A model generated the notes under the pieces. It ran no database searches. It was given only the letters and a program-made list of their open reading frames with translations, and had not been told where the DNA came from. DNA of 64,000 nucleotides from Comamonas kerstersii (GTDB taxonomy: Bacteria; Pseudomonadota; Gammaproteobacteria; Burkholderiales; Burkholderiaceae_C): assembly GCF_008801935.1 (NCBI RefSeq), contig NZ_VZOT01000003.1:186001-250000 (forward strand). Direction: 5' to 3'. This document shows, piece by piece, positions 1 to 64,000 of the stretch; positions within the stretch are counted from its first letter, which is position 1; each line of letters begins with the position of its first letter. A program made the translations under genes and the position numbers.

Positions 1-1488
1 CCGGGCCGCCCAGTACTGCAACAGGCGCGGCACAATGAGTACCAGCAGCACAATGATGACCAGCGTCAGCGACATGGGACGCTGCACAAAAATGCTGAAG
101 CTACCCTCTCCAATCGCCACCGCATTGCGCATTTGCGCCTCGGCCAGCGGCCCCAGAATCATGCCAACCACCACGGGGGCCGTGGGGAAATCAAAACGCC
201 GCATCAGCACACCCAGCAGCCCCATGCCAAACAGCAGGAACAGGTCAAACGTGCTCTGGCGCATGCCGTAAGCCCCCACCGTGGCAAAAATCAGAATGCC
301 TGCATACAGCTGCGGCTTGGGCACGCGCAGCAGTTTGACCCACATGCCCACCATCGGCAGGTTCAACACCAGCAGCATCACATTGCCGATATACAGCGAT
401 GCAATCAGCGCCCATACCAGCACCTGCGCACTGTCAAACAGCTGCGGGCCAGGGTTGATGCCATAGTTCTGAAACGCGCCCAGCAATACGGCCGTGGTGT
501 TGCTGGTGGGAATGCCCAGCGTCAGCAGCGGAATCAAGGCTGCTGTCACCGTGGCGTTGTTGGCAGCCTCCGGGCCTGCCACGCCTTCAATGGCGCCCTT
601 CGCACCGAACTCAGCCTTGTCCTCGCCCTTGGCCAGCTTTTTCTCCGTCGCATAGCTCAAAAAGGTCGGGATTTCCGTGCCACCCGCAGGAATGCAGCCA
701 AAGGGAGCGCCAATGACCGTGCCACGAATCCATGCAGGCCAGGAACGCTTCCAGTCGCGCCGATTCATGTGCACGCGGCTGATGGCGTTCTGGCTTTCCT
801 TGACCTTGCCTTCATACAGGGCGTAGTACAACACTTCGGCCACGGCAAACAGGCCGACGGCCACCAGCACGATATCGATGCCGTCGAGCAGTTCCATCTT
901 GCCGCCGGTGTAGCGCGCAGCACCAGAGATCTGGTCCATGCCCACGCAGCCCATGGCCAGCCCCAGAAACAATGATGTAATGCCGCGCACCATGCTCTGC
1001 CCCAGCACCGCGGACACGGTGGTAAAGGCCAGTACCATGAGCATGAAATACTCGGGCGGCCCCAACCGCACAGCAAACTCAGCCACCCCGGGTGCAAAAA
1101 GCGTCACCACCACCGTCGCAATCGTGCCTGCCACAAAGGAGCCGATGGCAGCTGTTGCCAGTGCCGCGCCGGCACGGCCACTCTTGGCCATCTTGTTGCC
1201 TTCCATGGCCGTGACCATGCTGGCCGTCTCCCCCGGCGTGTTCAGCAGGATGGAGGTGGTCGATCCGCCATACATGGCGCCGTAATAAATACCGGCAAAG
1301 AAAATCATGGATGCCGTGATTTCCACCTTGGCCGTAATCGGCAGCAGCATGGCCACCGCCACCGCAGGGCCTATGCCCGGCAAGACCCCCACGGCCGTGC
1401 CCAGCGCACAGCCGAGCAAGGCCCACAGCAGATTCATGGGCGTGGCCGCCGTGGCAAAGCCTTGCAGCAATGCATCAAACAAGTCCAT
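1..1488 (-). CDS. tctA: Tripartite tricarboxylate transporter large permease TctA (3' end off the window)
   Basis: Large membrane subunit of a TctABC transporter, which takes di- or tricarboxylates from a periplasmic receptor and imports them with the ion gradient. 496 codons are present and no stop is reached before the left edge; the family is about 500 residues, so only the last few residues are missing. The protein is very hydrophobic, with many predicted helices. [19 protein letters not shown] and [18 protein letters not shown] are typical TctA stretches. The ATG at 1488 overlaps the tctB stop as TGATG, which points to translational coupling. The substrate cannot be read from sequence; citrate-like acids are the family default. 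Confidence 0.95.
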
Positions 1489-2036
1489 CACAGCCACCCC
1501 GTATTTGTGAGCCCTGGCAGGTTAATGGCCAGCAATTGCGTAAAGGTCCAGTACACGGGAGCGGCAATCACCAAGCCCGTCAGCACATCCTTGACCAGCA
1601 TGCGAGTACTGAGCACATGCTGCTGTCCTTGCGCTCGGCGCAGCCCCTGCACAGCCAGCAGGTAACACAGCGCACAGCTCAAAATAAAGCCCAGGTGCTC
1701 AATCAGACCCGCATTGAGCAGCAACCCTGCCGACACCCAGACAAATGGACCGAGATCAGCGCGTGCGCTGCCGCCGGGCTCTGCAGCATGGCGAAAACCA
1801 CCCGTCCATGCCTCCCCCATCAACCAGATGCCGCACATGCCCAGCGCCACTGCACACAGCCAGGGCAGAAAATTGGGGCCCACACCGCCATAGCCTGCAT
1901 CGCCTTCAATCATGCTGGCTCCTATACCCATACCAATGGCTACCAGTAATACCAGGCCACCAACTGCGGCCTGCCACCGGGCAGCAGGAATGGCACTTTC
2001 CCACTGCGGTGATGGCGTATTCCATGCTTCTTGCAT
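1488..2036 (-). CDS. tctB: Tripartite tricarboxylate transporter small permease TctB
   Basis: Small membrane subunit that pairs with TctA. About 182 residues, with four hydrophobic segments, the usual TctB size and topology. An in-frame extension to 2102 is possible, but ATG at 2036 is preferred because AAGGAAA sits eight to nine bases upstream; ATG at 2042 is almost on top of that site. The stop overlaps the tctA start. Between this gene and tctC lie a GC-rich hairpin and a palindromic repeat, which could keep receptor expression above permease expression. Confidence 0.9.
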
Positions 2037-2067
2037 CAGCATTTCCTTTTTTGAGCAAAAAGTGCCC

Positions 2068-2100
2068 CTAGCGCTTATCCAGCAAGCGCTAGCAGCTATC
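2068..2100. repeat. Palindromic AGCGCTT/AAGCGCT repeat, copy A
   Basis: CTAGCGCTT, a 7-base loop, then AAGCGCTAG followed by CAGCTATC. It lies between tctC and tctB. It is one of seven related elements in this window (others near 13081, 19335, 26782, 44542, 54280 and 61408). Confidence 0.85.
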
Positions 2101-2128
2101 AAGAACAGAGTAATTAAAAAGGGGGAAC

Positions 2129-2156
2129 AGCCCCGTCCTGCCTCCGAACAGGGGCT
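2129..2156 (-). terminator. Hairpin after tctC, possible partial terminator
   Basis: On the minus strand AGCCCC and GGGGCT pair across a 16-base loop, followed after GTTCCCCC by five T. The stem is only six pairs, so this may be an attenuator between tctC and tctB rather than a full terminator. Confidence 0.4.
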
Positions 2157-2167
2157 TGCCTATCGCC

Positions 2168-3127
2168 TTACACCATGCCTGCGCTGGTCATGATTTCGCG
2201 CAGATTCTTGAACTCCTGGTCCACAAAGCTGGCAAAAGCATCACCAGCCAGCCATGCTGGTGTCCACTCGTTCTTCTTGAGCGACTCCTGCCAGGAAGCG
2301 CTCTGCACGGCTTTTTCGAGCTTGGTGATCAGAGCATCACGCTGTTCACGGGTGATGCCGGGGGCACCATAAACGCCGCGCCAGTTACCGATTTCCACAT
2401 CAATGCCCTGCTCCTTGAGCGTGGGAATGTCGATGCCTGGCAGGCGTTCGGCAGAGGTCACGCCAATCGGCTTCATCTTGCCTGTGGCGATGTACTCCGC
2501 AAATTCGCTGTAGCCACTGCCACCCACGGTGACGTTGCCACCCAGAATGGCAGAAATGGCCTCGCCGCCCCCACGGAAAGCCACGTAATTGATCTTGGCC
2601 GGATCTACCCCCACGGCCTTGGCAATCATGCAGGCGGCAATGTGCTCGGTCGAGCCTCGCGAGCCGCCGCCCCACTTGACGCTGCCCGGGTCTTTCTTGA
2701 GCTGTGCAACTACCTCGTCCATGGTCTTGAAGGGTGAGTTGGCTGGCAGCACGAACACGTTGTATTCGCTGGTGATACGTGCCAGCGGCGTAGCCTGCTG
2801 CAGCGATACAGGCGGCTTGCCCGTGATGATGCCACCCAGCATCACCGCCCCCATGACCATCAAGGCGTTGGGATCCCCCTTGCTGCCGTTGACGAACTGC
2901 GCCAGACCAATGGCACCAGCCGCACCCCCCTTGTTCTCATAGGTCACCGTAGAGGCTACACCGGCATCCTGCAGCGCCTTGCCAAGCGCTCGCCCCGTCG
3001 TGTCCCAGCCGCCACCGGGGTTAGCGGGCAGCATCATCTTCATGGCAACAGCCTGTGCCTGTGCCTGTGGAAGCAGTCCAGCGGCAGCCAGCGCTGCCAT
3101 GCTCTTCAGAAAGGTATCGCGACGCAT
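2168..3127 (-). CDS. tctC: Bug-family periplasmic tricarboxylate receptor TctC
   Basis: Extracytoplasmic solute receptor that binds a carboxylate in the periplasm and hands it to TctAB. 319 residues, typical for Bug proteins. The N-terminus MRRDTFLKSMAALAAAGLLP followed by QAQA is a signal peptide with an Ala-X-Ala-like cleavage site. The mature part has the Bug hallmark PANPGGGWDTTGR for ligand carboxylate binding. AAGGAG stands eight bases before the ATG. First gene of tctCBA and divergent from the tctDE regulators, the classical arrangement for a citrate-type system. The ligand itself is unknown. Confidence 0.92.
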   Translation of the reverse strand: MRRDTFLKSMAALAAAGLLPQAQAQAVAMKMMLPANPGGGWDTTGRALGKALQDAGVASTVTYENKGGAAGAIGLAQFVNGSKGDPNALMVMGAVMLGGIITGKPPVSLQQATPLARITSEYNVFVLPANSPFKTMDEVVAQLKKDPGSVKWGGGSRGSTEHIAACMIAKAVGVDPAKINYVAFRGGGEAISAILGGNVTVGGSGYSEFAEYIATGKMKPIGVTSAERLPGIDIPTLKEQGIDVEIGNWRGVYGAPGITREQRDALITKLEKAVQSASWQESLKKNEWTPAWLAGDAFASFVDQEFKNLREIMTSAGMV

Positions 3128-3269
3128 GGATGTGTCTCCTTGTTGTAGCTTGCATGTGCACTGCCCATGATGGCTGTGAACGCTGTCAAACGGCTGTCCT
3201 GTTTGCTCAGTGCAAACCCGAAGGGGTGATGCAGCTCAGATACAGCGCTGCAGTGCTAACGTGCACCAC

Positions 3270-3983
3270 ATGCATATTCTTTTGGTAGAAGACGACAGCG
3301 CCATGCGCACCAGCCTGCAGCGCGCCCTGACGCGCCGCGGCATGCAGGTAAGCACATGTGCCGATGGTCATCAGGCCCCTGCGCGCTGGCAGGAGCTCCA
3401 GCCAGATGTGGTCGTGCTGGACCTGAGCCTGCCTGGTCAGGATGGGCTACAGATTCTGGCGGCCATGCGCGCGCAGCAGTGCCGCACGCCGGTGATGATT
3501 CTTACGGCCCGAGGCACCGTGGGTGACCGCGTGCTAGGGCTGAACACGGGCGCCGATGACTATCTGTCCAAGCCCTTTGACCTGGATGAGCTGGAAGCAC
3601 GGCTGCATGCCCTGGTACGCCGCACGGCAGCAGCCACAGCTACACCTGCGGCAGATGGTCCTGTGACCGTATTTGGCAATCTGCGGCTGGACCAGCATGA
3701 CGGTGCCATCTACCACCTGGGCGCACCCATGGACTTCACCCCGCGTGAACGTGCCCTTATGCAGGCACTGCTGGGCAAGCCCGGTCAGGCTATTGCCAAG
3801 GAGCGCCTGTATGCCCAGGTCTTTCCGGGCGCACAGGATGTGCAATACGAGGCCATTGAAGTCGTGGTCTACCGCCTGCGCAAGAAACTGGCGGGTACCG
3901 GGGTGGATCTGGTCACACTTCGCGGTCTGGGCTATCTGCTGCGTCTGTCAACCTCGCGGTCTACCTCTGCGCCCCAGCCATGA
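3270..3983 (+). CDS. tctD: Two-component response regulator TctD (OmpR family)
   Basis: DNA-binding response regulator, probably controlling tctCBA. 237 residues from ATG 3270, where the receiver motif MHILLVEDD begins; the longer in-frame extension to 3210 has no family match. Receiver domain about 1-115 with acidic pocket E7/D8/D9, phospho-acceptor D51 and the KPFD lysine near 101. A winged-helix C-terminal domain covers about 130-225 (FTPRERALMQALL, VVYRLRKKL, RGLGYLL). Its TGA overlaps the ATG of the kinase as ATGA. The 142-bp gap to tctC is the divergent control region. No clear promoter was recognised there. Confidence 0.9.
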   Translation: MHILLVEDDSAMRTSLQRALTRRGMQVSTCADGHQAPARWQELQPDVVVLDLSLPGQDGLQILAAMRAQQCRTPVMILTARGTVGDRVLGLNTGADDYLSKPFDLDELEARLHALVRRTAAATATPAADGPVTVFGNLRLDQHDGAIYHLGAPMDFTPRERALMQALLGKPGQAIAKERLYAQVFPGAQDVQYEAIEVVVYRLRKKLAGTGVDLVTLRGLGYLLRLSTSRSTSAPQP

Positions 3984-5395
3984 ACTCCCCAAGCTTGCCC
4001 GCCTGGTCGCTGCGTACCCGCCTGCTGGCAGGGATTTTGCTGCCCATATTGCTCTGCATCAGCTGGAACACCTGGGTGGTCTACCACGAAGCGCTGGGTG
4101 CTCTGCACACCGCCTATGACCGCACCCTGCTGGCTTCAGCCAAGACCATTGGCGAGCAGCTGGATGTGCAGGGCTACGAAGCACATGCCACCATCAACGC
4201 CACCGTACCCTACTCAGCGCTGGAAGCCTTCGAAGCCGACACCCAGACCCGTATGTTCTATCGCGTCTCCACCCTCAGTGGTGAGATGGTGTCGGGCTTT
4301 CCCGATCTTCCCCTGTGGCAAGGCCAGCTTCCACAGCAGCCGCCTTACGCCGCACTGGTGGATTTTTATGACAGCGAGTACCGCGACCGCCCAGTGCGCA
4401 TGGCCGTGCTGCTGCAGCCTGTTGCCAGCGCAACCGGACGCAGCATGGCCATCATTCAGGTAGCAGAAACTCTGCAGCTGCGCGAAAACCTGGCGCTGGA
4501 GCTGCTGGGCCAGACCCTGTGGCAACACGCTGTACTGCTGATCTTGGTCACGCTGACGGTGCTGCTGGTTGTGCACCGCGTCACCCGCTCGGTCCGCGTG
4601 GTCGGAGAAGCCATGGGCCAGCGCCCACAGGGCGATCTGCGCCCAGTCCCCTTGCATACGGTTCCACGCGAGCTGCGGCCTCTGCTTGATGGCACCAACC
4701 GCATCATGGAGCGCCTGCGTGGCCTGCTGCACGACCAGAAACGCTTTGTGCGCGATGCCTCGCACCAGTTGCGCACACCACTGGCCGTGCTCAAGGTACA
4801 GGTCCAATCCGCCCGACGTGGTGATGTACCCCCCATGCTGGCACTGGAAGAAATCGAAGGTACGGTAGACCGTGCTACAGAATTGGCCAACCAGATGCTG
4901 GCACTGGCCAAAGTCGAGCAGCTCCGTGAGCAACCCCGTGAATGCCTGGCCTGGGATGCGGTAGTGCGAGAGGTCAGCCTTGACCTCGCACCTCTGATTG
5001 CAGACAAAGACCTGGACTTTGTGCTGGAAGCTGATACCCCCGTCATGGTCCAGGCCCATGCCTGGATGCTGCGCGAGCTGGTGCGCAATCTGCTGCACAA
5101 CGCTGTACGCCATGCGCCAGCGCACAGCAGCCTGCTCATCAAGCTATCACTGAATGCACAGCAGCAGGCACAGCTGTATATCGCTGATGAAGGACCTGGA
5201 TTGAGCAAAGCGCTGCAGGAGCACCTGTACCAGCCATTCGTCAGCCATGGCGAACACCAGGGATTCGGCCTGGGCCTGGCACTGTGCCACGACATCGTGC
5301 ATGCCCTTGGCGGCACGCTGGAGTTGCGCAACCGAAGCGCTGCTGGACTGGAAGTCCTGGCCTGCCTGCCACAGGCCAGACCAGACATGGTCTGA
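3980..5395 (+). CDS. tctE: Sensor histidine kinase TctE
   Basis: Membrane histidine kinase paired with the preceding regulator. 471 residues: first transmembrane helix about 13-33, a periplasmic sensor region of roughly 140 residues, second helix about 185-205, then a HisKA domain with phospho-acceptor H262 in DASHQLRTPLAV. The ATPase domain carries the N box (HNAVRHAP), G1 box (DEGPGL) and G2 box (GFGLGLAL). It overlaps tctD by four bases. By the known role of TctDE systems it should sense the carboxylate or a receptor complex; this is inferred from context. Confidence 0.9.
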   Translation: MNSPSLPAWSLRTRLLAGILLPILLCISWNTWVVYHEALGALHTAYDRTLLASAKTIGEQLDVQGYEAHATINATVPYSALEAFEADTQTRMFYRVSTLSGEMVSGFPDLPLWQGQLPQQPPYAALVDFYDSEYRDRPVRMAVLLQPVASATGRSMAIIQVAETLQLRENLALELLGQTLWQHAVLLILVTLTVLLVVHRVTRSVRVVGEAMGQRPQGDLRPVPLHTVPRELRPLLDGTNRIMERLRGLLHDQKRFVRDASHQLRTPLAVLKVQVQSARRGDVPPMLALEEIEGTVDRATELANQMLALAKVEQLREQPRECLAWDAVVREVSLDLAPLIADKDLDFVLEADTPVMVQAHAWMLRELVRNLLHNAVRHAPAHSSLLIKLSLNAQQQAQLYIADEGPGLSKALQEHLYQPFVSHGEHQGFGLGLALCHDIVHALGGTLELRNRSAAGLEVLACLPQARPDMV

Positions 5396-5661
5396 GCCTC
5401 AACATCTGAAAAACCTTACAGGCAGCCATGGCTTGAACGTGCCATTGTTGTTCTGTGGTGTTGTACGGGATCAGGACGTGCGCCAACGCTTTGTGCTCAG
5501 CTATCTATTCCGAAGCACTCTTTTATCAGACATAAATCCCAAGATAAGCCAATAATTACAAGCGCTTCAAGCTACAAAAAAAGTAGTCAGAATTCCGTCC
5601 TGCAGTGCATAGCACCCATACAAAAAAGCATAGATAACCAATTGCAGGCAAGGAATTGAAC

Positions 5662-6969
5662 ATGGGCTTGGAAAAGCAGAAAGCGCCAGCGCGCATCGTG
5701 GTCGTAGGTGGTGGTGTAGCAGGGCTGGAAATCGCCTCGGCACTGGGCAAACTCAAGGATGCGCACATTGGTTCCGTCACCCTGGTCGACGCGGACTCCG
5801 CCCATGTCTGGAAGCCCATGCTGCACACCATTGCCGCAGGCACCCGCGACCTGGCCCAGCAGCAGACCACCTACCTCGCTCAGGCTACGGATGCCCACTT
5901 TGCCTACCAGCCTGGAGCCATGTCAGGCCTGGATCGTGAACGCAAGGAGATCATTCTCGACCCCATCGTCGCTGAAGATGGCCGCGAGGTAGTGCCCACT
6001 CGCCGCCTTGCCTACGACAAGCTGGTGATTGCAGTGGGGAGCGGTGCCAACGACTTTGGCACACCCGGTGTGCTGCAGCACTGCTACATGATCGATTCAC
6101 GCCGCAAGGCCGATGAGTTCAACCGCGAAATCCGCCTGCGCATGCTGCGCTGCATGACCGAAGGGGAAACGCTGCAGGTCGCCATCGTCGGCGCAGGTGC
6201 GACCGGCGTAGAGTTGGCAGCAGAGTTGGTGCAGCTGTCTGAGAGCGCGGAAGCCTACGGCGCGCTGGGCAAGGCAGCCAAGTTCCAGATCGTGCTGATC
6301 GAGGCTGGTCCACGCATCCTGCCCAGCTTCCCCGAAGAAATTTCTATTGCCACACAAACCCGGCTGGAGAAACTGGGAGTGCGTGTGCTGACTAATCGAA
6401 AGGTACAGGCCGCACATGCTGCTTCACTGGTACTGGACGGTGACGAGCAAATTCCTGCGGGACTGAGCGTCTGGGCCGCAGGCGTCAAGGCACCCGACTT
6501 TCTGTCTACCCTTGGCCTGCCCACCACCCGCGGTAATCAACTGATCGTCAATGATGATCTGCAGACTGCAGACCCTGATATCTATGCCGTCGGTGACTGC
6601 GCCAGCTACACCCTTCCCGGAGAAACGCAGCCACTGCCTCCTACTGCTCAGGTTGCCCACCAGCAGGCACGCTATCTGATCGAGCTGTTTCCCAAGATGC
6701 TGGCCTGCCCCCATGCCTATAACGGCACAGGCTTTGCCTATCGCGACTTCGGCGCGCTGGTATCGCTGGCCCACTATGACGCCTACGGCTCTCTGGGCAA
6801 GTTTGGCCTGTTCAACGGTGGGCTGATTCGCGGACGGCTGGCCATGCTCAGCCACATCTGGCTGTATCGCTCTCACCAGGCACGCCTTTACGGCTTCTGG
6901 CGCGGGGGACTGCTGTGGCTGGTGGACATGATGAATTCACGCCTGCGCCCCACTATCCGTTTAGATTAA
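5662..6969 (+). CDS. ndh: Type II NADH dehydrogenase (NDH-2)
   Basis: FAD flavoprotein that passes electrons from NADH to quinone without pumping protons, bound to the inner face of the membrane. 435 residues. An FAD-binding fold near the N-terminus (VVVGGGVAGLEIA), an NAD-binding fold (VGAGATGVELAAEL) and the second FAD motif (DIYAVGDCASY) follow in family order. The C-terminal 60 residues hold the amphipathic membrane-anchoring part. ATG 5662 is chosen over TTG 5656 because AAGGA lies seven bases before it. It stands alone between tctE and a convergent thioesterase gene. A related flavoprotein oxidoreductase is a minor alternative. Confidence 0.85.
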   Translation: MGLEKQKAPARIVVVGGGVAGLEIASALGKLKDAHIGSVTLVDADSAHVWKPMLHTIAAGTRDLAQQQTTYLAQATDAHFAYQPGAMSGLDRERKEIILDPIVAEDGREVVPTRRLAYDKLVIAVGSGANDFGTPGVLQHCYMIDSRRKADEFNREIRLRMLRCMTEGETLQVAIVGAGATGVELAAELVQLSESAEAYGALGKAAKFQIVLIEAGPRILPSFPEEISIATQTRLEKLGVRVLTNRKVQAAHAASLVLDGDEQIPAGLSVWAAGVKAPDFLSTLGLPTTRGNQLIVNDDLQTADPDIYAVGDCASYTLPGETQPLPPTAQVAHQQARYLIELFPKMLACPHAYNGTGFAYRDFGALVSLAHYDAYGSLGKFGLFNGGLIRGRLAMLSHIWLYRSHQARLYGFWRGGLLWLVDMMNSRLRPTIRLD

Positions 6970-6994
6970 TAACACCGCGCGCTGGAGGAACTGA

Positions 6995-7453
6995 CTACGA
7001 GACCACCAGCGGTTCCAGCGTCTGTCGCAACGCAGCAGGCAATGCACAGGGACGGCGTGTTTCCCGGTGCACATAGACGTGCACAAAGTGCCCGGCCGCC
7101 GCCGTCTGAGCTTCCCCCTGCGCAAACAGTCCGATTTCATACCGGACACTGCTGCTGCCCAGGCGGGCTACGCGAAGACCTGCTTCAACCATCTGAGGAA
7201 ATGCCAGGGGGGCAAAGTAGTTGCACTGCGTCTCCACCACCAGGCCAATGGTTTCACCTGCGTGAATATCCAGCGCCCCAGCTTCAATCAGAAACGCATT
7301 GACTGCCGTATCAAACCAGCTGTAGTAGACGACATTGTTTACATGTCCATAGATATCGTTGTCTGCCCAGCGGGTAGGAATACTGCGGAACACACGATAC
7401 GCACTCCGTGACTGAGGAGCAGGCCTGCTGGTAGATGAAGTGTCTGATGTCAT
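6995..7453 (-). CDS. Hotdog-fold acyl-CoA thioesterase
   Basis: Predicted cytoplasmic thioesterase of the 4-hydroxybenzoyl-CoA/YbgC type, hydrolysing acyl-CoA to acid and CoA. 152 residues. The sequence [20 protein letters not shown] contains the family helix with the catalytic-type Asp. The first 18 residues are Ser/Thr-rich and look dispensable. No strong ribosome site precedes the start at 7453. Divergent from the phasin gene, with a shared 263-bp control region. The substrate is unknown; neighbouring acyl-CoA genes make a storage or fatty-acid role plausible. Confidence 0.85.
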
Positions 7454-7582
7454 GCCTGCATTCTCTGCAGGCGCAATGCATCAACGTGTACCCGGGCGAC
7501 ATCGTCGCCCTGATGCGACACTTTCACACCGCATCTGTCGCAAACACACGCAATTAGCGACCTTTTTCACCATTGATACTGC

Positions 7583-7605
7583 TTTTTGTTGCAGCGCAGC
7601 AAAAA
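7583..7605. promoter_or_regulatory. Palindromic candidate operator upstream of the phasin gene
   Basis: TTTTTGTTGC, three bases, GCAGCAAAAA: a ten-base inverted repeat with one mismatch, in the region between the thioesterase and phasin genes. Phasin genes are commonly repressed by PhaR, whose sites are TGC/GCA-rich, so this is a plausible PhaR operator. No regulator gene lies nearby and no promoter was assigned. Confidence 0.4.
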
Positions 7606-7716
7606 CTGCTTGCAGCAATCACTGCTTTGCTCAAAAATCCTCTGCATGCTGCATTGCAACATGAATTTGAAAGATGCAGCTGCTCACCTGTCCCCCATTC
7701 AACGGAGTACACGACC

Positions 7717-8274
7717 ATGGCACTGACACCTGAACAAATTGCTGCTGCACACAAGGCAAATCTCGAAACCCTGTTTGGCCTGACCAACAAGGCTTTTGAA
7801 GGCGTGGAGAAGATTGTGGAACTGAACATGGCTGCTACACGTGCAGCGTTGTCTGAAGCTGCCAGCCACAGCCAGGCTCTGTTGAATGCCAAGGACATTC
7901 AGGAGCTGGTCACTCTGCAAACCAGCCTGTTCCAGCCTCTGGCTGAAAAAACGGCGGCTTACAACCGTCACCTGTACAACATCGCTACCAGCACTTCTGC
8001 CGAAGTCAGCAAGGCGCTGGAAAGCAAGGCCAGCGAATTTCAGCAGAGCTTCAACAATCTGGTGGACTCCACTGCAAAGAACGCTCCAGCCGGCTCGGAA
8101 ACCGCTGTAGCCATGATGAAGAGCGCAGTCTCTGCTGCCAACAATGCTTTTGAAAGCGTACAAAAAGCGGTAAAGCAAGCTTCTGACCTGGTGGACGCTA
8201 ACCTGAAGGCCGTCGCCGCAACAGCAACCACCACAGCAGCACCTGCAGCCTCTTCCAGCAAGGCCAAAGCCTGA
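7717..8274 (+). CDS. phaP: Phasin (polyhydroxyalkanoate granule surface protein)
   Basis: Small amphipathic protein coating polyhydroxyalkanoate granules. 185 residues from ATG 7717, which has CGGAG nine bases upstream; the longer frame back to 7573 has no signal. The [20 protein letters not shown] start, the [20 protein letters not shown] core and an Ala/Thr/Lys-rich low-complexity tail fit the Phasin_2 family. Mostly helical with no membrane segment. No PHA synthase is in the window. A strong promoter, a candidate small RNA and a terminator follow immediately downstream. Confidence 0.92.
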
Positions 8275-8298
8275 TATTTCCTGATGCTTCGATAACCA

Positions 8299-8328
8299 TT
8301 GGACAACTTCTAGGGTTTACCCTATAAT
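8299..8328 (+). promoter_or_regulatory. Strong sigma-70 promoter with internal palindrome, candidate sRNA promoter
   Basis: -35 TTGGAC (8299-8304) and perfect -10 TATAAT (8323-8328), 18-bp spacer. The spacer contains the palindrome TAGGGTTTACCCTA (8311-8324), which runs into the -10 and looks like a repressor site. The whole promoter is enclosed by a ten-base inverted repeat, TGATGCTTCG at 8282-8291 and CGAAGCATCA at 8330-8339. Confidence 0.7.
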
Positions 8329-8334
8329 TCGAAG

Positions 8335-8436
8335 CATCAACCAGTTCACTGGTTACCAGTTGTCTCCTTGGATCCTCTTGAAACCCCCGTTTCTTGGATC
8401 CCTTTAAACCCGGTTTTCACAAACCGGGTTTTTTTT
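8335..8436 (+). ncRNA. Candidate small RNA of about 100 nt
   Basis: Starts about seven bases after the TATAAT box and ends in a strong intrinsic terminator. Predicted parts: a 5' hairpin (AACCAG/CTGGTT, 8339-8354), an unpaired pyrimidine-rich stretch 8355-8405 containing TCTCCTTGGAT (8363-8373, complementary to Shine-Dalgarno sequence) and a second TTGGATCC, then the terminator stem. No open reading frame of note lies inside. This layout is typical of base-pairing regulatory RNAs. I do not recognise a named family. A long leader of the downstream dehydrogenase gene is unlikely because the terminator intervenes. Confidence 0.6.
8406..8436 (+). terminator. Strong intrinsic terminator of the candidate sRNA
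   Basis: Perfect 11-bp stem AAACCCGGTTT/AAACCGGGTTT, four-base loop, with a run of eight T at 8429-8436. Confidence 0.9.
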
Positions 8437-8487
8437 CGTCCCTACATAGCTGCACTGACTGGTCTTTACTTGGCCGCCCTTTCATAA

Positions 8488-8503
8488 TTGACGTTTACGT
8501 CAA
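8488..8503. promoter_or_regulatory. LiuR-like operator before the dehydrogenase gene
   Basis: TTGACGTTTACGTCAA is a seven-base inverted repeat around TT. It resembles the ACGT-containing palindromes bound by LiuR, the MerR-family regulator of branched-chain amino acid and acyl-CoA degradation in proteobacteria. It ends 23 bases before the start of a gene of that type. The family assignment is from memory of the motif. Confidence 0.55.
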
Positions 8504-8526
8504 AGAGAATCCAAGGAGCATAAAGC

Positions 8527-9285
8527 ATGGAAATACAGGGCAAGGTATTTATCGTCACCGGTGGTGCATCAGGCCTGGGAGAAGGCACAGCACGCATGCT
8601 GGCAGCCCATGGTGCCAAGGTCATCATTGCAGACATGCAGCAGGAAAAAGGCCTGGCCGTAGCCAATACCATTGGCGGCATATTCGTGCCATGTGATGTC
8701 AGCAGTGAGGCCGATGGCCAGGCTGTCGTCCAGCAAGCGACTCGTGCAGGCATGCTTGCAGGCCTGGTCAATTGCGCCGGCATTGCGCCCGCTGAAAAAA
8801 CCGTAGGCAAAAGCGGGGCTCACAGCCTGGCGCTGTATCAGAAAGTGATTCAGGTCAACCTGATCGGCAGCTTCAATATGATTCGCCTGGCAGCCGAGGC
8901 GATGAGCAAGAACACGCCTGAATCCACTGGTGAACGCGGCGTCATCATCTCCACAGCCAGCATTGCGGCTTATGACGGACAAATAGGCCAGGCAGCCTAT
9001 GCGGCTTCCAAAGGAGGTGTGGTAGGTATGACATTGCCGATCGCGCGTGATCTTGCACGCAACGGCATTCGCAACATGACGATCGCCCCCGGCATATTTG
9101 GGACACCCATGCTATTTGGCATGCCGCAGGAAGTACAGGATGCGCTGGCTGCAGGTGTTCCCTTCCCCAGCCGCCTGGGTACGCCCGAAGACTATGCCAA
9201 GCTGGTCAAGCACATCATTGAAAATGACATGCTCAACGGCGAAGTGATTCGCCTCGACGGTGCCATTCGCCTGGCCCCCAAATAA
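8527..9285 (+). CDS. Short-chain dehydrogenase, 3-hydroxyacyl-CoA dehydrogenase type II-like
   Basis: NAD-dependent oxidoreductase of 252 residues. The Rossmann motif TGGASGLG is at 11-18, NCAG in the middle of the fold, and the catalytic Tyr158-X3-Lys162 in YAASK. The closest family by sequence is human HSD17B10-like 3-hydroxy-2-methylbutyryl-CoA dehydrogenase (AERNGI-type tail, [14 protein letters not shown]), which acts in isoleucine and acyl-CoA oxidation. The AAGGAG site lies before the ATG. The LiuR-like operator upstream fits branched-chain catabolism. Monocistronic, with a terminator directly after it. Confidence 0.85.
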
Positions 9286-9308
9286 AGCACATGAACATGC
9301 ATTGCAAC

Positions 9309-9334
9309 AATGCCTCCTGCTGGAGGCATTTTTT
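9309..9334 (+). terminator. Terminator of the dehydrogenase gene
   Basis: AATGCCTCC/GGAGGCATT stem of nine pairs with a TGCT loop and a T run. Confidence 0.85.
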
Positions 9335-9342
9335 ATAAAAGC

Positions 9343-9383
9343 AAAAACAAAAAAGCCGTACTAATTTTTATTAGTACGGCTTT
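9343..9383 (-). terminator. Terminator of the Ala-Glu-Asp tRNA array
   Basis: AAAGCCGTACTAAT and its complement ATTAGTACGGCTTT form a 14-bp stem around four T. Read leftward it is followed by TTTTTGTTTTT, right after the last tRNA-Asp. Confidence 0.85.
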
Positions 9384-9390
9384 GTGTTTC

Positions 9391-9467
9391 TGGCGGAGTG
9401 GACGGGACTCGAACCCGCGACCCCCGGCGTGACAGGCCGGTATTCTAACCAACTGAACTACCACTCC
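9391..9467 (-). tRNA. tRNA-Asp (GTC), copy 1
   Basis: 77 nt including the encoded CCA. The anticodon loop CTGTCAC gives GTC. Last gene of the leftward array. Confidence 0.97.
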
Positions 9468-9514
9468 TGGCAGGAAGCATTGCTAGCTTTTCTCAAGCAC
9501 AAGCGCTTCAAACT

Positions 9515-9590
9515 TGGCGACCCTACGGGGATTCGAACCCCGGTACCCACCGTGAAAGGGTGGTGTCCTAGGCCTCTAGACGATAGGGTC
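9515..9590 (-). tRNA. tRNA-Glu (TTC), copy 1
   Basis: 76 nt including CCA. The anticodon loop CTTTCAC gives TTC. The 40-bp spacer to tRNA-Ala (9591-9630) is identical to the spacer at 10225-10264. Confidence 0.97.
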
Positions 9591-9630
9591 AATCCTAGAA
9601 CTTTCAGCATTACTGCTGACCGTTAAATTC

Positions 9631-9706
<76 letters not shown>

Positions 9707-9710
9707 AAAC

Positions 9711-9787
9711 TGGCGGAGTGGACGGGACTCGAACCCGCGACCCCCGGCGTGACAGGCCGGTATTCTAACCAACTGAACTACCACTCC
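9711..9787 (-). tRNA. tRNA-Asp (GTC), copy 2
   Basis: Same sequence as copy 1. Only four bases separate it from the following tRNA-Ala. Confidence 0.97.
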
Positions 9788-9848
9788 TGGCAGAAAACTT
9801 TGTGCTTCGTTGCTATTATTTTAGCAGCAAAACCAAGCGCTTCAAACT

Positions 9849-9924
9849 TGGCGACCCTACGGGGATTCGAACCCCGGTACCCACCGTGAAAGGGTGGTGT
9901 CCTAGGCCTCTAGACGATAGGGTC
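9849..9924 (-). tRNA. tRNA-Glu (TTC), copy 2
   Basis: Same sequence as copy 1. No tRNA-Ala lies just before it, unlike the other two units. Confidence 0.97.
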
Positions 9925-10014
9925 ATAACCTAGAATCTTTGCTTTCGCACCGATTAAAAAAGCGCCCTTTACTTTCAAGGTGCTTATTTAATCGAACCGA
10001 CTAAACAAACTAAC

Positions 10015-10091
10015 TGGCGGAGTGGACGGGACTCGAACCCGCGACCCCCGGCGTGACAGGCCGGTATTCTAACCAACTGAACTACCACTCC
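10015..10091 (-). tRNA. tRNA-Asp (GTC), copy 3
   Basis: Same sequence as the other tRNA-Asp copies in this array. Confidence 0.97.
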
Positions 10092-10148
10092 GAGGAAAAA
10101 AGCAATTTATTTTTGCATTTTTTGCAAAAACCAAGTTGCTTTTTAACT

Positions 10149-10224
10149 TGGCGACCCTACGGGGATTCGAACCCCGGTACCCACCGTGAAAGGGTGGTGT
10201 CCTAGGCCTCTAGACGATAGGGTC
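10149..10224 (-). tRNA. tRNA-Glu (TTC), copy 3
   Basis: Same sequence as the other tRNA-Glu copies in this array. Confidence 0.97.
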
Positions 10225-10264
10225 AATCCTAGAACTTTCAGCATTACTGCTGACCGTTAAATTC

Positions 10265-10340
<76 letters not shown>

Positions 10341-10385
10341 TCTTGACAACACAACAATTGCTTGCTGTGTTGAGCGAAGAATTGA

Positions 10386-10415
10386 ATTATAGATGGATTT
10401 TTAGCGATTTTTCAA
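10386..10415 (-). promoter_or_regulatory. Sigma-70 promoter of the tRNA array
   Basis: Read leftward: -35 TTGAAA (10410-10415), 18-bp spacer, perfect -10 TATAAT (10386-10391). The -35 lies within the last codons of gltX, so the array has its own promoter despite being downstream of that gene. Confidence 0.7.
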
Positions 10416-11807
10416 ACGCGAGAGAATTTTTTCGCGTCCGAGCAATTCCAGCACTGCATCCACCGATGGCGTATGGGCAGAGCCCACAGTCAGCACACGC
10501 ACAGGCATAGCCAGTACAGGCATCTTCACGCCCTGGGCTTTGAGCACTTCTTTGATGGCTGCGGCAATCGCTTCCTTGTTCCACTCCACGGTTTCCATGG
10601 CTGCAGCAAATGCATCCAGGATGGGGTTGGCTGCTTCGGTTACGTGCTTGGCGTAGTCTTCGGCGTTGCGCTCAATGCTGTCCACATAGAACAGCTTGGC
10701 CCAGTTGGCCAGATCGACCAGGGTTTCGCAGCGGTCCTTGAACAGTGCACAGATACGTACCAAGCGGTCGTCCGCGTCCAGCAGGCTTTCAGCCACACCG
10801 GCCTTCACCACAAAAGGCTTGACCAGTGCAGCCAGCTTGGCGTCATCCGTCATCTTCAGGTGCTGGGCATTGACCCAGCGCAGCTTGGCTTCGTCAAACT
10901 GGCCAGCGCTGCGGCCCAGGTGATCCAGATTGAACCACTCCAGGAACTGCTGGCGCGAGAAGATTTCGTCGTCACCGTGGCTCCAGCCCAAACGTGCCAG
11001 ATAGTTCACCATGGCGTCAGGCAGATAGCCTTCGTCACGGTACTGGGTCACGGCCTTGGCGCCATTGCGCTTGCTCATCTTTTCGCCCTGCTCGTTCAGC
11101 ACGGTAGGCAGGTGGGCAAAGGTAGGCACGGCTGCACCCAGGGCTTCAAAGATGTGGATCTGGCGAGGGGTGTTGTTCACGTGGTCGTCACCGCGGATGA
11201 CGTGGGTGATGCCCATGTCCATATCGTCAACGCACACGCAGAAGTTGTAGGTGGGCGTGCCATCAGGACGTGCGATCACGAGGTCGTCGAGTTCCGAGTT
11301 CTGGAATTCGATACGGCCCTTGCACTTGTCATCCCAGCCCACGACACCGGTCTTGGGTGTCTTGAAGCGCAGCACGGGCTTGACGCCTTCGGGGATGGGG
11401 GGTAGCACCTTGCCCTCTTCTGGACGCCAGGTACCGTCGTAGCGGGGCTTTTCCTTGTTGGCCATCTGCTTTTCACGCAAAGCGTCCAGCTCTTCCATGC
11501 TCATGTAGCAGGGATAGACATAGCCTTTTTCCTGCAGCTGGGCCAGCACTTCCTTGTAGCGGTCCATGCGCTGCATCTGATAGAAGGGACCTTCGTCGTG
11601 GTCCAGCTCCAGCCACTTCATGCCTTCCAGAATCACATCCACGGATGCCTGGGTCGAGCGCTCCAGGTCGGTGTCTTCAATACGCAGAATGAAGTCACCG
11701 CCATTGGCACGGGCAAATGCCCATGGGTACAGCGCCGAGCGGATGTTGCCCAGGTGAATAAAGCCAGTGGGCGAAGGTGCAAAACGGGTACGTACTTTTT
11801 GTGTCAT
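10401..11807 (-). CDS. gltX: Glutamyl-tRNA synthetase
   Basis: Charges tRNA-Glu with glutamate. 468 residues, the usual bacterial length. The class I HIGH signature appears as [10 protein letters not shown] near the N-terminus and the second signature as KMSKRNG; the anticodon-binding region is C-terminal. The ATG overlaps the metZ stop as ATGA. Three tRNA-Glu genes, the substrate of this enzyme, lie directly downstream. Confidence 0.97.
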
Positions 11808-13018
11808 TGGTAGGTGTCCAGTCCGCGAGACAGATCAGCCTTGATATCGTCCAAGTGCTCCAGCCCCACGGAGATACGAATAAGTCCCTGACCCAGACCT
11901 GCAGCTTGACGCTGCTCCTCAGTCAGGCGGCCATGCGAAGTGCTGGCGGGATGGGTGATGGTGGTCTTCACATCGCCCAGGTTAGCCGTAATGCTACACA
12001 CTTGGGTATGGTCGACAACGTGGAAGGCGTTCTTGCGCAACTGCTCAGGGGTATCGCCCTTGACGTCAAAGGACAGCACCGCACCGCCCATGCCGTTTTG
12101 CTGGCGCATGGCCAACTCGTGCTGCGGGTGGCTCTTGAGGCCGGGGTAGTACACACGCGCCACCTTGGGGTGGGCCTCCAGCCACTGGGCCAGCTCCAGC
12201 GCAGCAGCGCTTTGCGCCTTCACGCGCAGTGACAGAGTCTCCAGGCCCTTCATTACCGTCCAGGCATTGAAAGCCGCTGCATTCAGGCCGCCGCTGCGCA
12301 GGAAAGTGCCCATGACCTTGTCCACCAAAGCGATGGAGCCGCAGACCGCGCCAATCATGGTGCGACCTTGGCCATCAAGGAACTTGGTGCCCGAGTGTAC
12401 GACCACGTCCGCACCCAGCTTGGCGGGCTGCTGCAGGATAGGAGTGGCAAAGCTGTTGTCCACCGCCAGCAGCGCACCGTGGGCATGGGCCAGTTCGGCC
12501 AGCGCAGCGATGTCGCACAGGTCTGTCAGCGGGTTGGTGGGGGTTTCGGCAAAGAACAGGCGCGTATTGGGCTTGATCGCCGCCTTCCACTCATTGATGT
12601 CGGTCTGCGACACAAAAGTGGTTTCCACACCAAAACGAGCCATTTCCGTGCCGAGCAGCTTGATGGTGGAGCCGAACATGGAGCGCGAGCACACCACGTG
12701 GTCACCTGCCTTGAGCGTGGTCAGCGCCACCAGCAGGATGGCCGACATGCCCGTCGTGGTGGCCACGGCGCACTCCGTGCCTTCCATGGCTGCCAGGCGC
12801 TTTTCAAAGCTGGTGACGGTGGGGTTGGAGGTGCGGCTGTAGGTATAGCCCTCTTCCTGCGCAGCAAAGCGACGGGCTGCGGTTTCGCAGTCGGGCTGGA
12901 TGAAGCTGCTGGTCATGTACAGCGCTTCGCAGTGCTCGCCCCACTGGCTGCGGGGCAGCGCCTCGCGTACGGCCAGGGTTTCAGGGTGCAGACCTTGTGG
13001 GAGTGTTTTCTCGGTCAC
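11804..13018 (-). CDS. metZ: O-succinylhomoserine sulfhydrylase
   Basis: PLP enzyme making homocysteine from O-succinylhomoserine and sulfide, the direct sulfhydrylation route to methionine. 404 residues of the Cys/Met metabolism PLP family. The Schiff-base lysine is K212 in HSGTKFLDG, and the cofactor loop SRTSNPTV begins at 61. It starts with GTG at 13018, preceded by AGAGGAA. Placement next to purF is conserved in Burkholderiales. Cystathionine synthase paralogues are similar, but the context favours MetZ. Confidence 0.9.
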
Positions 13019-13072
13019 GACGGCTATTCCTCTATCAAACTGAATGCAGCATCCTATTCAAGGCATGCTCAA

Positions 13073-13160
13073 TAAAAAAAGGAGCATCTAGCGCTTGATC
13101 TGTGGGCATTTCAATATCAAAACACTTTGAAATGCTTGCCAGATCTGCGCTAGCAGCTCC
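13073..13160. repeat. Palindromic repeat, copy B (long form), probable purF terminator
   Basis: GGAGC..CTAGCGC arms (13081-13094) pair with GCGCTAG..GCTCC (13147-13160). The inserted centre has its own hairpin, GCATTTCA/TGAAATGC. Read leftward the stem is followed by seven T (13073-13080), so this copy probably ends purF transcription. Confidence 0.75.
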
Positions 13161-13200
13161 TTTTATTGTGATACCGGGCTTATGACGCCCAGTTTAGAAC

Positions 13201-14709
13201 TTATTGCTCCTGGGCGTTAGGCAAGGACAGACGAGAGGTATCCACATCGGACTCCTCACCGCCTGCATTGCGCCCTTCGTTCAGCGCAGTCACTTCTGCG
13301 TCCGAAATGTCGCCGGTGATGTAGGTGCCATCAAAGCACGATGCCTCAAAGCCATTGACTGCAGGGTTGATCTTGCCAATGGTCTGCTTCATGGCTTCCA
13401 CGTCCTGGTAGATCAGTGCATCGCAGCCAATCACTTCGCGGATTTCTTCCACGCTGCGACCGTTGGCCACCAGCTCAGACTTGGTAGGCATGTCAATACC
13501 GTAGACATTGGGATAGCGCACCGGAGGCGCAGCAGATGCCAGATACACCTTCACAGCACCGGCGTCACGCGCCATCTGCACGATTTCCTTGGAGGTGGTG
13601 CCACGCACGATGGAGTCGTCCACCAGCAGCACGCGGCGGCCCTTGAACTCGCTGCTGATGGCATTGAGCTTCTGGCGCACGGATTTCTTGCGTGCCGCCT
13701 GACCGGGCATGATGAAGGTGCGGCCCACGTAGCGGTTCTTCACAAAACCTTCGCGGTAGGGCTTGCCCAGCAGCTGCGCCAGTTGCATGGCGCTGGGGCG
13801 GCTGGATTCTGGGATAGGAATGACCGCATCAATCTCATCAGGCGCAACGGTGGAGATCACGCGCTTGGCCAGGGTCTCGCCCATGTTCAGGCGTGCCTGG
13901 TAGACCGAGATGCCATCGATGGTGGAGTCCGGACGCGCCAGATAGACGTACTCGAACACACAGGGGTAGAGCTGGCTGTTTTCAGCGCACTGCTCGGTGT
14001 GGACGGTGCCATCATTGGCGATGAATACGGCCTCGCCGGGAGCAATATCGCGCTCAAAGGTGTGCAGCGTGCCTTCCAGCGCCACAGATTCGCTGGCCAG
14101 CATGTAGGTACCGTCTGCACCGCGGCCCATGCACAGGGGGCGAATGCCGAAGGGGTCACGGAAGGCCAGCAGACCGTAACCTGCGATTAGCGCGATCACG
14201 GCATACGAACCCTTGATGCGCTTGTGCACGGCGCGCACCGCCTTGAACACCTCATCAGGCGTCAAGGGGGCACCACTGGAAGCACGGCCGATTTCGTGCG
14301 CCAGCACGTTGAGCAGCACTTCGGAGTCGCTCTCGGTATTGGTGTGGCGGTGGTCGGTAGATGCCAGCTCTTCGCGCAGCTGCTTGGCGTTGGTCAGATT
14401 GCCGTTGTGCACCATGACGATGCCAAACGGAGCATTCACGTAGAAGGGCTGCGCCTCCTCTTCGCTGGAGGCATTGCCTGCCGTAGGGTAACGTACCTGA
14501 CCCAGGCCCACATTGCCAGGCAGGGCGCGCATGTTACGAGTGCGGAACACATCCTTCACCATGCCCTTGGCTTTGTGCATGAAGAACTTGCGTTCCTGCT
14601 GAGTGACGATACCGGCAGCATCTTGGCCACGATGCTGCAGCAGCAGCAAGGCGTCGTAGATCAGTTGATTCACAGGCGTGGTGCTTACCACCCCGACGAT
14701 TCCACACAT
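13201..14709 (-). CDS. purF: Amidophosphoribosyltransferase
   Basis: First committed step of purine synthesis: glutamine plus PRPP gives phosphoribosylamine. 502 residues. Cys2 after the initiator Met is the glutaminase nucleophile (MCGIVGVV). The Ntn glutaminase domain covers about 2-235, and the PRPP-binding motif VLLVDDSIVRGTT is in the C-terminal phosphoribosyltransferase domain. It follows cvpA by 77 bases, the conserved cvpA-purF pair. Confidence 0.97.
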   Translation of the reverse strand: MCGIVGVVSTTPVNQLIYDALLLLQHRGQDAAGIVTQQERKFFMHKAKGMVKDVFRTRNMRALPGNVGLGQVRYPTAGNASSEEEAQPFYVNAPFGIVMVHNGNLTNAKQLREELASTDHRHTNTESDSEVLLNVLAHEIGRASSGAPLTPDEVFKAVRAVHKRIKGSYAVIALIAGYGLLAFRDPFGIRPLCMGRGADGTYMLASESVALEGTLHTFERDIAPGEAVFIANDGTVHTEQCAENSQLYPCVFEYVYLARPDSTIDGISVYQARLNMGETLAKRVISTVAPDEIDAVIPIPESSRPSAMQLAQLLGKPYREGFVKNRYVGRTFIMPGQAARKKSVRQKLNAISSEFKGRRVLLVDDSIVRGTTSKEIVQMARDAGAVKVYLASAAPPVRYPNVYGIDMPTKSELVANGRSVEEIREVIGCDALIYQDVEAMKQTIGKINPAVNGFEASCFDGTYITGDISDAEVTALNEGRNAGGEESDVDTSRLSLPNAQEQ

Positions 14710-14786
14710 AGTCGATTTCCATCTATGCGAGATTGCTCTCGCGGTCTTTGCTTGCAGACCATGCCGTTGGCACAGCCCTCACTCTC

Positions 14787-15278
14787 TCAGGTAGAAGGCA
14801 ACCACCTTCCCCATTGCACGGACAGCGCGGGCAAGACACTTGCCACCGCGTCTGTTAACCATGGCGCTGCCTGCGATTGTGTCCACCAATCATGCTCACG
14901 CAGAGGTGTGGAAACTACGACCACCGCCAGCACCAAAATCAGTACAGCAGCGCGCAAAACGCCAAAAACCGCACCCAGCGTTCTATCAACAGGCCGCAAA
15001 CCTACAAATTCCACGAGTTGCTTGGCCAGGGCACTGAGCAGCCCCCATGCAAACACAATCAGCACAAAGGCCAGCACAAAACCAGCACCGTATTGCACGG
15101 CTGGATCAAAACCATCCAGCGGCAGCCAGGCTGCCACATCTGCAGCAAACAGTCGTGCAACGAAAAAACCGACCACCCAACCAACGAGTGAAAACAGCTC
15201 AAAGACCAGACCACGCCACGCACCCAGCAGCATGGACACTACGAGGATGCCTAGCAGCACGCCATCCAGAACAGCCAT
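14787..15278 (-). CDS. cvpA: CvpA-family membrane protein
   Basis: Inner-membrane protein of 163 residues with four hydrophobic helices, matching the CvpA family (MAVLDGVLLGILVVSMLLGA start, GLRPVDRTLGAVFG loop). CvpA is known for its link to colicin V export and for envelope phenotypes; its molecular role is unclear. It lies in the conserved order folC-dedD-cvpA-purF, 32 bases after dedD. Confidence 0.92.
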   Translation of the reverse strand: MAVLDGVLLGILVVSMLLGAWRGLVFELFSLVGWVVGFFVARLFAADVAAWLPLDGFDPAVQYGAGFVLAFVLIVFAWGLLSALAKQLVEFVGLRPVDRTLGAVFGVLRAAVLILVLAVVVVSTPLREHDWWTQSQAAPWLTDAVASVLPALSVQWGRWLPST

Positions 15279-15310
15279 GTTGTTTGCTTATCCTCGCGTT
15301 GCAATGATGC

Positions 15311-16183
15311 TCACAAAGTCAGCACCGACGCCGCCAGCCCCATGCCCTTGATGCGTGTGGCCGCCTTGTCTGCTTCATCACGTGACTCGAAAGGACCTAC
15401 GCGCACACGGGTGCGCTTGCCATCCTTGGTTTCGATGACCTGCACATAAGTCTTCAGGCCTGCACGCTCGAGCTTGCCGCGCACCTCGGCAGCCTTGGAA
15501 CCATCAGCAAACGCGCCCACCTGCACAATGAAGCGGCCTTGCTTGGAAGCTTTAGCCTTGGCCGGTGCTGCCGCAGCAGCCGGCGCTGGTGCAGGCGTGC
15601 GACCTTCCAGCAGCGCACGCACACGCTCAGCCTCGCTCACCGCGGGCTTGGGACGTTCGGGCTGGGGCTCAGGCTTGACTTCCTGCTTGGGCTCGGGTTT
15701 GGGTTCCGGCTTGATTTCAGGTTTAGGCACTGGCACTGTGGCAGGAGCTGCAGGCTCAGGCACCAGACGCGGAGGCTCTGGCGGCTTGGGGACAGCCAAA
15801 GGCGCAGGCTCATTGCCAACCAGCTCCTCACCATCATCCAGAGCGGCATCAGGCACGAAGGGGGCAGCCCCGCCTGCGCCCTGTTCAGCGCGCAAACCTG
15901 TCTCGGTCTGCGCCTGATTCCCAGGCACCATCATGGGAGCGACTTCGTTGCGATCGGGGATTTCGATGGGCACATCCACGGGAATGGGACGTGGCTGGGT
16001 ATCAAACAGAATAGGAAAGCCAATCACACCCAGCGCCACCAGGACGGCAGCACCGATGAGGCGATGCTGCGCCCGACGACGCATGTCCTCCACGCTCTCG
16101 GACTGAGCGAGCCGGGAACGCCGCACAGGCGTTTGCTCACTTTCCTTTTTCTGACCAGGCCAGCGGAATTTAAAAAGTGCCAT
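15311..16183 (-). CDS. dedD: SPOR-domain protein, DedD-like
   Basis: Predicted inner-membrane cell-division accessory protein. 290 residues: a basic cytoplasmic N-terminus, one transmembrane helix about 42-60 (LIGAAVLVALGVIGFPILF), a long Pro/Glu/Lys-rich linker with KPEP repeats at about 150-185, and a C-terminal SPOR domain from about 213 (GRFIVQVGAFAD to the end) that binds septal peptidoglycan. Its position between folC and cvpA is conserved. Confidence 0.9.
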   Translation of the reverse strand: MALFKFRWPGQKKESEQTPVRRSRLAQSESVEDMRRRAQHRLIGAAVLVALGVIGFPILFDTQPRPIPVDVPIEIPDRNEVAPMMVPGNQAQTETGLRAEQGAGGAAPFVPDAALDDGEELVGNEPAPLAVPKPPEPPRLVPEPAAPATVPVPKPEIKPEPKPEPKQEVKPEPQPERPKPAVSEAERVRALLEGRTPAPAPAAAAAPAKAKASKQGRFIVQVGAFADGSKAAEVRGKLERAGLKTYVQVIETKDGKRTRVRVGPFESRDEADKAATRIKGMGLAASVLTL

Positions 16184-16206
16184 GGATATGCGTCGCGCGG
16201 CGGACC

Positions 16207-17532
16207 TTATTCGCCCAAGTGTTTGGCATGCAGGCGAGGTGGCCCATCCTTCAAGACCTCACCTACCGTATAGAACGAGCCAAAAACTACGATTCTATCA
16301 GCCGGGTCTGCAGCCTCTACCGCTGCGCGCAGGGCTTCTTGCGGGTTCTGATACAAGTTAACAGGCACTTCACTTCGTGTAGCGCCTGCCACCATCTGCA
16401 GAGCGCTCCACTTTTGTTGCAAATTGGAAGCACTTTCTGCGCGCGGTGTGGGCAGGTCAGTGAAGTACCAGCGGTCGATCAGCGGCCCGACTTTGAGCAG
16501 CATAGGCGTCAGGTCCTTGTCTGCCATGGCACCGAACACCGCATGCGTCGTAGGAAAGTAGCCCATGGCATCCAGATTGGCGGTCAGCGCCGCCACGGAA
16601 TGGGGGTTGTGCGCCACATCCAGCACCAGCGTGGGCTGGCCCGGAATGATCTGAAAACGTCCGGGCAGCTCCACCATGGCCAGGCCCGTGCGCACGGCCT
16701 GCGCAGTCACAGGCACCAGCTGGCGCAGCGCCTCATATGCCGCCAGCACGCCCGATGCATTCATGAGCTGGTTGGCACCACGCAAGGCCGGATAGGACAG
16801 CCCGGCATAACGACGGCCACGCCCTGCCCAGCCCCACTGCTGGCGGTCACCCTCATAGTTGAAGTCATGGCCGAAGCGCCAGAGGTCTGCGCCGATCTCG
16901 GCCGCGTGATCGAGCACGCTCTGCGGAGGCACGGGGTCGCTCACGATCACAGGTCGGCCTGGACGCATGATGCCGGCCTTCTCGCGGCCAATGGTTTCGC
17001 GGTCATTACCCAGAATGGCGGCGTGGTCGATATCGATGCTGGTGATGACGGCGCAGTCAGCATCCACCACGTTCGTAGCGTCGAGCCTGCCGCCCAGGCC
17101 CACTTCCAGAATGGCGACATCCAGCTTGGACAGACTCAGCATGCGCAGGATGGCCAGCGTGGTGAACTCAAAATACGTCAGCAGGATTTCTTCACCCTGC
17201 AGGCGTGCGGCTTCCACGGCTTCAAAGTGCGGCAGAAAGTCCTCCGCCTTGGCGATTTCACCGTGAATGCGGCAACGCTCCTCAAAATGCACCAGGTGTG
17301 GCGAGGTATAGACGCCGGGCTTATAGCCCGCCTGCAGGGCCACGGCCTCCAGCATGGCACAGGTAGAGCCCTTGCCGTTGGTGCCAGCCACCGTAATGAC
17401 GGGGCAGTCAAACTTCAACGCCATGCGCTGCGCGACTTCGCGTACACGCTCCAGGCCCATGGCAATGTTCTGTGGATGAATTTGCTCGCAGTGCGCAAGC
17501 CACTCGGGAAGTGTGGAAAAAGTGCTGTGCAT
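16207..17532 (-). CDS. folC: Bifunctional folylpolyglutamate/dihydrofolate synthase
   Basis: Adds glutamate to dihydropteroate and to folates. 441 residues from ATG 17532; a ten-residue extension to 17562 is possible but poorly supported. The Mur-ligase ATP loop is VAGTNGKGSTCAM near residue 50, and the second ligase domain contains LDVAHNPHS. First gene of the leftward folC-dedD-cvpA-purF group and divergent from the ArsC-like gene. Confidence 0.95.
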   Translation of the reverse strand: MHSTFSTLPEWLAHCEQIHPQNIAMGLERVREVAQRMALKFDCPVITVAGTNGKGSTCAMLEAVALQAGYKPGVYTSPHLVHFEERCRIHGEIAKAEDFLPHFEAVEAARLQGEEILLTYFEFTTLAILRMLSLSKLDVAILEVGLGGRLDATNVVDADCAVITSIDIDHAAILGNDRETIGREKAGIMRPGRPVIVSDPVPPQSVLDHAAEIGADLWRFGHDFNYEGDRQQWGWAGRGRRYAGLSYPALRGANQLMNASGVLAAYEALRQLVPVTAQAVRTGLAMVELPGRFQIIPGQPTLVLDVAHNPHSVAALTANLDAMGYFPTTHAVFGAMADKDLTPMLLKVGPLIDRWYFTDLPTPRAESASNLQQKWSALQMVAGATRSEVPVNLYQNPQEALRAAVEAADPADRIVVFGSFYTVGEVLKDGPPRLHAKHLGE

Positions 17533-17579
17533 ACAGTTCGTGATTGTCGCGCACCCACACATGCATCATCATCTGCACC

Positions 17580-17948
17580 ATGAGTACCACCAAGATTATT
17601 CGTGTTTACGGCATCCCCAACTGTGACACAGTGAAAAAAGCACGCGCCTGGCTGACAGCACAGGGACTGGACTACGAATTCCACGACTTCAAGAAGCTGG
17701 GCGTAACCGCCGAGCAACTCGCAACCTGGATGCAGGCCGTAGGCTGGGAAAAGCTGACCAACCGCCAGGGCACGACCTGGCGCAAGCTCGATGCTGCCGT
17801 GCAGGCCCAGGTGACCGATGCCGCCTCTGCCGCCGCCTTGCTGCAGGAGCACACCAGCATCATCAAGCGCCCCGTCGTAGAGTGGATGGATGGCCGCATC
17901 ACCGTAGGTTTCAAGGCCGAAGACTGGGCTGCCAGCCTGAACGCCTGA
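17580..17948 (+). CDS. ArsC/Spx/YffB-family reductase-like protein
   Basis: 122 residues with a thioredoxin-like fold of the ArsC family. The N-terminal GIPNCDTVKKA carries the single conserved Cys15, as in the YffB subgroup rather than true arsenate reductases with their three Arg residues. IIKRPVVEW near residue 95 holds the conserved RP. Probably a glutathione-dependent thiol reductase; no arsenic-resistance genes are nearby. The start at 17580 was chosen over 17544 because it opens directly on the domain. Confidence 0.85.
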   Translation: MSTTKIIRVYGIPNCDTVKKARAWLTAQGLDYEFHDFKKLGVTAEQLATWMQAVGWEKLTNRQGTTWRKLDAAVQAQVTDAASAAALLQEHTSIIKRPVVEWMDGRITVGFKAEDWAASLNA

Positions 17949-18078
17949 GGCATTGACACGCTCCTCTGGCTTTACGCAAGTTTTACCAGCCCTGCACACA
18001 GGCTTGGGCGCCCTCCTCTACACTGCCTCCAACATCTGTGAAGTGCAGCTTCATGGACTGAGCAAGGAGTGATGAGAT

Positions 18079-18891
18079 ATGGGAAGCAAACACTGGATCG
18101 GTGCTGCCATGGCCGCCGGGCTGGCATGTAACCTGGCCTGGGCGCAGGAGCAGGTGCGAGCCCATGTGATCTCTGCAGTGCCCGTCATGCAGCAGGTTGC
18201 CGTGCCGCAGCAGCTATGTGACAACGAAGAGGTCTACACCGGCCAGCGTGTCACAGGCACAGGCGCCGTTGTGGGTGCCGTGATTGGCGGCCTGGCTGGC
18301 AATGCTCTGGGGCACGGCAGTCGCCACGGCCCACATGGCTACTACCAGCCCTCGACCCGCGGGCCCAGCACCGTAGTCGGTGCAGTGGCAGGGGGACTGA
18401 TTGGCAACAGCATAGAAAGCGCCTACGGCCAGCCCAATTACGAAACCGTGCACCGCTGCACCAATACCACCCGTTATGAAAACCACACCGTCGGCTACGA
18501 CGTGAGCTATGAGTACGCCGGCCAGCGCTACCACACCCAGCTGGACTATGACCCCGGTCCATGGCTTGATGTAACAGTACAGCCCAAGGGCAGCTACTCA
18601 TCGTCTTCTGCCAGTACAGGCATCAGCTATACAGGCCCTGGCAGCGTCTACCAGAGCGCTCCTGCGGGTGTGACAGTCACCACCAACAGCATTGAGTACA
18701 TGCCGCCGCCCGTGCCCATCGTCATTGGTGTCAACGCTGGTGGCTATGCGCCACCACCTCCCGGGTATCGCCCCCCGCCACCTCCTCCCGGCTACTTTCC
18801 ACCCCCAGCCTATGGCCAGAGGCCACCTCCACCGCCAGGCTGGCGCCCTCCCCCACCTTCAGGGCCACATTCCCCACCGCACTGGCGTTGA
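18079..18891 (+). CDS. Glycine-zipper 2TM envelope protein with proline-rich tail
   Basis: 270 residues. A signal peptide (1-22, ending AWA) is followed by a conserved region and two glycine-zipper segments: VVGAVIGGLAGNALGHG at about 63-79 and VVGAVAGGLIGNSI at about 98-111. These are typical of Rick_17kDa-like outer-membrane proteins. The final 60 residues consist of Pro-rich PPPGY-type repeats. AAGGAG lies nine bases before the ATG. Probably an outer-membrane or periplasmic structural protein; its precise role is unknown. Confidence 0.8.
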   Translation: MGSKHWIGAAMAAGLACNLAWAQEQVRAHVISAVPVMQQVAVPQQLCDNEEVYTGQRVTGTGAVVGAVIGGLAGNALGHGSRHGPHGYYQPSTRGPSTVVGAVAGGLIGNSIESAYGQPNYETVHRCTNTTRYENHTVGYDVSYEYAGQRYHTQLDYDPGPWLDVTVQPKGSYSSSSASTGISYTGPGSVYQSAPAGVTVTTNSIEYMPPPVPIVIGVNAGGYAPPPPGYRPPPPPPGYFPPPAYGQRPPPPPGWRPPPPSGPHSPPHWR

Positions 18892-18980
18892 ATCTGCGCT
18901 GCACTGCGCGAACCCCGCAGCACAGCGCAGCTGGCCTAAAATGGCTAGCTTCAATCCAACTTCAGCGACTACGCGTTCAC

Positions 18981-19298
18981 ATGACAACCGAGCAGTTCTC
19001 CGGCGTTACCCTGACGACCAAGGCCAATGTCTACTTTGACGGCAAGTGTGTCAGCCACAGCTTCACCCTGGCCGACGGCACCAAGAAGTCCGTGGGCGTG
19101 GTACTTCCCGCTACTTTGACTTTTGGCACAGCTGCTGCAGAAATCATGGAATGCGTAGGCGGCTCCTGCGAATACAAGCTCGATGGCACAGACGAATGGA
19201 AGACTTCCACCGTGGGTGAAAGCTTTCATATTCCCGCCAATTCCAAGTTTGATATCCGCGTGACCGAGGCCTACCACTACATCTGCCACTACGCTTGA
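18981..19298 (+). CDS. ppnP: Pyrimidine/purine nucleoside phosphorylase PpnP
   Basis: Small cupin-like enzyme (former DUF1255, E. coli YaiE) that phosphorolyses several nucleosides. 105 residues from ATG 18981, matching the family length; the frame extends back to 18888 but has no family match there. Conserved features include FSGVTLTTKANVYFDGKC, KSVGVVLP and the C-terminal cupin strand FHIPANSKFDIRV. It precedes argG, but the two are separated by a palindromic repeat and probably independent. Confidence 0.88.
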   Translation: MTTEQFSGVTLTTKANVYFDGKCVSHSFTLADGTKKSVGVVLPATLTFGTAAAEIMECVGGSCEYKLDGTDEWKTSTVGESFHIPANSKFDIRVTEAYHYICHYA

Positions 19299-19334
19299 TC
19301 GGGCGTTCTGTTTGATTACAAGCCTTTTTAGCCT

Positions 19335-20718
<1,384 letters not shown>

Positions 20719-20772
20719 GAAGTAAGCAAACTTCCGAATCGCTGCCTGCAAAGACAGGCAGCGCCATCACAG

Positions 20773-20804
20773 CAAAGCCCACCAAACGGTGGGCTTTGTT
20801 TTTT
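20773..20804 (+). terminator. Terminator of argG
   Basis: CAAAGCCCACC/GGTGGGCTTTG stem of 11 pairs with loop AAAC and six T. A second perfect nine-pair hairpin, CGCTGCCTG/CAGGCAGCG, lies just before it at 20740-20763. Confidence 0.92.
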
Positions 20805-20810
20805 GATGTG

Positions 20811-20928
20811 CTTGGATCAATGGGTCTTCGCCAATTGATCAAGCATCACGGGATTTTGACGGCGCAAGCGCCGCCAACCCAGCCATTCGCTGTGCTTGGA
20901 TCAATTGGTCTTCGCCAATTGATCCAAG
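20811..20928. repeat. Duplicated hairpin covering the acsA 3' end
   Basis: Copy 1 at 20895-20928 is CTTGGATCAATTGG, loop TCTTCG, CCAATTGATCCAAG (a 14-bp stem overlapping the acsA stop). Copy 2 at 20811-20843 is the same with a few changes. The offset is 84 bp, exactly 28 codons, and copy 2 read in the acsA frame again encodes LDQLAKT and a stop. Confidence 0.85.
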
Positions 20929-22898
20929 ATGGCTGGGTTTTCCAGCGTGCTGGTGTCCTGGGTGATGGCTTCGCCCTTGGCAATCGAGCGCAGCAGGCGG
21001 CGCATGATCTTGCCGCTGCGGGTCTTGGGCAGGTTTTCACCAAAACGGATGTCCTTGGGCTTGGCAATCGGGCCAATTTCCTTGGCGACCCAGTTGCGCA
21101 GCTCGTTGGCAATCTGCTTGGCTTCTTCACCCGTTGGCAGCGGACGCTTGAGCACCACAAAGGCGCAAATTGCTTCACCGGTCAGATCATCAGGACGGCC
21201 CACCACGGCAGCCTCGGCCACCAAGTCGGTCTTGGCAACGAGGGCTGACTCGATTTCCATGGTGCCCATGCGGTGGCCAGAGACATTGAGCACGTCGTCA
21301 ATACGACCCGTGATGCGGAAGTAGCCACGGTCTTCACTGCGTACGGCACCGTCGCCTGCCAGATAGGTCTTGCCGCCGAGTTCCTCGGGGAAATAGCTCT
21401 TCTTGAAGCGCTCGGGGTCGCCCCAGATGTTGCGAATCATGCTGGGCCATGGGCGCTTGACCACCAGCATGCCGCCTGCACCATTGGGCATGTCGTTACC
21501 CGTTTCATCGACGATGGCCGCCATGATGCCGGGCAGCGGCAACGTGCAGGAGCCGGGCACCAGCGGTGTAGCCCCGGGCAACGGGGTAATCATGTGACCA
21601 CCGTTTTCGGTTTGCCAGAAGGTGTCCACGATGGGGCAGCGCTCACCGCCCACGTTCTTGTAGTACCACATCCAGGCTTCGGGGTTGATGGGCTCCCCCA
21701 CACTGCCCAGAATGCGCAGACTCGACAGATTCCAGTTCCTGGGATGCACCTTCTCATCTGCTTCAGCTGCCTTGATCAATGAGCGAATGGCTGTGGGTGC
21801 CGTGTAGAAAATGGTGCAACCATGGCGCTCGATCATCTGCCAGAAACGCCCCGCATCGGGGTAAGTTGGCACGCCTTCGAAGACGATCTGGGTTACACCT
21901 GCAGCCAACGGGCCATAAGCCACATAGGTGTGACCGGTAATCCAGCCAATGTCTGCCGTGCACCAGAAGACATCGCTGGGCTGCACGTCAAAGGTCCACT
22001 CCACCGTTTGCTTAGCCCACAGCATGTAGCCACCCGTGGAGTGCTGCACACCCTTGGGCTTGCCTGTGGAACCGCTGGTATAGAGCACAAAGAGTGGATG
22101 CTCAGCTTCTACGGGCACAGCAGGGCACTCGGTGGACTGGCCTTGCAGCAGCTGCTCAAAAGTGAGGTCTCTGCCTTCTGTCTTGCTATAGGACGTCTGC
22201 GTACGTTCATAGACAAACACATGCTTGACACACTCGCAGCCGCCCATTTGCAGCGCCTCATCCACCACGGCCTTAAGCGCCAGCTCCTTGCCGCCACGCA
22301 GCTGGTAGTTGGCGGTAATCACGGCACAGGCACCTACGTCCACAATGCGTTCGTGCACGGCCTTGGCAGAAAAGCCGCCAAACACCACGGAGTGCGTAGC
22401 ACCCAGACGCGCGCAGGCCTGCATGGCCACAATGCCCTCAATCGTCATGGGCATGTAGATCAGCACGCGATCGCCCTTTTGGATGCCCTGTGCCTTCAAG
22501 CCATTGGCGAACTGTGCAACGCGGTTCAGCAATTCACGGTAGGTGACCTTGGTGACCTGACCATCGTCTGACTCAAAAATGATGGCCGTCTTGTTTTCGA
22601 CGGGCGTGCCGATATGGCGGTCCAGACAGTTGGCGCTGGCGTTAAGTTCTCCATCGGCAAACCAGCGGTAAAACGGCGCATGGCTCTCATCGAGCACCTG
22701 GGTAAAAGGCTTGCTCCACACAACATTGTCGCGCGCCAGGCGAGCCCAATAACCCTCGTAATCCTTCTCGGCTTCTGCGCACAGGGCTTGGTATGCGGCC
22801 ATCCCCGAAATGCGCGCTGCCTGCTGTGTGGCAGGCGAAGGGGGAAACACGCGGTTTTCCACCAGTACGGATTCAATGGCTGAGCTGGGTGCATTCAT
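20901..22898 (-). CDS. acsA: Acetyl-CoA synthetase
   Basis: Converts acetate, ATP and CoA to acetyl-CoA via acetyl-AMP. 665 residues from ATG 22898, with AAGGAG eight bases upstream; the frame extends back to 22979 without support. The AMP-binding loop [18 protein letters not shown] and the C-terminal lysine in [13 protein letters not shown], a regulatory acetylation site in the family, are present. The last codons and stop form a hairpin that is duplicated just downstream. Fits growth on acetate and fatty acids. Confidence 0.95.
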
Positions 22899-23084
22899 GG
22901 CTTTGTCTCCTTGCTTTATTAGATGCTCTTGGTGAGCTGTATTTGATGGCAAATGTCTGCGCTGGTACTTACACCCCACTGACTCTATGCGTATGACAGT
23001 CTTATAAACCGCTCAGGAAGTCAGGACTTGCGCCTACAGCGTCTCTCCAAGACACCTACAATTTCGCCCCTGCGTTTCTTGCTT

Positions 23085-23108
23085 AGCCGGCACTGGTCGG
23101 CTTTTTTT
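23085..23108 (+). terminator. Terminator-like hairpin just before the yqhA-type gene
   Basis: AGCCGG/TCGGCT stem (one G-T pair) with a six-base loop and seven T, only 23 bases before the coding start. It is preceded by a TACAAT box (23057-23062) and the 14-mer CCTGCGTTTCTTGC (23069-23082), which also occurs in the leader at 47369. Confidence 0.6.
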
Positions 23109-23131
23109 GACTCTCTCTTTTGCCCCTTCGT

Positions 23132-23752
23132 ATGGATTCCCACGAGCCTCCCACCAAGCCTGTTTCACCGGCTGCTTCTCCAATGCGCCCTCTTCCGAGC
23201 ATTATTTTTGCCAGCCGCTGGCTGCAACTGCCTTTGTACCTGGGCCTGATCGCAGCACAAGGCGTTTTCGTCTGGCATTTCCTGATTGAACTGTGGCACC
23301 TGATTGAAGCTGCATTTGGCAATCAGGAAGCACTCCAGACGCTGATTGCCAACATTGGCTACAAGCCCGATGCCCACGTCACCAGCCTGAACGAAACCAT
23401 CATCATGCTGGTCGTACTGGCATTGATTGATGTGGTCATGATCTCCAACCTGCTGATCATGGTCATTGTTGGTGGCTACGAAACCTTTGTGAGCCGCCTG
23501 GGCCTGGACAGCCACCCTGATCAGCCTGAATGGCTGGACCACGTCAATGCATCAGTGCTCAAGGTCAAGCTGGCGCTGTCCATCATCGGCATCAGCTCCA
23601 TCCATCTGCTCAAGACGTTCATCAACGCTGGCAATTACGACGTCAAAGTGCTGATGTGGCAGACCATCATTCATGTGGTGTTCCTGTTCAGCGCACTCGC
23701 CATCGCTTATACCGACAAGCTGGTACACAGCAGCAGCCATAGCGCACACTGA
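23132..23752 (+). CDS. YqhA/UPF0114 family membrane protein
   Basis: 206 residues with three or four transmembrane helices, matching the TIGR00645/UPF0114 family, whose function is not established. Conserved stretch: [20 protein letters not shown], then ETFVSRL. The first 25 residues are Pro-rich and may not be translated; ATG 23132 is taken because it is the first ATG of the frame. Two terminators bracket the gene, so it is monocistronic. Confidence 0.8.
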
Positions 23753-23776
23753 TAAGCAACTGTGAGCCTGCACAGC

Positions 23777-23813
23777 ATGCCCTGCACGACCACCACGTGC
23801 AGGGCATTTTTTT
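23777..23813 (+). terminator. Terminator of the yqhA-type gene
   Basis: ATGCCCTGCACG/CGTGCAGGGCAT stem of 12 pairs followed by six T. Confidence 0.9.
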
Positions 23814-23899
23814 GTGCTTTAAGCCACGACATGCTACCCAGCATAAGGAATGCAAGCACACACCAACCATTTGAAATGATTCCTGACAGCAATTAATTC

Positions 23900-23928
23900 T
23901 TGACACTCATATACTCAATAGTTAGAAT
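23900..23928 (+). promoter_or_regulatory. Strong sigma-70 promoter of proVWX
   Basis: Consensus -35 TTGACA (23900-23905), 17-bp spacer, TAGAAT (23923-23928). The next gene on this strand is proV, starting some 365 bases beyond the predicted transcript start. Confidence 0.7.
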
Positions 23929-23934
23929 AAACGC

Positions 23935-24298
23935 CTTATTAACAACCTGCCATGCAGGTAATCCGCGTGTTTAGGCATGTGGATTCACCCGATGCAAGTG
24001 CTGAACTTGTCAGTTGCTTGCATCACAGCGCCGGATTTCTGGCACTGATGCACGGACATGTTTGGATCATGTGACGCACGCCCTGTGCGCTGCCTCTGCC
24101 CTCTCTCGCGGCCCTTGCGCACCACCACGCTGCCATTCGGGCCCGGTCTATCCCCTTGACTGCAGTGCATGACATTCGTGATGCACTGGTGCATCGGCTA
24201 GCACGACTTCCGGCTTCGCGTGTAGGCCGTCCAAGCTACGCTTGTGACGCGGCTGCACTGTGTTTAACCCCCAAGAACAACTCAAGGGAGGACAACCA
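23935..24298 (+). promoter_or_regulatory. Long structured 5' leader of proV
   Basis: No gene is visible in the 546 bp between the YqhA-type gene and proV. The transcribed part can form several hairpins: CCTGC/GCAGG (23946-23958), a ten-pair stem 23960-23985, GATGCAAG/CTTGCATC (23991-23998 with 24017-24024) and GATGCAC/GTGCATC (24180-24195). I do not recognise a known riboswitch. An osmotic or RNA-based control is possible but unproven. Confidence 0.45.
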
Positions 24299-25633
24299 GT
24301 GGCCAAACAAATTCGCATCGAGAACGTCTTCAAGGTGTTTGGTGACCACCCCAAACAAGCCTTGGACTTGGTGCACCAAGGGCTTTCCAAGCAACAAATC
24401 CTCGAACGCACAGGGCAATCCATCGGTGTGTTCGACGCGAACTTCACCATCGAGGCTGGTGAAATCTTCGTGATCATGGGCCTGTCTGGCTCCGGCAAAT
24501 CCACGCTGGTGCGCATGCTCAACCGCCTGATTGAACCCACCAGCGGACGCATCCTGGTGGAGGGTCAGGACATCAATGCCCTGCACGACAAACAGCTGCG
24601 TGACCTGCGCCGCAAAGACATTTCCATGGTGTTCCAGTCCTTTGCGCTCATGCCCCATATGAGCGTGCTGGATAACACCGCCTTCGGCCTGGAAATGGCC
24701 GGAGTAGACAAGGCCTCCCGCCAGCAGGCCGCACAGGCAGCACTGGAGCAAGTGGGTCTGGGCAGCTGGGGAGCAAGCTACCCCGATGAGCTGTCCGGCG
24801 GCATGCAGCAACGCGTAGGCCTGGCCCGCGCACTGGCGTCCGATCCATCCATCTTGCTGATGGATGAGGCATTTTCCGCACTGGACCCCATCATCCGCAC
24901 CGAAATGCAGTCTGAGCTGCTGCGCCTGCAGGAAACCAAGCGCCGCACCATCGTCTTCATCTCGCACGATCTGGATGAAGCCATGCGTATTGGCGACCGC
25001 ATTGCCATCATGAAGGATGGTCAGATCATCCAGGTTGGCACACCCGACGAGATTCTGCGCAGCCCTGCGAATGACTATGTGCGCAGCTTCATCAAGGGCG
25101 TAGATGCTGCAGCCGTCTTCAAGGCTTCGGATATTGCGCGCCCTGCGCTGAGCATTATTTCCGAGCACAGTGATCGTGGCTGCCGCGCAGCCCTGCGCCT
25201 GATTGAAGATTCCGACCGCGAATTTGCCTGTGTGCTGAGCACACGCGGCAGTCTGCTGGGCGTGGTGTCCTCACAATCGCTGCGCAATGCGCTGCGCGGC
25301 CATCAGGGCATGCTGGGACTCAAACACGCCTTTATCGACAACGTGGTCCCTGTCGACGCAAACACGCCTGTCGCCGATCTGTTTGGTCTCATGGTCTCTG
25401 CACCCTGCCCGCTGCCAGTGATTGGAACGCAGCGCCAGTTCCTCGGAGTGATCAGCCACACCACGCTGATGCGCTTCCTGGATCGCGATACACCGCCGGT
25501 GCAAGCCGCTCCAGCTTCACCACCACCTCTCAAGCTCAATCCTCTGTTCCCTACCGGTGAAGCTGACTCGCCCACGGTCATGCACGAAGCCACTGACAGC
25601 GACACCACACGCGTACAAGGAGAACAAGCATGA
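24299..25633 (+). CDS. proV: Glycine betaine/proline ABC transporter ATPase
   Basis: ATP-hydrolysing subunit of an osmoprotectant importer. 444 residues starting at GTG 24299, chosen because AGGGAGG stands seven bases before it. Walker A GLSGSGKST is at 61-69, the ABC signature is LSGGMQQR, and Walker B is ILLMDEAFSALD. The C-terminal third has paired CBS-like regions, which in this family sense ionic strength, then a Pro-rich tail. It overlaps proW by four bases (ATGA). Confidence 0.93.
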   Translation: MAKQIRIENVFKVFGDHPKQALDLVHQGLSKQQILERTGQSIGVFDANFTIEAGEIFVIMGLSGSGKSTLVRMLNRLIEPTSGRILVEGQDINALHDKQLRDLRRKDISMVFQSFALMPHMSVLDNTAFGLEMAGVDKASRQQAAQAALEQVGLGSWGASYPDELSGGMQQRVGLARALASDPSILLMDEAFSALDPIIRTEMQSELLRLQETKRRTIVFISHDLDEAMRIGDRIAIMKDGQIIQVGTPDEILRSPANDYVRSFIKGVDAAAVFKASDIARPALSIISEHSDRGCRAALRLIEDSDREFACVLSTRGSLLGVVSSQSLRNALRGHQGMLGLKHAFIDNVVPVDANTPVADLFGLMVSAPCPLPVIGTQRQFLGVISHTTLMRFLDRDTPPVQAAPASPPPLKLNPLFPTGEADSPTVMHEATDSDTTRVQGEQA

Positions 25634-26733
25634 GTGACATGAATTCGCACAGCGACCCATGGAGCACCACGGCAGCGGATCCCTGGGCAGCAGCAGGCAG
25701 CACCGAGGCAACCAATGCCGCAGATCCATGGGCCAGCCCAGCTGCCACCCCCGAAGCAGCAGAAGCACCATCGGACTGGCTGCTCAACGGCAGCGCTCCT
25801 GCCGATGCACCAGCGACTCTGTGGGAACAGATCCGCGCCGACGGCCTGCCCATTGAAACCTGGATCAACCAGGGGCTGGGCTGGGTCGTCGATAACTTCC
25901 GCCCATTCTTTCAGCTGGTACGCACACCGATTGATGCCACCCTCAGCGGCGTGGAAGACATGATGCTGAGCCTGCCCTGGCCCGTACTCACTGCCGTGAT
26001 CGCTCTGTTCGCCTGGCAGTTTGCAGGTCGTGGCCTGGCCATTGGCAGCGCCGTCGCGCTGGCTGCCGTGGCTGCACTGGGCATCTGGCCCGAAGCCATG
26101 GTCACCCTGTCGCTGGTGCTGACCTCACTGGTGTTCTGTATCGTCATTGGACTGCCGCTGGGCATTCTGATTGCGTCCAGTGACCGTGCACAGCGCTGGA
26201 CCCGCCCGCTGCTGGACGCCATGCAGACCACCCCCGCCTTTGTCTATCTGGTGCCGGTGGTCATGCTGTTTGGCATTGGCAATGTGCCGGGCGTGATCGT
26301 CACCATCATTTTTGCCCTGCCACCACTGGTGCGCCTGACCAATCTGGGCATTCGCCAGGTGCGTCCTGACCTGATCGAAGCCAGCCGTGCCTATGGGGCT
26401 TCACCTTGGCAGATGCTATGGAAAGTGCAGCTGCCCCTGGCCATGCCCAACATCATGGCCGGTATCAATCAGGCCCTGATGCTGTCGCTGTCCATGGTGG
26501 TGATCGCCTCCATGATCGCCGTCGGTGGCTTGGGCCAGATGGTGCTGCGCGGTATTGGCCGCCTGGACATGGGACTGGCCACGGTGGGTGGCCTGGGCAT
26601 CGTGTTGCTGGCCATTGTGCTGGACCGCATCACTCAGGCCATGGGTCAACCTCGCCGCGGCGGCCAGCACTGGTGGAACCAGGGCCCCCTGGGTTGGCTG
26701 CTGCAAGCTCGCCGCAACAGCAAAGCGTCTTAG
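25630..26733 (+). CDS. proW: Glycine betaine/proline ABC transporter permease
   Basis: Membrane subunit pairing with ProV. 367 residues: a hydrophilic N-terminal stretch of about 110 residues, then seven or so helices and the EAA loop IEASRAYGASPWQMLWKVQL that contacts the ATPase. The N-terminus is unusual, with three spaced DPW motifs (9-11, 17-19, 32-34) in an Ala/Thr-rich sequence. A palindromic repeat separates it from proX. Confidence 0.92.
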   Translation: MSDMNSHSDPWSTTAADPWAAAGSTEATNAADPWASPAATPEAAEAPSDWLLNGSAPADAPATLWEQIRADGLPIETWINQGLGWVVDNFRPFFQLVRTPIDATLSGVEDMMLSLPWPVLTAVIALFAWQFAGRGLAIGSAVALAAVAALGIWPEAMVTLSLVLTSLVFCIVIGLPLGILIASSDRAQRWTRPLLDAMQTTPAFVYLVPVVMLFGIGNVPGVIVTIIFALPPLVRLTNLGIRQVRPDLIEASRAYGASPWQMLWKVQLPLAMPNIMAGINQALMLSLSMVVIASMIAVGGLGQMVLRGIGRLDMGLATVGGLGIVLLAIVLDRITQAMGQPRRGGQHWWNQGPLGWLLQARRNSKAS

Positions 26734-26781
26734 AGCCACTCACACAACTGCCCCCAAGGCTTGTGTTATTGGCTCGTAATT

Positions 26782-26814
26782 GATAGCAGCTAGCGCTTGA
26801 TACATAAGCGCTAG
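26782..26814. repeat. Palindromic repeat, copy D, inside the proW-proX gap
   Basis: ATAGCAG, CTAGCGCTT, loop GATACAT, AAGCGCTAG. It lies inside an operon between permease and receptor genes, a place where REP-type hairpins in enterobacteria protect mRNA segments from decay. Confidence 0.85.
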
Positions 26815-26851
26815 CAAGCAATTTCTTTCAGATTTTTACAAGGAGGATGAC

Positions 26852-27868
26852 ATGATGTCCATATTTCGTTCCCCACGCACCTTGGCCAGCATTGCCGCTG
26901 GCACCCTGGCCCTGGGCTGTCTGAGCACCCAGGCCAGCGAACTGCCCGGCAAAGGCGTCAAGGTCTATCCCCTCAAGAGTTCGATTGCCGAGGAAACTTT
27001 CCAGACCCAGCTGGTCATGAAAGCCCTGGAAAAGCTCGGCTATGACGTACAGCCTATCCGTGAAGTGGAATACCCCACAGCCCACCTGGCCCTGGGCAAT
27101 GGTGATGCCACCTTCATCGCCACACACTGGAATCCACTGCACGCTGACTATTACAAAAACGCTGGCGGCGATGCCAAGCTCTACCGCAAAGGCGTGTACT
27201 CCGACAACGCTGCACAGGGCTACTTGATCGACAAGAAAACTGCCGATGCGTACAACATCACCAATATCGACCAACTGCGCGACCCCAAGCTTGCCAAGCT
27301 GTTTGACGCAGATGGTGATGGCAAGGCCGATCTGACCGGCTGCAACCCCGGCTGGGGCTGCGAAGCCATGATCGAGCACCACCTGGATGCCTACAAACTG
27401 CGCGATACGGTGACGCACCAGCAAGGCACTTACTCAGCACTGATTGCTGACACCATTGCTCGCTACAAGGCAGGCAAGCCCATCCTCTACTACACCTGGA
27501 CCCCTTACTGGGTCAGCAATGAGCTGCAGCCCGGCAAGGATGTGGTGTGGCTGGAAGTACCTTTCTCCTCCGCTCCTGGCGAACAAAAAGGCACAGACAC
27601 CAAGCTGCCCAATGGCAAGAACTATGGCTTTGTCGTGAACAAGCAGCACATCCTGGCCAACAAGGCGTGGGCAGAAGCCAACCCTGCCGCCGCCAAGCTG
27701 TTTGAAATCATGCAGCTGCCCGTGAGCGATATCAACGCCCAGAACCATGCCATGAGCAAGGGCCAGAACAAGCCTGCAGACATCGACCGCCATGTGGAAG
27801 GCTGGATCAAGGCCCATCAGAAAACCTTTGACAGCTGGCTGGAACAGGCACGCGCCGCGGCCAAGTAA
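26852..27868 (+). CDS. proX: Glycine betaine/proline-binding periplasmic protein
   Basis: Periplasmic receptor of the ProVW system. 338 residues with an N-terminal signal peptide ending near STQASE. Family segments: [26 protein letters not shown] (two Cys that can form a disulfide) and [13 protein letters not shown], which supplies ligand-binding aromatic residues. The AGGAGG site precedes two adjacent ATGs; 26852 is used. A terminator ends the operon. Confidence 0.93.
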
Positions 27869-28022
27869 CCATCCTGCAACAGGCGGGCATCCCGCTTTGC
27901 ACACGACATGCTTCGTCCATGGCGAGCATGCAGGCCCTGACAGGAAGTGCACGAATGGTCGCCATGCTGGCATCAGGCCTTCTGTCAGAAACCTGGGCAC
28001 AAGTGTGAGCATCAACCAACCC

Positions 28023-28047
28023 AAGGAGGCCAACGGCCTCCTTTTCT
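28023..28047 (+). terminator. Terminator of proVWX
   Basis: AAGGAGGCC/GGCCTCCTT stem of nine pairs with loop AAC, then TTCTTTT. Confidence 0.85.
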
Positions 28048-28163
28048 TTTGATGCAGCGCACCCAGCTGCACAGCTAAAGATGGCTACGCCACCAACTCT
28101 GCACCACCGCATGCAGAAACACACATAATCAGCAACATTGTGTTTCCTGCATCATCTACAACC

Positions 28164-28853
28164 ATGAGCGACAAAGCCCCAACCACAGCCCAAGGCACCG
28201 ACGACCTGCTCGTCAGTCTCTGCAACTCTGTCACCCGCGTGCTGAATGTCGCCACCACCTGCCAGATCCAGTACTCCGGCATGGTGCAACGTATCCAAAA
28301 AACCTATCTCAAGCCAGACATCGGCTGCTTCGTGCTGTTTGACGGTGGATTTTCCGGGCTGGTCATCATCAATTTCTCGGCAGCCGCTGCCATGGAGCTA
28401 TACCGTAGCTATATGCTCAATATGGGCATGTCTGAATCGGATCTAGCCACTTCTCATACCTCGGACGATGTCAGCAATGTGATGGGCGAGCTGATGAACC
28501 AGGTCGTGGGCGACTTCACCGGAAAAATTCGCCGGGAGCTGCAAACCCATATCACCCAGAACCAGCCAAAGATGCTGGTGCTGAGCAAGCAGGTACAGCT
28601 GAGCGTGGACGCCAATCTGGACAATCCACAAGCGCGCCGCGTGACCTTCTACACGGCCAGCAATAACATTTTTTATCTGGAGCTGGCTGTGGATAACACG
28701 GAGTTCATCAAGCTCCATGACTTTGACAGCTCAGAAGTAGACCCTGACGCCATCCTGGCACAGGTCAACACCCAGCCCCCCCCCACCCCGACTGCTGCCG
28801 GTACATCCTCCACGGATGAAACCGATGCACTGTTGAAGTCTCTGGGCATGTAA
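28164..28853 (+). CDS. DUF3334 family protein (CheX/CheC-like)
   Basis: 229 residues, matching the conserved core of DUF3334 as I remember it: MVQRIQKTYLKPDIGCFVLF, GFSGLVIINFSAAAAMELY, LMNQVVGDFTGKIRRELQT and RRVTFYTASNNIFYLELA. The family resembles CheC/CheX phosphatases in its GELMNQ helix, so a link to signalling or chemotaxis is possible, but its function is not established. The tail is Pro/Thr-rich and ends in DALLKSLGM. A PAS-GGDEF-EAL gene follows on the same strand after 178 bases. Confidence 0.8.
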   Translation: MSDKAPTTAQGTDDLLVSLCNSVTRVLNVATTCQIQYSGMVQRIQKTYLKPDIGCFVLFDGGFSGLVIINFSAAAAMELYRSYMLNMGMSESDLATSHTSDDVSNVMGELMNQVVGDFTGKIRRELQTHITQNQPKMLVLSKQVQLSVDANLDNPQARRVTFYTASNNIFYLELAVDNTEFIKLHDFDSSEVDPDAILAQVNTQPPPTPTAAGTSSTDETDALLKSLGM

Positions 28854-29031
28854 GCCCAGACATCACAAACAGCACACCCGTCATGTGTTCATGGGACTTT
28901 GAAAACAGTGGTTCATACGTGTTCCTGCACCTTCCTCAGAAACATGCCGCTCCCGCTATAAGCCCGCTCGAGCTTGCCCGGTTTTTGCATGTCAGCGAAA
29001 GCCTGCCCTCTCATCTGCACCGTTTCTGCAC

Positions 29032-31257
29032 ATGTCCCTGAATACTGGCGAGATTGAAGCTCCAGCGTTTGATCTTGAACGCTTATTGCGTGAACAAAAA
29101 GCCCTGCTGGACAGTGCCTGTGTCGGCATTGCATTCGTCAAAAATCGCACCATCGTCCGCTGCAATCCGCACTTCGCCAAAATTTTTGGATTTATCAGCC
29201 ATGATGAAGTAGTTGGCGTTCGCAGTGCACAGCTGCATCCATCGCTTGACGATTTCAAAGCGCTGATTCGCATGTCCTGTGTCGGCATGCGCCAGGGTAA
29301 GACCTTCAAAACTGAGCGACGCCTGCGCCGCCGCAACGGCGACCTTTTCTGGAGCAGCCTGAGCGGCCATCTGATCAACCCATCTGCACCGCATGAAGGC
29401 GCTGTATGGATCGTGGATGACATTGATGAGCAACGGCAGCGCAAAGCCATGCTCTCCAAGGCGCTGCGTGAAAAGCAACTACTTTTCGAAACTGCTGCCG
29501 TTGGCATTGCCTACATCAAGCAGGGGACGCTGACCCGCTGCAATCAGCACCTGTGCAAGATGCTGGGCTATGAGCCGGAGACACTGCTGGCACTGAGCAA
29601 TATGTCTCCGTCCTTTGCGCTGTGCCACTCGCCGCTGGATGTACTCACCCAGATCAGCAACAGCCACACAGGTTCATTTGAGGGCGAGATCAGCTTGCGT
29701 CATCATCAAGGGCACGACATTGCCTGCGAGGTACGCAGCCGTTGGGTGGATCCACAGGACCGCTCACAGGGCGAAGTCTGGATCTTGCTGGACATCACCG
29801 AACGCAAGCGCATTCAGGCCATGCTGACCGAAGCACAGGCCGAACTGGAACGCCAGGTGCAGGAGCGCACCAACCAGCTCAGCGAAACCATTCAGACGCT
29901 GCATCAGGAAGTGGAAGACCGCAAGCGCATTCAGGAACGCATTCACTGGATGGCGCACTACGACACCCTCACAGGCCTGCCCAACCGCGCTTTTCTGGCT
30001 GAACGCAGCAAGCAGGCCATCGAGGACGCACGCAGCAACAACCGCCCGCTGGCCGTCATTTTTCTGGATCTGGACCGCTTCAAGCACGTCAATGATTCGC
30101 TGGGCCACAAGGTAGGCGATGCGCTGCTGCAGGAAATTGCCAAACGCCTGCGCGCCGTAGTGCGTGACCGAGACACTGTCGCACGGGTGGGCGGTGACGA
30201 GTTCGTGCTGCTGCTGCCCGGCGCCAACGCACAGGGCGCCGCACGCGTGGCGGGCAAGCTGCAGGAAGCCTCACTCAAGCCCTATCAGATTGGTCACCAT
30301 GAGCTGAGCATGGCGCCATCCATGGGCATTGCACTGTACCCACAGGACGGTGACGACATTGATGCATTGACGCAATCGGCCGATGTCGCCATGTACCACG
30401 CCAAGCTGGAAGGGCGTAACACCTATCGCTTCTTCACCCCGCAGATGCATGCCAAGTCTGTCAGGGCGCTGCAGCTGGAAAATGCCATGCGCCGCGCTCT
30501 GGAGCGCGATGAGTTCACGCTGCACTACCAGCCTCAGATCTGCCTGCACACAGGCGAGATTCGCAGCGTAGAAGCACTGCTGCGCTGGAACCAGGCTGAA
30601 CTCGGCAATGTCTCTCCTGCGGAATTCATTCCTGTAGCTGAAGACAGTGGGCAAATCCTGCAAATCGGCGAGTGGGTACTGCGCAATGCCATACGCCAGC
30701 TCCAAGCATGGCACAGGCAAGGCTTCAGACAGCTCAAAGTGGCTGTGAACCTGTCTGCCATCCAGTTCCACCAGCCTCAGCTGCCCGAGCTGATCAATCG
30801 CATCTTGCTGGAATACAGCATTCCACCGCATGCACTGGAGCTGGAACTGACAGAAGGGGTAGCCATTCTGGACCCCAAGGCTGCGACCTCTACCATGGAT
30901 GCCCTGCGCGGCAGCGGCGTCTGGCTGTCCATTGACGACTTTGGTACAGGCTACTCGTCACTGAGCCAGCTCAAACGTTTTCAGATCTACAAGCTCAAGA
31001 TCGACCAGTCTTTCATCCGCGATATCGATCACGACCACAACGACCGTGCCATCGTCAGTGCCATCATCCGAATGGCACAAGCACTGGGCATCCAGACCAC
31101 GGCAGAAGGCGTGGAAACCCAGGCACAGCTCGCATTTCTTCGCGAACAAGGCTGTGATGAGGCGCAAGGCTACTGGTTCAGCAAACCAGTGCCGGCCGAG
31201 CAGATCAGCCAGCTACTGAAAACCTATCGCCCCTGGCAGGCAGCAGAAATGGCATAA
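29032..31257 (+). CDS. PAS-PAS-GGDEF-EAL cyclic-di-GMP enzyme
   Basis: 741 residues, no membrane segment. Two PAS domains (about 22-140 and 150-265), a short coiled coil (about 265-305), then a GGDEF domain with an intact RVGGDEF motif (385-391) and an EAL domain with intact E514-A-L, DDFGTGYSSL and the EGVET loop. Both synthesis and breakdown of c-di-GMP are therefore possible; one activity usually dominates. The PAS domains suggest control by a redox or small-molecule signal. Confidence 0.92.
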   Translation: MSLNTGEIEAPAFDLERLLREQKALLDSACVGIAFVKNRTIVRCNPHFAKIFGFISHDEVVGVRSAQLHPSLDDFKALIRMSCVGMRQGKTFKTERRLRRRNGDLFWSSLSGHLINPSAPHEGAVWIVDDIDEQRQRKAMLSKALREKQLLFETAAVGIAYIKQGTLTRCNQHLCKMLGYEPETLLALSNMSPSFALCHSPLDVLTQISNSHTGSFEGEISLRHHQGHDIACEVRSRWVDPQDRSQGEVWILLDITERKRIQAMLTEAQAELERQVQERTNQLSETIQTLHQEVEDRKRIQERIHWMAHYDTLTGLPNRAFLAERSKQAIEDARSNNRPLAVIFLDLDRFKHVNDSLGHKVGDALLQEIAKRLRAVVRDRDTVARVGGDEFVLLLPGANAQGAARVAGKLQEASLKPYQIGHHELSMAPSMGIALYPQDGDDIDALTQSADVAMYHAKLEGRNTYRFFTPQMHAKSVRALQLENAMRRALERDEFTLHYQPQICLHTGEIRSVEALLRWNQAELGNVSPAEFIPVAEDSGQILQIGEWVLRNAIRQLQAWHRQGFRQLKVAVNLSAIQFHQPQLPELINRILLEYSIPPHALELELTEGVAILDPKAATSTMDALRGSGVWLSIDDFGTGYSSLSQLKRFQIYKLKIDQSFIRDIDHDHNDRAIVSAIIRMAQALGIQTTAEGVETQAQLAFLREQGCDEAQGYWFSKPVPAEQISQLLKTYRPWQAAEMA

Positions 31258-31261
31258 AAAA

Positions 31262-31286
31262 CCCGGCTCGTGGCCGGGCCTGTTTT
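31262..31286 (+). terminator. Terminator after the GGDEF-EAL gene
   Basis: CCCGGC/GCCGGG stem, loop TCGTG, then CCTGTTTT. Only four T, so moderate strength. Confidence 0.5.
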
Positions 31287-31293
31287 CATCTCA

Positions 31294-31911
31294 TCAGTGC
31301 ATATGCCGTGGTCTATGACCACCACGGGAACCGCCACCGCTGCTGGGTGGGAGCTTACCCAGCTCCAACGAGCTCAGCAGACTGTCAAAACGCTGCATGA
31401 AGAGTTTGTCGATTTCTGCGACCACGCCCAGCAGCTCCGAGGCATCGAAGTGGCGCTCCATCATGTGAATCACATCCTGGACCAGCATATCGCGCTGGAC
31501 TTTCATGATGGCCGCAGGATTGGGGCCAACAAACAGCATCATGAAGTCATCACGCGCATCCTGAGAGCGGTCGCCATCCTCTTCATCGAACTCGGCGTCA
31601 TAGAAGGTGACCTCAATCGCAGCACCTTCCTGTGCCAGCTCGTTCAGCCCCATGCACATATCGTCCAGCGACTGACGAAAATCGCTATCACCGGAGACGG
31701 TCCAGCACATCTGAACCAGACCTTCCTTGGCATTGAACTGAATACCTGGTTCTTCTTCGTAAGCACTGACCGAACCATCTGCCAGCGAACGCGCGCCAGC
31801 ATACGACCACAGTGGCTTGAGTGCTTCTTGCAATTGTTCAAACGTGACGTCCGGGCGTAACAGCACCTGGCCGTGCACATGAATTTCAAAAGGGGCGTTA
31901 TAGCTAGACAT
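31294..31911 (-). CDS. Conserved protein of unknown function
   Basis: 205 residues from ATG 31911; the longer frame to 32031 is not supported. Acidic soluble protein with no signal peptide or membrane helix. It begins NAPFEIHVHGQVLLRPDV and contains EVTFYDAEFDEEDGD and AAIMKVQRDMLVQDVIHMME. The tail is Gly/Arg/His-rich (GGGSRGGHRPRHMH). I recall similar Comamonadaceae proteins being labelled DUF6806, but cannot confirm it. No function is proposed. Confidence 0.7.
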   Translation of the reverse strand: MSSYNAPFEIHVHGQVLLRPDVTFEQLQEALKPLWSYAGARSLADGSVSAYEEEPGIQFNAKEGLVQMCWTVSGDSDFRQSLDDMCMGLNELAQEGAAIEVTFYDAEFDEEDGDRSQDARDDFMMLFVGPNPAAIMKVQRDMLVQDVIHMMERHFDASELLGVVAEIDKLFMQRFDSLLSSLELGKLPPSSGGGSRGGHRPRHMH

Positions 31912-32102
31912 TGTTCTACTCACATCAGGTGTCTTTGACGGCCCAAAGCATTCAGACACTAAAGAGGAAGCCAAGCGAGTTTTGCGAGCAAAACCCTCCT
32001 CTGGCTGGAGCCACATTGTCGCATGCTGCATACAACAATGCTGCCAATGTGGCAGCCGTCAAAAGCAGCCTTCCAAAGATCGCAGGATCCAAGCTTGGAA
32101 AT

Positions 32103-32128
32103 AAAAAAAGCTTCCTGATGGAAGCTTT
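32103..32128 (-). terminator. Terminator of tRNA-Leu (TAA)
   Basis: Read leftward, AAAGCTTCC/GGAAGCTTT pair around four bases, and the run of T at 32109-32103 follows. Confidence 0.85.
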
Positions 32129-32132
32129 GCAG

Positions 32133-32222
32133 TGGTGCCCCGAGCCGGAATCGAACCGGCACGCCTGTTTTATAGGCGGCAGATTTTAAGTCTGATGTGT
32201 CTACCAATTCCACCATCGGGGC
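32133..32222 (-). tRNA. tRNA-Leu (TAA)
   Basis: 90 nt with a long variable arm and encoded CCA. The anticodon loop CTTAAAA gives TAA. Confidence 0.96.
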
Positions 32223-32331
32223 TGCAACACAGAGCAAACTCCGTACTGCGCAAACCATTAGCTTAACCGATCTTCGAACATTTTCTGCCGATTTCACGGT
32301 TTTTCACGCACTGGGCATTGTGCCTCAGACA

Positions 32332-32359
32332 TGAAAAAGGGAAGCACTTGCTTCCCTTT
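32332..32359 (-). terminator. Terminator of the Gly-Cys tRNA array
   Basis: AAAGGGAAGC/GCTTCCCTTT ten-pair stem, with T residues following on the leftward strand. Confidence 0.85.
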
Positions 32360-32364
32360 GAACA

Positions 32365-32440
32365 TGGAGCGGGAAATCGGGTTCGAACCGACGACCTATA
32401 CCTTGGCAAGGTATCGCTCTACCAACTGAGCTATTCCCGC
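32365..32440 (-). tRNA. tRNA-Gly (GCC), copy 1
   Basis: 76 nt with CCA. The anticodon loop TTGCCAA gives GCC. Last member of the leftward array. Confidence 0.97.
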
Positions 32441-32503
32441 ATGTGTCTCTGATATCTCAGAAACAAAAGAAGCTTATCGACTGACAAGCTCCCTGAAAGA
32501 ACC

Positions 32504-32579
32504 TGGAGCGGGAAATCGGGTTCGAACCGACGACCTATACCTTGGCAAGGTATCGCTCTACCAACTGAGCTATTCCCGC
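32504..32579 (-). tRNA. tRNA-Gly (GCC), copy 2
   Basis: Identical to copy 1. Starts of copies 1, 2 and 3 are exactly 139 bp apart, with near-identical 63-bp spacers. Confidence 0.97.
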
Positions 32580-32642
32580 ATGCGTCTCTGATATCTCAGA
32601 AACAAAAGAAGCTTATCGACTGACAAGCTCCCCGAAAGAACC

Positions 32643-32718
32643 TGGAGCGGGAAATCGGGTTCGAACCGACGACCTATACCTTGGCAAGGTATCGCTCTAC
32701 CAACTGAGCTATTCCCGC
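32643..32718 (-). tRNA. tRNA-Gly (GCC), copy 3
   Basis: Identical to copy 1. Its spacer to copy 4 lacks one base. Confidence 0.97.
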
Positions 32719-32780
32719 ATGTGCCTCTGATATCTCAGAAACAAAAGAGCTTATCGACTGACAAGCTCCCCGAAAGAACC

Positions 32781-32856
32781 TGGAGCGGGAAATCGGGTTC
32801 GAACCGACGACCTATACCTTGGCAAGGTATCGCTCTACCAACTGAGCTATTCCCGC
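32781..32856 (-). tRNA. tRNA-Gly (GCC), copy 4
   Basis: Identical to copy 1. Only four bases from the tRNA-Cys gene. Confidence 0.97.
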
Positions 32857-32860
32857 ATTT

Positions 32861-32934
32861 TGGAGGCGCGATCCGGAGTCGAACCGGACTAGACGGATTT
32901 GCAATCCGTTGCATAACCGCTTTGCTATCGCGCC
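32861..32934 (-). tRNA. tRNA-Cys (GCA)
   Basis: 74 nt with CCA. The anticodon loop TTGCAAA gives GCA. Confidence 0.97.
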
Positions 32935-32962
32935 ATTCCAAGGACCGAAGCCCTAAAACCTT

Positions 32963-33038
32963 TGGAGCGGGAAATCGGGTTCGAACCGACGACCTATACC
33001 TTGGCAAGGTATCGCTCTACCAACTGAGCTATTCCCGC
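32963..33038 (-). tRNA. tRNA-Gly (GCC), copy 5
   Basis: First tRNA of the leftward array, identical to the others. No convincing promoter was found upstream on the minus strand. Confidence 0.97.
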
Positions 33039-33145
33039 TTATCTAGCGAAGCCTTAAATTCTACAACAGAACTTGTGCATCGCTGCGATGGAATGAATTG
33101 TAGCGCAATTTTTTGCTGTTCCAGAAAAAAGCGCTACGTTTTTTA

Positions 33146-35581
33146 TCAATGCTTCACTGCACGCGTTTTTTTGGCCGCTGGCTTAGCTGTTGCAGCCTTG
33201 GCCACCACAGCAGGAGCAACCGCTTCCTCTTCCAGAGGAACAGGCATACGTTCCAGTGCGATCTTCAAGACTTCATCAATCCAGCGCACAGGAATGATTT
33301 CCATGCCAGTCTTGACGTTGTCTGGAATCTCTTGCAGGTCCTTCACGTTCTCCTGAGGAATCAACACGGTCTTGATGCCGCCTCGCAGCGCAGCCAGCAG
33401 CTTCTCTTTCAGGCCACCGATGGCTGTGACTTCACCACGCAGGGTAATTTCACCAGTCATGGCCACATCTGCGCGTACAGGGATACCCGTCAGCGCCGAC
33501 ACAAAGGCAGTAGCCATGGCAGCACCTGCACTTGGCCCATCCTTTGGTGTTGCCCCATCAGGAACGTGGACGTGGATGTCACGTTTTTCAAACATGGCAT
33601 CCTCAATCCCCAGGGAGCGTGAACGGCTGCGCACCACAGTACGTGCAGCCTCCACGGATTCTTTCATCACATCACCCAAGGAGCCAGTGCGCAGGATATT
33701 GCCCTTACCGGGCATCGTCGTAGCCTCAATGGTCAGCAGATCACCGCCCACTTCCGTCCAGGCCAGACCTACAACCTGACCCACCTGGTTTTCCTGCTCT
33801 GCACGACCGTACATGTACTTGCGCACGCCCAGATATTCATCCAGGTTGGATGCATCCACCACGACCTTGGGTTTGAGCTTCTTCAGCAGCAAACCCTTGA
33901 CCACCTTTCGGCAGATCTTGGACAGTTCACGCTCCAGCGAACGCACACCGGCTTCACGCGTGTAGTAACGCACGATGTCCAAAATGGCATCGTCCTTGAC
34001 TTCCAGTTCTGCTTCCTTGAGGCCGTTGTTGCCAATCTGCTTGGGCAGCAGGTAGCGCTTGGCGATATTGAGCTTTTCATCTTCGGTATAGCCCGACAGA
34101 CGAATCACTTCCATACGGTCCAACAAGGCCGGAGGAATGTTCATGGAGTTCGATGTCGCCACAAACATCACATCACTCAGGTCGAAGTCAACCTCGACGT
34201 AGTGATCGCCAAATTTGTTGTTCTGCTCGGGATCCAGAACCTCCAGCAGAGCACTCGAGGGATCACCCCGGAAGTCCATACCCAGCTTGTCGATCTCATC
34301 GAGCAAGAACAGTGGATTGCGTGTACCCACTTTTTCCAGGCTTTGCAGTACCTTGCCAGGCATAGCACCAATGTAGGTACGGCGATGACCTCGGATCTCC
34401 GCTTCGTCACGCATGCCACCCAGTGCCATGCGCACGTATTTACGGCCAGTTGCCTTGGCAATAGACTGCCCCAGCGAAGTCTTGCCCACGCCTGGAGGGC
34501 CTACCAGACACAAGATAGGCGCCTTCACCTTGTCCACACGTTGTTGCACTGCAAGGTATTCTAGGATGCGGTCCTTGACCTTTTCCAGGCCAAAGTGATC
34601 GGCATTGAGCACTTCCTCTGCAGCTTCCAGATCGTGTTTGATCTTGGTTTTCTTGCTCCAAGGCAGACCCGTCAGCACATCAATGTAGTTGCGCACCACC
34701 GTCGCTTCTGCCGACATGGGTGACATCAGCTTGAGCTTTTTCAGCTCTGCTTCTGCCTTCTTGCGAGCTTCAGCAGGCATCTTGGCAGACTTGATCTTCT
34801 TTTCGATCTCTTCGATGTCTGCACCATCTTCGCCTTCGCCCAGCTCTTTCTGAATGGCCTTGACCTGCTCATTCAGATAGAAGTCACGCTGGCTCTTTTC
34901 CATCTGGCGTTTGACACGACCACGGATGCGCTTGTCCACATTCAGAATGTCAACTTCGCGCTCCAGCTGTTCGAACAGATTCTCAAGACGTTCCTTGATA
35001 TCTGCCAGATTCAGCACAGCCTGCTTCTGATCGAGCTTGAGCGGCAGATGCGCTGCAATCGTATCGACCAGACGCCCTGCATCTTCAATGCCTGCAATTG
35101 AGGTCAGGATCTCGGATGGGATCTTCTTGTTGAGCTTGACGTACTGCTCAAACTGCTGAGACACCGCGCGGCGCAGCGCCTCAACCTCACTTTCCTGCTT
35201 GTTTGAGTCAGCACCAGCCTTGACTTCCAGCGGCTCACACTGCGCCATGAAGTGCGACTCTAGGTCCTGCACTTTCAGCAGCTTGGCGCGCTGCTGCCCT
35301 TCGACCAGCACTTTCACCGTGCCGTCGGGCAACTTCAGCATCTGCAAGATGGTAGAGATGCTGCCAATTTCAAACAGATCATCAGCACTGGGCTCATCTT
35401 TGGATGCGGCCTTTTGCGCGACCAGCATGATGCGACGATCGGCCTCCATGGCCAGCTCCAGCGCCTTGATGCTTTTCACCCGCCCCACAAACAGAGGGAT
35501 GACCATGTGCGGAAACACCACCACATCGCGCAAAGGCAGCAGCGGCAATTCCACAGTGCTCAAATCAGTTGGTTCTGACAT
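33146..35581 (-). CDS. lon: ATP-dependent protease Lon
   Basis: Cytoplasmic AAA+ serine protease removing damaged and regulatory proteins. 811 residues from ATG 35581 (AAGGA seven bases upstream). The order is N-terminal substrate domain, Walker [10 protein letters not shown], Walker B FLLDEIDK, then the protease domain with catalytic Ser684 in DGPSAGAAM and a Lys about 43 residues further. The C-terminal 30 residues are Ala/Lys/Thr-rich, a common Lon extension. Downstream of tig-clpP-clpX in the same orientation. Confidence 0.97.
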
Positions 35582-35704
35582 AGAACTATCCTTCCAATCA
35601 CTGCGCATACGCACAGCAATGCATATTCTTTAGGTAGCAAAACTATCCGGGCTTGCGGTAGCCGATGCGGGCTTTGTCATCACAAAGCCTCACATTCAGA
35701 CAGT

Positions 35705-36967
35705 TCATGCTTTCTTTGCAGCTTCCCGGTAAACCAGCAGCGGCGCCTTACCTTCCACAATGGTGGCCTCTTCAACCACCACTTTTTCGACGTTTTCCAG
35801 ATTGGGCAGCTCAAACATCGTGCCAAGCAAGGCCTGCTCCAGAATGGAACGCAAACCACGTGCACCTGTCTTGCGGGCAATCGCCTTGCGAGCAACCGCA
35901 GTCAGTGCAGAAGGTCGCACTTCCAGCTCCACGCCTTCCATGCCCAGCAATTTGCTGAACTGCTTGACCAGCGCGTTCTTAGGCTCTGTCAGGATGCGCA
36001 CAAGCGCTTCTTCGTTGAGCTCTGTCAGTGCTGTAATCACAGGCAGACGGCCAATCAGTTCAGGGATGATGCCGAACTTGATCAAGTCTTCAGGCTCAAT
36101 ATCCTGGAACAGCTCGGTCAGCGAGCGATTGGCCTTGCTGCGCACTGCAGCGCCAAAACCAATACCAGAGGCTTCTGTACGGTTCTCGATGACCTTTTCC
36201 AGTCCCTGGAACGCACCACCGCAGATGAACAGAATGTTGGTGGTGTCCACCTGCAGGAAATCCTGATTGGGGTGCTTGCGGCCGCCCTGAGGGGGTACGC
36301 TCGCCATGGTGCCTTCAATCAGCTTGAGCAGCGCCTGTTGCACGCCCTCACCCGAGACATCACGTGTGATGCTGGGGTTGTCGGACTTGCGGGAAATCTT
36401 GTCGATTTCGTCGATATAGACAATACCGCGCTGTGCGCGCTCGATGTCGTAGTCGCAGCTTTGCAGAAGCTTCTGAACGATGTTCTCGACGTCCTCGCCC
36501 ACATAGCCGGCTTCAGTCAGCGTGGTGGCATCAGCCATCACAAAAGGCACATTCAGCTGTCGTGCCAGCGTCTGGGCCAGCAGTGTCTTGCCGGAGCCAG
36601 TGGGGCCGATCAGCAAGATATTGCTCTTGGTCAGCTCCACCTCATCCTTGCCAGCCTTGTCTTTGTGATTCAGGCGCTTGTAGTGGTTGTACACCGCCAC
36701 AGCCAAAGTGCGCTTGGCCTGCTCCTGGTCAATCACATAGTTATCAAGATTGGCTTTAATTTCCGCAGGCGTAGGCAAGTCTCCGCGTGCCTCGCGTGCG
36801 CTAGTGTCCGCCACTTCATCGCGAATGATTTCATTACACAAATCAATGCACTCATCACAGATGAAGACGGACGGACCAGCGATCAACTTTTTCACCTCAT
36901 GCTGACTCTTGCCACAGAAGGTGCAGTAAAGATTTTTTTCGCTGGTAGTGCCTTTTTTCTCGGCCAT
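35705..36967 (-). CDS. clpX: ATP-dependent Clp protease ATP-binding subunit ClpX
   Basis: AAA+ unfoldase feeding substrates to ClpP. 420 residues. N-terminal zinc-binding domain with CTFCGKS and CDECIDLC (four Cys), Walker [11 protein letters not shown], Walker [10 protein letters not shown], and the sensor-2 segment GARGLRSI. It follows clpP by 106 bases, across a terminator-like hairpin. Confidence 0.97.
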
Positions 36968-37017
36968 GTGGACTACGCCTTGTTACGTCAATAGAGTAGA
37001 GGATGATAGCAATGTAA

Positions 37018-37051
37018 AAACGGCGCTACCCGAAGGGGGAAAGCGCCGTTT
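37018..37051 (-). terminator. Intrinsic terminator between clpP and clpX
   Basis: AAACGGCGCT/AGCGCCGTTT ten-pair stem, and five T on the leftward strand. It suggests clpX is transcribed partly from its own promoter or by read-through. Confidence 0.8.
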
Positions 37052-37073
37052 GCAGCCAATCAGCGCTGAATCA

Positions 37074-37682
37074 TCAAGCGCGCTTTTCAATCACGCTGTC
37101 GATCAGACCGTAATCTTTGGCTTCATGCGCAGACAGAAAATAGTCGCGCTCGGTGTCATGCTGGATCTTCTCCAGCGGCTGCCCCGTACGCTCAGCCAGG
37201 ATCTTGTTCAGACGCTCACGTGTCTTCAGAATTTCGCGCGCATGAATTTCAATCTCTGTGGCCTGACCACGTGCACCACCCAAAGGCTGGTGAATCATGA
37301 CCTGCGAATTGGGCAGCGCAAAACGCTTACCCTTGGCGCCAGCAGCCAGCAGGAATGCACCCATGCTTGCGGCCATGCCTGTGCACAGTGTCGACACATC
37401 AGGCTTGATGAAGTTCATGGTGTCAAAAACTGCCATGCCAGCCGTGACGCTGCCGCCGGGCGAGTTGATGTAGAAAGAAATGTCCTTGTCAGGATTTTCA
37501 CTTTCCAGGAACAGCAACTGCGCCACCACCAGATTCGCTGACTGGTCGTTGACCTCGCCCACCAAAAAGACCACGCGCTCCTTGAGCAAGCGGGAATAGA
37601 TGTCATAGGCACGTTCACCGCGGCCAGACTGCTCAACCACCATGGGGACCATACCCAGGCCCTGCATATCCAATGCGCTCAT
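37074..37682 (-). CDS. clpP: ATP-dependent Clp protease proteolytic subunit ClpP
   Basis: Barrel-forming serine peptidase of ClpXP. 202 residues from ATG 37682 (GGAG five bases upstream); the extension to 37754 is not supported. Catalytic triad S106 (GMAASMGAF), H131 (HQPLGG) and D180. Partner genes clpX and tig flank it. Confidence 0.97.
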
Positions 37683-37733
37683 GTTTTCTCCAAACGTGGA
37701 AACAGAGTAAATACTGTAACCAAGAAATGAAAT

Positions 37734-37761
37734 GGGGCTTGTGCCCAAAAGCACAAGCCCC
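37734..37761. other. Perfect hairpin between tig and clpP
   Basis: GGGGCTTGTGC/GCACAAGCCCC, 11 pairs around six bases. No proper T run follows on the minus strand, so a weak terminator or an mRNA stability element. Confidence 0.5.
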
Positions 37762-37830
37762 GGATCAAGAACTTTTTAGCGTTGCCTTTGTCTGCAGGCA
37801 GAACAGCAACGCCTTGTTCAAGTCAGCTGA

Positions 37831-39141
37831 TTAGGCCTGACCCATCAGTTCTTCGAACGACACTGCCTTGTCGTTCACCTTGGCCTTGCCCAGAACGAAT
37901 TCGGTCACGTTGTTCTCGATCACAACAGCTTCTACTTCAGCCAGACGCTGGCGATCACCGAAGTACCAGCGAACCACATCTTCAGGCTTCTCGTAAGAAG
38001 CAGCCAGTTCGTCCACATGCGCCTTCAGCTGCTCGGGAGTAGCTTCCAGGTTGTTGGCCTTGACCAGCTCAGCCACCACCAGACCCAGGCGCACGCGACG
38101 CTCGGCTTGAGGCAGGAAGATGTCTTCAGGGATTTCAGCCTTGTCAGCATCCTTGATGCCACGCTGCTTCAGATCTTCACGGGCAGCCTGCATCAGACGG
38201 GCTACTTCAGACTGCACGGCAGCCTTGGGCAGATCCAGCTCAGCCACGGACAGCAGTGCATCCATCACAGCTTGCTTGTTGCGAGCTTGCAGGCGGAACT
38301 TCACTTCGCGTTCCAGATTCTTCTTGATGTCAGCGCGCAGAGCTTCTACGGAGCCATCAGCAATACCCAGAGACTTCACGAAAGCTTCGTTCACTTCGGG
38401 CAGGTTAGCAGCTTCCAGCTTCTTCACGGTCACCAGGAAGTCAGCAGTCTTGCCTGCTACATCCTTGCCATGGTAATCCTCGGGGAAGGCCAGAGGGAAA
38501 GTCTTGGACTCACCCACCTTCATGCCGCGCACTGCGTCTTCAAATTCCTTGAGCATCTGGCCTTCGCCAACCAGGAACTGGAAGTCTTCAGCCTTGCCGC
38601 CGGCAAAAGCTTCGCCGTCGATCTTGCCTTCGAAGTCCACGGTCACGCGGTCACCGTCCACTGCGGCTTCGTCAGCGGCACGCACAGCAAATGTGCGACG
38701 CTGCTTGCGCAGGATGTCCAGCGTACGCTCGATGGCTGCGTCGTCTACGTCAGCTGTCAGCTTTTCAACTTCAACGCCTGTCAGATCGCCGATCTTGACT
38801 TCGGGGAATACTTCGAAGATGGCTTCAAATTCAGCCTGGCCTTCAGCAGCGCCTTCCTTTTCGGAAATGCGGGGCTGACCAGCAACGCGCAGACCGGCTT
38901 CTTGCACAGCCTTGGCGAATTCTTCACCGACCTTGTCGTTCAGCACTTCGTACTGCACGGAGTAGCCATAACGCTGGGCCACAACATTCATGGGCACTTT
39001 GCCGGGACGGAAGCCGTCCATCTTCACAGTACGTGCAACCTTCTTCAAGCGAGCTTCAACTTCGCTTTGAATTGCAGCAAGTGGCAAGCTCAGCGTAATC
39101 TTGCGCTCAAGCTTTTCGAGGGTTTCAACTGTAACGGCCAT
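37831..39141 (-). CDS. tig: Trigger factor
   Basis: Ribosome-associated chaperone and peptidyl-prolyl isomerase. 436 residues: an N-terminal ribosome-binding domain with the signature GFRPGKVP (about 43-50), a central FKBP-type domain starting near 155 ([16 protein letters not shown]), and a long helical C-terminal domain. First gene of tig-clpP-clpX-lon, 86 bases downstream of a tRNA-Leu gene on the same strand. Confidence 0.97.
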
Positions 39142-39227
39142 GGTGATTCCTAATTCTGGGGAAATAGTGGACTGTGCTGACTGCAGTTCACAGCCTGCAC
39201 CTTATTCCGCATAGTCTCACTGGAATG

Positions 39228-39314
39228 TGGTGCGCGGGGCGGGACTCGAACCCGCACGGTGTCGCCACCGTCAGGACCTAAACCTGGTGCGTCTACCAAT
39301 TTCGCCACCCGCGC
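39228..39314 (-). tRNA. tRNA-Leu (TAG)
   Basis: 87 nt with a long variable arm and CCA. The anticodon loop TTTAGGT gives TAG. The anticodon stem closes with an apparent C-A mismatch. Confidence 0.95.
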
Positions 39315-39535
39315 GGTCTTGATAACTGCAGACTTTTGACCAGCCTGCGTCATAGGTCAATCCATGATTCTAACGCCGAAAATAACCCTCAACGATTTCC
39401 CACTCCATTTTTTCTTATGCAGGCGCAATTGCGCGACATCACTGAAAAGCGGGGAAACGTTGCGCACAGAACAGCCCTCGAGGCGCTGTTCAAAGCTTTG
39501 AATGGACCACAGCCAAATCGCACGACAATGGCACG

Positions 39536-40399
39536 GTGAAAGCATCTTCCCCACCATCCGCGCAGGCCGCGCATATCACCCACTACGAGAATTTTCCCGT
39601 TGCCTCGTGGCTGTGCCCGGCCGCCCTGCGACCACCCATTGCCGCCATTTACGCCTTTGCGCGCACGGCTGACGACATGGCTGATGAAGGCGATGCCTGT
39701 CCCGCACAGCGCCTGGAGCAACTACAGGACTACCGACTGGAACTGCATGCCATTGCCAAGGGCCAGCCCCCCCAGCCACGCTGGGCCACCATCTTCACCC
39801 CCTTGCAGTACCAGCTGCAGCAGTGGCAGCTGCCCGTACACCTGCTCGACGATCTGCTCAGCGCCTTCGTGCAGGACGTTGCCAAGACCCGCGACCAGAC
39901 GAGCTATGCCGACCGCGCAGAACTGCTCGACTACTGCAGACGCTCCGCCAACCCAGTGGGCCGCCTGCTGCTGCATCTGTACGGCGTACATGATGACCAA
40001 GCACTGGCGCAAAGCGACGCCATCTGCTCGGCACTGCAACTGATCAACTTCTGGCAGGATCTGAGCGAAGACATTCCTCGCGGTCGCCACTACCTCACCG
40101 ATGCAGACTGCGCACGGTTCAATGTCAGCCGCACCCAGCTCAACGCGCTGCAGCTCACACTAGACATCCAAAGACTCATCGCCAGCAATACGGCATGGGC
40201 ACGCACACTCATGCAGCAAGGCGCGCCACTGGTCCACCGCCTGCCCGGGCGCATTGGCTGGGAGCTACGCCTGGTCGTGCAAGGCGGCCTGCGCATTCTG
40301 GACAAAGTGCAGGCCCAGCAAGGCCACAACCTGCACACGCGCCTGACTTTGCACAAAACGGATGTTGCACGCATGCTCTGGCGTGCACTGTGGATGTAG
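39536..40399 (+). CDS. hpnC: Squalene synthase HpnC
   Basis: Works with HpnD and HpnE to make squalene from farnesyl diphosphate; HpnC converts presqualene diphosphate to hydroxysqualene. 287 residues starting at GTG 39536, without a visible ribosome site. Trans-isoprenyl diphosphate synthase fold with the aspartate-rich ARTADDMADEGD near residue 42 and the second motif in LINFWQDLSEDIPRGRHYL. It is separated from hpnD by an oppositely oriented chemoreceptor gene. Confidence 0.9.
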   Translation: MKASSPPSAQAAHITHYENFPVASWLCPAALRPPIAAIYAFARTADDMADEGDACPAQRLEQLQDYRLELHAIAKGQPPQPRWATIFTPLQYQLQQWQLPVHLLDDLLSAFVQDVAKTRDQTSYADRAELLDYCRRSANPVGRLLLHLYGVHDDQALAQSDAICSALQLINFWQDLSEDIPRGRHYLTDADCARFNVSRTQLNALQLTLDIQRLIASNTAWARTLMQQGAPLVHRLPGRIGWELRLVVQGGLRILDKVQAQQGHNLHTRLTLHKTDVARMLWRALWM

Positions 40400-40466
40400 A
40401 GCACCTGCAAAACAAAATGCCAGCACAAGGCTGGCATTGGTAGCAACAGGCCGTCGTCTGCTTCGA

Positions 40467-42149
40467 TCAGGGCTGCGTCAGGGCTGGCACAGCCTGCCCA
40501 CCACTCACAGCAGATCCTGCAATGCTGGCAGGCTGTCGGTAAGTGCTGACATAGGACGACCGGGCGGCATTCCCTTGCTCCAGAATGAACTGTGCAGACA
40601 TCTGCGCCATCTGGTTGGCCTGCTCCTGCAGCGAGGTAGATGCCGCCGAAGTCTCCTCCACCAAGGCAGCGTTCTGCTGCGTCACATCATCCAGGTTGGC
40701 GACCACATCGTTGATCTGCGCCAATCCCTTGGACTGCTCACGACTGGCTTCTGCAATCTCCTGCACGATAGCAGCCAGACGTGCAATGCTTTGCACGATG
40801 TCCTGCATGGTCTCGCCCGTGCGATGCACCTGCTCACCACCGGCACGCACGCGATTGACGGAATCCTGAATCAGCGTCTTGATTTCCTTGGCTGCTTCTG
40901 CCGAGCGACCAGCCAACGCACGCACCTCGCTGGCCACCACAGCAAAGCCGCGCCCCTGCTCGCCAGCACGCGCCGCTTCGACAGCAGCATTGAGCGCCAG
41001 GATATTGGTCTGGAAGGCAATGGAGTCGATCACGCCAATGATGGCTTCAATCTTCTTGGCCGAGTGGTTGATGTCTTCCATGGTCGTGACCACTTGCGAC
41101 ACCATGTCACCACCACGCTCTGCCACCTGCGTGGCGTCACGCGCCAGTTCGCTGGCACGGATGGCACTTTCCGCATTGTTCTGCACCGTGCTGGACAGCT
41201 CTTCCGTCGCTGCCGCCGTCTGCTGCAGCGACGCAGCCTGCTGCTCCGTACGCGTAGACAGATCGGACGTGCCCGCTGCCACCTGCGTGGACGCACCCGC
41301 AATTGCATCTGCGGCGCCACGCACCTTGAAGATGATGTCATGCAAGTGAGAACGCATTTCCTCCATCTGCACCAGCAGCTCAGAGATTTCATCCTTGCCA
41401 CTGACTGCCACGCGCTGGGAAATATCACCCGCAGCAATGGCCTTGGCCGTGCCATGTGCCTGTTTGAAGCCCTGCTTCATGCGGTTCAGCAAGGAAGTGG
41501 ACAGCAGCGTGGCTGGCACTCCGCCGAGCAACACACACAGCACAAACACCCAGATACTGACCTGGTAGCGCTCGTCCGCAGCCCGATAGGCCTCATCGGC
41601 CTGCGTCACCTGCAAGCCCTTGAAAGCACCTACGAGCGCCACCAGCATGTCGCCCTCCTCACGACCCAGTGCCAGAAAGCGTGCCATCAGATCATTGCTG
41701 TAGTCGCCCCCTTCTGCGGCTTGCACCATGGCAGAGAGCTTGCTGTTCCAGGCAGCCTGCACGCGCATGGCTTCCGCAAACATGTCCTTGTCCACGCCGG
41801 GCTCGATGCGCTGGTTCAGTTCCTGCTGCCAAGCCATGCCTTGCTGCAGACTGTGCTTGACGGCCTCCAGATGCACAGCGACGGGGTGATCGTGCACTTC
41901 AGCCAGCGCACTATCTGGCGCATGCTGAAATGCCAGCAACATCTGCATGCGTGCCTGGGCCACACTTTCGTTGATGGAGTCGGCGAGCAAAATGCGCTGC
42001 AAGGATTGGTCATGCAGGTAGCGCAAACTGTCTCTGGCGTTCATCAGCCCGTGCCAGCTGATAGCGATTACCACGACCATCGAAAGGAAATAAGCGAAGA
42101 AGACCAGCATGTAACGCTGTGTCAAACGCAGTGAATTAAAGCTGGGCAT
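40467..42149 (-). CDS. Methyl-accepting chemotaxis protein (TarH-like sensor)
   Basis: Transmembrane chemoreceptor. 560 residues from ATG 42149 (the TTG at 42158 is less likely). First helix about 12-32, a periplasmic helical sensor of about 150 residues, second helix about 190-210, a HAMP region, and a cytoplasmic coiled coil whose hairpin tip is the conserved [20 protein letters not shown], followed by [11 protein letters not shown]. No CheR-tethering pentapeptide is seen at the C-terminus. It lies between hpnC and hpnD on the other strand; no functional tie is evident. Confidence 0.93.
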   Translation of the reverse strand: MPSFNSLRLTQRYMLVFFAYFLSMVVVIAISWHGLMNARDSLRYLHDQSLQRILLADSINESVAQARMQMLLAFQHAPDSALAEVHDHPVAVHLEAVKHSLQQGMAWQQELNQRIEPGVDKDMFAEAMRVQAAWNSKLSAMVQAAEGGDYSNDLMARFLALGREEGDMLVALVGAFKGLQVTQADEAYRAADERYQVSIWVFVLCVLLGGVPATLLSTSLLNRMKQGFKQAHGTAKAIAAGDISQRVAVSGKDEISELLVQMEEMRSHLHDIIFKVRGAADAIAGASTQVAAGTSDLSTRTEQQAASLQQTAAATEELSSTVQNNAESAIRASELARDATQVAERGGDMVSQVVTTMEDINHSAKKIEAIIGVIDSIAFQTNILALNAAVEAARAGEQGRGFAVVASEVRALAGRSAEAAKEIKTLIQDSVNRVRAGGEQVHRTGETMQDIVQSIARLAAIVQEIAEASREQSKGLAQINDVVANLDDVTQQNAALVEETSAASTSLQEQANQMAQMSAQFILEQGNAARSSYVSTYRQPASIAGSAVSGGQAVPALTQP

Positions 42150-42355
42150 CTCAATCAATATGTGTCAGGTTGCAACGCACGGGTCTTAGATAGTTGCATA
42201 AAAAAACGAAAAGCATGACACAGCACCCTCCCCCATCTCCAGGCAGCACACAGCAAGCAGCGCAACCCTTGACGAAAATCAAGTTCTCACCGAAAACAAC
42301 CGCTTTGTCACAACTGCCCGCGCTGTGACTACAGGCATGGGACAATTACCGCCAT

Positions 42356-43195
42356 ATGACCCCGGAAACCTACGTCCAAGAAAAAGCTGCTGCCTCTGGC
42401 AGCAGTTTTTATTACGCCTTTCTATTTCTCCCGACCCAGCGCCGTGCAGCCATCACGGCGTTCTATGCGTTCTGTCGCGAAGTAGATGATGTCGTGGACG
42501 AAGTCCAGGACCCTGGCGTGGCCGCCCAGAAGCTGGCCTGGTGGCGCCAGGAAGTGGCACAGACCTTTGCAGGCAAGCCCAGCCACCCCGTGATGCAGGC
42601 ACTGCAGCCACATATTGCACCGTTTCAGATCGAGCAGCAGCAGCTGCAGGCCATCATCGACGGCTGCCAGATGGACCTGGAGCAGACCCGCTATCTGGAC
42701 TACGCTGGCCTGCAGCGCTACTGCCACCTGGTGGCAGGCGTGGTGGGCGAAGTGGCTGCCCGTATTTTTGGCCAGACCGACCCTGCCACCACCGCCTATG
42801 CACACAAGCTGGGCCAGGCCTTTCAGCTGACCAACATCATCCGTGATGTGGGCGAGGACGCCATGCGTGGCCGCATTTACCTGCCGATCAACGATTTGCA
42901 GCAGTTCAACGTCAAGGCCTACGAAATCACCAAGCGCGAATACTCAGACCGATTTACGGCCCTGATGCGCTTTGAGGCCGAGCGCGCGCACCAGCTCTAT
43001 GACGAAGCCCTGGCCCTGCTGCCAGCCGCTGACCGCCGCTCCCAGAAACCTGGCTTGATGATGGCCAGCATCTACCGCACGCTGCTGCGCGAGATTGAGG
43101 CCGAAAACTTCCAGGTACTGCACCAGCGCATTGCGCTGACGCCGCTGCGCAAGCTGTGGCTGGCCTGGAAGATGCAGGCACTGGGCCGCATGTAA
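42356..43195 (+). CDS. hpnD: Presqualene diphosphate synthase HpnD
   Basis: Condenses two farnesyl diphosphates to presqualene diphosphate. 279 residues. The first aspartate-rich motif is FCREVDDVVDE at about 38-48, the second is NIIRDVGEDAMRGRIYLP. The next gene, hpnE, starts 12 bases after the stop, so the two form an operon. Confidence 0.93.
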   Translation: MTPETYVQEKAAASGSSFYYAFLFLPTQRRAAITAFYAFCREVDDVVDEVQDPGVAAQKLAWWRQEVAQTFAGKPSHPVMQALQPHIAPFQIEQQQLQAIIDGCQMDLEQTRYLDYAGLQRYCHLVAGVVGEVAARIFGQTDPATTAYAHKLGQAFQLTNIIRDVGEDAMRGRIYLPINDLQQFNVKAYEITKREYSDRFTALMRFEAERAHQLYDEALALLPAADRRSQKPGLMMASIYRTLLREIEAENFQVLHQRIALTPLRKLWLAWKMQALGRM

Positions 43196-43207
43196 TTGCC
43201 CGCAGCC

Positions 43208-44551
43208 ATGTCACAGCAACCGCCAGCGCTGCGCATTGCCATCATCGGTGGTGGCTGGGCAGGCATGACTTGCTCCGTACAGCTGCAGCAGCTGGGGCAC
43301 CGCATCACACTGTGGGAAGTCAGCCGTTCCTGGGGCGGCCGCGCACGCGCACTCCCCCTGCAAGGGCCTGCGGGCCAGCACTGGACGGTAGACAACGGCC
43401 AGCACATCCTGATCGGCGCCTACCAGGCCTGTCTGCAGATGCTGCAAACCGTGGGAGTGGACGCCCGCCAGACCCTGCTGCGCCTGCCACTGGATCTGCG
43501 CTATGCCGATGGCTCTGGCCTGCAGCTACCCGATCTGCCTCCACCCTGGGATGCCTTGCTGGGCATTCTCCGCACCAAGGGCTGGAGCTGGCATGACAAA
43601 CTGGCACTGCTGCGCACAGCCCACCGCTGGCAGCGCCAGCAATTTGCCTGCGCAGAGAAAGCCACCGTGGCAGACCTGTGCCAGCACCTGCCCGCGCGGC
43701 TGCTGCATGACTTCATAGACCCGCTGTGCATTTCGGCACTCAACCTGCCTGCCGACCAGGCCAGTGGCCGTATTTTTCTGCGCGTGCTGCAGGACGGCCT
43801 GTTTGCCGGCAAAGGTGGCTCCAACCTGCTGATTCCGCGCACCGACCTGAGCCAGCTCTTTCCCGCCAGCGCAGCGCAATGGCTGCATGCACGCGGCGCG
43901 GCATTGCACCTGGGCACACGCGTGAGTCAGCTGCACTGGGATGCTGCGCAAACTGCCTGGCAAGTGCAGGGCCAGCTGTTTGATGCCGTGGTGCTGGCAA
44001 CGCCCAGCGTCGAAGCTGCCAGACTGCTGCTGCACGCCTCACTGCCAGTGCACGCCCATGCACAGGTGCAGGAATGGGCCGCCACGGCACAGGCCCTGCC
44101 CCACACGGCACTGGCCACGGTCTATGCCTGGACTGCACAGCCACCACAGCGGGGCCAGATCCTGCCTGCCCCCATGGTGGCCTTGCGCAGCCACCCAGGT
44201 TCAGCACCCGCACAGTTTGCGTTTGACAAGTTGCAGCTCGGCGGCCCTGCTGGACTGATTGCGCTGGTCGTCAGCGCCTGCCAGTTGCCGCGGGATGCGC
44301 TGCAGACGCAAGTCATCGCCCAGGCACGCGAGCAGCTTGGCCTGCCCGATCTGCAGCCGCTGCAGACCGTGATCGAAAAGCGCGCCACCTTTGCCTGCAC
44401 GCCGCATGTGCAGCGCCCGGCCGCCTGGATTGCGCCAGGCCTGTGGGCCTGTGGCGACCATGTGCAAGGCCCCTACCCCGCGACACTGGAAGGTGCGGTG
44501 CGCAGCGGCATGCAGGTGGCGCAGGCTATTCATCAAAAAAAGAGCGCCTAG
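43208..44551 (+). CDS. hpnE: Squalene-associated FAD-dependent desaturase HpnE
   Basis: Reduces hydroxysqualene to squalene. 447 residues. FAD fold at the N-terminus (IAIIGGGWAGM) and a C-terminal FAD motif in LWACGDHVQGPYPATLEGAV. ATG 43208 is preferred to the in-frame TTG at 43196. The stop codon TAG lies inside the arm of a palindromic repeat. No squalene-hopene cyclase gene is in the window, so hopanoid synthesis cannot be confirmed here. Confidence 0.92.
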   Translation: MSQQPPALRIAIIGGGWAGMTCSVQLQQLGHRITLWEVSRSWGGRARALPLQGPAGQHWTVDNGQHILIGAYQACLQMLQTVGVDARQTLLRLPLDLRYADGSGLQLPDLPPPWDALLGILRTKGWSWHDKLALLRTAHRWQRQQFACAEKATVADLCQHLPARLLHDFIDPLCISALNLPADQASGRIFLRVLQDGLFAGKGGSNLLIPRTDLSQLFPASAAQWLHARGAALHLGTRVSQLHWDAAQTAWQVQGQLFDAVVLATPSVEAARLLLHASLPVHAHAQVQEWAATAQALPHTALATVYAWTAQPPQRGQILPAPMVALRSHPGSAPAQFAFDKLQLGGPAGLIALVVSACQLPRDALQTQVIAQAREQLGLPDLQPLQTVIEKRATFACTPHVQRPAAWIAPGLWACGDHVQGPYPATLEGAVRSGMQVAQAIHQKKSA

Positions 44552-44619
44552 CGCCCAACGTACAAGGGTTTCAGATAGTTTTCTATCTGAAACCCTTATA
44601 AATCCAGCGCAAGACGCTT
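44542..44619. repeat. Palindromic repeat, copy E (divergent long form)
   Basis: Outer arms GAGCGCCTAGCGC and GCGCAAGACGCTT pair imperfectly. The centre is a perfect 15-bp stem, AAGGGTTTCAGATAG and its complement at 44564-44597. It contains the hpnE stop. The centre resembles the insert of copy F (GGGTTTCACATAG). Confidence 0.65.
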
Positions 44620-44629
44620 CAGTTTTTGA

Positions 44630-44842
44630 TTATTTTTCCAGGTACCACTGGAGGACGGCCTTGGCAATAAAGCCGATAAAGCCCACAGCCAGTCCCAGAA
44701 ACAGCACAAAGGTACCGAACTTGCCCGCCTTGGATTCCCAGGCCAGATGACCAATGATGAACAGCATGAAGAGGATGAACGCCCCGATGCCGTAGGTCAT
44801 GAAAAAATCAGTAATCTGTTCTTCTGTAAAGCCAAAAATCAC
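44630..44842 (-). CDS. DUF2788 family small membrane protein
   Basis: 70 residues with two transmembrane helices (about 15-33 and 43-62). The MIFGFTEEQITDFFMTYGIG start and the GHLAWESKAGKFGTFVLF loop match DUF2788, a small inner-membrane family of unknown function. Convergent with hpnE, 44 bases before the HAD gene's end. Confidence 0.8.
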   Translation of the reverse strand: MIFGFTEEQITDFFMTYGIGAFILFMLFIIGHLAWESKAGKFGTFVLFLGLAVGFIGFIAKAVLQWYLEK

Positions 44843-44885
44843 GGTCTACATTCCTTGAAGTCAACGCAGCACGCCACCGTGCCAG

Positions 44886-45581
44886 CTAGCGCAGCAGATC
44901 ACACAGCTGCACAAGACTGCTGACCATCATAGGCGAAGCCTGGTCTGGCACTGGCCAGTCCCTGTGCTCACGATTGACCCAGATCACCTGCATGCCTGCA
45001 TTGCGGCCGGCCACCACATCCAGCTGTGCATCATCGCCAATATGCAGGATGGCCGAACTGGGCACGCCCAGGCTTTGCGTCGCGCAGTGAAAAATCCGTA
45101 TATCCGGCTTGGCAAAGCCCGTGCGGCTGACGTTGAAGCTGTCGCGGAAAAACTGCCCGATGCCAATGCGCTGCACATCGGCATTGCCATTGGTCACCGC
45201 CACAATGGGCCAGCGCTGCGCCAGGAACTCCAGTGCCGGCAAACTGTCGTCAAACAGCTGCACTTGTTGGCGCTGCGCGAAAAAAATATCAAACGCGGGG
45301 ATAGCCAGACGCTCATCATCGCCCGCCCGGCGCATGGCCTCGGCAATCGATTCGCGGCGCAGCGCGCTCAGGTCATGACGCAGATCGGGGCGCTCACGCT
45401 CGATCTGCAGTCGAATGCTGCGCAAAGCCTCGGACGTCGGGAAAAGCGACGCAGTCTTCGCCGCATGCTCTTTTAACCATAGCAAAAGTACTTCTTCAGC
45501 ACGGTGAATAGCAGGCCAGATGGGCCACAGGGTGTCGTCCAGATCGAGCGTAATGGCACGAATTTGAGATGGGTCAAGCAT
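44886..45581 (-). CDS. HAD-superfamily hydrolase
   Basis: 231 residues from ATG 45581; the long in-frame extension to 45914 runs antisense to hemH and is rejected. Haloacid dehalogenase fold: motif I LDLDDTLWP with nucleophile Asp14, motif II VTNGN, motif III lysine in GFAKPD, motif IV HIGDDAQLD. Probably a phosphatase of the YjjG/GPH type; the substrate is unknown. Divergent from hemH, with 72 bases between starts. Confidence 0.88.
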   Translation of the reverse strand: MLDPSQIRAITLDLDDTLWPIWPAIHRAEEVLLLWLKEHAAKTASLFPTSEALRSIRLQIERERPDLRHDLSALRRESIAEAMRRAGDDERLAIPAFDIFFAQRQQVQLFDDSLPALEFLAQRWPIVAVTNGNADVQRIGIGQFFRDSFNVSRTGFAKPDIRIFHCATQSLGVPSSAILHIGDDAQLDVVAGRNAGMQVIWVNREHRDWPVPDQASPMMVSSLVQLCDLLR

Positions 45582-45653
45582 GGCTGGCAAGAATACTGGA
45601 ACCCATGAGGGCTGCCCATGCATGCTTCGGCAGCAGGGCCTGCTTTTGTCACA

Positions 45654-46706
45654 ATGGCAGACATGCTGTCTCGCTTTGCCCCAGAACCCAAGCGCCCCGC
45701 CGGGCAACCTGAACGCACAGGCGTATTGCTGTGCAACCTTGGCACGCCTGATGCCCCTACCCCTTCTGCCGTGCGCCGCTATCTGGCGCAATTTCTGGCC
45801 GATGACCGCGTGGTCGAGATCCCCAAGCTCGCGTGGTGGCCTATTTTGCACGGCATCATTTTGCGCACCCGCCCCAAGGCATCGGCCGCCAAATATGCCA
45901 CGGTCTGGGACCAAGGTGGCGCCACTGGCTCACCCCTGCTGTACTTCACCGAACGCCAGGCCAGCCTGCTGCGCAGCAGCCTGCAAGCATCAGGCTCTGA
46001 TGTACTGGTGGCCTACGCCATGCGCTACGGCAATCCGTCCATTCCTGCGCAGCTCGATGCACTCAAGGCACAGGGGGCCACGCGCATTCTGATCGTGCCG
46101 CTGTACCCGCAGTATTCCGGCACCACCACAGCCAGTGTCTGCGATGCCGTCTATGACTGGGCCAGAACCCAGCGCCATATTCCAGAGCTGCGCTTTGTGC
46201 AGCGCTACCACGACCACCCCGGCTACATCGAGGCCCTGGCCCAGACCGTGGAACAGCACTGGCAGCAGCACGGCCGCGCCCAAAAGCTGTTCCTGAGTTT
46301 TCACGGCGTACCCGAGCGCACCTACGAACTGGGTGACCCCTACCGCGACGAGTGCTACGCCACAGGCCGCCTGCTGGCGCAGCGCCTGGGTCTGCGCGAG
46401 GAGCAATACGTGCTGACCTTCCAGTCACGCTTTGGCAAGGCCAAGTGGCTGGAGCCCTATACCGAGCCTACGCTTGTCGAGCTGGCTCAACAGGGGCTGG
46501 AGAGCGTGGACATCATGTGCCCCGGCTTTACCAGCGACTGCATTGAAACGCTGGAAGAAATCAACCAGGAAGCACGCGAAGCCTTTGAGCACGCAGGCGG
46601 CAAGGACTACCGCTTTATTCCCTGCCTGAACGACCACCCCACCTGGATTGGCGCACTGCACGAGATTGCGCAGCAGCACCTGCAGGGCTGGCCGCTCAAG
46701 GCCTGA
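45654..46706 (+). CDS. hemH: Ferrochelatase
   Basis: Inserts Fe2+ into protoporphyrin IX, the last step of haem synthesis. About 350 residues. Family segments include TGVLLCNLGTPDAPT, VPLYPQYSGTTTASV, LFLSFHGVPERTY with the metal-handling His, and CPGFTSDCIETLEEI. The start is uncertain: ATG 45618, 45654 and 45663 are all in frame, and none has a clear ribosome site. Confidence 0.93.
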   Translation: MADMLSRFAPEPKRPAGQPERTGVLLCNLGTPDAPTPSAVRRYLAQFLADDRVVEIPKLAWWPILHGIILRTRPKASAAKYATVWDQGGATGSPLLYFTERQASLLRSSLQASGSDVLVAYAMRYGNPSIPAQLDALKAQGATRILIVPLYPQYSGTTTASVCDAVYDWARTQRHIPELRFVQRYHDHPGYIEALAQTVEQHWQQHGRAQKLFLSFHGVPERTYELGDPYRDECYATGRLLAQRLGLREEQYVLTFQSRFGKAKWLEPYTEPTLVELAQQGLESVDIMCPGFTSDCIETLEEINQEAREAFEHAGGKDYRFIPCLNDHPTWIGALHEIAQQHLQGWPLKA

Positions 46707-46732
46707 AGCACAGGCATAGACACCACACCATG

Positions 46733-46758
46733 AAAAAGGGCCGCATCTTGCGGCCCTT
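46733..46758 (-). terminator. Terminator between hemH and the H-NS-like gene
   Basis: AAGGGCCGCA/TGCGGCCCTT ten-pair stem. Five T follow on the leftward strand, so it mainly serves the H-NS-like gene. Confidence 0.85.
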
Positions 46759-46763
46759 GGTGC

Positions 46764-47099
46764 TTACTGGATGGGAAATGGATTGTTCTCATCCAGCGGC
46801 TGACTGGGAGTGCTGCGCGGCGCCTGAATTTCATACTGGCTGCGGTCCACACCTTCGAGCCACTTGGGCGCCTTGCCACGGCCCGACCAGGACTTGCCCG
46901 TCTGCGGATCGTAGTACTTGGCCTGCACCTTTTTCTTGGCAGCAGGCTGGAAAGGAAAGACTTGCTGCGCCGTAAAGCCAAAGGTTGCAATCAGCTCCCG
47001 AATGGTGGCCAGTGCCTCCACACTCTCTTTTTTACGTGTTTCTTCAATCGACTTTTCAAGCTCGCGCTTGCGAGCCAGGAGTTCTTGGTAGTTGGACAT
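46764..47099 (-). CDS. H-NS family nucleoid protein
   Basis: 111 residues from ATG 47099. An N-terminal coiled coil (about 3-45, rich in Glu/Lys/Arg) for oligomerisation, a Pro/Lys linker and a C-terminal DNA-binding domain YYDPQTGKSWSGRGKAPKWL at about 65-84, the betaproteobacterial H-NS core. It binds curved AT-rich DNA and often silences acquired genes. Divergent from an MFS transporter gene. The extension to 47237 lacks family features. Confidence 0.9.
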   Translation of the reverse strand: MSNYQELLARKRELEKSIEETRKKESVEALATIRELIATFGFTAQQVFPFQPAAKKKVQAKYYDPQTGKSWSGRGKAPKWLEGVDRSQYEIQAPRSTPSQPLDENNPFPIQ

Positions 47100-47525
47100 G
47101 AAATATGACAGAGGAAACTGCAGCCACAGCTGCTGCTTATTGGTATTTTGAGATGCGAAATTGTGCAAGATATTCAAGCATTGCTCACATTTGGCCAATA
47201 CAAAGCCCTCATGCCAAATGGCGGCGGCTGCACACACTCACCTCAATGACAGATTGCTCGCCATCCTGCAGGCAGCATGTGCTGAAACCATCTAAAACAC
47301 TAAGCTGTTGCGCCATCTTTTTTGTAGCATTTCGTCGTTTTTTCTACAATCAGTTTCCACATCTTCGGCCTGCGTTTCTTGCAGGCCTTTTGCTGCGCGT
47401 CATCAGGTACGCCACGCATCTCACTGACCACTGGTCTGCATAGCCCCACGGCCCCTGTGCCTTGGGGGGTTGTCCCGTTGGAAGAGCGATTTCACGCTCC
47501 GTATTTGCTCAGGACAACTTCTGCC
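47100..47525. other. 426-bp divergent control region between the H-NS-like and MFS genes
   Basis: No gene is visible. Rightward it holds a candidate promoter (TTGTAG at 47322-47327, 17-bp spacer, TACAAT at 47345-47350) and a terminator-like hairpin at 47367-47391. The rest is ordinary intergenic sequence with moderate AT content near 47285-47350. Confidence 0.5.
47367..47391 (+). terminator. Terminator-like hairpin in the MFS gene leader
   Basis: GGCCTGC/GCAGGCC, seven pairs around GTTTCTT, then TTTT. It starts about ten bases after the predicted transcript start, so it could attenuate the MFS transcript. It includes the 14-mer CCTGCGTTTCTTGC shared with the leader at 23069. Confidence 0.5.
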
Positions 47526-48764
47526 ATGAATTCACCCACTTCTGTTTCTGCTGCACAGCCTACGGCTGTGAACAGCTATAGCTGGAAAGCCCTGACTGGC
47601 TCAGCCGTCGGCTATGCCATGGACGGCTTTGACCTGCTGATTCTGGGCTTCATGCTCAGCGCCATCTCTGCCGATCTCCACCTCACGCCCGGCCAGGCTG
47701 GCTCGCTCGTCACCTGGACACTGATCGGTGCCGTCTTCGGTGGCATTGTCTTTGGCGCACTGTCGGACCGCTACGGCCGCATCCGCGTGCTGACCTGGAC
47801 CATCATGCTGTTTGCCATCTTCACGGGTCTGTGCGCCTTTGCGACCGGCTACTGGGATCTGCTGATCTACCGCACCATCGCCGGTATTGGCCTGGGCGGT
47901 GAATTCGGCATTGGCATGGCGCTGGCGGCTGAAGCCTGGCCTGCCAAGCACCGCGCCCGCGTCTCGTCCTATGTGGCGCTGGGCTGGCAGGTCGGCGTGC
48001 TGGCAGCCGCTTTGCTGACGCCCCTGCTGCTGCCTGTCATTGGCTGGCGTGGCATGTTCCTGGTGGGTGTGATTCCAGCCCTGGTGGCATGGATCATCCG
48101 CAACAAGATCCACGAACCTGAAGTGTTTGTGCGCAAGCCCAAGGAGCGTAAAGCCTCGCGCTTTGAAGCCTTCAAGCTGCTGGTCAAAGACAAGGCCACG
48201 ACCAAGGTAAGCATTGGCGTGATCGTGCTGACATCGGTTCAGAACTTTGGCTACTACGGCATCATGATCTGGATGCCCAGCTTCCTGTCCAAGCAGCTGG
48301 GCTTCAGTCTGACCAAGTCGTCCATGTGGACCGCCGTGACCATCGTCGGCATGATGGCTGGCATCTGGATCTTCGGCCAGCTGGCGGACCGCATTGGCCG
48401 CAAGCCCAGCTTCCTGATCTTCCAGCTGGGTGCTGTGATCATGGTGCTGACGTACTCCCAGCTGTCTGACCCGACGGCCATGCTGTGGGCAGGTGCGGTT
48501 CTGGGCATGTTCGTCAACGGCATGATGGGCGGCTACGGCGCGGTGATGAGCGAGGCCTACCCCACGGAAGCACGCGCCACTGCACAGAACTTGCTGTTCA
48601 ACATTGGTCGCGGCGTGGGTGGCCTGGGCCCGGTCGTCGTAGGTGCCGTGGCCATGGCCTATGGTTTCCAGATGGCGATTGCACTGCTGGCAGCCATCTA
48701 TGTGCTGGACATGATTGCCACGGCCCTGTGCATTCCCGAACTCAAGGGCAAGGAACTGCAGTAA
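47526..48764 (+). CDS. MFS transporter, aromatic acid/organic acid symporter type
   Basis: 412 residues with 12 predicted helices. Motif A GALSDRYGRIRVLTW follows helix 2 and its repeat GQLADRIGRKPSF follows helix 8, typical of the metabolite:H+ symporter group that carries aromatic acids, shikimate or related acids. ATG 47526 is chosen because MNSPTSVSAAQPT opens the protein; the longer frame upstream is leader sequence. Monocistronic. The substrate is unknown. Confidence 0.88.
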   Translation: MNSPTSVSAAQPTAVNSYSWKALTGSAVGYAMDGFDLLILGFMLSAISADLHLTPGQAGSLVTWTLIGAVFGGIVFGALSDRYGRIRVLTWTIMLFAIFTGLCAFATGYWDLLIYRTIAGIGLGGEFGIGMALAAEAWPAKHRARVSSYVALGWQVGVLAAALLTPLLLPVIGWRGMFLVGVIPALVAWIIRNKIHEPEVFVRKPKERKASRFEAFKLLVKDKATTKVSIGVIVLTSVQNFGYYGIMIWMPSFLSKQLGFSLTKSSMWTAVTIVGMMAGIWIFGQLADRIGRKPSFLIFQLGAVIMVLTYSQLSDPTAMLWAGAVLGMFVNGMMGGYGAVMSEAYPTEARATAQNLLFNIGRGVGGLGPVVVGAVAMAYGFQMAIALLAAIYVLDMIATALCIPELKGKELQ

Positions 48765-48789
48765 GCCTGCAGGCGCTTGTCACCAACAA

Positions 48790-48823
48790 AAAATGGGCAG
48801 CCACCGCGGCTGCCCATTTTTTT
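48790..48823. terminator. Bidirectional terminator between the MFS and Bug genes
   Basis: AAAATGGGCAGCC/GGCTGCCCATTTT, 13 pairs, with A and T runs on either side, between convergent genes. Confidence 0.9.
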
Positions 48824-48843
48824 GAAGAGTGATTGCTGTCGAA

Positions 48844-49827
48844 TCAGTCGCCCTTGATATTGGCTTCCTTGACGATCTGGGCCCACATGTCCCAGTCACG
48901 CTGCACCATGTCACCCAGTGCCTTGCTGTCCATGAAGTCAGCAGCCGCGCCCTGATCACGCGCCTTTTGCTGGAAAGCGGGTTCTGCCAGCGCATTGCGC
49001 ACATCAGACTCCAGCTTGCTCACGATGGCAGCAGGTGTGCCCGCGGGTGCAAACATCGCAAACCACGAAGTGGCATTCACACCGGGAAAGCCAGTTTCCG
49101 CCGTGGTGGGCACATCCGGCAGGCTGGGCAGACGTTCCTTGCCTGTGACAGCCAGCACCTTGAGTTTGCCTGCCTGAATGTGGGGCATGAATGGAGGCGC
49201 GGTACCAAAGGTCAGATCCACCTGACCGCCCAGCAAATCCTGCAGCGCAGGGCCTGTGCCCTTGTAGGGCACGTGCATCATCTGCACACCAGCGGCCCGC
49301 TCCAGCTGCACACCGGTCACGTGCTGCAGCGAACCATTGCCGGACGAGGCGTAGTTCAGCTTCATGGGGTTGGCCTTGGCATAGGCCACCAGTTCCTGCA
49401 TGGTGTTCACTGGCAAATCACCACGCACCACTACGATCTGCGGAGCCGAAAGCACATTGGCCACGGGCACAAAGTCCTTGAGCTCCCAGCTGGATTTGCC
49501 CAGATGGGGCGAAATCACATGAAAGCCAGAGTACTGCATCAGCAGCGTGTAGCCATCCGCTTCTGCACGCTTGACCTGGGCCGCCGCAATATTGCCGTTA
49601 CCGCCACCCTTGTTTTCCACCACCAGCGTCTGCCCCAGCACGGGGCCAAGCGCCTGTGCAGTCATGCGCGCAGCCAGGTCTGTAGTGCCGCCCGCAGAAG
49701 CAGGCACCACCATGGTGATAGGCTTGTTCGGATAGCCATCCTGCGCGCTGGCCACCGTGCCCATACCCAGCGCCAGTCCTGCAGCCAGCGCGATGCGCCC
49801 GAATTGCTTGCGTGTCATTGTGTTCAT
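48844..49827 (-). CDS. Bug-family periplasmic solute receptor
   Basis: Tripartite tricarboxylate-type receptor of 327 residues. A signal peptide ends at VASAQD. The mature part has the Bug motif VVPASAGGTTDLAARM and KGGGNGNIAAAQVKRAEADG. AAGGAG precedes ATG 49827. It is the last gene of a CaiB-HMG-CoA lyase operon and has no TctAB permease beside it, so it presumably uses one encoded elsewhere, such as the tctBA pair at 57767-59832. The ligand is probably the acid degraded by the two upstream enzymes. Confidence 0.92.
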   Translation of the reverse strand: MNTMTRKQFGRIALAAGLALGMGTVASAQDGYPNKPITMVVPASAGGTTDLAARMTAQALGPVLGQTLVVENKGGGNGNIAAAQVKRAEADGYTLLMQYSGFHVISPHLGKSSWELKDFVPVANVLSAPQIVVVRGDLPVNTMQELVAYAKANPMKLNYASSGNGSLQHVTGVQLERAAGVQMMHVPYKGTGPALQDLLGGQVDLTFGTAPPFMPHIQAGKLKVLAVTGKERLPSLPDVPTTAETGFPGVNATSWFAMFAPAGTPAAIVSKLESDVRNALAEPAFQQKARDQGAAADFMDSKALGDMVQRDWDMWAQIVKEANIKGD

Positions 49828-49885
49828 GCGAATCTCCTTGGATTGTGTTGTTGTTTGCCTCTATGGGCTCTCTTAAACCCTGGTC

Positions 49886-50890
49886 TTAACAAGCTGGCGC
49901 TGCTTGTGCGGCCTGCCACCGCTCCTGCGCTCGCGCGCGGATGTCATCAAAGGACGCAGGTCTGGCATGCAGCTGGCAGGACGGCCCAGCCTTGACAATG
50001 GGGCTGGCCATCTCATGACCCAGCAGTGCTGGCAAGCCCGCAGCAATCTGCGTCAATGCAGACAGATTCACCCCGGTGTCATAGCCCATGGCCGCCAGTG
50101 CATGCACGATGGTTTCCGTACAGGCATTGCCGCTGGCTCCGGGTGCATAAGGGCAGCCCCCCAGACCACCCACCGAGGCATCAAAACGGTCAGCCCCGGC
50201 TGCAATGGCAGCCAGCACATTGGCCAGCGCCATGCCGCGTGTGTCGTGGAAGTGCAGCGTCAGCCCCAGCTGCGGCCAGCGCGCCTTGAAGGCCTGCACC
50301 ATGGCATGCACTTGCGCAGGGTTGGCCATGCCCGTGGTATCGCACAGGGTGATGCCCTGCACGCCCAGCGCGGCAAAGCGTGCCACCCAGCCCAGCACCT
50401 CATCCTGCGGCACCTCGCCTTCCATAGGACAGCCAAAGCTGCACGACAGTGATACGTTCACCGCCACCTGGCCCTGCTGGGCCGTAGTGATGATGTCGCG
50501 CAGGCCTGCAAACGAGTGCTCACGCAGCATGCGCAGATTGCACAGGTTGTGCGTCTCGCTCACGGACATGACCAGATTCAGCTCATCCGCACCACTGGCA
50601 ATGGCGCGCTCTGCGCCTTTGACGTTGGGCACCAGGCAGGTCATGACCACGCCTGCTGTGCGGGCAATCCCCTGCATGACTTCCTGCGCATCCGCCAGTG
50701 CAGGAATAGCCGTGGGCGACACAAAGGCCGTCACTTCCACCTTGGCCATACCGGTCGCAGACAGTGCGTTGATGAAAGCAATCTTCTGCGCGGTCGGCAC
50801 AAAGACCTTTTCCATCTGCAACCCGTCACGCGGGCCGACTTCCTGGATATAGATACGGCGACCTGCGCCGTGCCAGACATTGCTGCTCAC
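49886..50890 (-). CDS. Hydroxymethylglutaryl-CoA lyase family protein
   Basis: 334 residues of the HMGL-like TIM-barrel family, cleaving a 3-hydroxy-3-methyl acyl-CoA to acetyl-CoA and a ketoacid. The EVGPRDGLQ motif (17-25) holds the catalytic Arg and Asp, HFHDTRGMALAN the metal-binding His pair, and GLGGCPYAPGASGN the active-site Cys loop. Start ATG overlaps the end of the CaiB gene as ATGA. HMG-CoA or a citramalyl-type CoA ester are both possible substrates. Confidence 0.9.
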   Translation of the reverse strand: MSSNVWHGAGRRIYIQEVGPRDGLQMEKVFVPTAQKIAFINALSATGMAKVEVTAFVSPTAIPALADAQEVMQGIARTAGVVMTCLVPNVKGAERAIASGADELNLVMSVSETHNLCNLRMLREHSFAGLRDIITTAQQGQVAVNVSLSCSFGCPMEGEVPQDEVLGWVARFAALGVQGITLCDTTGMANPAQVHAMVQAFKARWPQLGLTLHFHDTRGMALANVLAAIAAGADRFDASVGGLGGCPYAPGASGNACTETIVHALAAMGYDTGVNLSALTQIAAGLPALLGHEMASPIVKAGPSCQLHARPASFDDIRARAQERWQAAQAAPAC

Positions 50891-52104
50891 TGAATCACCC
50901 CCTGTGCACGCAACTGCGCAATCTGCTCGGTGCTCAGGCCCATGCCTGCCAGCACGGCGTCGGTATCGTCACCCAGCCCTGGGGCGCTGGAGCGGATGCT
51001 GCCCGGTGTCTCAGACAGCTTGGGCACGATGCCAGGCACATCCACCGTATAGCCATCGCGTGTTTCCTGCTGCAGGATCATGTCGCGCGCACGGTAGTGC
51101 GGGTCTTCGTAGATGTCCTTGGCGGTATAGACACGGCCAGCGGGCACGCGTGCGGCTGAGAGCTGGTCCAGCACCTCCTGAATGCTGCGCGTGCGTGTCC
51201 AGGCCGCGATGGCCTCATCAATTTCCTGCACGCGCGCCACACGGCCAGCGTTGTTGGCCAGATCAGGGGCATTGCCCAGGTCTTCACGGCCAATGGTCTG
51301 CATCAGGCGCTTGAAGATGCTGTCGCCATTGCCAGCCACCAGCACCCAGCCGTCCTGGCAGGGGTAGGCATTCGAAGGCGCAATACCCGGCAATGCACTG
51401 CCTGCAGCTTCACGTACTGCGCCAAAGGCGCTGTACTCGGGAATCAGGCTTTCCATGATGTTGAACACGGCTTCATGCAGCGCCACATCAATCACCTGGC
51501 CTTTGCCACCATGGACCTTGCGGTGGTACAGCGCCAGCAGCACGCCAATCGTGCCGTGCAGGGCAGCCAGCGTATCGCCAATGGACACCCCCACGCGCAC
51601 AGGCACACGGCCCGGCTCGCCGGTCAGGTGGCGCAGGCCGCCCATGGCCTCGCCCACCACACCAAAGCCTGGCAGATCACGGTAGGGGCCCGTCTGGCCA
51701 TAGCCAGAAATGCGCAGAATCACCAGCCCGGGGTTGAGGGCTTGCAGCTCCTCGGGCGACATGCCCCAGCCTTCCAGCGTGCCGGGGCGGAAATTCTCGA
51801 TCAGCACATCGGCCTCTTTGAGCAGGGCCTTGGCCACATCCTGCCCCTGAGGCTGGCGCAGGTCCAGCGCCACGGATTTCTTATTGCGCGACTGCACCTG
51901 CCACCACACGGAGGTACCGTCCTTGATCATGCGCCAGTTGCGCAGCGGGTCGCCTGTTTCCGGCGTTTCAATCTTGATGACCTCAGCGCCAAACTCGCCC
52001 AGGGTCTTGCCTGCAAAGGGGCCGGCAATCAGCTGCCCCATCTCTACGACCCGTACACCGGCCAGTGCGCCGGGCTGCAGACTTTGCGAAATCTTCTCTT
52101 GCAT
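50887..52104 (-). CDS. CaiB/BaiF family CoA-transferase
   Basis: Class III CoA-transferase moving CoA between acids. 405 residues from ATG 52104; the frame to 52227 extends into the promoter region. The start VRVVEMGQLIAGPFAGKTL, the catalytic Asp in LKEADVLIENFRPGTLEGWG and RISGYGQTGPY fit the family. With the lyase behind it, the pair resembles succinyl-CoA:hydroxymethylglutarate CoA-transferase plus HMG-CoA lyase. Confidence 0.9.
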   Translation of the reverse strand: MQEKISQSLQPGALAGVRVVEMGQLIAGPFAGKTLGEFGAEVIKIETPETGDPLRNWRMIKDGTSVWWQVQSRNKKSVALDLRQPQGQDVAKALLKEADVLIENFRPGTLEGWGMSPEELQALNPGLVILRISGYGQTGPYRDLPGFGVVGEAMGGLRHLTGEPGRVPVRVGVSIGDTLAALHGTIGVLLALYHRKVHGGKGQVIDVALHEAVFNIMESLIPEYSAFGAVREAAGSALPGIAPSNAYPCQDGWVLVAGNGDSIFKRLMQTIGREDLGNAPDLANNAGRVARVQEIDEAIAAWTRTRSIQEVLDQLSAARVPAGRVYTAKDIYEDPHYRARDMILQQETRDGYTVDVPGIVPKLSETPGSIRSSAPGLGDDTDAVLAGMGLSTEQIAQLRAQGVIQ

Positions 52105-52237
52105 TGCTTTCTCTTTTCCATGCCAGGCCCTGACTGCCCGGCGTGAAGGGGATGATGCAAAAGCGCAGCGCAACTGCATAACGCTCAATTGCGATACAGC
52201 CATCGCATTTCGGCAAAGCAATTGCAAAAATTAGTAA

Positions 52238-52250
52238 TTACCCTTGGTAA
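52238..52250. promoter_or_regulatory. Small palindrome in the LysR-CaiB divergent region
   Basis: TTACC, three bases, GGTAA. It has the T-N11-A shape common to LysR-type sites and lies between the divergent starts at 52104 and 52303. Another short palindrome, GCAATTGC, is at 52218-52225. Weak evidence on its own. Confidence 0.3.
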
Positions 52251-52302
52251 AGATTGAGCCAAAACCACCTGCATTGCCATTACAGCAAAGCAAAATCCTG
52301 GC

Positions 52303-53205
52303 ATGCGACTCGACCCTGTCTCACTGCGGCTGTTTGTGGCCGTGATGGAAGAACAAGCCATTGCCCGTGCGGCCGCACGCGAACACATTGCCACCTCCGC
52401 CGCCAGCCGCCGCCTGTCGGAGCTGGAAGCCCAGCTGCAGGTGCGCCTGTTCGAGCGCAGCAATCGCGGCATCACACCCACGGCTGCGGCCTATACCCTG
52501 CTGGATCTGGCGCGCAGTGTGCTGGGCGAGATCGACGGTATTGCACGCCAGATGCGCGAATACGGCAGCGGCATGCGCGGCCATGTGCGCATGGTGGCCA
52601 ACATCTCGGCCATCACGCAGTTTCTGCCAGAGCAGCTGCAAAGCTTTCTGAGCCAGCACCCGGATGTGCAGGTGCATCTGCAGGAAAAAGTCAGCTCGGA
52701 GATCGCGCTGGCCGTCGCCCAGAACGCCGCAGACTTTGGCATCCTCAACCCCGGCAGCTATGGCTGCGAACTGCACTTTGCCCCCTACCGGCAGGACGAG
52801 CTGATCCTGATTGCCCCCAAAGGCCACCCGCTGACCGCGCACCGCAGCGTCAGCATGCGCCAGGCGCTGGCCTATGACTTTGTGGGCGCACACACGGGCA
52901 GCGCCATCAATGCACAGCTCACACGCAGCGCTGCGCAGCTGGACATGCCGCTGAAACTGCGCATCCAGGTGACCAGCTATGACGCCCTGTGCCTCATGGT
53001 GGCGGCGGGGCTTGGCGTGGGCGTGCTACCCCGCCAGAGTGCAGCGCTGTACCGGCAGACGCTGGCCATTGAAGCCATCACTCTCGATGAGCCATGGGCA
53101 CACCGCCAGCTGGTGCTATGCATGCGCTCCTATGAAGGCCTGCCGCCCGTCGCACGGGCGCTGGTGGACCATCTGATGCAGATGCAGGCACCCACCCCTT
53201 CATAA
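52303..53205 (+). CDS. LysR-family transcriptional regulator
   Basis: 300 residues: N-terminal helix-turn-helix about 1-60 (LRLFVAVMEEQAIARAAARE, SELEAQLQVRLFERSNRGI) and a periplasmic-binding-like effector domain from about 90. Divergent from the CaiB-lyase-Bug operon, the standard place for a LysR activator. The effector is probably the acid or CoA ester of that pathway. Confidence 0.92.
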   Translation: MRLDPVSLRLFVAVMEEQAIARAAAREHIATSAASRRLSELEAQLQVRLFERSNRGITPTAAAYTLLDLARSVLGEIDGIARQMREYGSGMRGHVRMVANISAITQFLPEQLQSFLSQHPDVQVHLQEKVSSEIALAVAQNAADFGILNPGSYGCELHFAPYRQDELILIAPKGHPLTAHRSVSMRQALAYDFVGAHTGSAINAQLTRSAAQLDMPLKLRIQVTSYDALCLMVAAGLGVGVLPRQSAALYRQTLAIEAITLDEPWAHRQLVLCMRSYEGLPPVARALVDHLMQMQAPTPS

Positions 53206-53317
53206 CCCCAAGACATATCGCAAGAATTTTTTCTTTTTTGCAGCCATATTTGCAGCGTCGGACAATATGGCATTGGCCACGCTGTGGCTTGCAACTGCGT
53301 TTGAACGGCTGCCTTTC

Positions 53318-54265
53318 ATGAAACACCGACCTCTTATTGCCATCGCTCTGACATGGGGCATCAGTGGCTGGGCATTTGCCGCCCCGCCGCTGCTGTCGCC
53401 CACCGAGCTTTCTGCCCTGCTGGACCAGCCACAGGTGCGCGTCATTGACATTCGCCCGCCGAAGGACTTTGCGGCCAACCATATTCCGGGAGCCGTGAAT
53501 GCCCCGTATGGCAAATGGCGCGGCCCTGCCACCAATCCCGGTGAGCTGCCTGACCATGACAAGCTGGTCGCGCTGGTGCAGTCCCTGGGCCTGACGCCTG
53601 AGACCCATGCCGTCGTCGTTTCGCATGGCAAGGACACCACCGACTTTGGTGCCATGGCGCGCGTGTACTGGACGCTCAAGTCGCTGGGACTGAAGGAGCT
53701 GTCCATCCTCAACGGCGGCCTCAAGGAGTGGGAAGCTGCCAAGCTGCCTTACTCCAACGTCGCCATCCAGGTCGCGCCCAGCACCTATGCGCCCACGTTT
53801 GATGCCAGCTGGCTGTCGACCCGTGAAGAAATTTCCCAGAGCCTCAAGCTGAGCAACGCCGTGCTGGTGGACTCGCGCCCTGATGCTTTCTACCAGGGCA
53901 AGACACAGGCGCCTGCCGCCAAGCTCGCAGGCACCCTGCCCGGCGCGGTGCAGCTGGATTTCAACCAGTGGTTCGAGCCCAAGACCAGCCGCTTTGTTGA
54001 TGCAGACAAGGCCCAGGAAATTGCCGCCAGGATTCACGTGCCTGAAGGCCAGAACGCCGTGGCCTTCTGCAACACCGGCCACTGGGCCGCAACCGACTGG
54101 TTTGGCTTGAGCGAAGTGGCAGGCATTCCCAATGTGAAGCTGTACGCGGGCTCCATGGTGGACTGGACGCAGCAGCCGGACTTTCCTGCCATGCAGAACA
54201 TGCCCGGCCGCGGCGAGCAGCTGATGCGCGCTACCAAACAATGGTGGGAACGCAAGTTCAACTAA
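53318..54265 (+). CDS. Periplasmic tandem-rhodanese sulfurtransferase
   Basis: 315 residues from ATG 53318. A signal peptide (about 1-21, ending AFA) targets it to the periplasm. Two rhodanese domains follow: the first (about 25-140) has VVVSHGKDTTD where a catalytic Cys loop would stand and so seems inactive. The second (about 155-300) has AVAFCNTGHWAATDW with the catalytic Cys. It likely moves sulfane sulfur, for example from thiosulfate. Next is a YeeE-type sulfur transporter gene, separated by a palindromic repeat. Confidence 0.88.
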   Translation: MKHRPLIAIALTWGISGWAFAAPPLLSPTELSALLDQPQVRVIDIRPPKDFAANHIPGAVNAPYGKWRGPATNPGELPDHDKLVALVQSLGLTPETHAVVVSHGKDTTDFGAMARVYWTLKSLGLKELSILNGGLKEWEAAKLPYSNVAIQVAPSTYAPTFDASWLSTREEISQSLKLSNAVLVDSRPDAFYQGKTQAPAAKLAGTLPGAVQLDFNQWFEPKTSRFVDADKAQEIAARIHVPEGQNAVAFCNTGHWAATDWFGLSEVAGIPNVKLYAGSMVDWTQQPDFPAMQNMPGRGEQLMRATKQWWERKFN

Positions 54266-54279
54266 CAACAAAAAAGAGA

Positions 54280-54353
54280 GCTGTCAGCGCTTGTATTTAT
54301 TGGGTTTCACATAGAAATCTATTGGAAACATAGATATTTCAAGCGCTAGCCGC
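54280..54353. repeat. Palindromic repeat, copy F (long form)
   Basis: GAGCTGTCAGCGCTTG (54278-54293) pairs with CAAGCGCTAGCCGCTC (54340-54355) with mismatches. The insert TTGGGTTTCACATAG..CTAT..GAAAC resembles the centre of copy E. It lies between the rhodanese and YeeE genes. Confidence 0.7.
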
Positions 54354-54389
54354 TCCTGATTTAGCATCAATAAGAGAGGTTGCCTTCCT

Positions 54390-55487
54390 ATGAAGCGATT
54401 ACCTTTGGCCATTCTGATGGCCTTGTTCTTTGGCTGGCTGCTGTGGTCAGTCTCCGTGCGCCAGGCCGCGCTGTTTGCCGTTGGCATCGGTCTGGGTGGC
54501 GTGCTGGCCAGCCGCCGCTTTGGCTTTACCACGGGCTGGCGCATGCTGGTGGAAGACAAAGACCCCTCCGGCGTCTTTGGCCAGCTGCTGTTGCTGGCGC
54601 TGGCGGCTTGCATGGCCATGCCGCTGCTGGGCTACTTTCCTGAACTGACCGCCGCCCTTGGCCCACCCAGCGTGAGCCTGATTGTGGGCGCCTTTATCTT
54701 CGGCCTGTGCATGCAGATTGCCGACGGCTGCGGCAGCGGCACGCTGTACAAGGCCGGTCTGGGCATTCCCATGAACGCCGCCGTGCTGCCCGTGTTTGCC
54801 ATTGGCAGCTTTCTGGGCAGCGTGCATCTGGGCTGGTGGCTCGATCTCGGCCGCACTCAGCCCGTAGGCCTGGTGTCTGAATGGGGCTGGGATGTGGCCC
54901 TTGCCGCCACGCTGGCCGGTCTGGCGCTGGTGGCCGCAGGCATCAGCTTTTACTGCAAGCGCTACCACCTCAAGGCAGGCCGCCAGCCCAAGCCCATGTT
55001 CGTGCGCAAGTGGATCGTGGGCGCTGTGCTGCTGGCCATCTTTGCCACGCTGAACCTGGTGATTGCCGGCCAGCCCTGGGGCGTGGTCTATGGCTTTGGT
55101 CTGTGGGCCGCAAAAATTGCCAACACCACTGGCCTGATGGATCTGTCCACCAACTGGTTCTGGAGCCAGCCCGGCAATGCCGCACGCCTGCATGAGACCG
55201 TGCTGCTGGATGTGACCAGCATCACCAATATCGGCATTCTGGCGGGTGCCCTGTGGGTCAGTGCTTCCTCACCAGACTGCGGCAAGGCCCTGACCGGCAA
55301 GCAGTGGATCGTCGTGCTGATCGCCGGTCTGGTGCTGGGCTACAGCTCGCGCCTGGCCTTTGGCTGCAATGTGGGCGCCATGTTCTCGGGCATTTCCACG
55401 GGTTCCATCCACGGCTGGATCTGGGTGCCACTGGCCTTCGCAGGCACCATCTTTGGTCTGCGCATTCGCCGCCACTTTGGTCTGTAA
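54390..55487 (+). CDS. YeeE/YedE (TsuA-type) sulfur transporter
   Basis: 365 residues with about ten membrane helices. The two conserved Cys-bearing segments of the family are present: ADGCGSGTLYKAGLG and AFGCNVGAMFSGISTGSIHG. TsuA-family proteins take up thiosulfate by passing it along Cys residues. Downstream of a periplasmic rhodanese and followed by a short membrane-protein gene, so a thiosulfate or sulfane-sulfur uptake role is likely. Other sulfur species cannot be excluded. Confidence 0.9.
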   Translation: MKRLPLAILMALFFGWLLWSVSVRQAALFAVGIGLGGVLASRRFGFTTGWRMLVEDKDPSGVFGQLLLLALAACMAMPLLGYFPELTAALGPPSVSLIVGAFIFGLCMQIADGCGSGTLYKAGLGIPMNAAVLPVFAIGSFLGSVHLGWWLDLGRTQPVGLVSEWGWDVALAATLAGLALVAAGISFYCKRYHLKAGRQPKPMFVRKWIVGAVLLAIFATLNLVIAGQPWGVVYGFGLWAAKIANTTGLMDLSTNWFWSQPGNAARLHETVLLDVTSITNIGILAGALWVSASSPDCGKALTGKQWIVVLIAGLVLGYSSRLAFGCNVGAMFSGISTGSIHGWIWVPLAFAGTIFGLRIRRHFGL

Positions 55488-55505
55488 AGGAAAGGACGCA
55501 CAGCC

Positions 55506-55673
55506 ATGAAACAAACTGTCGTACTGCGCACCGCGTTCTGGGCCCTCTTGCTGGCCTTTCTGGTCTGGGACTTTCACACCTCCAAGCCCGTCGATCTGCG
55601 CTTTGAAGCGCCGTTGATCGCCGCAGGCTCGGGCGTGGCAGTCCAGGGCGGCCATTGCTCCATGCCGGACTGA
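55506..55673 (+). CDS. Small membrane protein in the sulfur module
   Basis: 55 residues, too short for routine gene finding. ATG 55506 has AAAGGA upstream and follows yeeE by only 18 bases. One transmembrane helix (about 5-21, VVLRTAFWALLLAFLVW), then a short soluble part ending GGHCSMPD with a single Cys. A strong terminator follows at once, so it is the last gene of the operon. I do not recognise a family. It may be an accessory subunit or sulfur carrier for the transporter; that is inference. Confidence 0.7.
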   Translation: MKQTVVLRTAFWALLLAFLVWDFHTSKPVDLRFEAPLIAAGSGVAVQGGHCSMPD

Positions 55674-55692
55674 GCCCCTCCTCGCACTACAC

Positions 55693-55720
55693 AGCCCCTG
55701 GTCACCCCAGGGGCTTTTTT
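55693..55720 (+). terminator. Terminator of the sulfur operon
   Basis: AGCCCCTGG/CCAGGGGCT, nine pairs with a five-base loop, then six T. Confidence 0.9.
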
Positions 55721-56018
55721 GTGTCCAGCGTGCAGGGCATGGGCCCACCTCAAAACGCAATTGGGAAATGTTCACTTCGCAGTACGCGATGCGTATCGGC
55801 GCTTTTACCCACCAATTGCCTCCGTGTGCCACCACTTGTTGGCAAATTACGCGCACAGGCATTCATCAGCATGCAAGAGGCCCTGCCATGCAGCCTCGTC
55901 CAAAAAGTAACAATCTGCCACAATTTGTGTCGATTTCATTTGGTGATTCAGCTTCGACCATCCGACTGTGCTAGGAGCACAGCCCGTCGTTCTGGAGCAA
56001 GCAGGAAAAAAGGAAGAG
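55721..56018. other. Leader region of the chemoreceptor gene
   Basis: The gene-free stretch 55674-56018 holds the sulfur-operon terminator, then about 300 bp without a gene. The only structure noticed is the hairpin CTGTGCT/AGCACAG at 55966-55982. No sigma-28-type motility promoter was recognised. Confidence 0.4.
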
Positions 56019-57671
56019 ATGCAAACGATAAAAAACCTCAGTATCCGGGCCAAGCTATGGCTGCTGGTCGCGTCACTGCTGGTGCTGACGCTGGCCACCT
56101 CCATCACGCTGATGCTGGAACTCAACAGCGCCAACCAGCGCATGGCCAGCATCTATAACAACCGTGTGATGCCCATGCAGCAGCTCAAGCTGATTGCCGA
56201 TGCCTACGGCATCAAGCTGGTGGAAACCACGAACAAGGTCTACAACCAGCAAATCCTGGCTGAATCCGGCAAGGACACGCTGACACAGGTGCGCAATGAC
56301 GCGCAGGCTGCATGGAACGCCTATATGCAGACCCAACTCACTGCTGAGGAAAAAGCGCTGGCTGACCGTGTCAACACCTTGCTGGAAGCCATTTCTCCGC
56401 GCATTGATGATGTGCTGCGCTTCTTTGAGCGCGATGACCACGAAGGTCTGGGTTCCTTCATCGAATACCGGCTTTTCCCCAGCGTGAGCCCGCTCGCTGC
56501 AAGCCTGCAGCAGCTGTCTGCCATGCAGGAGCAGCTGGCGCTGCAGGCCTATGAAGAAGCACAGGCCGCCAGCACCCGTACCATGATGCTGGCAGCAGTG
56601 ACCGTTGCTATCTTGCTGGTACTGACCCTCATCAGCGCCAGCCTCATCATCCGCACCATCACCCGCAACCTGGACAGCGCCGTGCAGGTGGCCGAGACCG
56701 TGGCACAGGGCGATCTGCGCTCGCACATTGAAGTCACCTCCAAGGACGAGCTGGGCCGCCTGATGCTGGCGCTCAAGGGCATGAACAACAACCTGCTGAG
56801 CATTGTCGGCCGCATCCGCGAAAGCAGCGAGTCCATTGCCACCGGGGCCACCCAGATCTCGACCGGTAACAACGACCTGTCGCAGCGCACCGAAGAGCAG
56901 GCCAGCAACCTGCAGCAGACTGCGGCCAGCATGGAAGAGCTGGCTTCTACCGTGCGTCACAACACCGACAACGCCCAGCAGGCCACCACCCTGGCCCGCA
57001 ATGCTGCACACACTGCCAGCCAGGGCGGCGAGGCCATGGAGCAGGTCACACAGACCATGGAAACCATTTCTGCCAGCTCGCGCAAGATTGCCGACATCAT
57101 CGGCGTGATTGATGGCATTGCCTTCCAGACCAACATCCTGGCGCTCAATGCTGCGGTGGAAGCCGCACGTGCGGGTGAGCAGGGCCGCGGCTTTGCCGTG
57201 GTCGCTGGCGAAGTGCGTGCTCTGGCAGGTCGCAGTGCCGAGGCAGCCAAGGAAATCAAGCTGCTGATCCAGCAAAGCGTCAGCCAGGTCAACGAAGGCA
57301 CGACCCTGGTCGAAGCCACGGGCAAGACCATTGGCGACGTGGTGCAGCAGGTCCAGAGCGTGGCCGCCCTGATTCAGGAAATCAGCAACGCCAGCCAGGA
57401 GCAAAGCCAGGGTACCGGCCAGGTCAGCGATGCGATTGCCCAGCTCGACCAGGTCACCCAGCAAAACGCCGCACTGGTGGAAGAAAGCGCTGCCGCCGCC
57501 AACAGCCTGAGCTATCAGGCTGCCGAGCTGAACCGCCTGGTAGCCACTTTCAAGACCGGCAGTGAAAGCCAGCTGCAGGCTCCCCGACTGGCTCCCGCAG
57601 CTGCTGCACAGGCTGCACCTCGCAGCCATGCACTGGCATCCAGCCAGCAGGAGCCCATGCTGATCGAATAA
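56019..57671 (+). CDS. Methyl-accepting chemotaxis protein (4HB sensor)
   Basis: 550 residues from ATG 56019, with AAAGGAAGAG directly upstream. Helix 1 about 11-33, a four-helix-bundle periplasmic sensor of about 150 residues, helix 2 about 190-212, HAMP, then a signalling coiled coil with tip [20 protein letters not shown]. The class of sensor often binds small organic acids or amines. The C-terminus PMLIE is not an obvious methyltransferase tether. Confidence 0.93.
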
Positions 57672-57705
57672 GCGCTGCCCCGCACACCAGCGGCTCACCC
57701 TAAGC

Positions 57706-57742
57706 AAAAGGCCCTGGCGCAATGCCAGGGCCTTTTGTTTTT
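57706..57742. terminator. Bidirectional terminator
   Basis: AAAAGGCCCTGGC/GCCAGGGCCTTTT, 13 pairs with five-base loop, then GTTTTT. It lies between the convergent chemoreceptor and tctA2 genes. Confidence 0.9.
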
Positions 57743-57766
57743 CTTGGGATCTGGACGCAAGCTGCG

Positions 57767-59293
57767 CTACACATTCCGCTTCTGACCGCGCGCCTGCGCC
57801 ATGCGGCGTCTGGCCCAGCCTTTGAGCAGTGCTGGTGCTGCGATCAGAACCACCACCACGATCAGCAACACCAGGGCCAGGGGACGCTGCACAAAGATGG
57901 CCCAGCTGCCATGGCCCACAGCCAGCGCCTGGCGCAGCTGCACCTCGGCCAGTGGCCCCAGTGCCACACCAATCACCAGCGGGGTGACAGGAAAGTCAAA
58001 GCGTCGCATGGCCACGCCCAGCAGCCCCAGGCCATACAGCAGGCACAGATCGCCCACACTCTGGCGCATGCCATAGACCCCGGCTGTCGCCAGCACCAGC
58101 ATGGCCGCATGCAGGTGTGGGCGGGGAATGCGCAGCAGCGGCGTCCACATGCGCACCAGCGGCATGTTCAGCACCCACAGCATGAGGTTGCTGATAAACA
58201 GCGAGCCCATCAGCACCCACACCAGCCAGTAGCCATTGCTGAACCACTGCGGCCCAGGCTGCATGCCGTAGTTCTGAAAGGCGCCCAGCATCACTGCCGT
58301 GGCATTGCTGGTGGGAATGCCCATGACCAGCAGCGGAATCAAGGCCGCCGTCACCGTGGCATTGTTCGCAGCTTCCGGCCCGGCCACGCCTTCAATCGCA
58401 CCCTCACGCCCAAACTCCCTGCGGCGCGGCTCGGAGGCCATATAGCGCTCCGAGGCATAGCTCACATACGTGGGCATATCCACGCCGCCCAGCGGTACAC
58501 AGCCAAACGGCAGGCCAATGGCCGTACCGCGCAGCCAGGGCCGCCAGGAGCGCTTCCAGTCCTCGCGCGACATGCGTACACGCCCTACGGTGTTGAGCGT
58601 GTAGCGCACACGCCCTTCAAACATGGCTGCATGCAGCACCTCGGCCACGACCAGCAGGCCAACAGCTACCAGCACCATGTCAATGCCGTCGTACAGCAGC
58701 GGCAGCCCGCCTGTGAGCCGCTCCGTGCCGCCCACGGTTTCATGGCCGATGCAGGCCAGCGCAATGCCTGCGCACAGCGCCGTCACTCCACGCAGCGTGC
58801 TCTTGCCGATGGCGGCGCTCACCGCACCCAGTGCCATCACCATGAGCATGAAGATCTCTGCAGGCCCCAGCTTGCTCGCAATACCTGCCACCCAGGGCGC
58901 GGCCCAGACCACAAACAAGGCCGCCAGTGTGCCCGCAACCAGCGAACCCACCGCCGCCGTAGCCAGCGCCACCCCGGCACGGCCATTGAGCGCCATGCGC
59001 TTGCCCTCCATGGCTGTGACCATGCTGGCTGTCTCGCCCGGAGCGTTAAAAAGAATGGAGGTGGTCGAGCCGCCATACATGCCGCCACAGGCCACAGCAA
59101 TAAAGAAGATGAAAGCCTGGGTCACATCCACATGAAACGTCATGGGCAGCAGCAGCGCCATGGCTGCCGACGCACCAAAGCCCGGCAGCACGCCCATCAC
59201 CGTGCCCAGCACACAGCCTGCCAGTGCCCATGCCAGGTTCTGCACGGTACAGGCCAGCACCAGCCCCTGCCACAATGCCTGCATCACATCCAT
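57767..59293 (-). CDS. tctA: Tripartite tricarboxylate transporter large permease TctA, second copy
   Basis: 508 residues from ATG 59293, aligned on the first copy ([11 protein letters not shown] against [11 protein letters not shown]); a GTG at 59302 is also in frame. Same hallmarks as the copy at 1-1488: [19 protein letters not shown] and [18 protein letters not shown]. The two copies are clearly homologous but not recent duplicates. It overlaps tctB2 by about ten bases. No Bug receptor gene lies beside it. Confidence 0.93.
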
Positions 59294-59832
59294 GGCAGCC
59301 ACCCCGCTGGCAGGCTCACGCCCAGCACCCGTACAAACAGCACATACACCAGCGCCGCCAGCACCAGCCCCACCAGTACATCGGTCAGCACGCGCCTGCC
59401 GCGCAGGGGCAGATCAGGCTGTGCTGCGCGGCGCAGCCCCTGCAGAGCCAGCACGTAGCAAAGCGCTGCCGCCAGCACAAAACCGCTGTGGCGTATCAGC
59501 AGTGCACCCAGCAACATGCCTGCGCTCACCCACACCCAGGGTGTGATCTGCAGCTGCCCCTGCCCGGCAGACGCCGCCATGTTGCGCCAGCCCCCATGCC
59601 TTGCGTCCCACACCAGCCAGCCGCCACACAACAGCAATGCTGCAGCGCACAGCGTGGGCAGCAAAGCTGCACCACCATCGTTTTGCGCCGTCTGCGCAGG
59701 AATCCGCCATGCTCCCCATGCCAGCGCCAGTGCGGCCAGCACAATAGCGCCCCCCGCGCCCATCTGCCAGGCATGGCATGTCTGTCTTTCCATGGCTGTC
59801 TCGTTGTCTTGCTTGATGTTCTGTTCCGTCAT
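59284..59832 (-). CDS. tctB: Tripartite tricarboxylate transporter small permease TctB, second copy
   Basis: 182 residues with four hydrophobic segments, ending [15 protein letters not shown] lies about nine bases before ATG 59832. Coupled to the downstream tctA by overlap. A receptor gene is missing, so the pair probably works with a Bug protein encoded elsewhere. Confidence 0.88.
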   Translation of the reverse strand: MTEQNIKQDNETAMERQTCHAWQMGAGGAIVLAALALAWGAWRIPAQTAQNDGGAALLPTLCAAALLLCGGWLVWDARHGGWRNMAASAGQGQLQITPWVWVSAGMLLGALLIRHSGFVLAAALCYVLALQGLRRAAQPDLPLRGRRVLTDVLVGLVLAALVYVLFVRVLGVSLPAGWLPWM

Positions 59833-60030
59833 CGCATGCTTTCCTGTGATTGCGTCACTGCGGCAGACAGGACACAGGCTGCCACCTGTGACCGTTGGTC
59901 ATTCTGCGCAGGATCAAGGGCAGGCTGCCGCATCTTCCCGTTCATCGGTAGGGCTGCAGACAGGAAAAACCCGCAGCAGCATGCATATTCCTTCGCAGCA
60001 GAAGTTGCTACATCCGGGAAAATCACGGCC

Positions 60031-60465
60031 ATGAGTGAAATTTCTTCCATGCGCCTGGACAAGTGGCTGTGGGCTGCACGCTTTTACAAGACGCGCAGTC
60101 TTGCGGTTGAACAAATCAGCAAGAACCGCGTGACCGTGAACGCCATGGCAGCCAAGGCTTCGCGTGAAATCCGTGTAGGCGACACCATTGCCCTGCGTCA
60201 GGGTGATGTACCCAAGACCGTCAAGGTACTGGGCCTGAGCAATATGCGCGGCCCAGCCCCCGTGGCTCAGCAGCTGTACGCCGAAACGCCGGAGAGCATG
60301 GCCGAGCGTGCACGCCTGGCCGAGCAGCGCCGCCTGGCCCCTGAGCCAGCCGCCAGCATTGCCACCCAGCACACTGGCCGCCCTACCAAACGCGACCGGC
60401 GCAGCATCGAGCGCGTACGCCAGGACTGGGGCGATCGCTGGAGCGCCAGCTGGGACGGCAATTGA
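60031..60465 (+). CDS. hslR: S4-domain RNA-binding protein, Hsp15-like
   Basis: Binds 50S subunits carrying a stalled nascent chain in E. coli. 144 residues. The S4 domain begins MRLDKWLWAARFYKTRSLAV and continues ISKNRVTVNAMAAKASREIRVG; the tail is basic (RPTKRDRRSIERVRQDW), like E. coli HslR. ATG 60031 is used; ATG 60049 also fits the domain start. The much longer frame upstream runs antisense through tctBA and is rejected. Confidence 0.9.
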   Translation: MSEISSMRLDKWLWAARFYKTRSLAVEQISKNRVTVNAMAAKASREIRVGDTIALRQGDVPKTVKVLGLSNMRGPAPVAQQLYAETPESMAERARLAEQRRLAPEPAASIATQHTGRPTKRDRRSIERVRQDWGDRWSASWDGN

Positions 60466-60580
60466 GCCGCTGTCCAGACAAGGCCCAAAAACCATTCATC
60501 GGAACCTTTTGTCAAAACCTGCTCCAATCCCTTGCTATTGATTTGTGAACAACAGCCGCATAGGCTGCAAGGGATTTGCC

Positions 60581-61387
60581 GTGATTTCTCAGAAGTTTTC
60601 AGCACGCAGTGCACGTGCTGCCTTGGGTGCCCTTTTGGGCATCACCCTGCTCAGCGCCTGTCTGGGCAACAGTTCGAGCTCTCAGGCCAGTACCCCCGCC
60701 ACACCCGCAGCACGCGCTGCAACCAGTGACAGCTTCAAGAGCTGCCGCCAGTTCTTTGCCGCCGGCCAGCCGCCTATCATCCATACCCAGTCCAAACTGC
60801 GTGACCTGTGCTATGACGCCTTTGCCATCATGCACAACGGCAATACACGCACGCCCATGTATGTGGCGCAGCGCATGAACCGCGCACTGGTAGCCGATGC
60901 GGACGAAAAGCGCACCAACAAGTTCTTTGCAGACGCCCGTCTGCCTCGTGCCGAGCGTGCAGAACTGAGCGACTACAGGAACTCCGGTTACTCACGTGGC
61001 CACATGGCACCTGCTGCAGACATGCCCACCGCACAGGCCATGGCACAGAGCTTTTCGCTGGCCAATATGGTGCCCCAGTCCATGAAGCAGAACAGCGGCC
61101 CCTGGGCACGCATTGAAAAAGACACGCGCAGCTACGCCAGCCGCGCCAAGGGCGATGTCTACATCATCACCGGCCCCGTGTTTGACCCAAAGCCCAGCAC
61201 TGTGGGCGACAACAAGGTGGCTGTGCCCAGCTATCTGTACAAGCTGGTCTATGACGCCAGCACCAACCGCGCCTGGGCACACTGGCAGCCCAACCGCGAC
61301 GATGCACGTGTGAGCAAGCCCATCAGCTATGCCGAGCTGGTCAAGCGCACCGGCATTGAATTTCTGCCCGGCGTCCAGCCCCATTAA
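60581..61387 (+). CDS. DNA/RNA non-specific endonuclease lipoprotein
   Basis: 268 residues from GTG 60581, preferred to GTG 60545 because AAGGG lies eight bases before it and a lipoprotein signal then begins at residue 1. Lipobox LLSAC near 26 predicts anchoring to the membrane after export. NUC-family nuclease domain with the catalytic YSRGHMAPAADM (SRGH in place of the usual DRGH) and the metal-binding Asn in SLANMVPQ. Probably degrades external nucleic acid for nutrients. Confidence 0.85.
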   Translation: MISQKFSARSARAALGALLGITLLSACLGNSSSSQASTPATPAARAATSDSFKSCRQFFAAGQPPIIHTQSKLRDLCYDAFAIMHNGNTRTPMYVAQRMNRALVADADEKRTNKFFADARLPRAERAELSDYRNSGYSRGHMAPAADMPTAQAMAQSFSLANMVPQSMKQNSGPWARIEKDTRSYASRAKGDVYIITGPVFDPKPSTVGDNKVAVPSYLYKLVYDASTNRAWAHWQPNRDDARVSKPISYAELVKRTGIEFLPGVQPH

Positions 61388-61407
61388 ATTTCAAGCAAAA
61401 ATATCCG

Positions 61408-61439
61408 CTAGCGCTTATCTATCAAGCGCTGGCAGCTAT
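61408..61439. repeat. Palindromic repeat, copy G, forming the murI 3' end
   Basis: CTAGCGCTT, loop ATCTATC, AAGCGCTGG, CAGCTAT. Read leftward it encodes the last residues of MurI (PIAASA) and its stop codon. Confidence 0.85.
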
Positions 61440-62306
61440 GGGTTTTGAATCTACCTGCACTTGCACGCAGCGGCTGGCAGGCACATCCAGCCAACGCGCA
61501 GCAGCGGCCTGCAGCGCACTGAGCTGCCCGGTGGTCATGAGCTGTATCTGCTGCGCCCCAGCCAGCGCCGCCGGATCACGGTCTGCAGGCTCTGCACGCA
61601 GCGTCTGCGCCTTGGTCAGCAGACGGCGCGTCTGGCGTGCAACGGCTGCGCCGGTATCAATCAGCTGCACATCCGGCCCCACCAGGGCACGCAGCTGTGG
61701 CTTGGCAAACACATAGTGGGTGCAGCCCAGCACCAGCGTGTCCATCTCTCCAGTTTTCAAGCCAAATTGGCCTAAAGCGCTGATGTATCGGGCGCAAAGC
61801 GCTTGTACTTCCATAGCGCCATCTTCGGCCTGCGTACTCAGCTCAATCGCTCGTGCCAGGCCATCGCAGGCCTGTGCATGAAACTGCGTGTGCTGCCCAT
61901 GCTCGTGCAGCAGCTTGTGAAAGCGGCGGCTTTCCACCGTGCCGCGCGTGGCCATCACCCCCACATGGTGCGTCTGGCTGGAAAGGGATGCGGGCTTGAT
62001 AGCGGGCTCCACCCCGATCATGGGCAGATCCGGCAGGGCCGCACGCAGCGACTCCACCGCCGCAGCCGTGGCCGTATTGCAGGCAATCACCAGCGCCTTG
62101 ATGCCATGCCGGGCACGCAGATGGTGGGCAATCGCATGCGTGCGCGCCTGCACAAAGGCATCGCCACGCTCGCCATAGGGCGCATGGCCGCTGTCTGCCA
62201 GATAGACAAAGTGCTCCTGCGGTAATTCATGGCGCAGCGCCTGCAGCACGCTCAGGCCACCAATACCGCTGTCAAAAACACCAATGGGCGCAGCTGCCAA
62301 GGTCAT
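61422..62306 (-). CDS. murI: Glutamate racemase
   Basis: Makes D-glutamate for peptidoglycan. 294 residues from ATG 62306; the longer frame to 62390 is less likely. The two catalytic cysteines are in VIACNTATAA and VLGCTHYVF, and GVFDSGIGGLSVL is the N-terminal signature. The last six residues and stop come from a palindromic repeat that has become part of the reading frame. Confidence 0.94.
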   Translation of the reverse strand: MTLAAAPIGVFDSGIGGLSVLQALRHELPQEHFVYLADSGHAPYGERGDAFVQARTHAIAHHLRARHGIKALVIACNTATAAAVESLRAALPDLPMIGVEPAIKPASLSSQTHHVGVMATRGTVESRRFHKLLHEHGQHTQFHAQACDGLARAIELSTQAEDGAMEVQALCARYISALGQFGLKTGEMDTLVLGCTHYVFAKPQLRALVGPDVQLIDTGAAVARQTRRLLTKAQTLRAEPADRDPAALAGAQQIQLMTTGQLSALQAAAARWLDVPASRCVQVQVDSKPIAASA

Positions 62307-62462
62307 GATGTGAAAAAAGTCCGGAAGTCCACACAACAAGCCGCCAAGTATGCGCCTGCGCAGCCCATGGGCGAAGGCTGCAGACAACAAACCCCTGCAG
62401 GCCTGGGCCTTGCAGGGGCTCGTGACATACGCAAGCTCGCAGTCAACGCCGCGAACACCACC

Positions 62463-63146
62463 CTAGGGCATGGTTTCAAGATAGGTGGCCACCGCTGCAA
62501 TGTCCTGGTCCGTCATGGCCTTGGTCACGAATGCCATGTTCGGGTCAGAGCGCACGGTGCTGCCATCGCGGTAGCGCTTGAGCGTCATGTCCACATAACC
62601 GTAATGCTGGCCAGCAATGCGCGGCAGGCGCTCATTGCCATGACCGTCGGCAGCGTGGCAGTTGATGCAGATGCGCCCATAGTAAGCCTTGCCTCGGGCG
62701 TACAGTTCCTGGTCTGCAGGCTGACGCACAGGCAGTTTTTCCTTCTCGTAGAACAGCACCATGCCCACCATCTCATCGCGGTTCATGGCCTTGAGAATAC
62801 CTTCCATGAAAGCGTTCTTGCGCTCACTCTGCGAGAACTGGCGAATCTGTTCCACCAGATACGCCGGGTTCTGCCCCTCCAGATAAGGCACTTCCAGAAA
62901 CTCGCGGCTTTTCTGTGGTCCGTGGCAGTTGGCACACACTGCTGCGACTTTCTTGCCGAGGCTGTACAGCCGCTGACCCAGTTCCGGGTTGCCCTGGGCC
63001 TCCTGCAAACGCGCCTGCAGCGCTGCCTGGGTGATAGGTTGCTTGGAGTTGCTGCCAGCCATGGACCATGGTGCAACCAGCGACAACGCGGCAATCAATG
63101 CGGTTTTCAGGCACAGATGCCGCGGAACACAAAAGCGCAAATGCAT
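62463..63146 (-). CDS. Dihaem c-type cytochrome
   Basis: Secreted electron-transfer protein. 227 residues from ATG 63146, with a signal peptide ending near SMAGS. Two haem-binding sites: CANCH (residues about 71-75) and CINCH (about 160-164), each in a cytochrome c class I domain with a later Met ligand. It belongs to the cytochrome c4-like group. Its redox partner is not in the window. No strong ribosome site. Confidence 0.9.
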   Translation of the reverse strand: MHLRFCVPRHLCLKTALIAALSLVAPWSMAGSNSKQPITQAALQARLQEAQGNPELGQRLYSLGKKVAAVCANCHGPQKSREFLEVPYLEGQNPAYLVEQIRQFSQSERKNAFMEGILKAMNRDEMVGMVLFYEKEKLPVRQPADQELYARGKAYYGRICINCHAADGHGNERLPRIAGQHYGYVDMTLKRYRDGSTVRSDPNMAFVTKAMTDQDIAAVATYLETMP

Positions 63147-63419
63147 GGGTCGTTCAAAGCAAGAGGTGTAGGACAAAACCTCACCATTATCAATACATCT
63201 TCTTGCGATTCCAGCCCCTGTCTGCAGCTTCAACAAAGCTTGATCCAACAACTTGTCAAAGCGCAAAAAACACGCTCAATCAGCCTCGGACTAACCCTCA
63301 ATACGCGTATGCACCAATACGCTTTTACTTACGTTTGGTTTCAACTAGGGTTTCGCACGATCGTTCGTTTTTGAAAAGCGCCTGGCTGGTCCGCTCGACC
63401 AGCGCCGCATTGGAAGGTC

Positions 63420-64000
63420 ATGGTGAACCGCCGCATGAAACACATCAGCGTGACAAAAAAACTCTGGCTCAGCGTAGTCTGCATCGTTCTGGGGGCCATC
63501 ATCATCGTGGGCCATGCAGGCTATAACTCCGCCAGCCACCAGCAAAAGTTCAACCAGCAGGACAGCCTGCTGTCACAACGACTGGATCAGGCCGCACAGT
63601 GGAGCGCACTGGCCCAGGTCAACACCGTGCGCACACAGGCTGCACTGGCCAGCGGCAGCGCCGAGGATGCCCGTCGCTTTGAAGCGCAGATGGCACAGAC
63701 CCAGTCCACGCTGCAGATGCTGATTCAGCAGCTCACCACCACCAGCCTCGACGCTGAGCAGCAGGCCACGGTGCAGCTGCTGGCCCAGCAGCGCCAGCAG
63801 CTGCAAAGCCTGGGTGCACAGGCGCTGCAACTGAAAGCGCAGGGGCACAGCCTGCAGCTGCAGGATCTGCGTCAGCGCTATGACCAGGCCGCACAGGCCT
63901 ACATCCAGGCACTGCAGCAGTTTGTGAGTCAGCAGGCCGAGCAGCTGGCGCAGATGCGCTCTGACATGGGCGCCGCACGCCAGGGCGTAGTGCGTGCCGC
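63420..64000 (+). CDS. Methyl-accepting chemotaxis protein (N-terminal part)
   Basis: 193 codons are visible and the frame is open at the right edge. A short basic start, a transmembrane helix (about 15-33, LWLSVVCIVLGAIIIVGHAG) and a Gln/Ala/Leu-rich helical periplasmic domain with many QQ pairs fit a chemoreceptor sensor. The start is uncertain (ATG 63420, GTG 63423 or ATG 63435). The signalling domain is outside the window, so the call rests on the topology and the neighbourhood of other chemoreceptors. Confidence 0.6.
   Translation, partial: MVNRRMKHISVTKKLWLSVVCIVLGAIIIVGHAGYNSASHQQKFNQQDSLLSQRLDQAAQWSALAQVNTVRTQAALASGSAEDARRFEAQMAQTQSTLQMLIQQLTTTSLDAEQQATVQLLAQQRQQLQSLGAQALQLKAQGHSLQLQDLRQRYDQAAQAYIQALQQFVSQQAEQLAQMRSDMGAARQGVVRA

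Follow-up and report, generated by a model that had tools for sequence, protein, structure and literature searches.

The DNA behind the phasin gene of Comamonas kerstersii raises the question of whether it encodes a small regulatory RNA and, if so, whether that RNA comes from a gene of its own or from the 3' end of the phasin mRNA. A preliminary description of this DNA had proposed an Hfq-type sRNA of no known family, with a near-consensus promoter, a short 5' hairpin, an unpaired pyrimidine-rich middle and an intrinsic terminator, lying upstream of an acyl-CoA dehydrogenase gene. Here we examined the locus within its window, the whole stretch of 64,000 nucleotides that was analysed, and in related genomes. 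The features are collected in Table 1.

Table 1. Features of the phasin-sRNA-SDR locus (positions in the window)
Feature	Position	Strand	Evidence
Phasin gene (PHB granule protein), sRNA at its 3' end	7717..8274	+	PF09361 Phasin_2 98.6 bits; TIGR01841 76.6 bits
Inverted-repeat left arm TGATGCTTCGA, sRNA promoter between the arms	8282..8292	+	3'UTR fold, covariation
Sigma-70 promoter of the sRNA, TGGACA-17-TATAAT (-35 TGGACA 8300-8305, spacing 17 nt, -10 TATAAT 8323-8328)	8300..8328	+	11/12 consensus bases
Palindrome TAGGGTTTACCCTA in the promoter spacer, candidate operator	8311..8324	.	AGGGnnnnCCC-type element in relatives
Inverted-repeat right arm TCGAAGCATCA, overlaps predicted start site	8329..8339	+	3'UTR fold, covariation
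sRNA transcript, predicted, ~102 nt, ends by prediction	8335..8436	+	Promoter/terminator positions, fold, conservation
5' hairpin, sequence variable, structure kept	8339..8354	+	Fold; genus loci
Exposed seed CAGUUGUCUCCUU, RBS-complementary	8357..8369	+	Genus invariance; unpaired in folds
Second hairpin: outer stem GGAUCC/GGAUCC, inner stem GAAAC/GUUUC	8370..8401	+	Fold; covariation
Intrinsic terminator, 11-bp stem 8406-8431 + T run	8406..8436	+	Terminator scan; covariation
RBS AUCCAAGGAG of the SDR gene; exact 10-nt complement of sRNA CUCCUUGGAU	8509..8518	+	Sequence
Short-chain dehydrogenase (SDR), predicted local target	8527..9285	+	PF00106 141 bits; PF13561

The promoter with its TATAAT, the short 5' hairpin and the 11-bp terminator with its T run were all recovered as previously described. 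The middle is free in its first part (8355-8369), but 8370-8401 form a second hairpin, which covaries in relatives and which the preliminary description had missed, together with the fixed linkage to the phasin 3' end. Over the 103 bases 8335-8437, the predicted structure has three stem-loops at -34.4 kcal/mol (z -5.9), a value reached in 0 of 200 shuffles; 8355-8369 with CAGUUGUCUCCUU, a short spacer, and the end and loop bases stay unpaired. The downstream gene proved to encode a short-chain dehydrogenase and not an acyl-CoA dehydrogenase. The earlier statement that no reading frame is present needs a small correction, as a mechanical 100-aa frame with a TTG start runs from 8394 to 8696, but it overlaps the SDR gene out of frame and is unsupported. 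When the + strand was scanned from the phasin stop to the sRNA terminator, no second terminator-like site was found, and the terminator at 8406-8436 is probably common to the phasin mRNA and the sRNA. Beyond the SDR gene, a repeated tRNA cluster occupies 9391-10340 on the minus strand, in + strand order Asp-Glu-Ala, Asp-Glu, Asp-Glu-Ala.

A DNA search returned the element from 50 of 53 Comamonas genomes, our own included, and from all 46 of the good ones. The block GUUGUCUCCUUGGAUCCU was invariant in the 30 genus loci, all fetched from that search, and so was GUUGUCUCCUU in the seed (30/30). Although its sequence is not conserved, the 5' hairpin folded in 30/30 genus leaders and was equalled by 0-12 of 200 shuffles. 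Promoter, 5' hairpin and terminator are thus kept across the genus, a point on which the preliminary description had staked its candidate. Beyond the genus, a scan of one genome per species for an exact 17-mer gave 111 stretches. Among 80 titled stretches, those named to genus belonged to Comamonas, Acidovorax, Delftia, Simplicispira, Giesbergeria, Vandammella, Lampropedia and other Comamonadaceae; the only exceptions among those so named were the MAG of L051, L099 and L116, chance matches, and a few further stretches carried a higher-rank name only. These three (a Clostridia MAG, Paenibacillus piri and a Methylococcus MAG, respectively), like L157 and L160, hold chance 17-mers, lack the remainder of the RNA, and were set aside. 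Of 299 family genomes, 241 had matches at E 0.01 to R1, a covariance model built on the core, canonical copies of the Rfam family RF02278 among these matches, and the remaining 58 had none under strict filters; about 130 genomes had matches of at least 50 bits, as counted by eye among the 150 matches listed. Outside the family, a second model (R2) matched 11 genomes of the order at E 1e-6, and 10 of these 11 matches were 64-70 nt long and canonical-looking where printed. For the exception, G404 (L214/L258), a phasin gene lies upstream at a distance of 199, and a terminator stands between the two. A looser search with R1 gave further matches there, weaker and longer ones.

We then looked at base-pair changes. 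Counted within the genus, the second hairpin hardly varies and is uninformative there. Family-wide, 43 sequences showed changes on both sides at 15 of 19 pairs, including 7 of 11 in the second hairpin and all 8 modelled pairs of the terminator. The covariation score was 0.405 compared with 0.116 after shuffling (0/500), and structures slid along the alignment gave at most 0.106; the alignment of the 43 sequences was fitted to the covariance model and so leans towards the model structure. The arms of hairpin 1 of the core occur as GGAUCC/GGAUCC, GGUACC/GGUACC and GGGUCC/GGACCC. Independent folds of family loci recovered hairpin 1 and the terminator in 42/42 and a free seed in 41/42, the exception being L108; these loci had been chosen for containing TTGTCTCCT, so that the identity of their seeds says nothing by itself. 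Judged from the sequences, the candidate is a real conserved element, and its layout as an Hfq-type regulator, as first proposed, is well supported by conservation, covariation, the 5' hairpin in every genus leader and the hfq gene found in the genome.

The element keeps one neighbour. Among the 111 exact-match stretches, 103 lie directly behind a phasin gene (75/80 in L051-L130 and 28/31 in L131-L161); the other eight comprise three at locus edges (L090, L104, L132) and the five chance 17-mers. A same-strand phasin gene was upstream in 34/34 family loci picked across the score range, 33 of which pass a stricter T-run rule, and a phasin frame was upstream in 29/29 other fetched genus loci. With the stop codon counted in, the distance between the last sense codon of the phasin gene and the start of TTGTCTCC ranged from 14 to 172 with a median of 96 (G404, from another family and at 199, excluded). 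Canonical RF02278 copies behave differently: within 1.5 kb of 40 such copies, taken from 82 family genomes with a copy above the cut-off, no phasin gene was found. The DNA surrounding the canonical copies L031, L210-L212, L215 and L260-L268 contained no nearby phasin gene, and beside L213 the gene is 1.85 kb away. What is new here is the location, directly at the 3' end of the phasin gene. One 3.8-kb contig (L063) carries two near-identical sRNA cores, one behind a phasin gene and the other where the contig ends, which may reflect tandem duplication or an assembly artefact.

The distance to the phasin gene separates two kinds of locus. One scan, applied to the 150 nt before the core at all 102 distinct loci, gave a promoter-like site in 67 of the 84 loci with a distance of at least 67, and in 0 of the 18 with a distance of up to 66 (a gap of at most 65 nt); in a control of 109 stretches inside phasin genes, none had such a site. 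An element of the AGGGnnnnCCC type abuts the -10 box in 51/84 long-gap loci, and 16/84 have neither promoter-like site nor operator element. In the closest cases (Paracidovorax L093 and L094; L109, L194, L209), 13-19 nt lie between the start of the stop codon and that of the core, which is most simply part of the phasin mRNA 3' end. Since the 18 short-gap loci have no promoter-like site, the RNA is there probably cut from the phasin mRNA, and we consider such release the probable source of the sRNA in short-gap lineages. A terminator-like site between phasin gene and core was seen in only 7 of the 102 distinct gaps.

In Comamonas-type gaps, the inverted repeat (8282-8292 and 8329-8339) encloses the promoter. 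The right arm spans the predicted sRNA start site, so the stem could form only in RNA coming from upstream. Matched arms paired at a mean of -11.3 kcal/mol, compared with -7.7 (sd 0.44) when arms were exchanged between species (0/10000 permutations; 36 representatives of 87 loci). The signal comes from part of the set: in 19/36 at most 3 of 35 foreign arms were as good, and 13/36 beat 95% of shuffles. The phasin 3'UTR of our locus was equalled in folding by 1 of 200 shuffles, and 62 of 77 such 3'UTRs were more stable than 95% of their shuffles, a result to which the promoter palindrome contributes. We read the covarying repeat and the folded 3'UTRs as signs of a phasin mRNA running into the sRNA and sharing its terminator. 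Some Acidovorax-type long-gap loci, such as L060, L067 and L117, have a different strong hairpin (GCGGTCTGGAG...CTCTAGGCCGC) in the phasin 3'UTR before the promoter, with no T run.

These observations bear on two other explanations. An independent sRNA gene that merely stays beside the phasin gene, mRNA and sRNA being uncoupled, would account for the strong promoter and palindrome in Comamonas and for a 5' leader hairpin that begins a few bases past the predicted start site. We regard it as unlikely, because the 18 loci at distances up to 66 have no promoter-like site, 95 of 102 loci have no terminator-like site between phasin and core, and the repeat across the start site covaries, though it would be of no use to an RNA with its 5' end at 8335. 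The reverse proposal, that the element is only the terminator of the phasin mRNA with a stabilising 3' structure and does not act in trans, agrees with the probably shared terminator, the position and the structured 3'UTRs in 62/77. It appears distinctly improbable, since a single-stranded anti-Shine-Dalgarno stretch inside the genus-invariant block (30/30) is not expected of a mere terminator, and since 67/84 long-gap loci have a promoter-like site of their own.

The promoter palindrome TAGGGTTTACCCTA may be the operator of some regulator. The genome holds only one other exact copy (L043, around 1501), upstream of a gene for a PQQ-dependent dehydrogenase, and five matches to the reversed pattern at up to one mismatch, from which no regulon is deduced. 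Copies of TAGGGTTTACCCTA with one mismatch also lie near CoA-transferase-like and LysR-like genes, named by eye.

The seed, where it is unpaired, presents an anti-Shine-Dalgarno sequence. The 12-mer AAGGAGACAACT, at up to one mismatch, had 14 matches in the genome, two of them the sRNA genes themselves. Eight of the 12 non-self matches lie directly before start codons; a ninth RBS-like match, L224, reads into an apparent tRNA gene and was dropped as probably spurious, which reduced the count from 9/12. The genes with seed-complementary RBSs encode three TctC receptors, an AMP-binding acyl-CoA synthetase, an aldehyde dehydrogenase, a class-III aminotransferase, a 55-aa protein and a 500-aa open frame that runs to the end of the DNA examined, has no Pfam match and was taken for an indolepyruvate oxidoreductase. 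For comparison, RBS-like positions made up 1/9 and 2/5 of the matches to control 12-mers, of which there were two only. Across a sample of 417 ORFs, in which some ORFs and starts are surely wrong, no excess of strong seed-RBS pairing over flank-permuted seeds was found (at -16, 27 versus 20.3, sd 8.9; at -20, 0 versus 1.9), and specificity beyond the anti-Shine-Dalgarno sequence is therefore not supported genome-wide. Altogether, target specificity is weakly supported.

The neighbouring SDR gene fares somewhat better. Its RBS forms a duplex with the seed at -18.0, rank 9 of the 417 ORFs, and 15 non-redundant SDR RBSs gave a mean of -15.5 versus -11.5 (sd 1.5) for permuted seeds, 3 of 400 being as low; the pairing energies were known before this permutation test. 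Leaving out the three representatives that had prompted the idea, the result was 20/1000, or 44/1000 with a longer fixed core. The SDR gene as a local target in Comamonas is thus modestly supported by predicted pairing. The phasin mRNA was also considered as a target and rejected, as its duplexes were no better than those of permuted seeds (68/400). That the seed would block RBSs is probable mainly by analogy with S17 of Bordetella and NcS27 of Burkholderia.

A terminator upstream of the SDR gene and the 10-nt complement to its RBS would also suit a cis-acting leader, an attenuator or riboswitch of that dehydrogenase. We rejected this idea and find it scarcely credible, because many relatives keep the core without a downstream SDR gene being found, or with one over 1 kb away. 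Moreover, the SDR gene is preceded by its own conserved palindrome, TTGACGTTTACGTCAA at 8488-8503, which recurs at the same place in many relatives and which we take to resemble a LiuR/MerR-type operator.

Taken together, the locus is probably best explained by a phasin-coupled, trans-acting double-hairpin sRNA of Hfq type, which would repress uptake and catabolic genes through its anti-Shine-Dalgarno seed and be supplied by its own promoter, by the mRNA route, or by both. It would work like S17 and NcS27 and form a branch of that class joined to the end of the phasin gene. Comamonas and most other lineages would supply the RNA both from its own promoter and as the processed 3' end of the phasin mRNA, and processed phasin mRNA would be the only route in lineages without the promoter. 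The 5' hairpin, or cleavage by RNase E, would leave CAGUUGUCUCCUU exposed. Held by Hfq, the seed would pair with the RBSs of uptake receptors, of acyl-CoA and other catabolic enzymes and, in Comamonas, of the adjacent SDR gene, and the pairing would block translation of those mRNAs. As a consequence, the cell would take up and break down less while it makes phasin and stores carbon. Conservation, structure, synteny, the presence or absence of promoter-like sites and the covarying read-through repeat support this reading, in which transcription, Hfq binding, processing, target repression and the physiological effect are inferred. On this comparative evidence, the sRNA gene is real and conserved, and probably a phasin-coupled form of a known kind of regulator.

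We see even chances for a wider proposal, in which the phasin 3'UTR sRNA of the Comamonadaceae is a family-wide, storage-coupled riboregulator: each burst of phasin would silence uptake and catabolic mRNAs, and lineages would alternate between dual supply, from a regulated promoter and read-through, and supply from the mRNA only. If true, PHB storage would be tied to post-transcriptional control of carbon uptake in an environmental bacterial family. In a review, the riboregulation of PHA synthesis is described as a forgotten mechanism (PMC8401924).

How does this RNA compare with known ones? At gathering thresholds, Rfam returned tRNAs only over the whole window, so that the earlier statement of no known family holds by that rule, but it overlooked a match to RF02278 (Betaproteobacteria_toxic_sRNA) at 34.9 bits and E 1.8e-5, below the gathering cut-off of 50. 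RF02278, which includes ncS03, ncS05, ncS27 and ncS62 of Burkholderia cenocepacia, has the same free UGUCUCC before a hairpin, followed by spacer and terminator, and our RNA follows this plan. The B. cenocepacia double-hairpin RNAs carry a CU-rich sequence complementary to RBSs, according to the accessible part of their description (PMC5688073). The intermediate L208/G123, a short RF02278-like form behind a phasin gene and the highest-scoring phasin-linked copy known (44.5 bits), makes descent from RF02278 likely. Shared UGUCUCC, shared plan, E-value and this intermediate could suggest that our RNA is a plain member or orthologue of the family (S17/NcS27). We hold that to be very improbable: none of the 18 phasin-linked loci among 20 scored reaches the cut-off, our own genome has a separate copy of 61.2 bits between the OsmC and threonine dehydratase genes, and copies above the cut-off, present in 82 of 120 family genomes, were near phasin in 0 of 40 examined. 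Compared with RF02278, hairpin 1 of our sRNA is longer, with an inner stem and arms of the GGAUCC type; the RNA is linked to phasin, carries an extra 5' hairpin in the genus and occurs in a genome that also has a canonical copy. That copy (L031) shares only CAGTTGTCTCCT with it and then differs; the canonical copies compared here differ from our RNA after UUGUCUCCU.

S17 of Bordetella pertussis has the same short form, exposed seed and classes of RBS target, as far as its report is accessible (PMC11722255). S17 is described there as Hfq-dependent and RNase E-processed, and it represses, or is predicted to repress, via their RBSs, transporter and solute-binding proteins, a fatty-acid ligase and catabolic or dehydrogenase genes (PMC11722255). 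It differs in lying beside coq7 and in being cut from a 190-nt RNA (PMC11722255). S17 has a 27-nt block, 100% conserved and including Sites 1 and 2. L031 and our RNA have only CAGTTGTCTCCT in common. The accessible portion of that report does not contain the terms Comamonas, Acidovorax, Delftia, Variovorax, Comamonadaceae, phasin or polyhydroxy (PMC11722255), and we found no report of this RNA in the open-access literature, searched for Comamonadaceae sRNAs, phasin-linked sRNAs and the related RNAs.

The anti-hemB RNA (RF02837) is likewise a CU-rich sRNA with a terminator; our RNA scores 21.3 bits against its cut-off of 49.5, and the genome has a separate homologue of 59.8 bits (L033; G000:C19, about 7624-7695, minus strand). 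A glycine riboswitch of 62.6 bits was also recorded (L034, 1346-1443, minus strand; G000:C8). MmgR of Sinorhizobium links an sRNA to phasins and PHB and lowers phasin levels, according to the part of the review available (PMC8401924). It belongs to the suhB family (RF00519), against which our RNA scores 19.6 bits with a cut-off of 41; here, in contrast, the sRNA is encoded behind the phasin gene, and the phasin RBS is no preferred partner. A parallel in supply is offered by enterobacteria, in which 3'UTR-derived Hfq sRNAs lie at mRNA 3' ends and have the terminator in common with the mRNA. In our case the terminator is probably shared, judged by sequence, no terminator-like site being seen in 95/102 gaps, nor in that of the window. 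The difference lies in the alternation of two modes, own promoter and mRNA only, between lineages of one RNA. An RNA with its own promoter in some lineages, and seemingly only an mRNA 3' end in others, makes the origin of 3'UTR sRNAs testable, and if our reading is true, these lineages form a natural series in which 3'UTR sRNAs and stand-alone sRNA genes interconvert.
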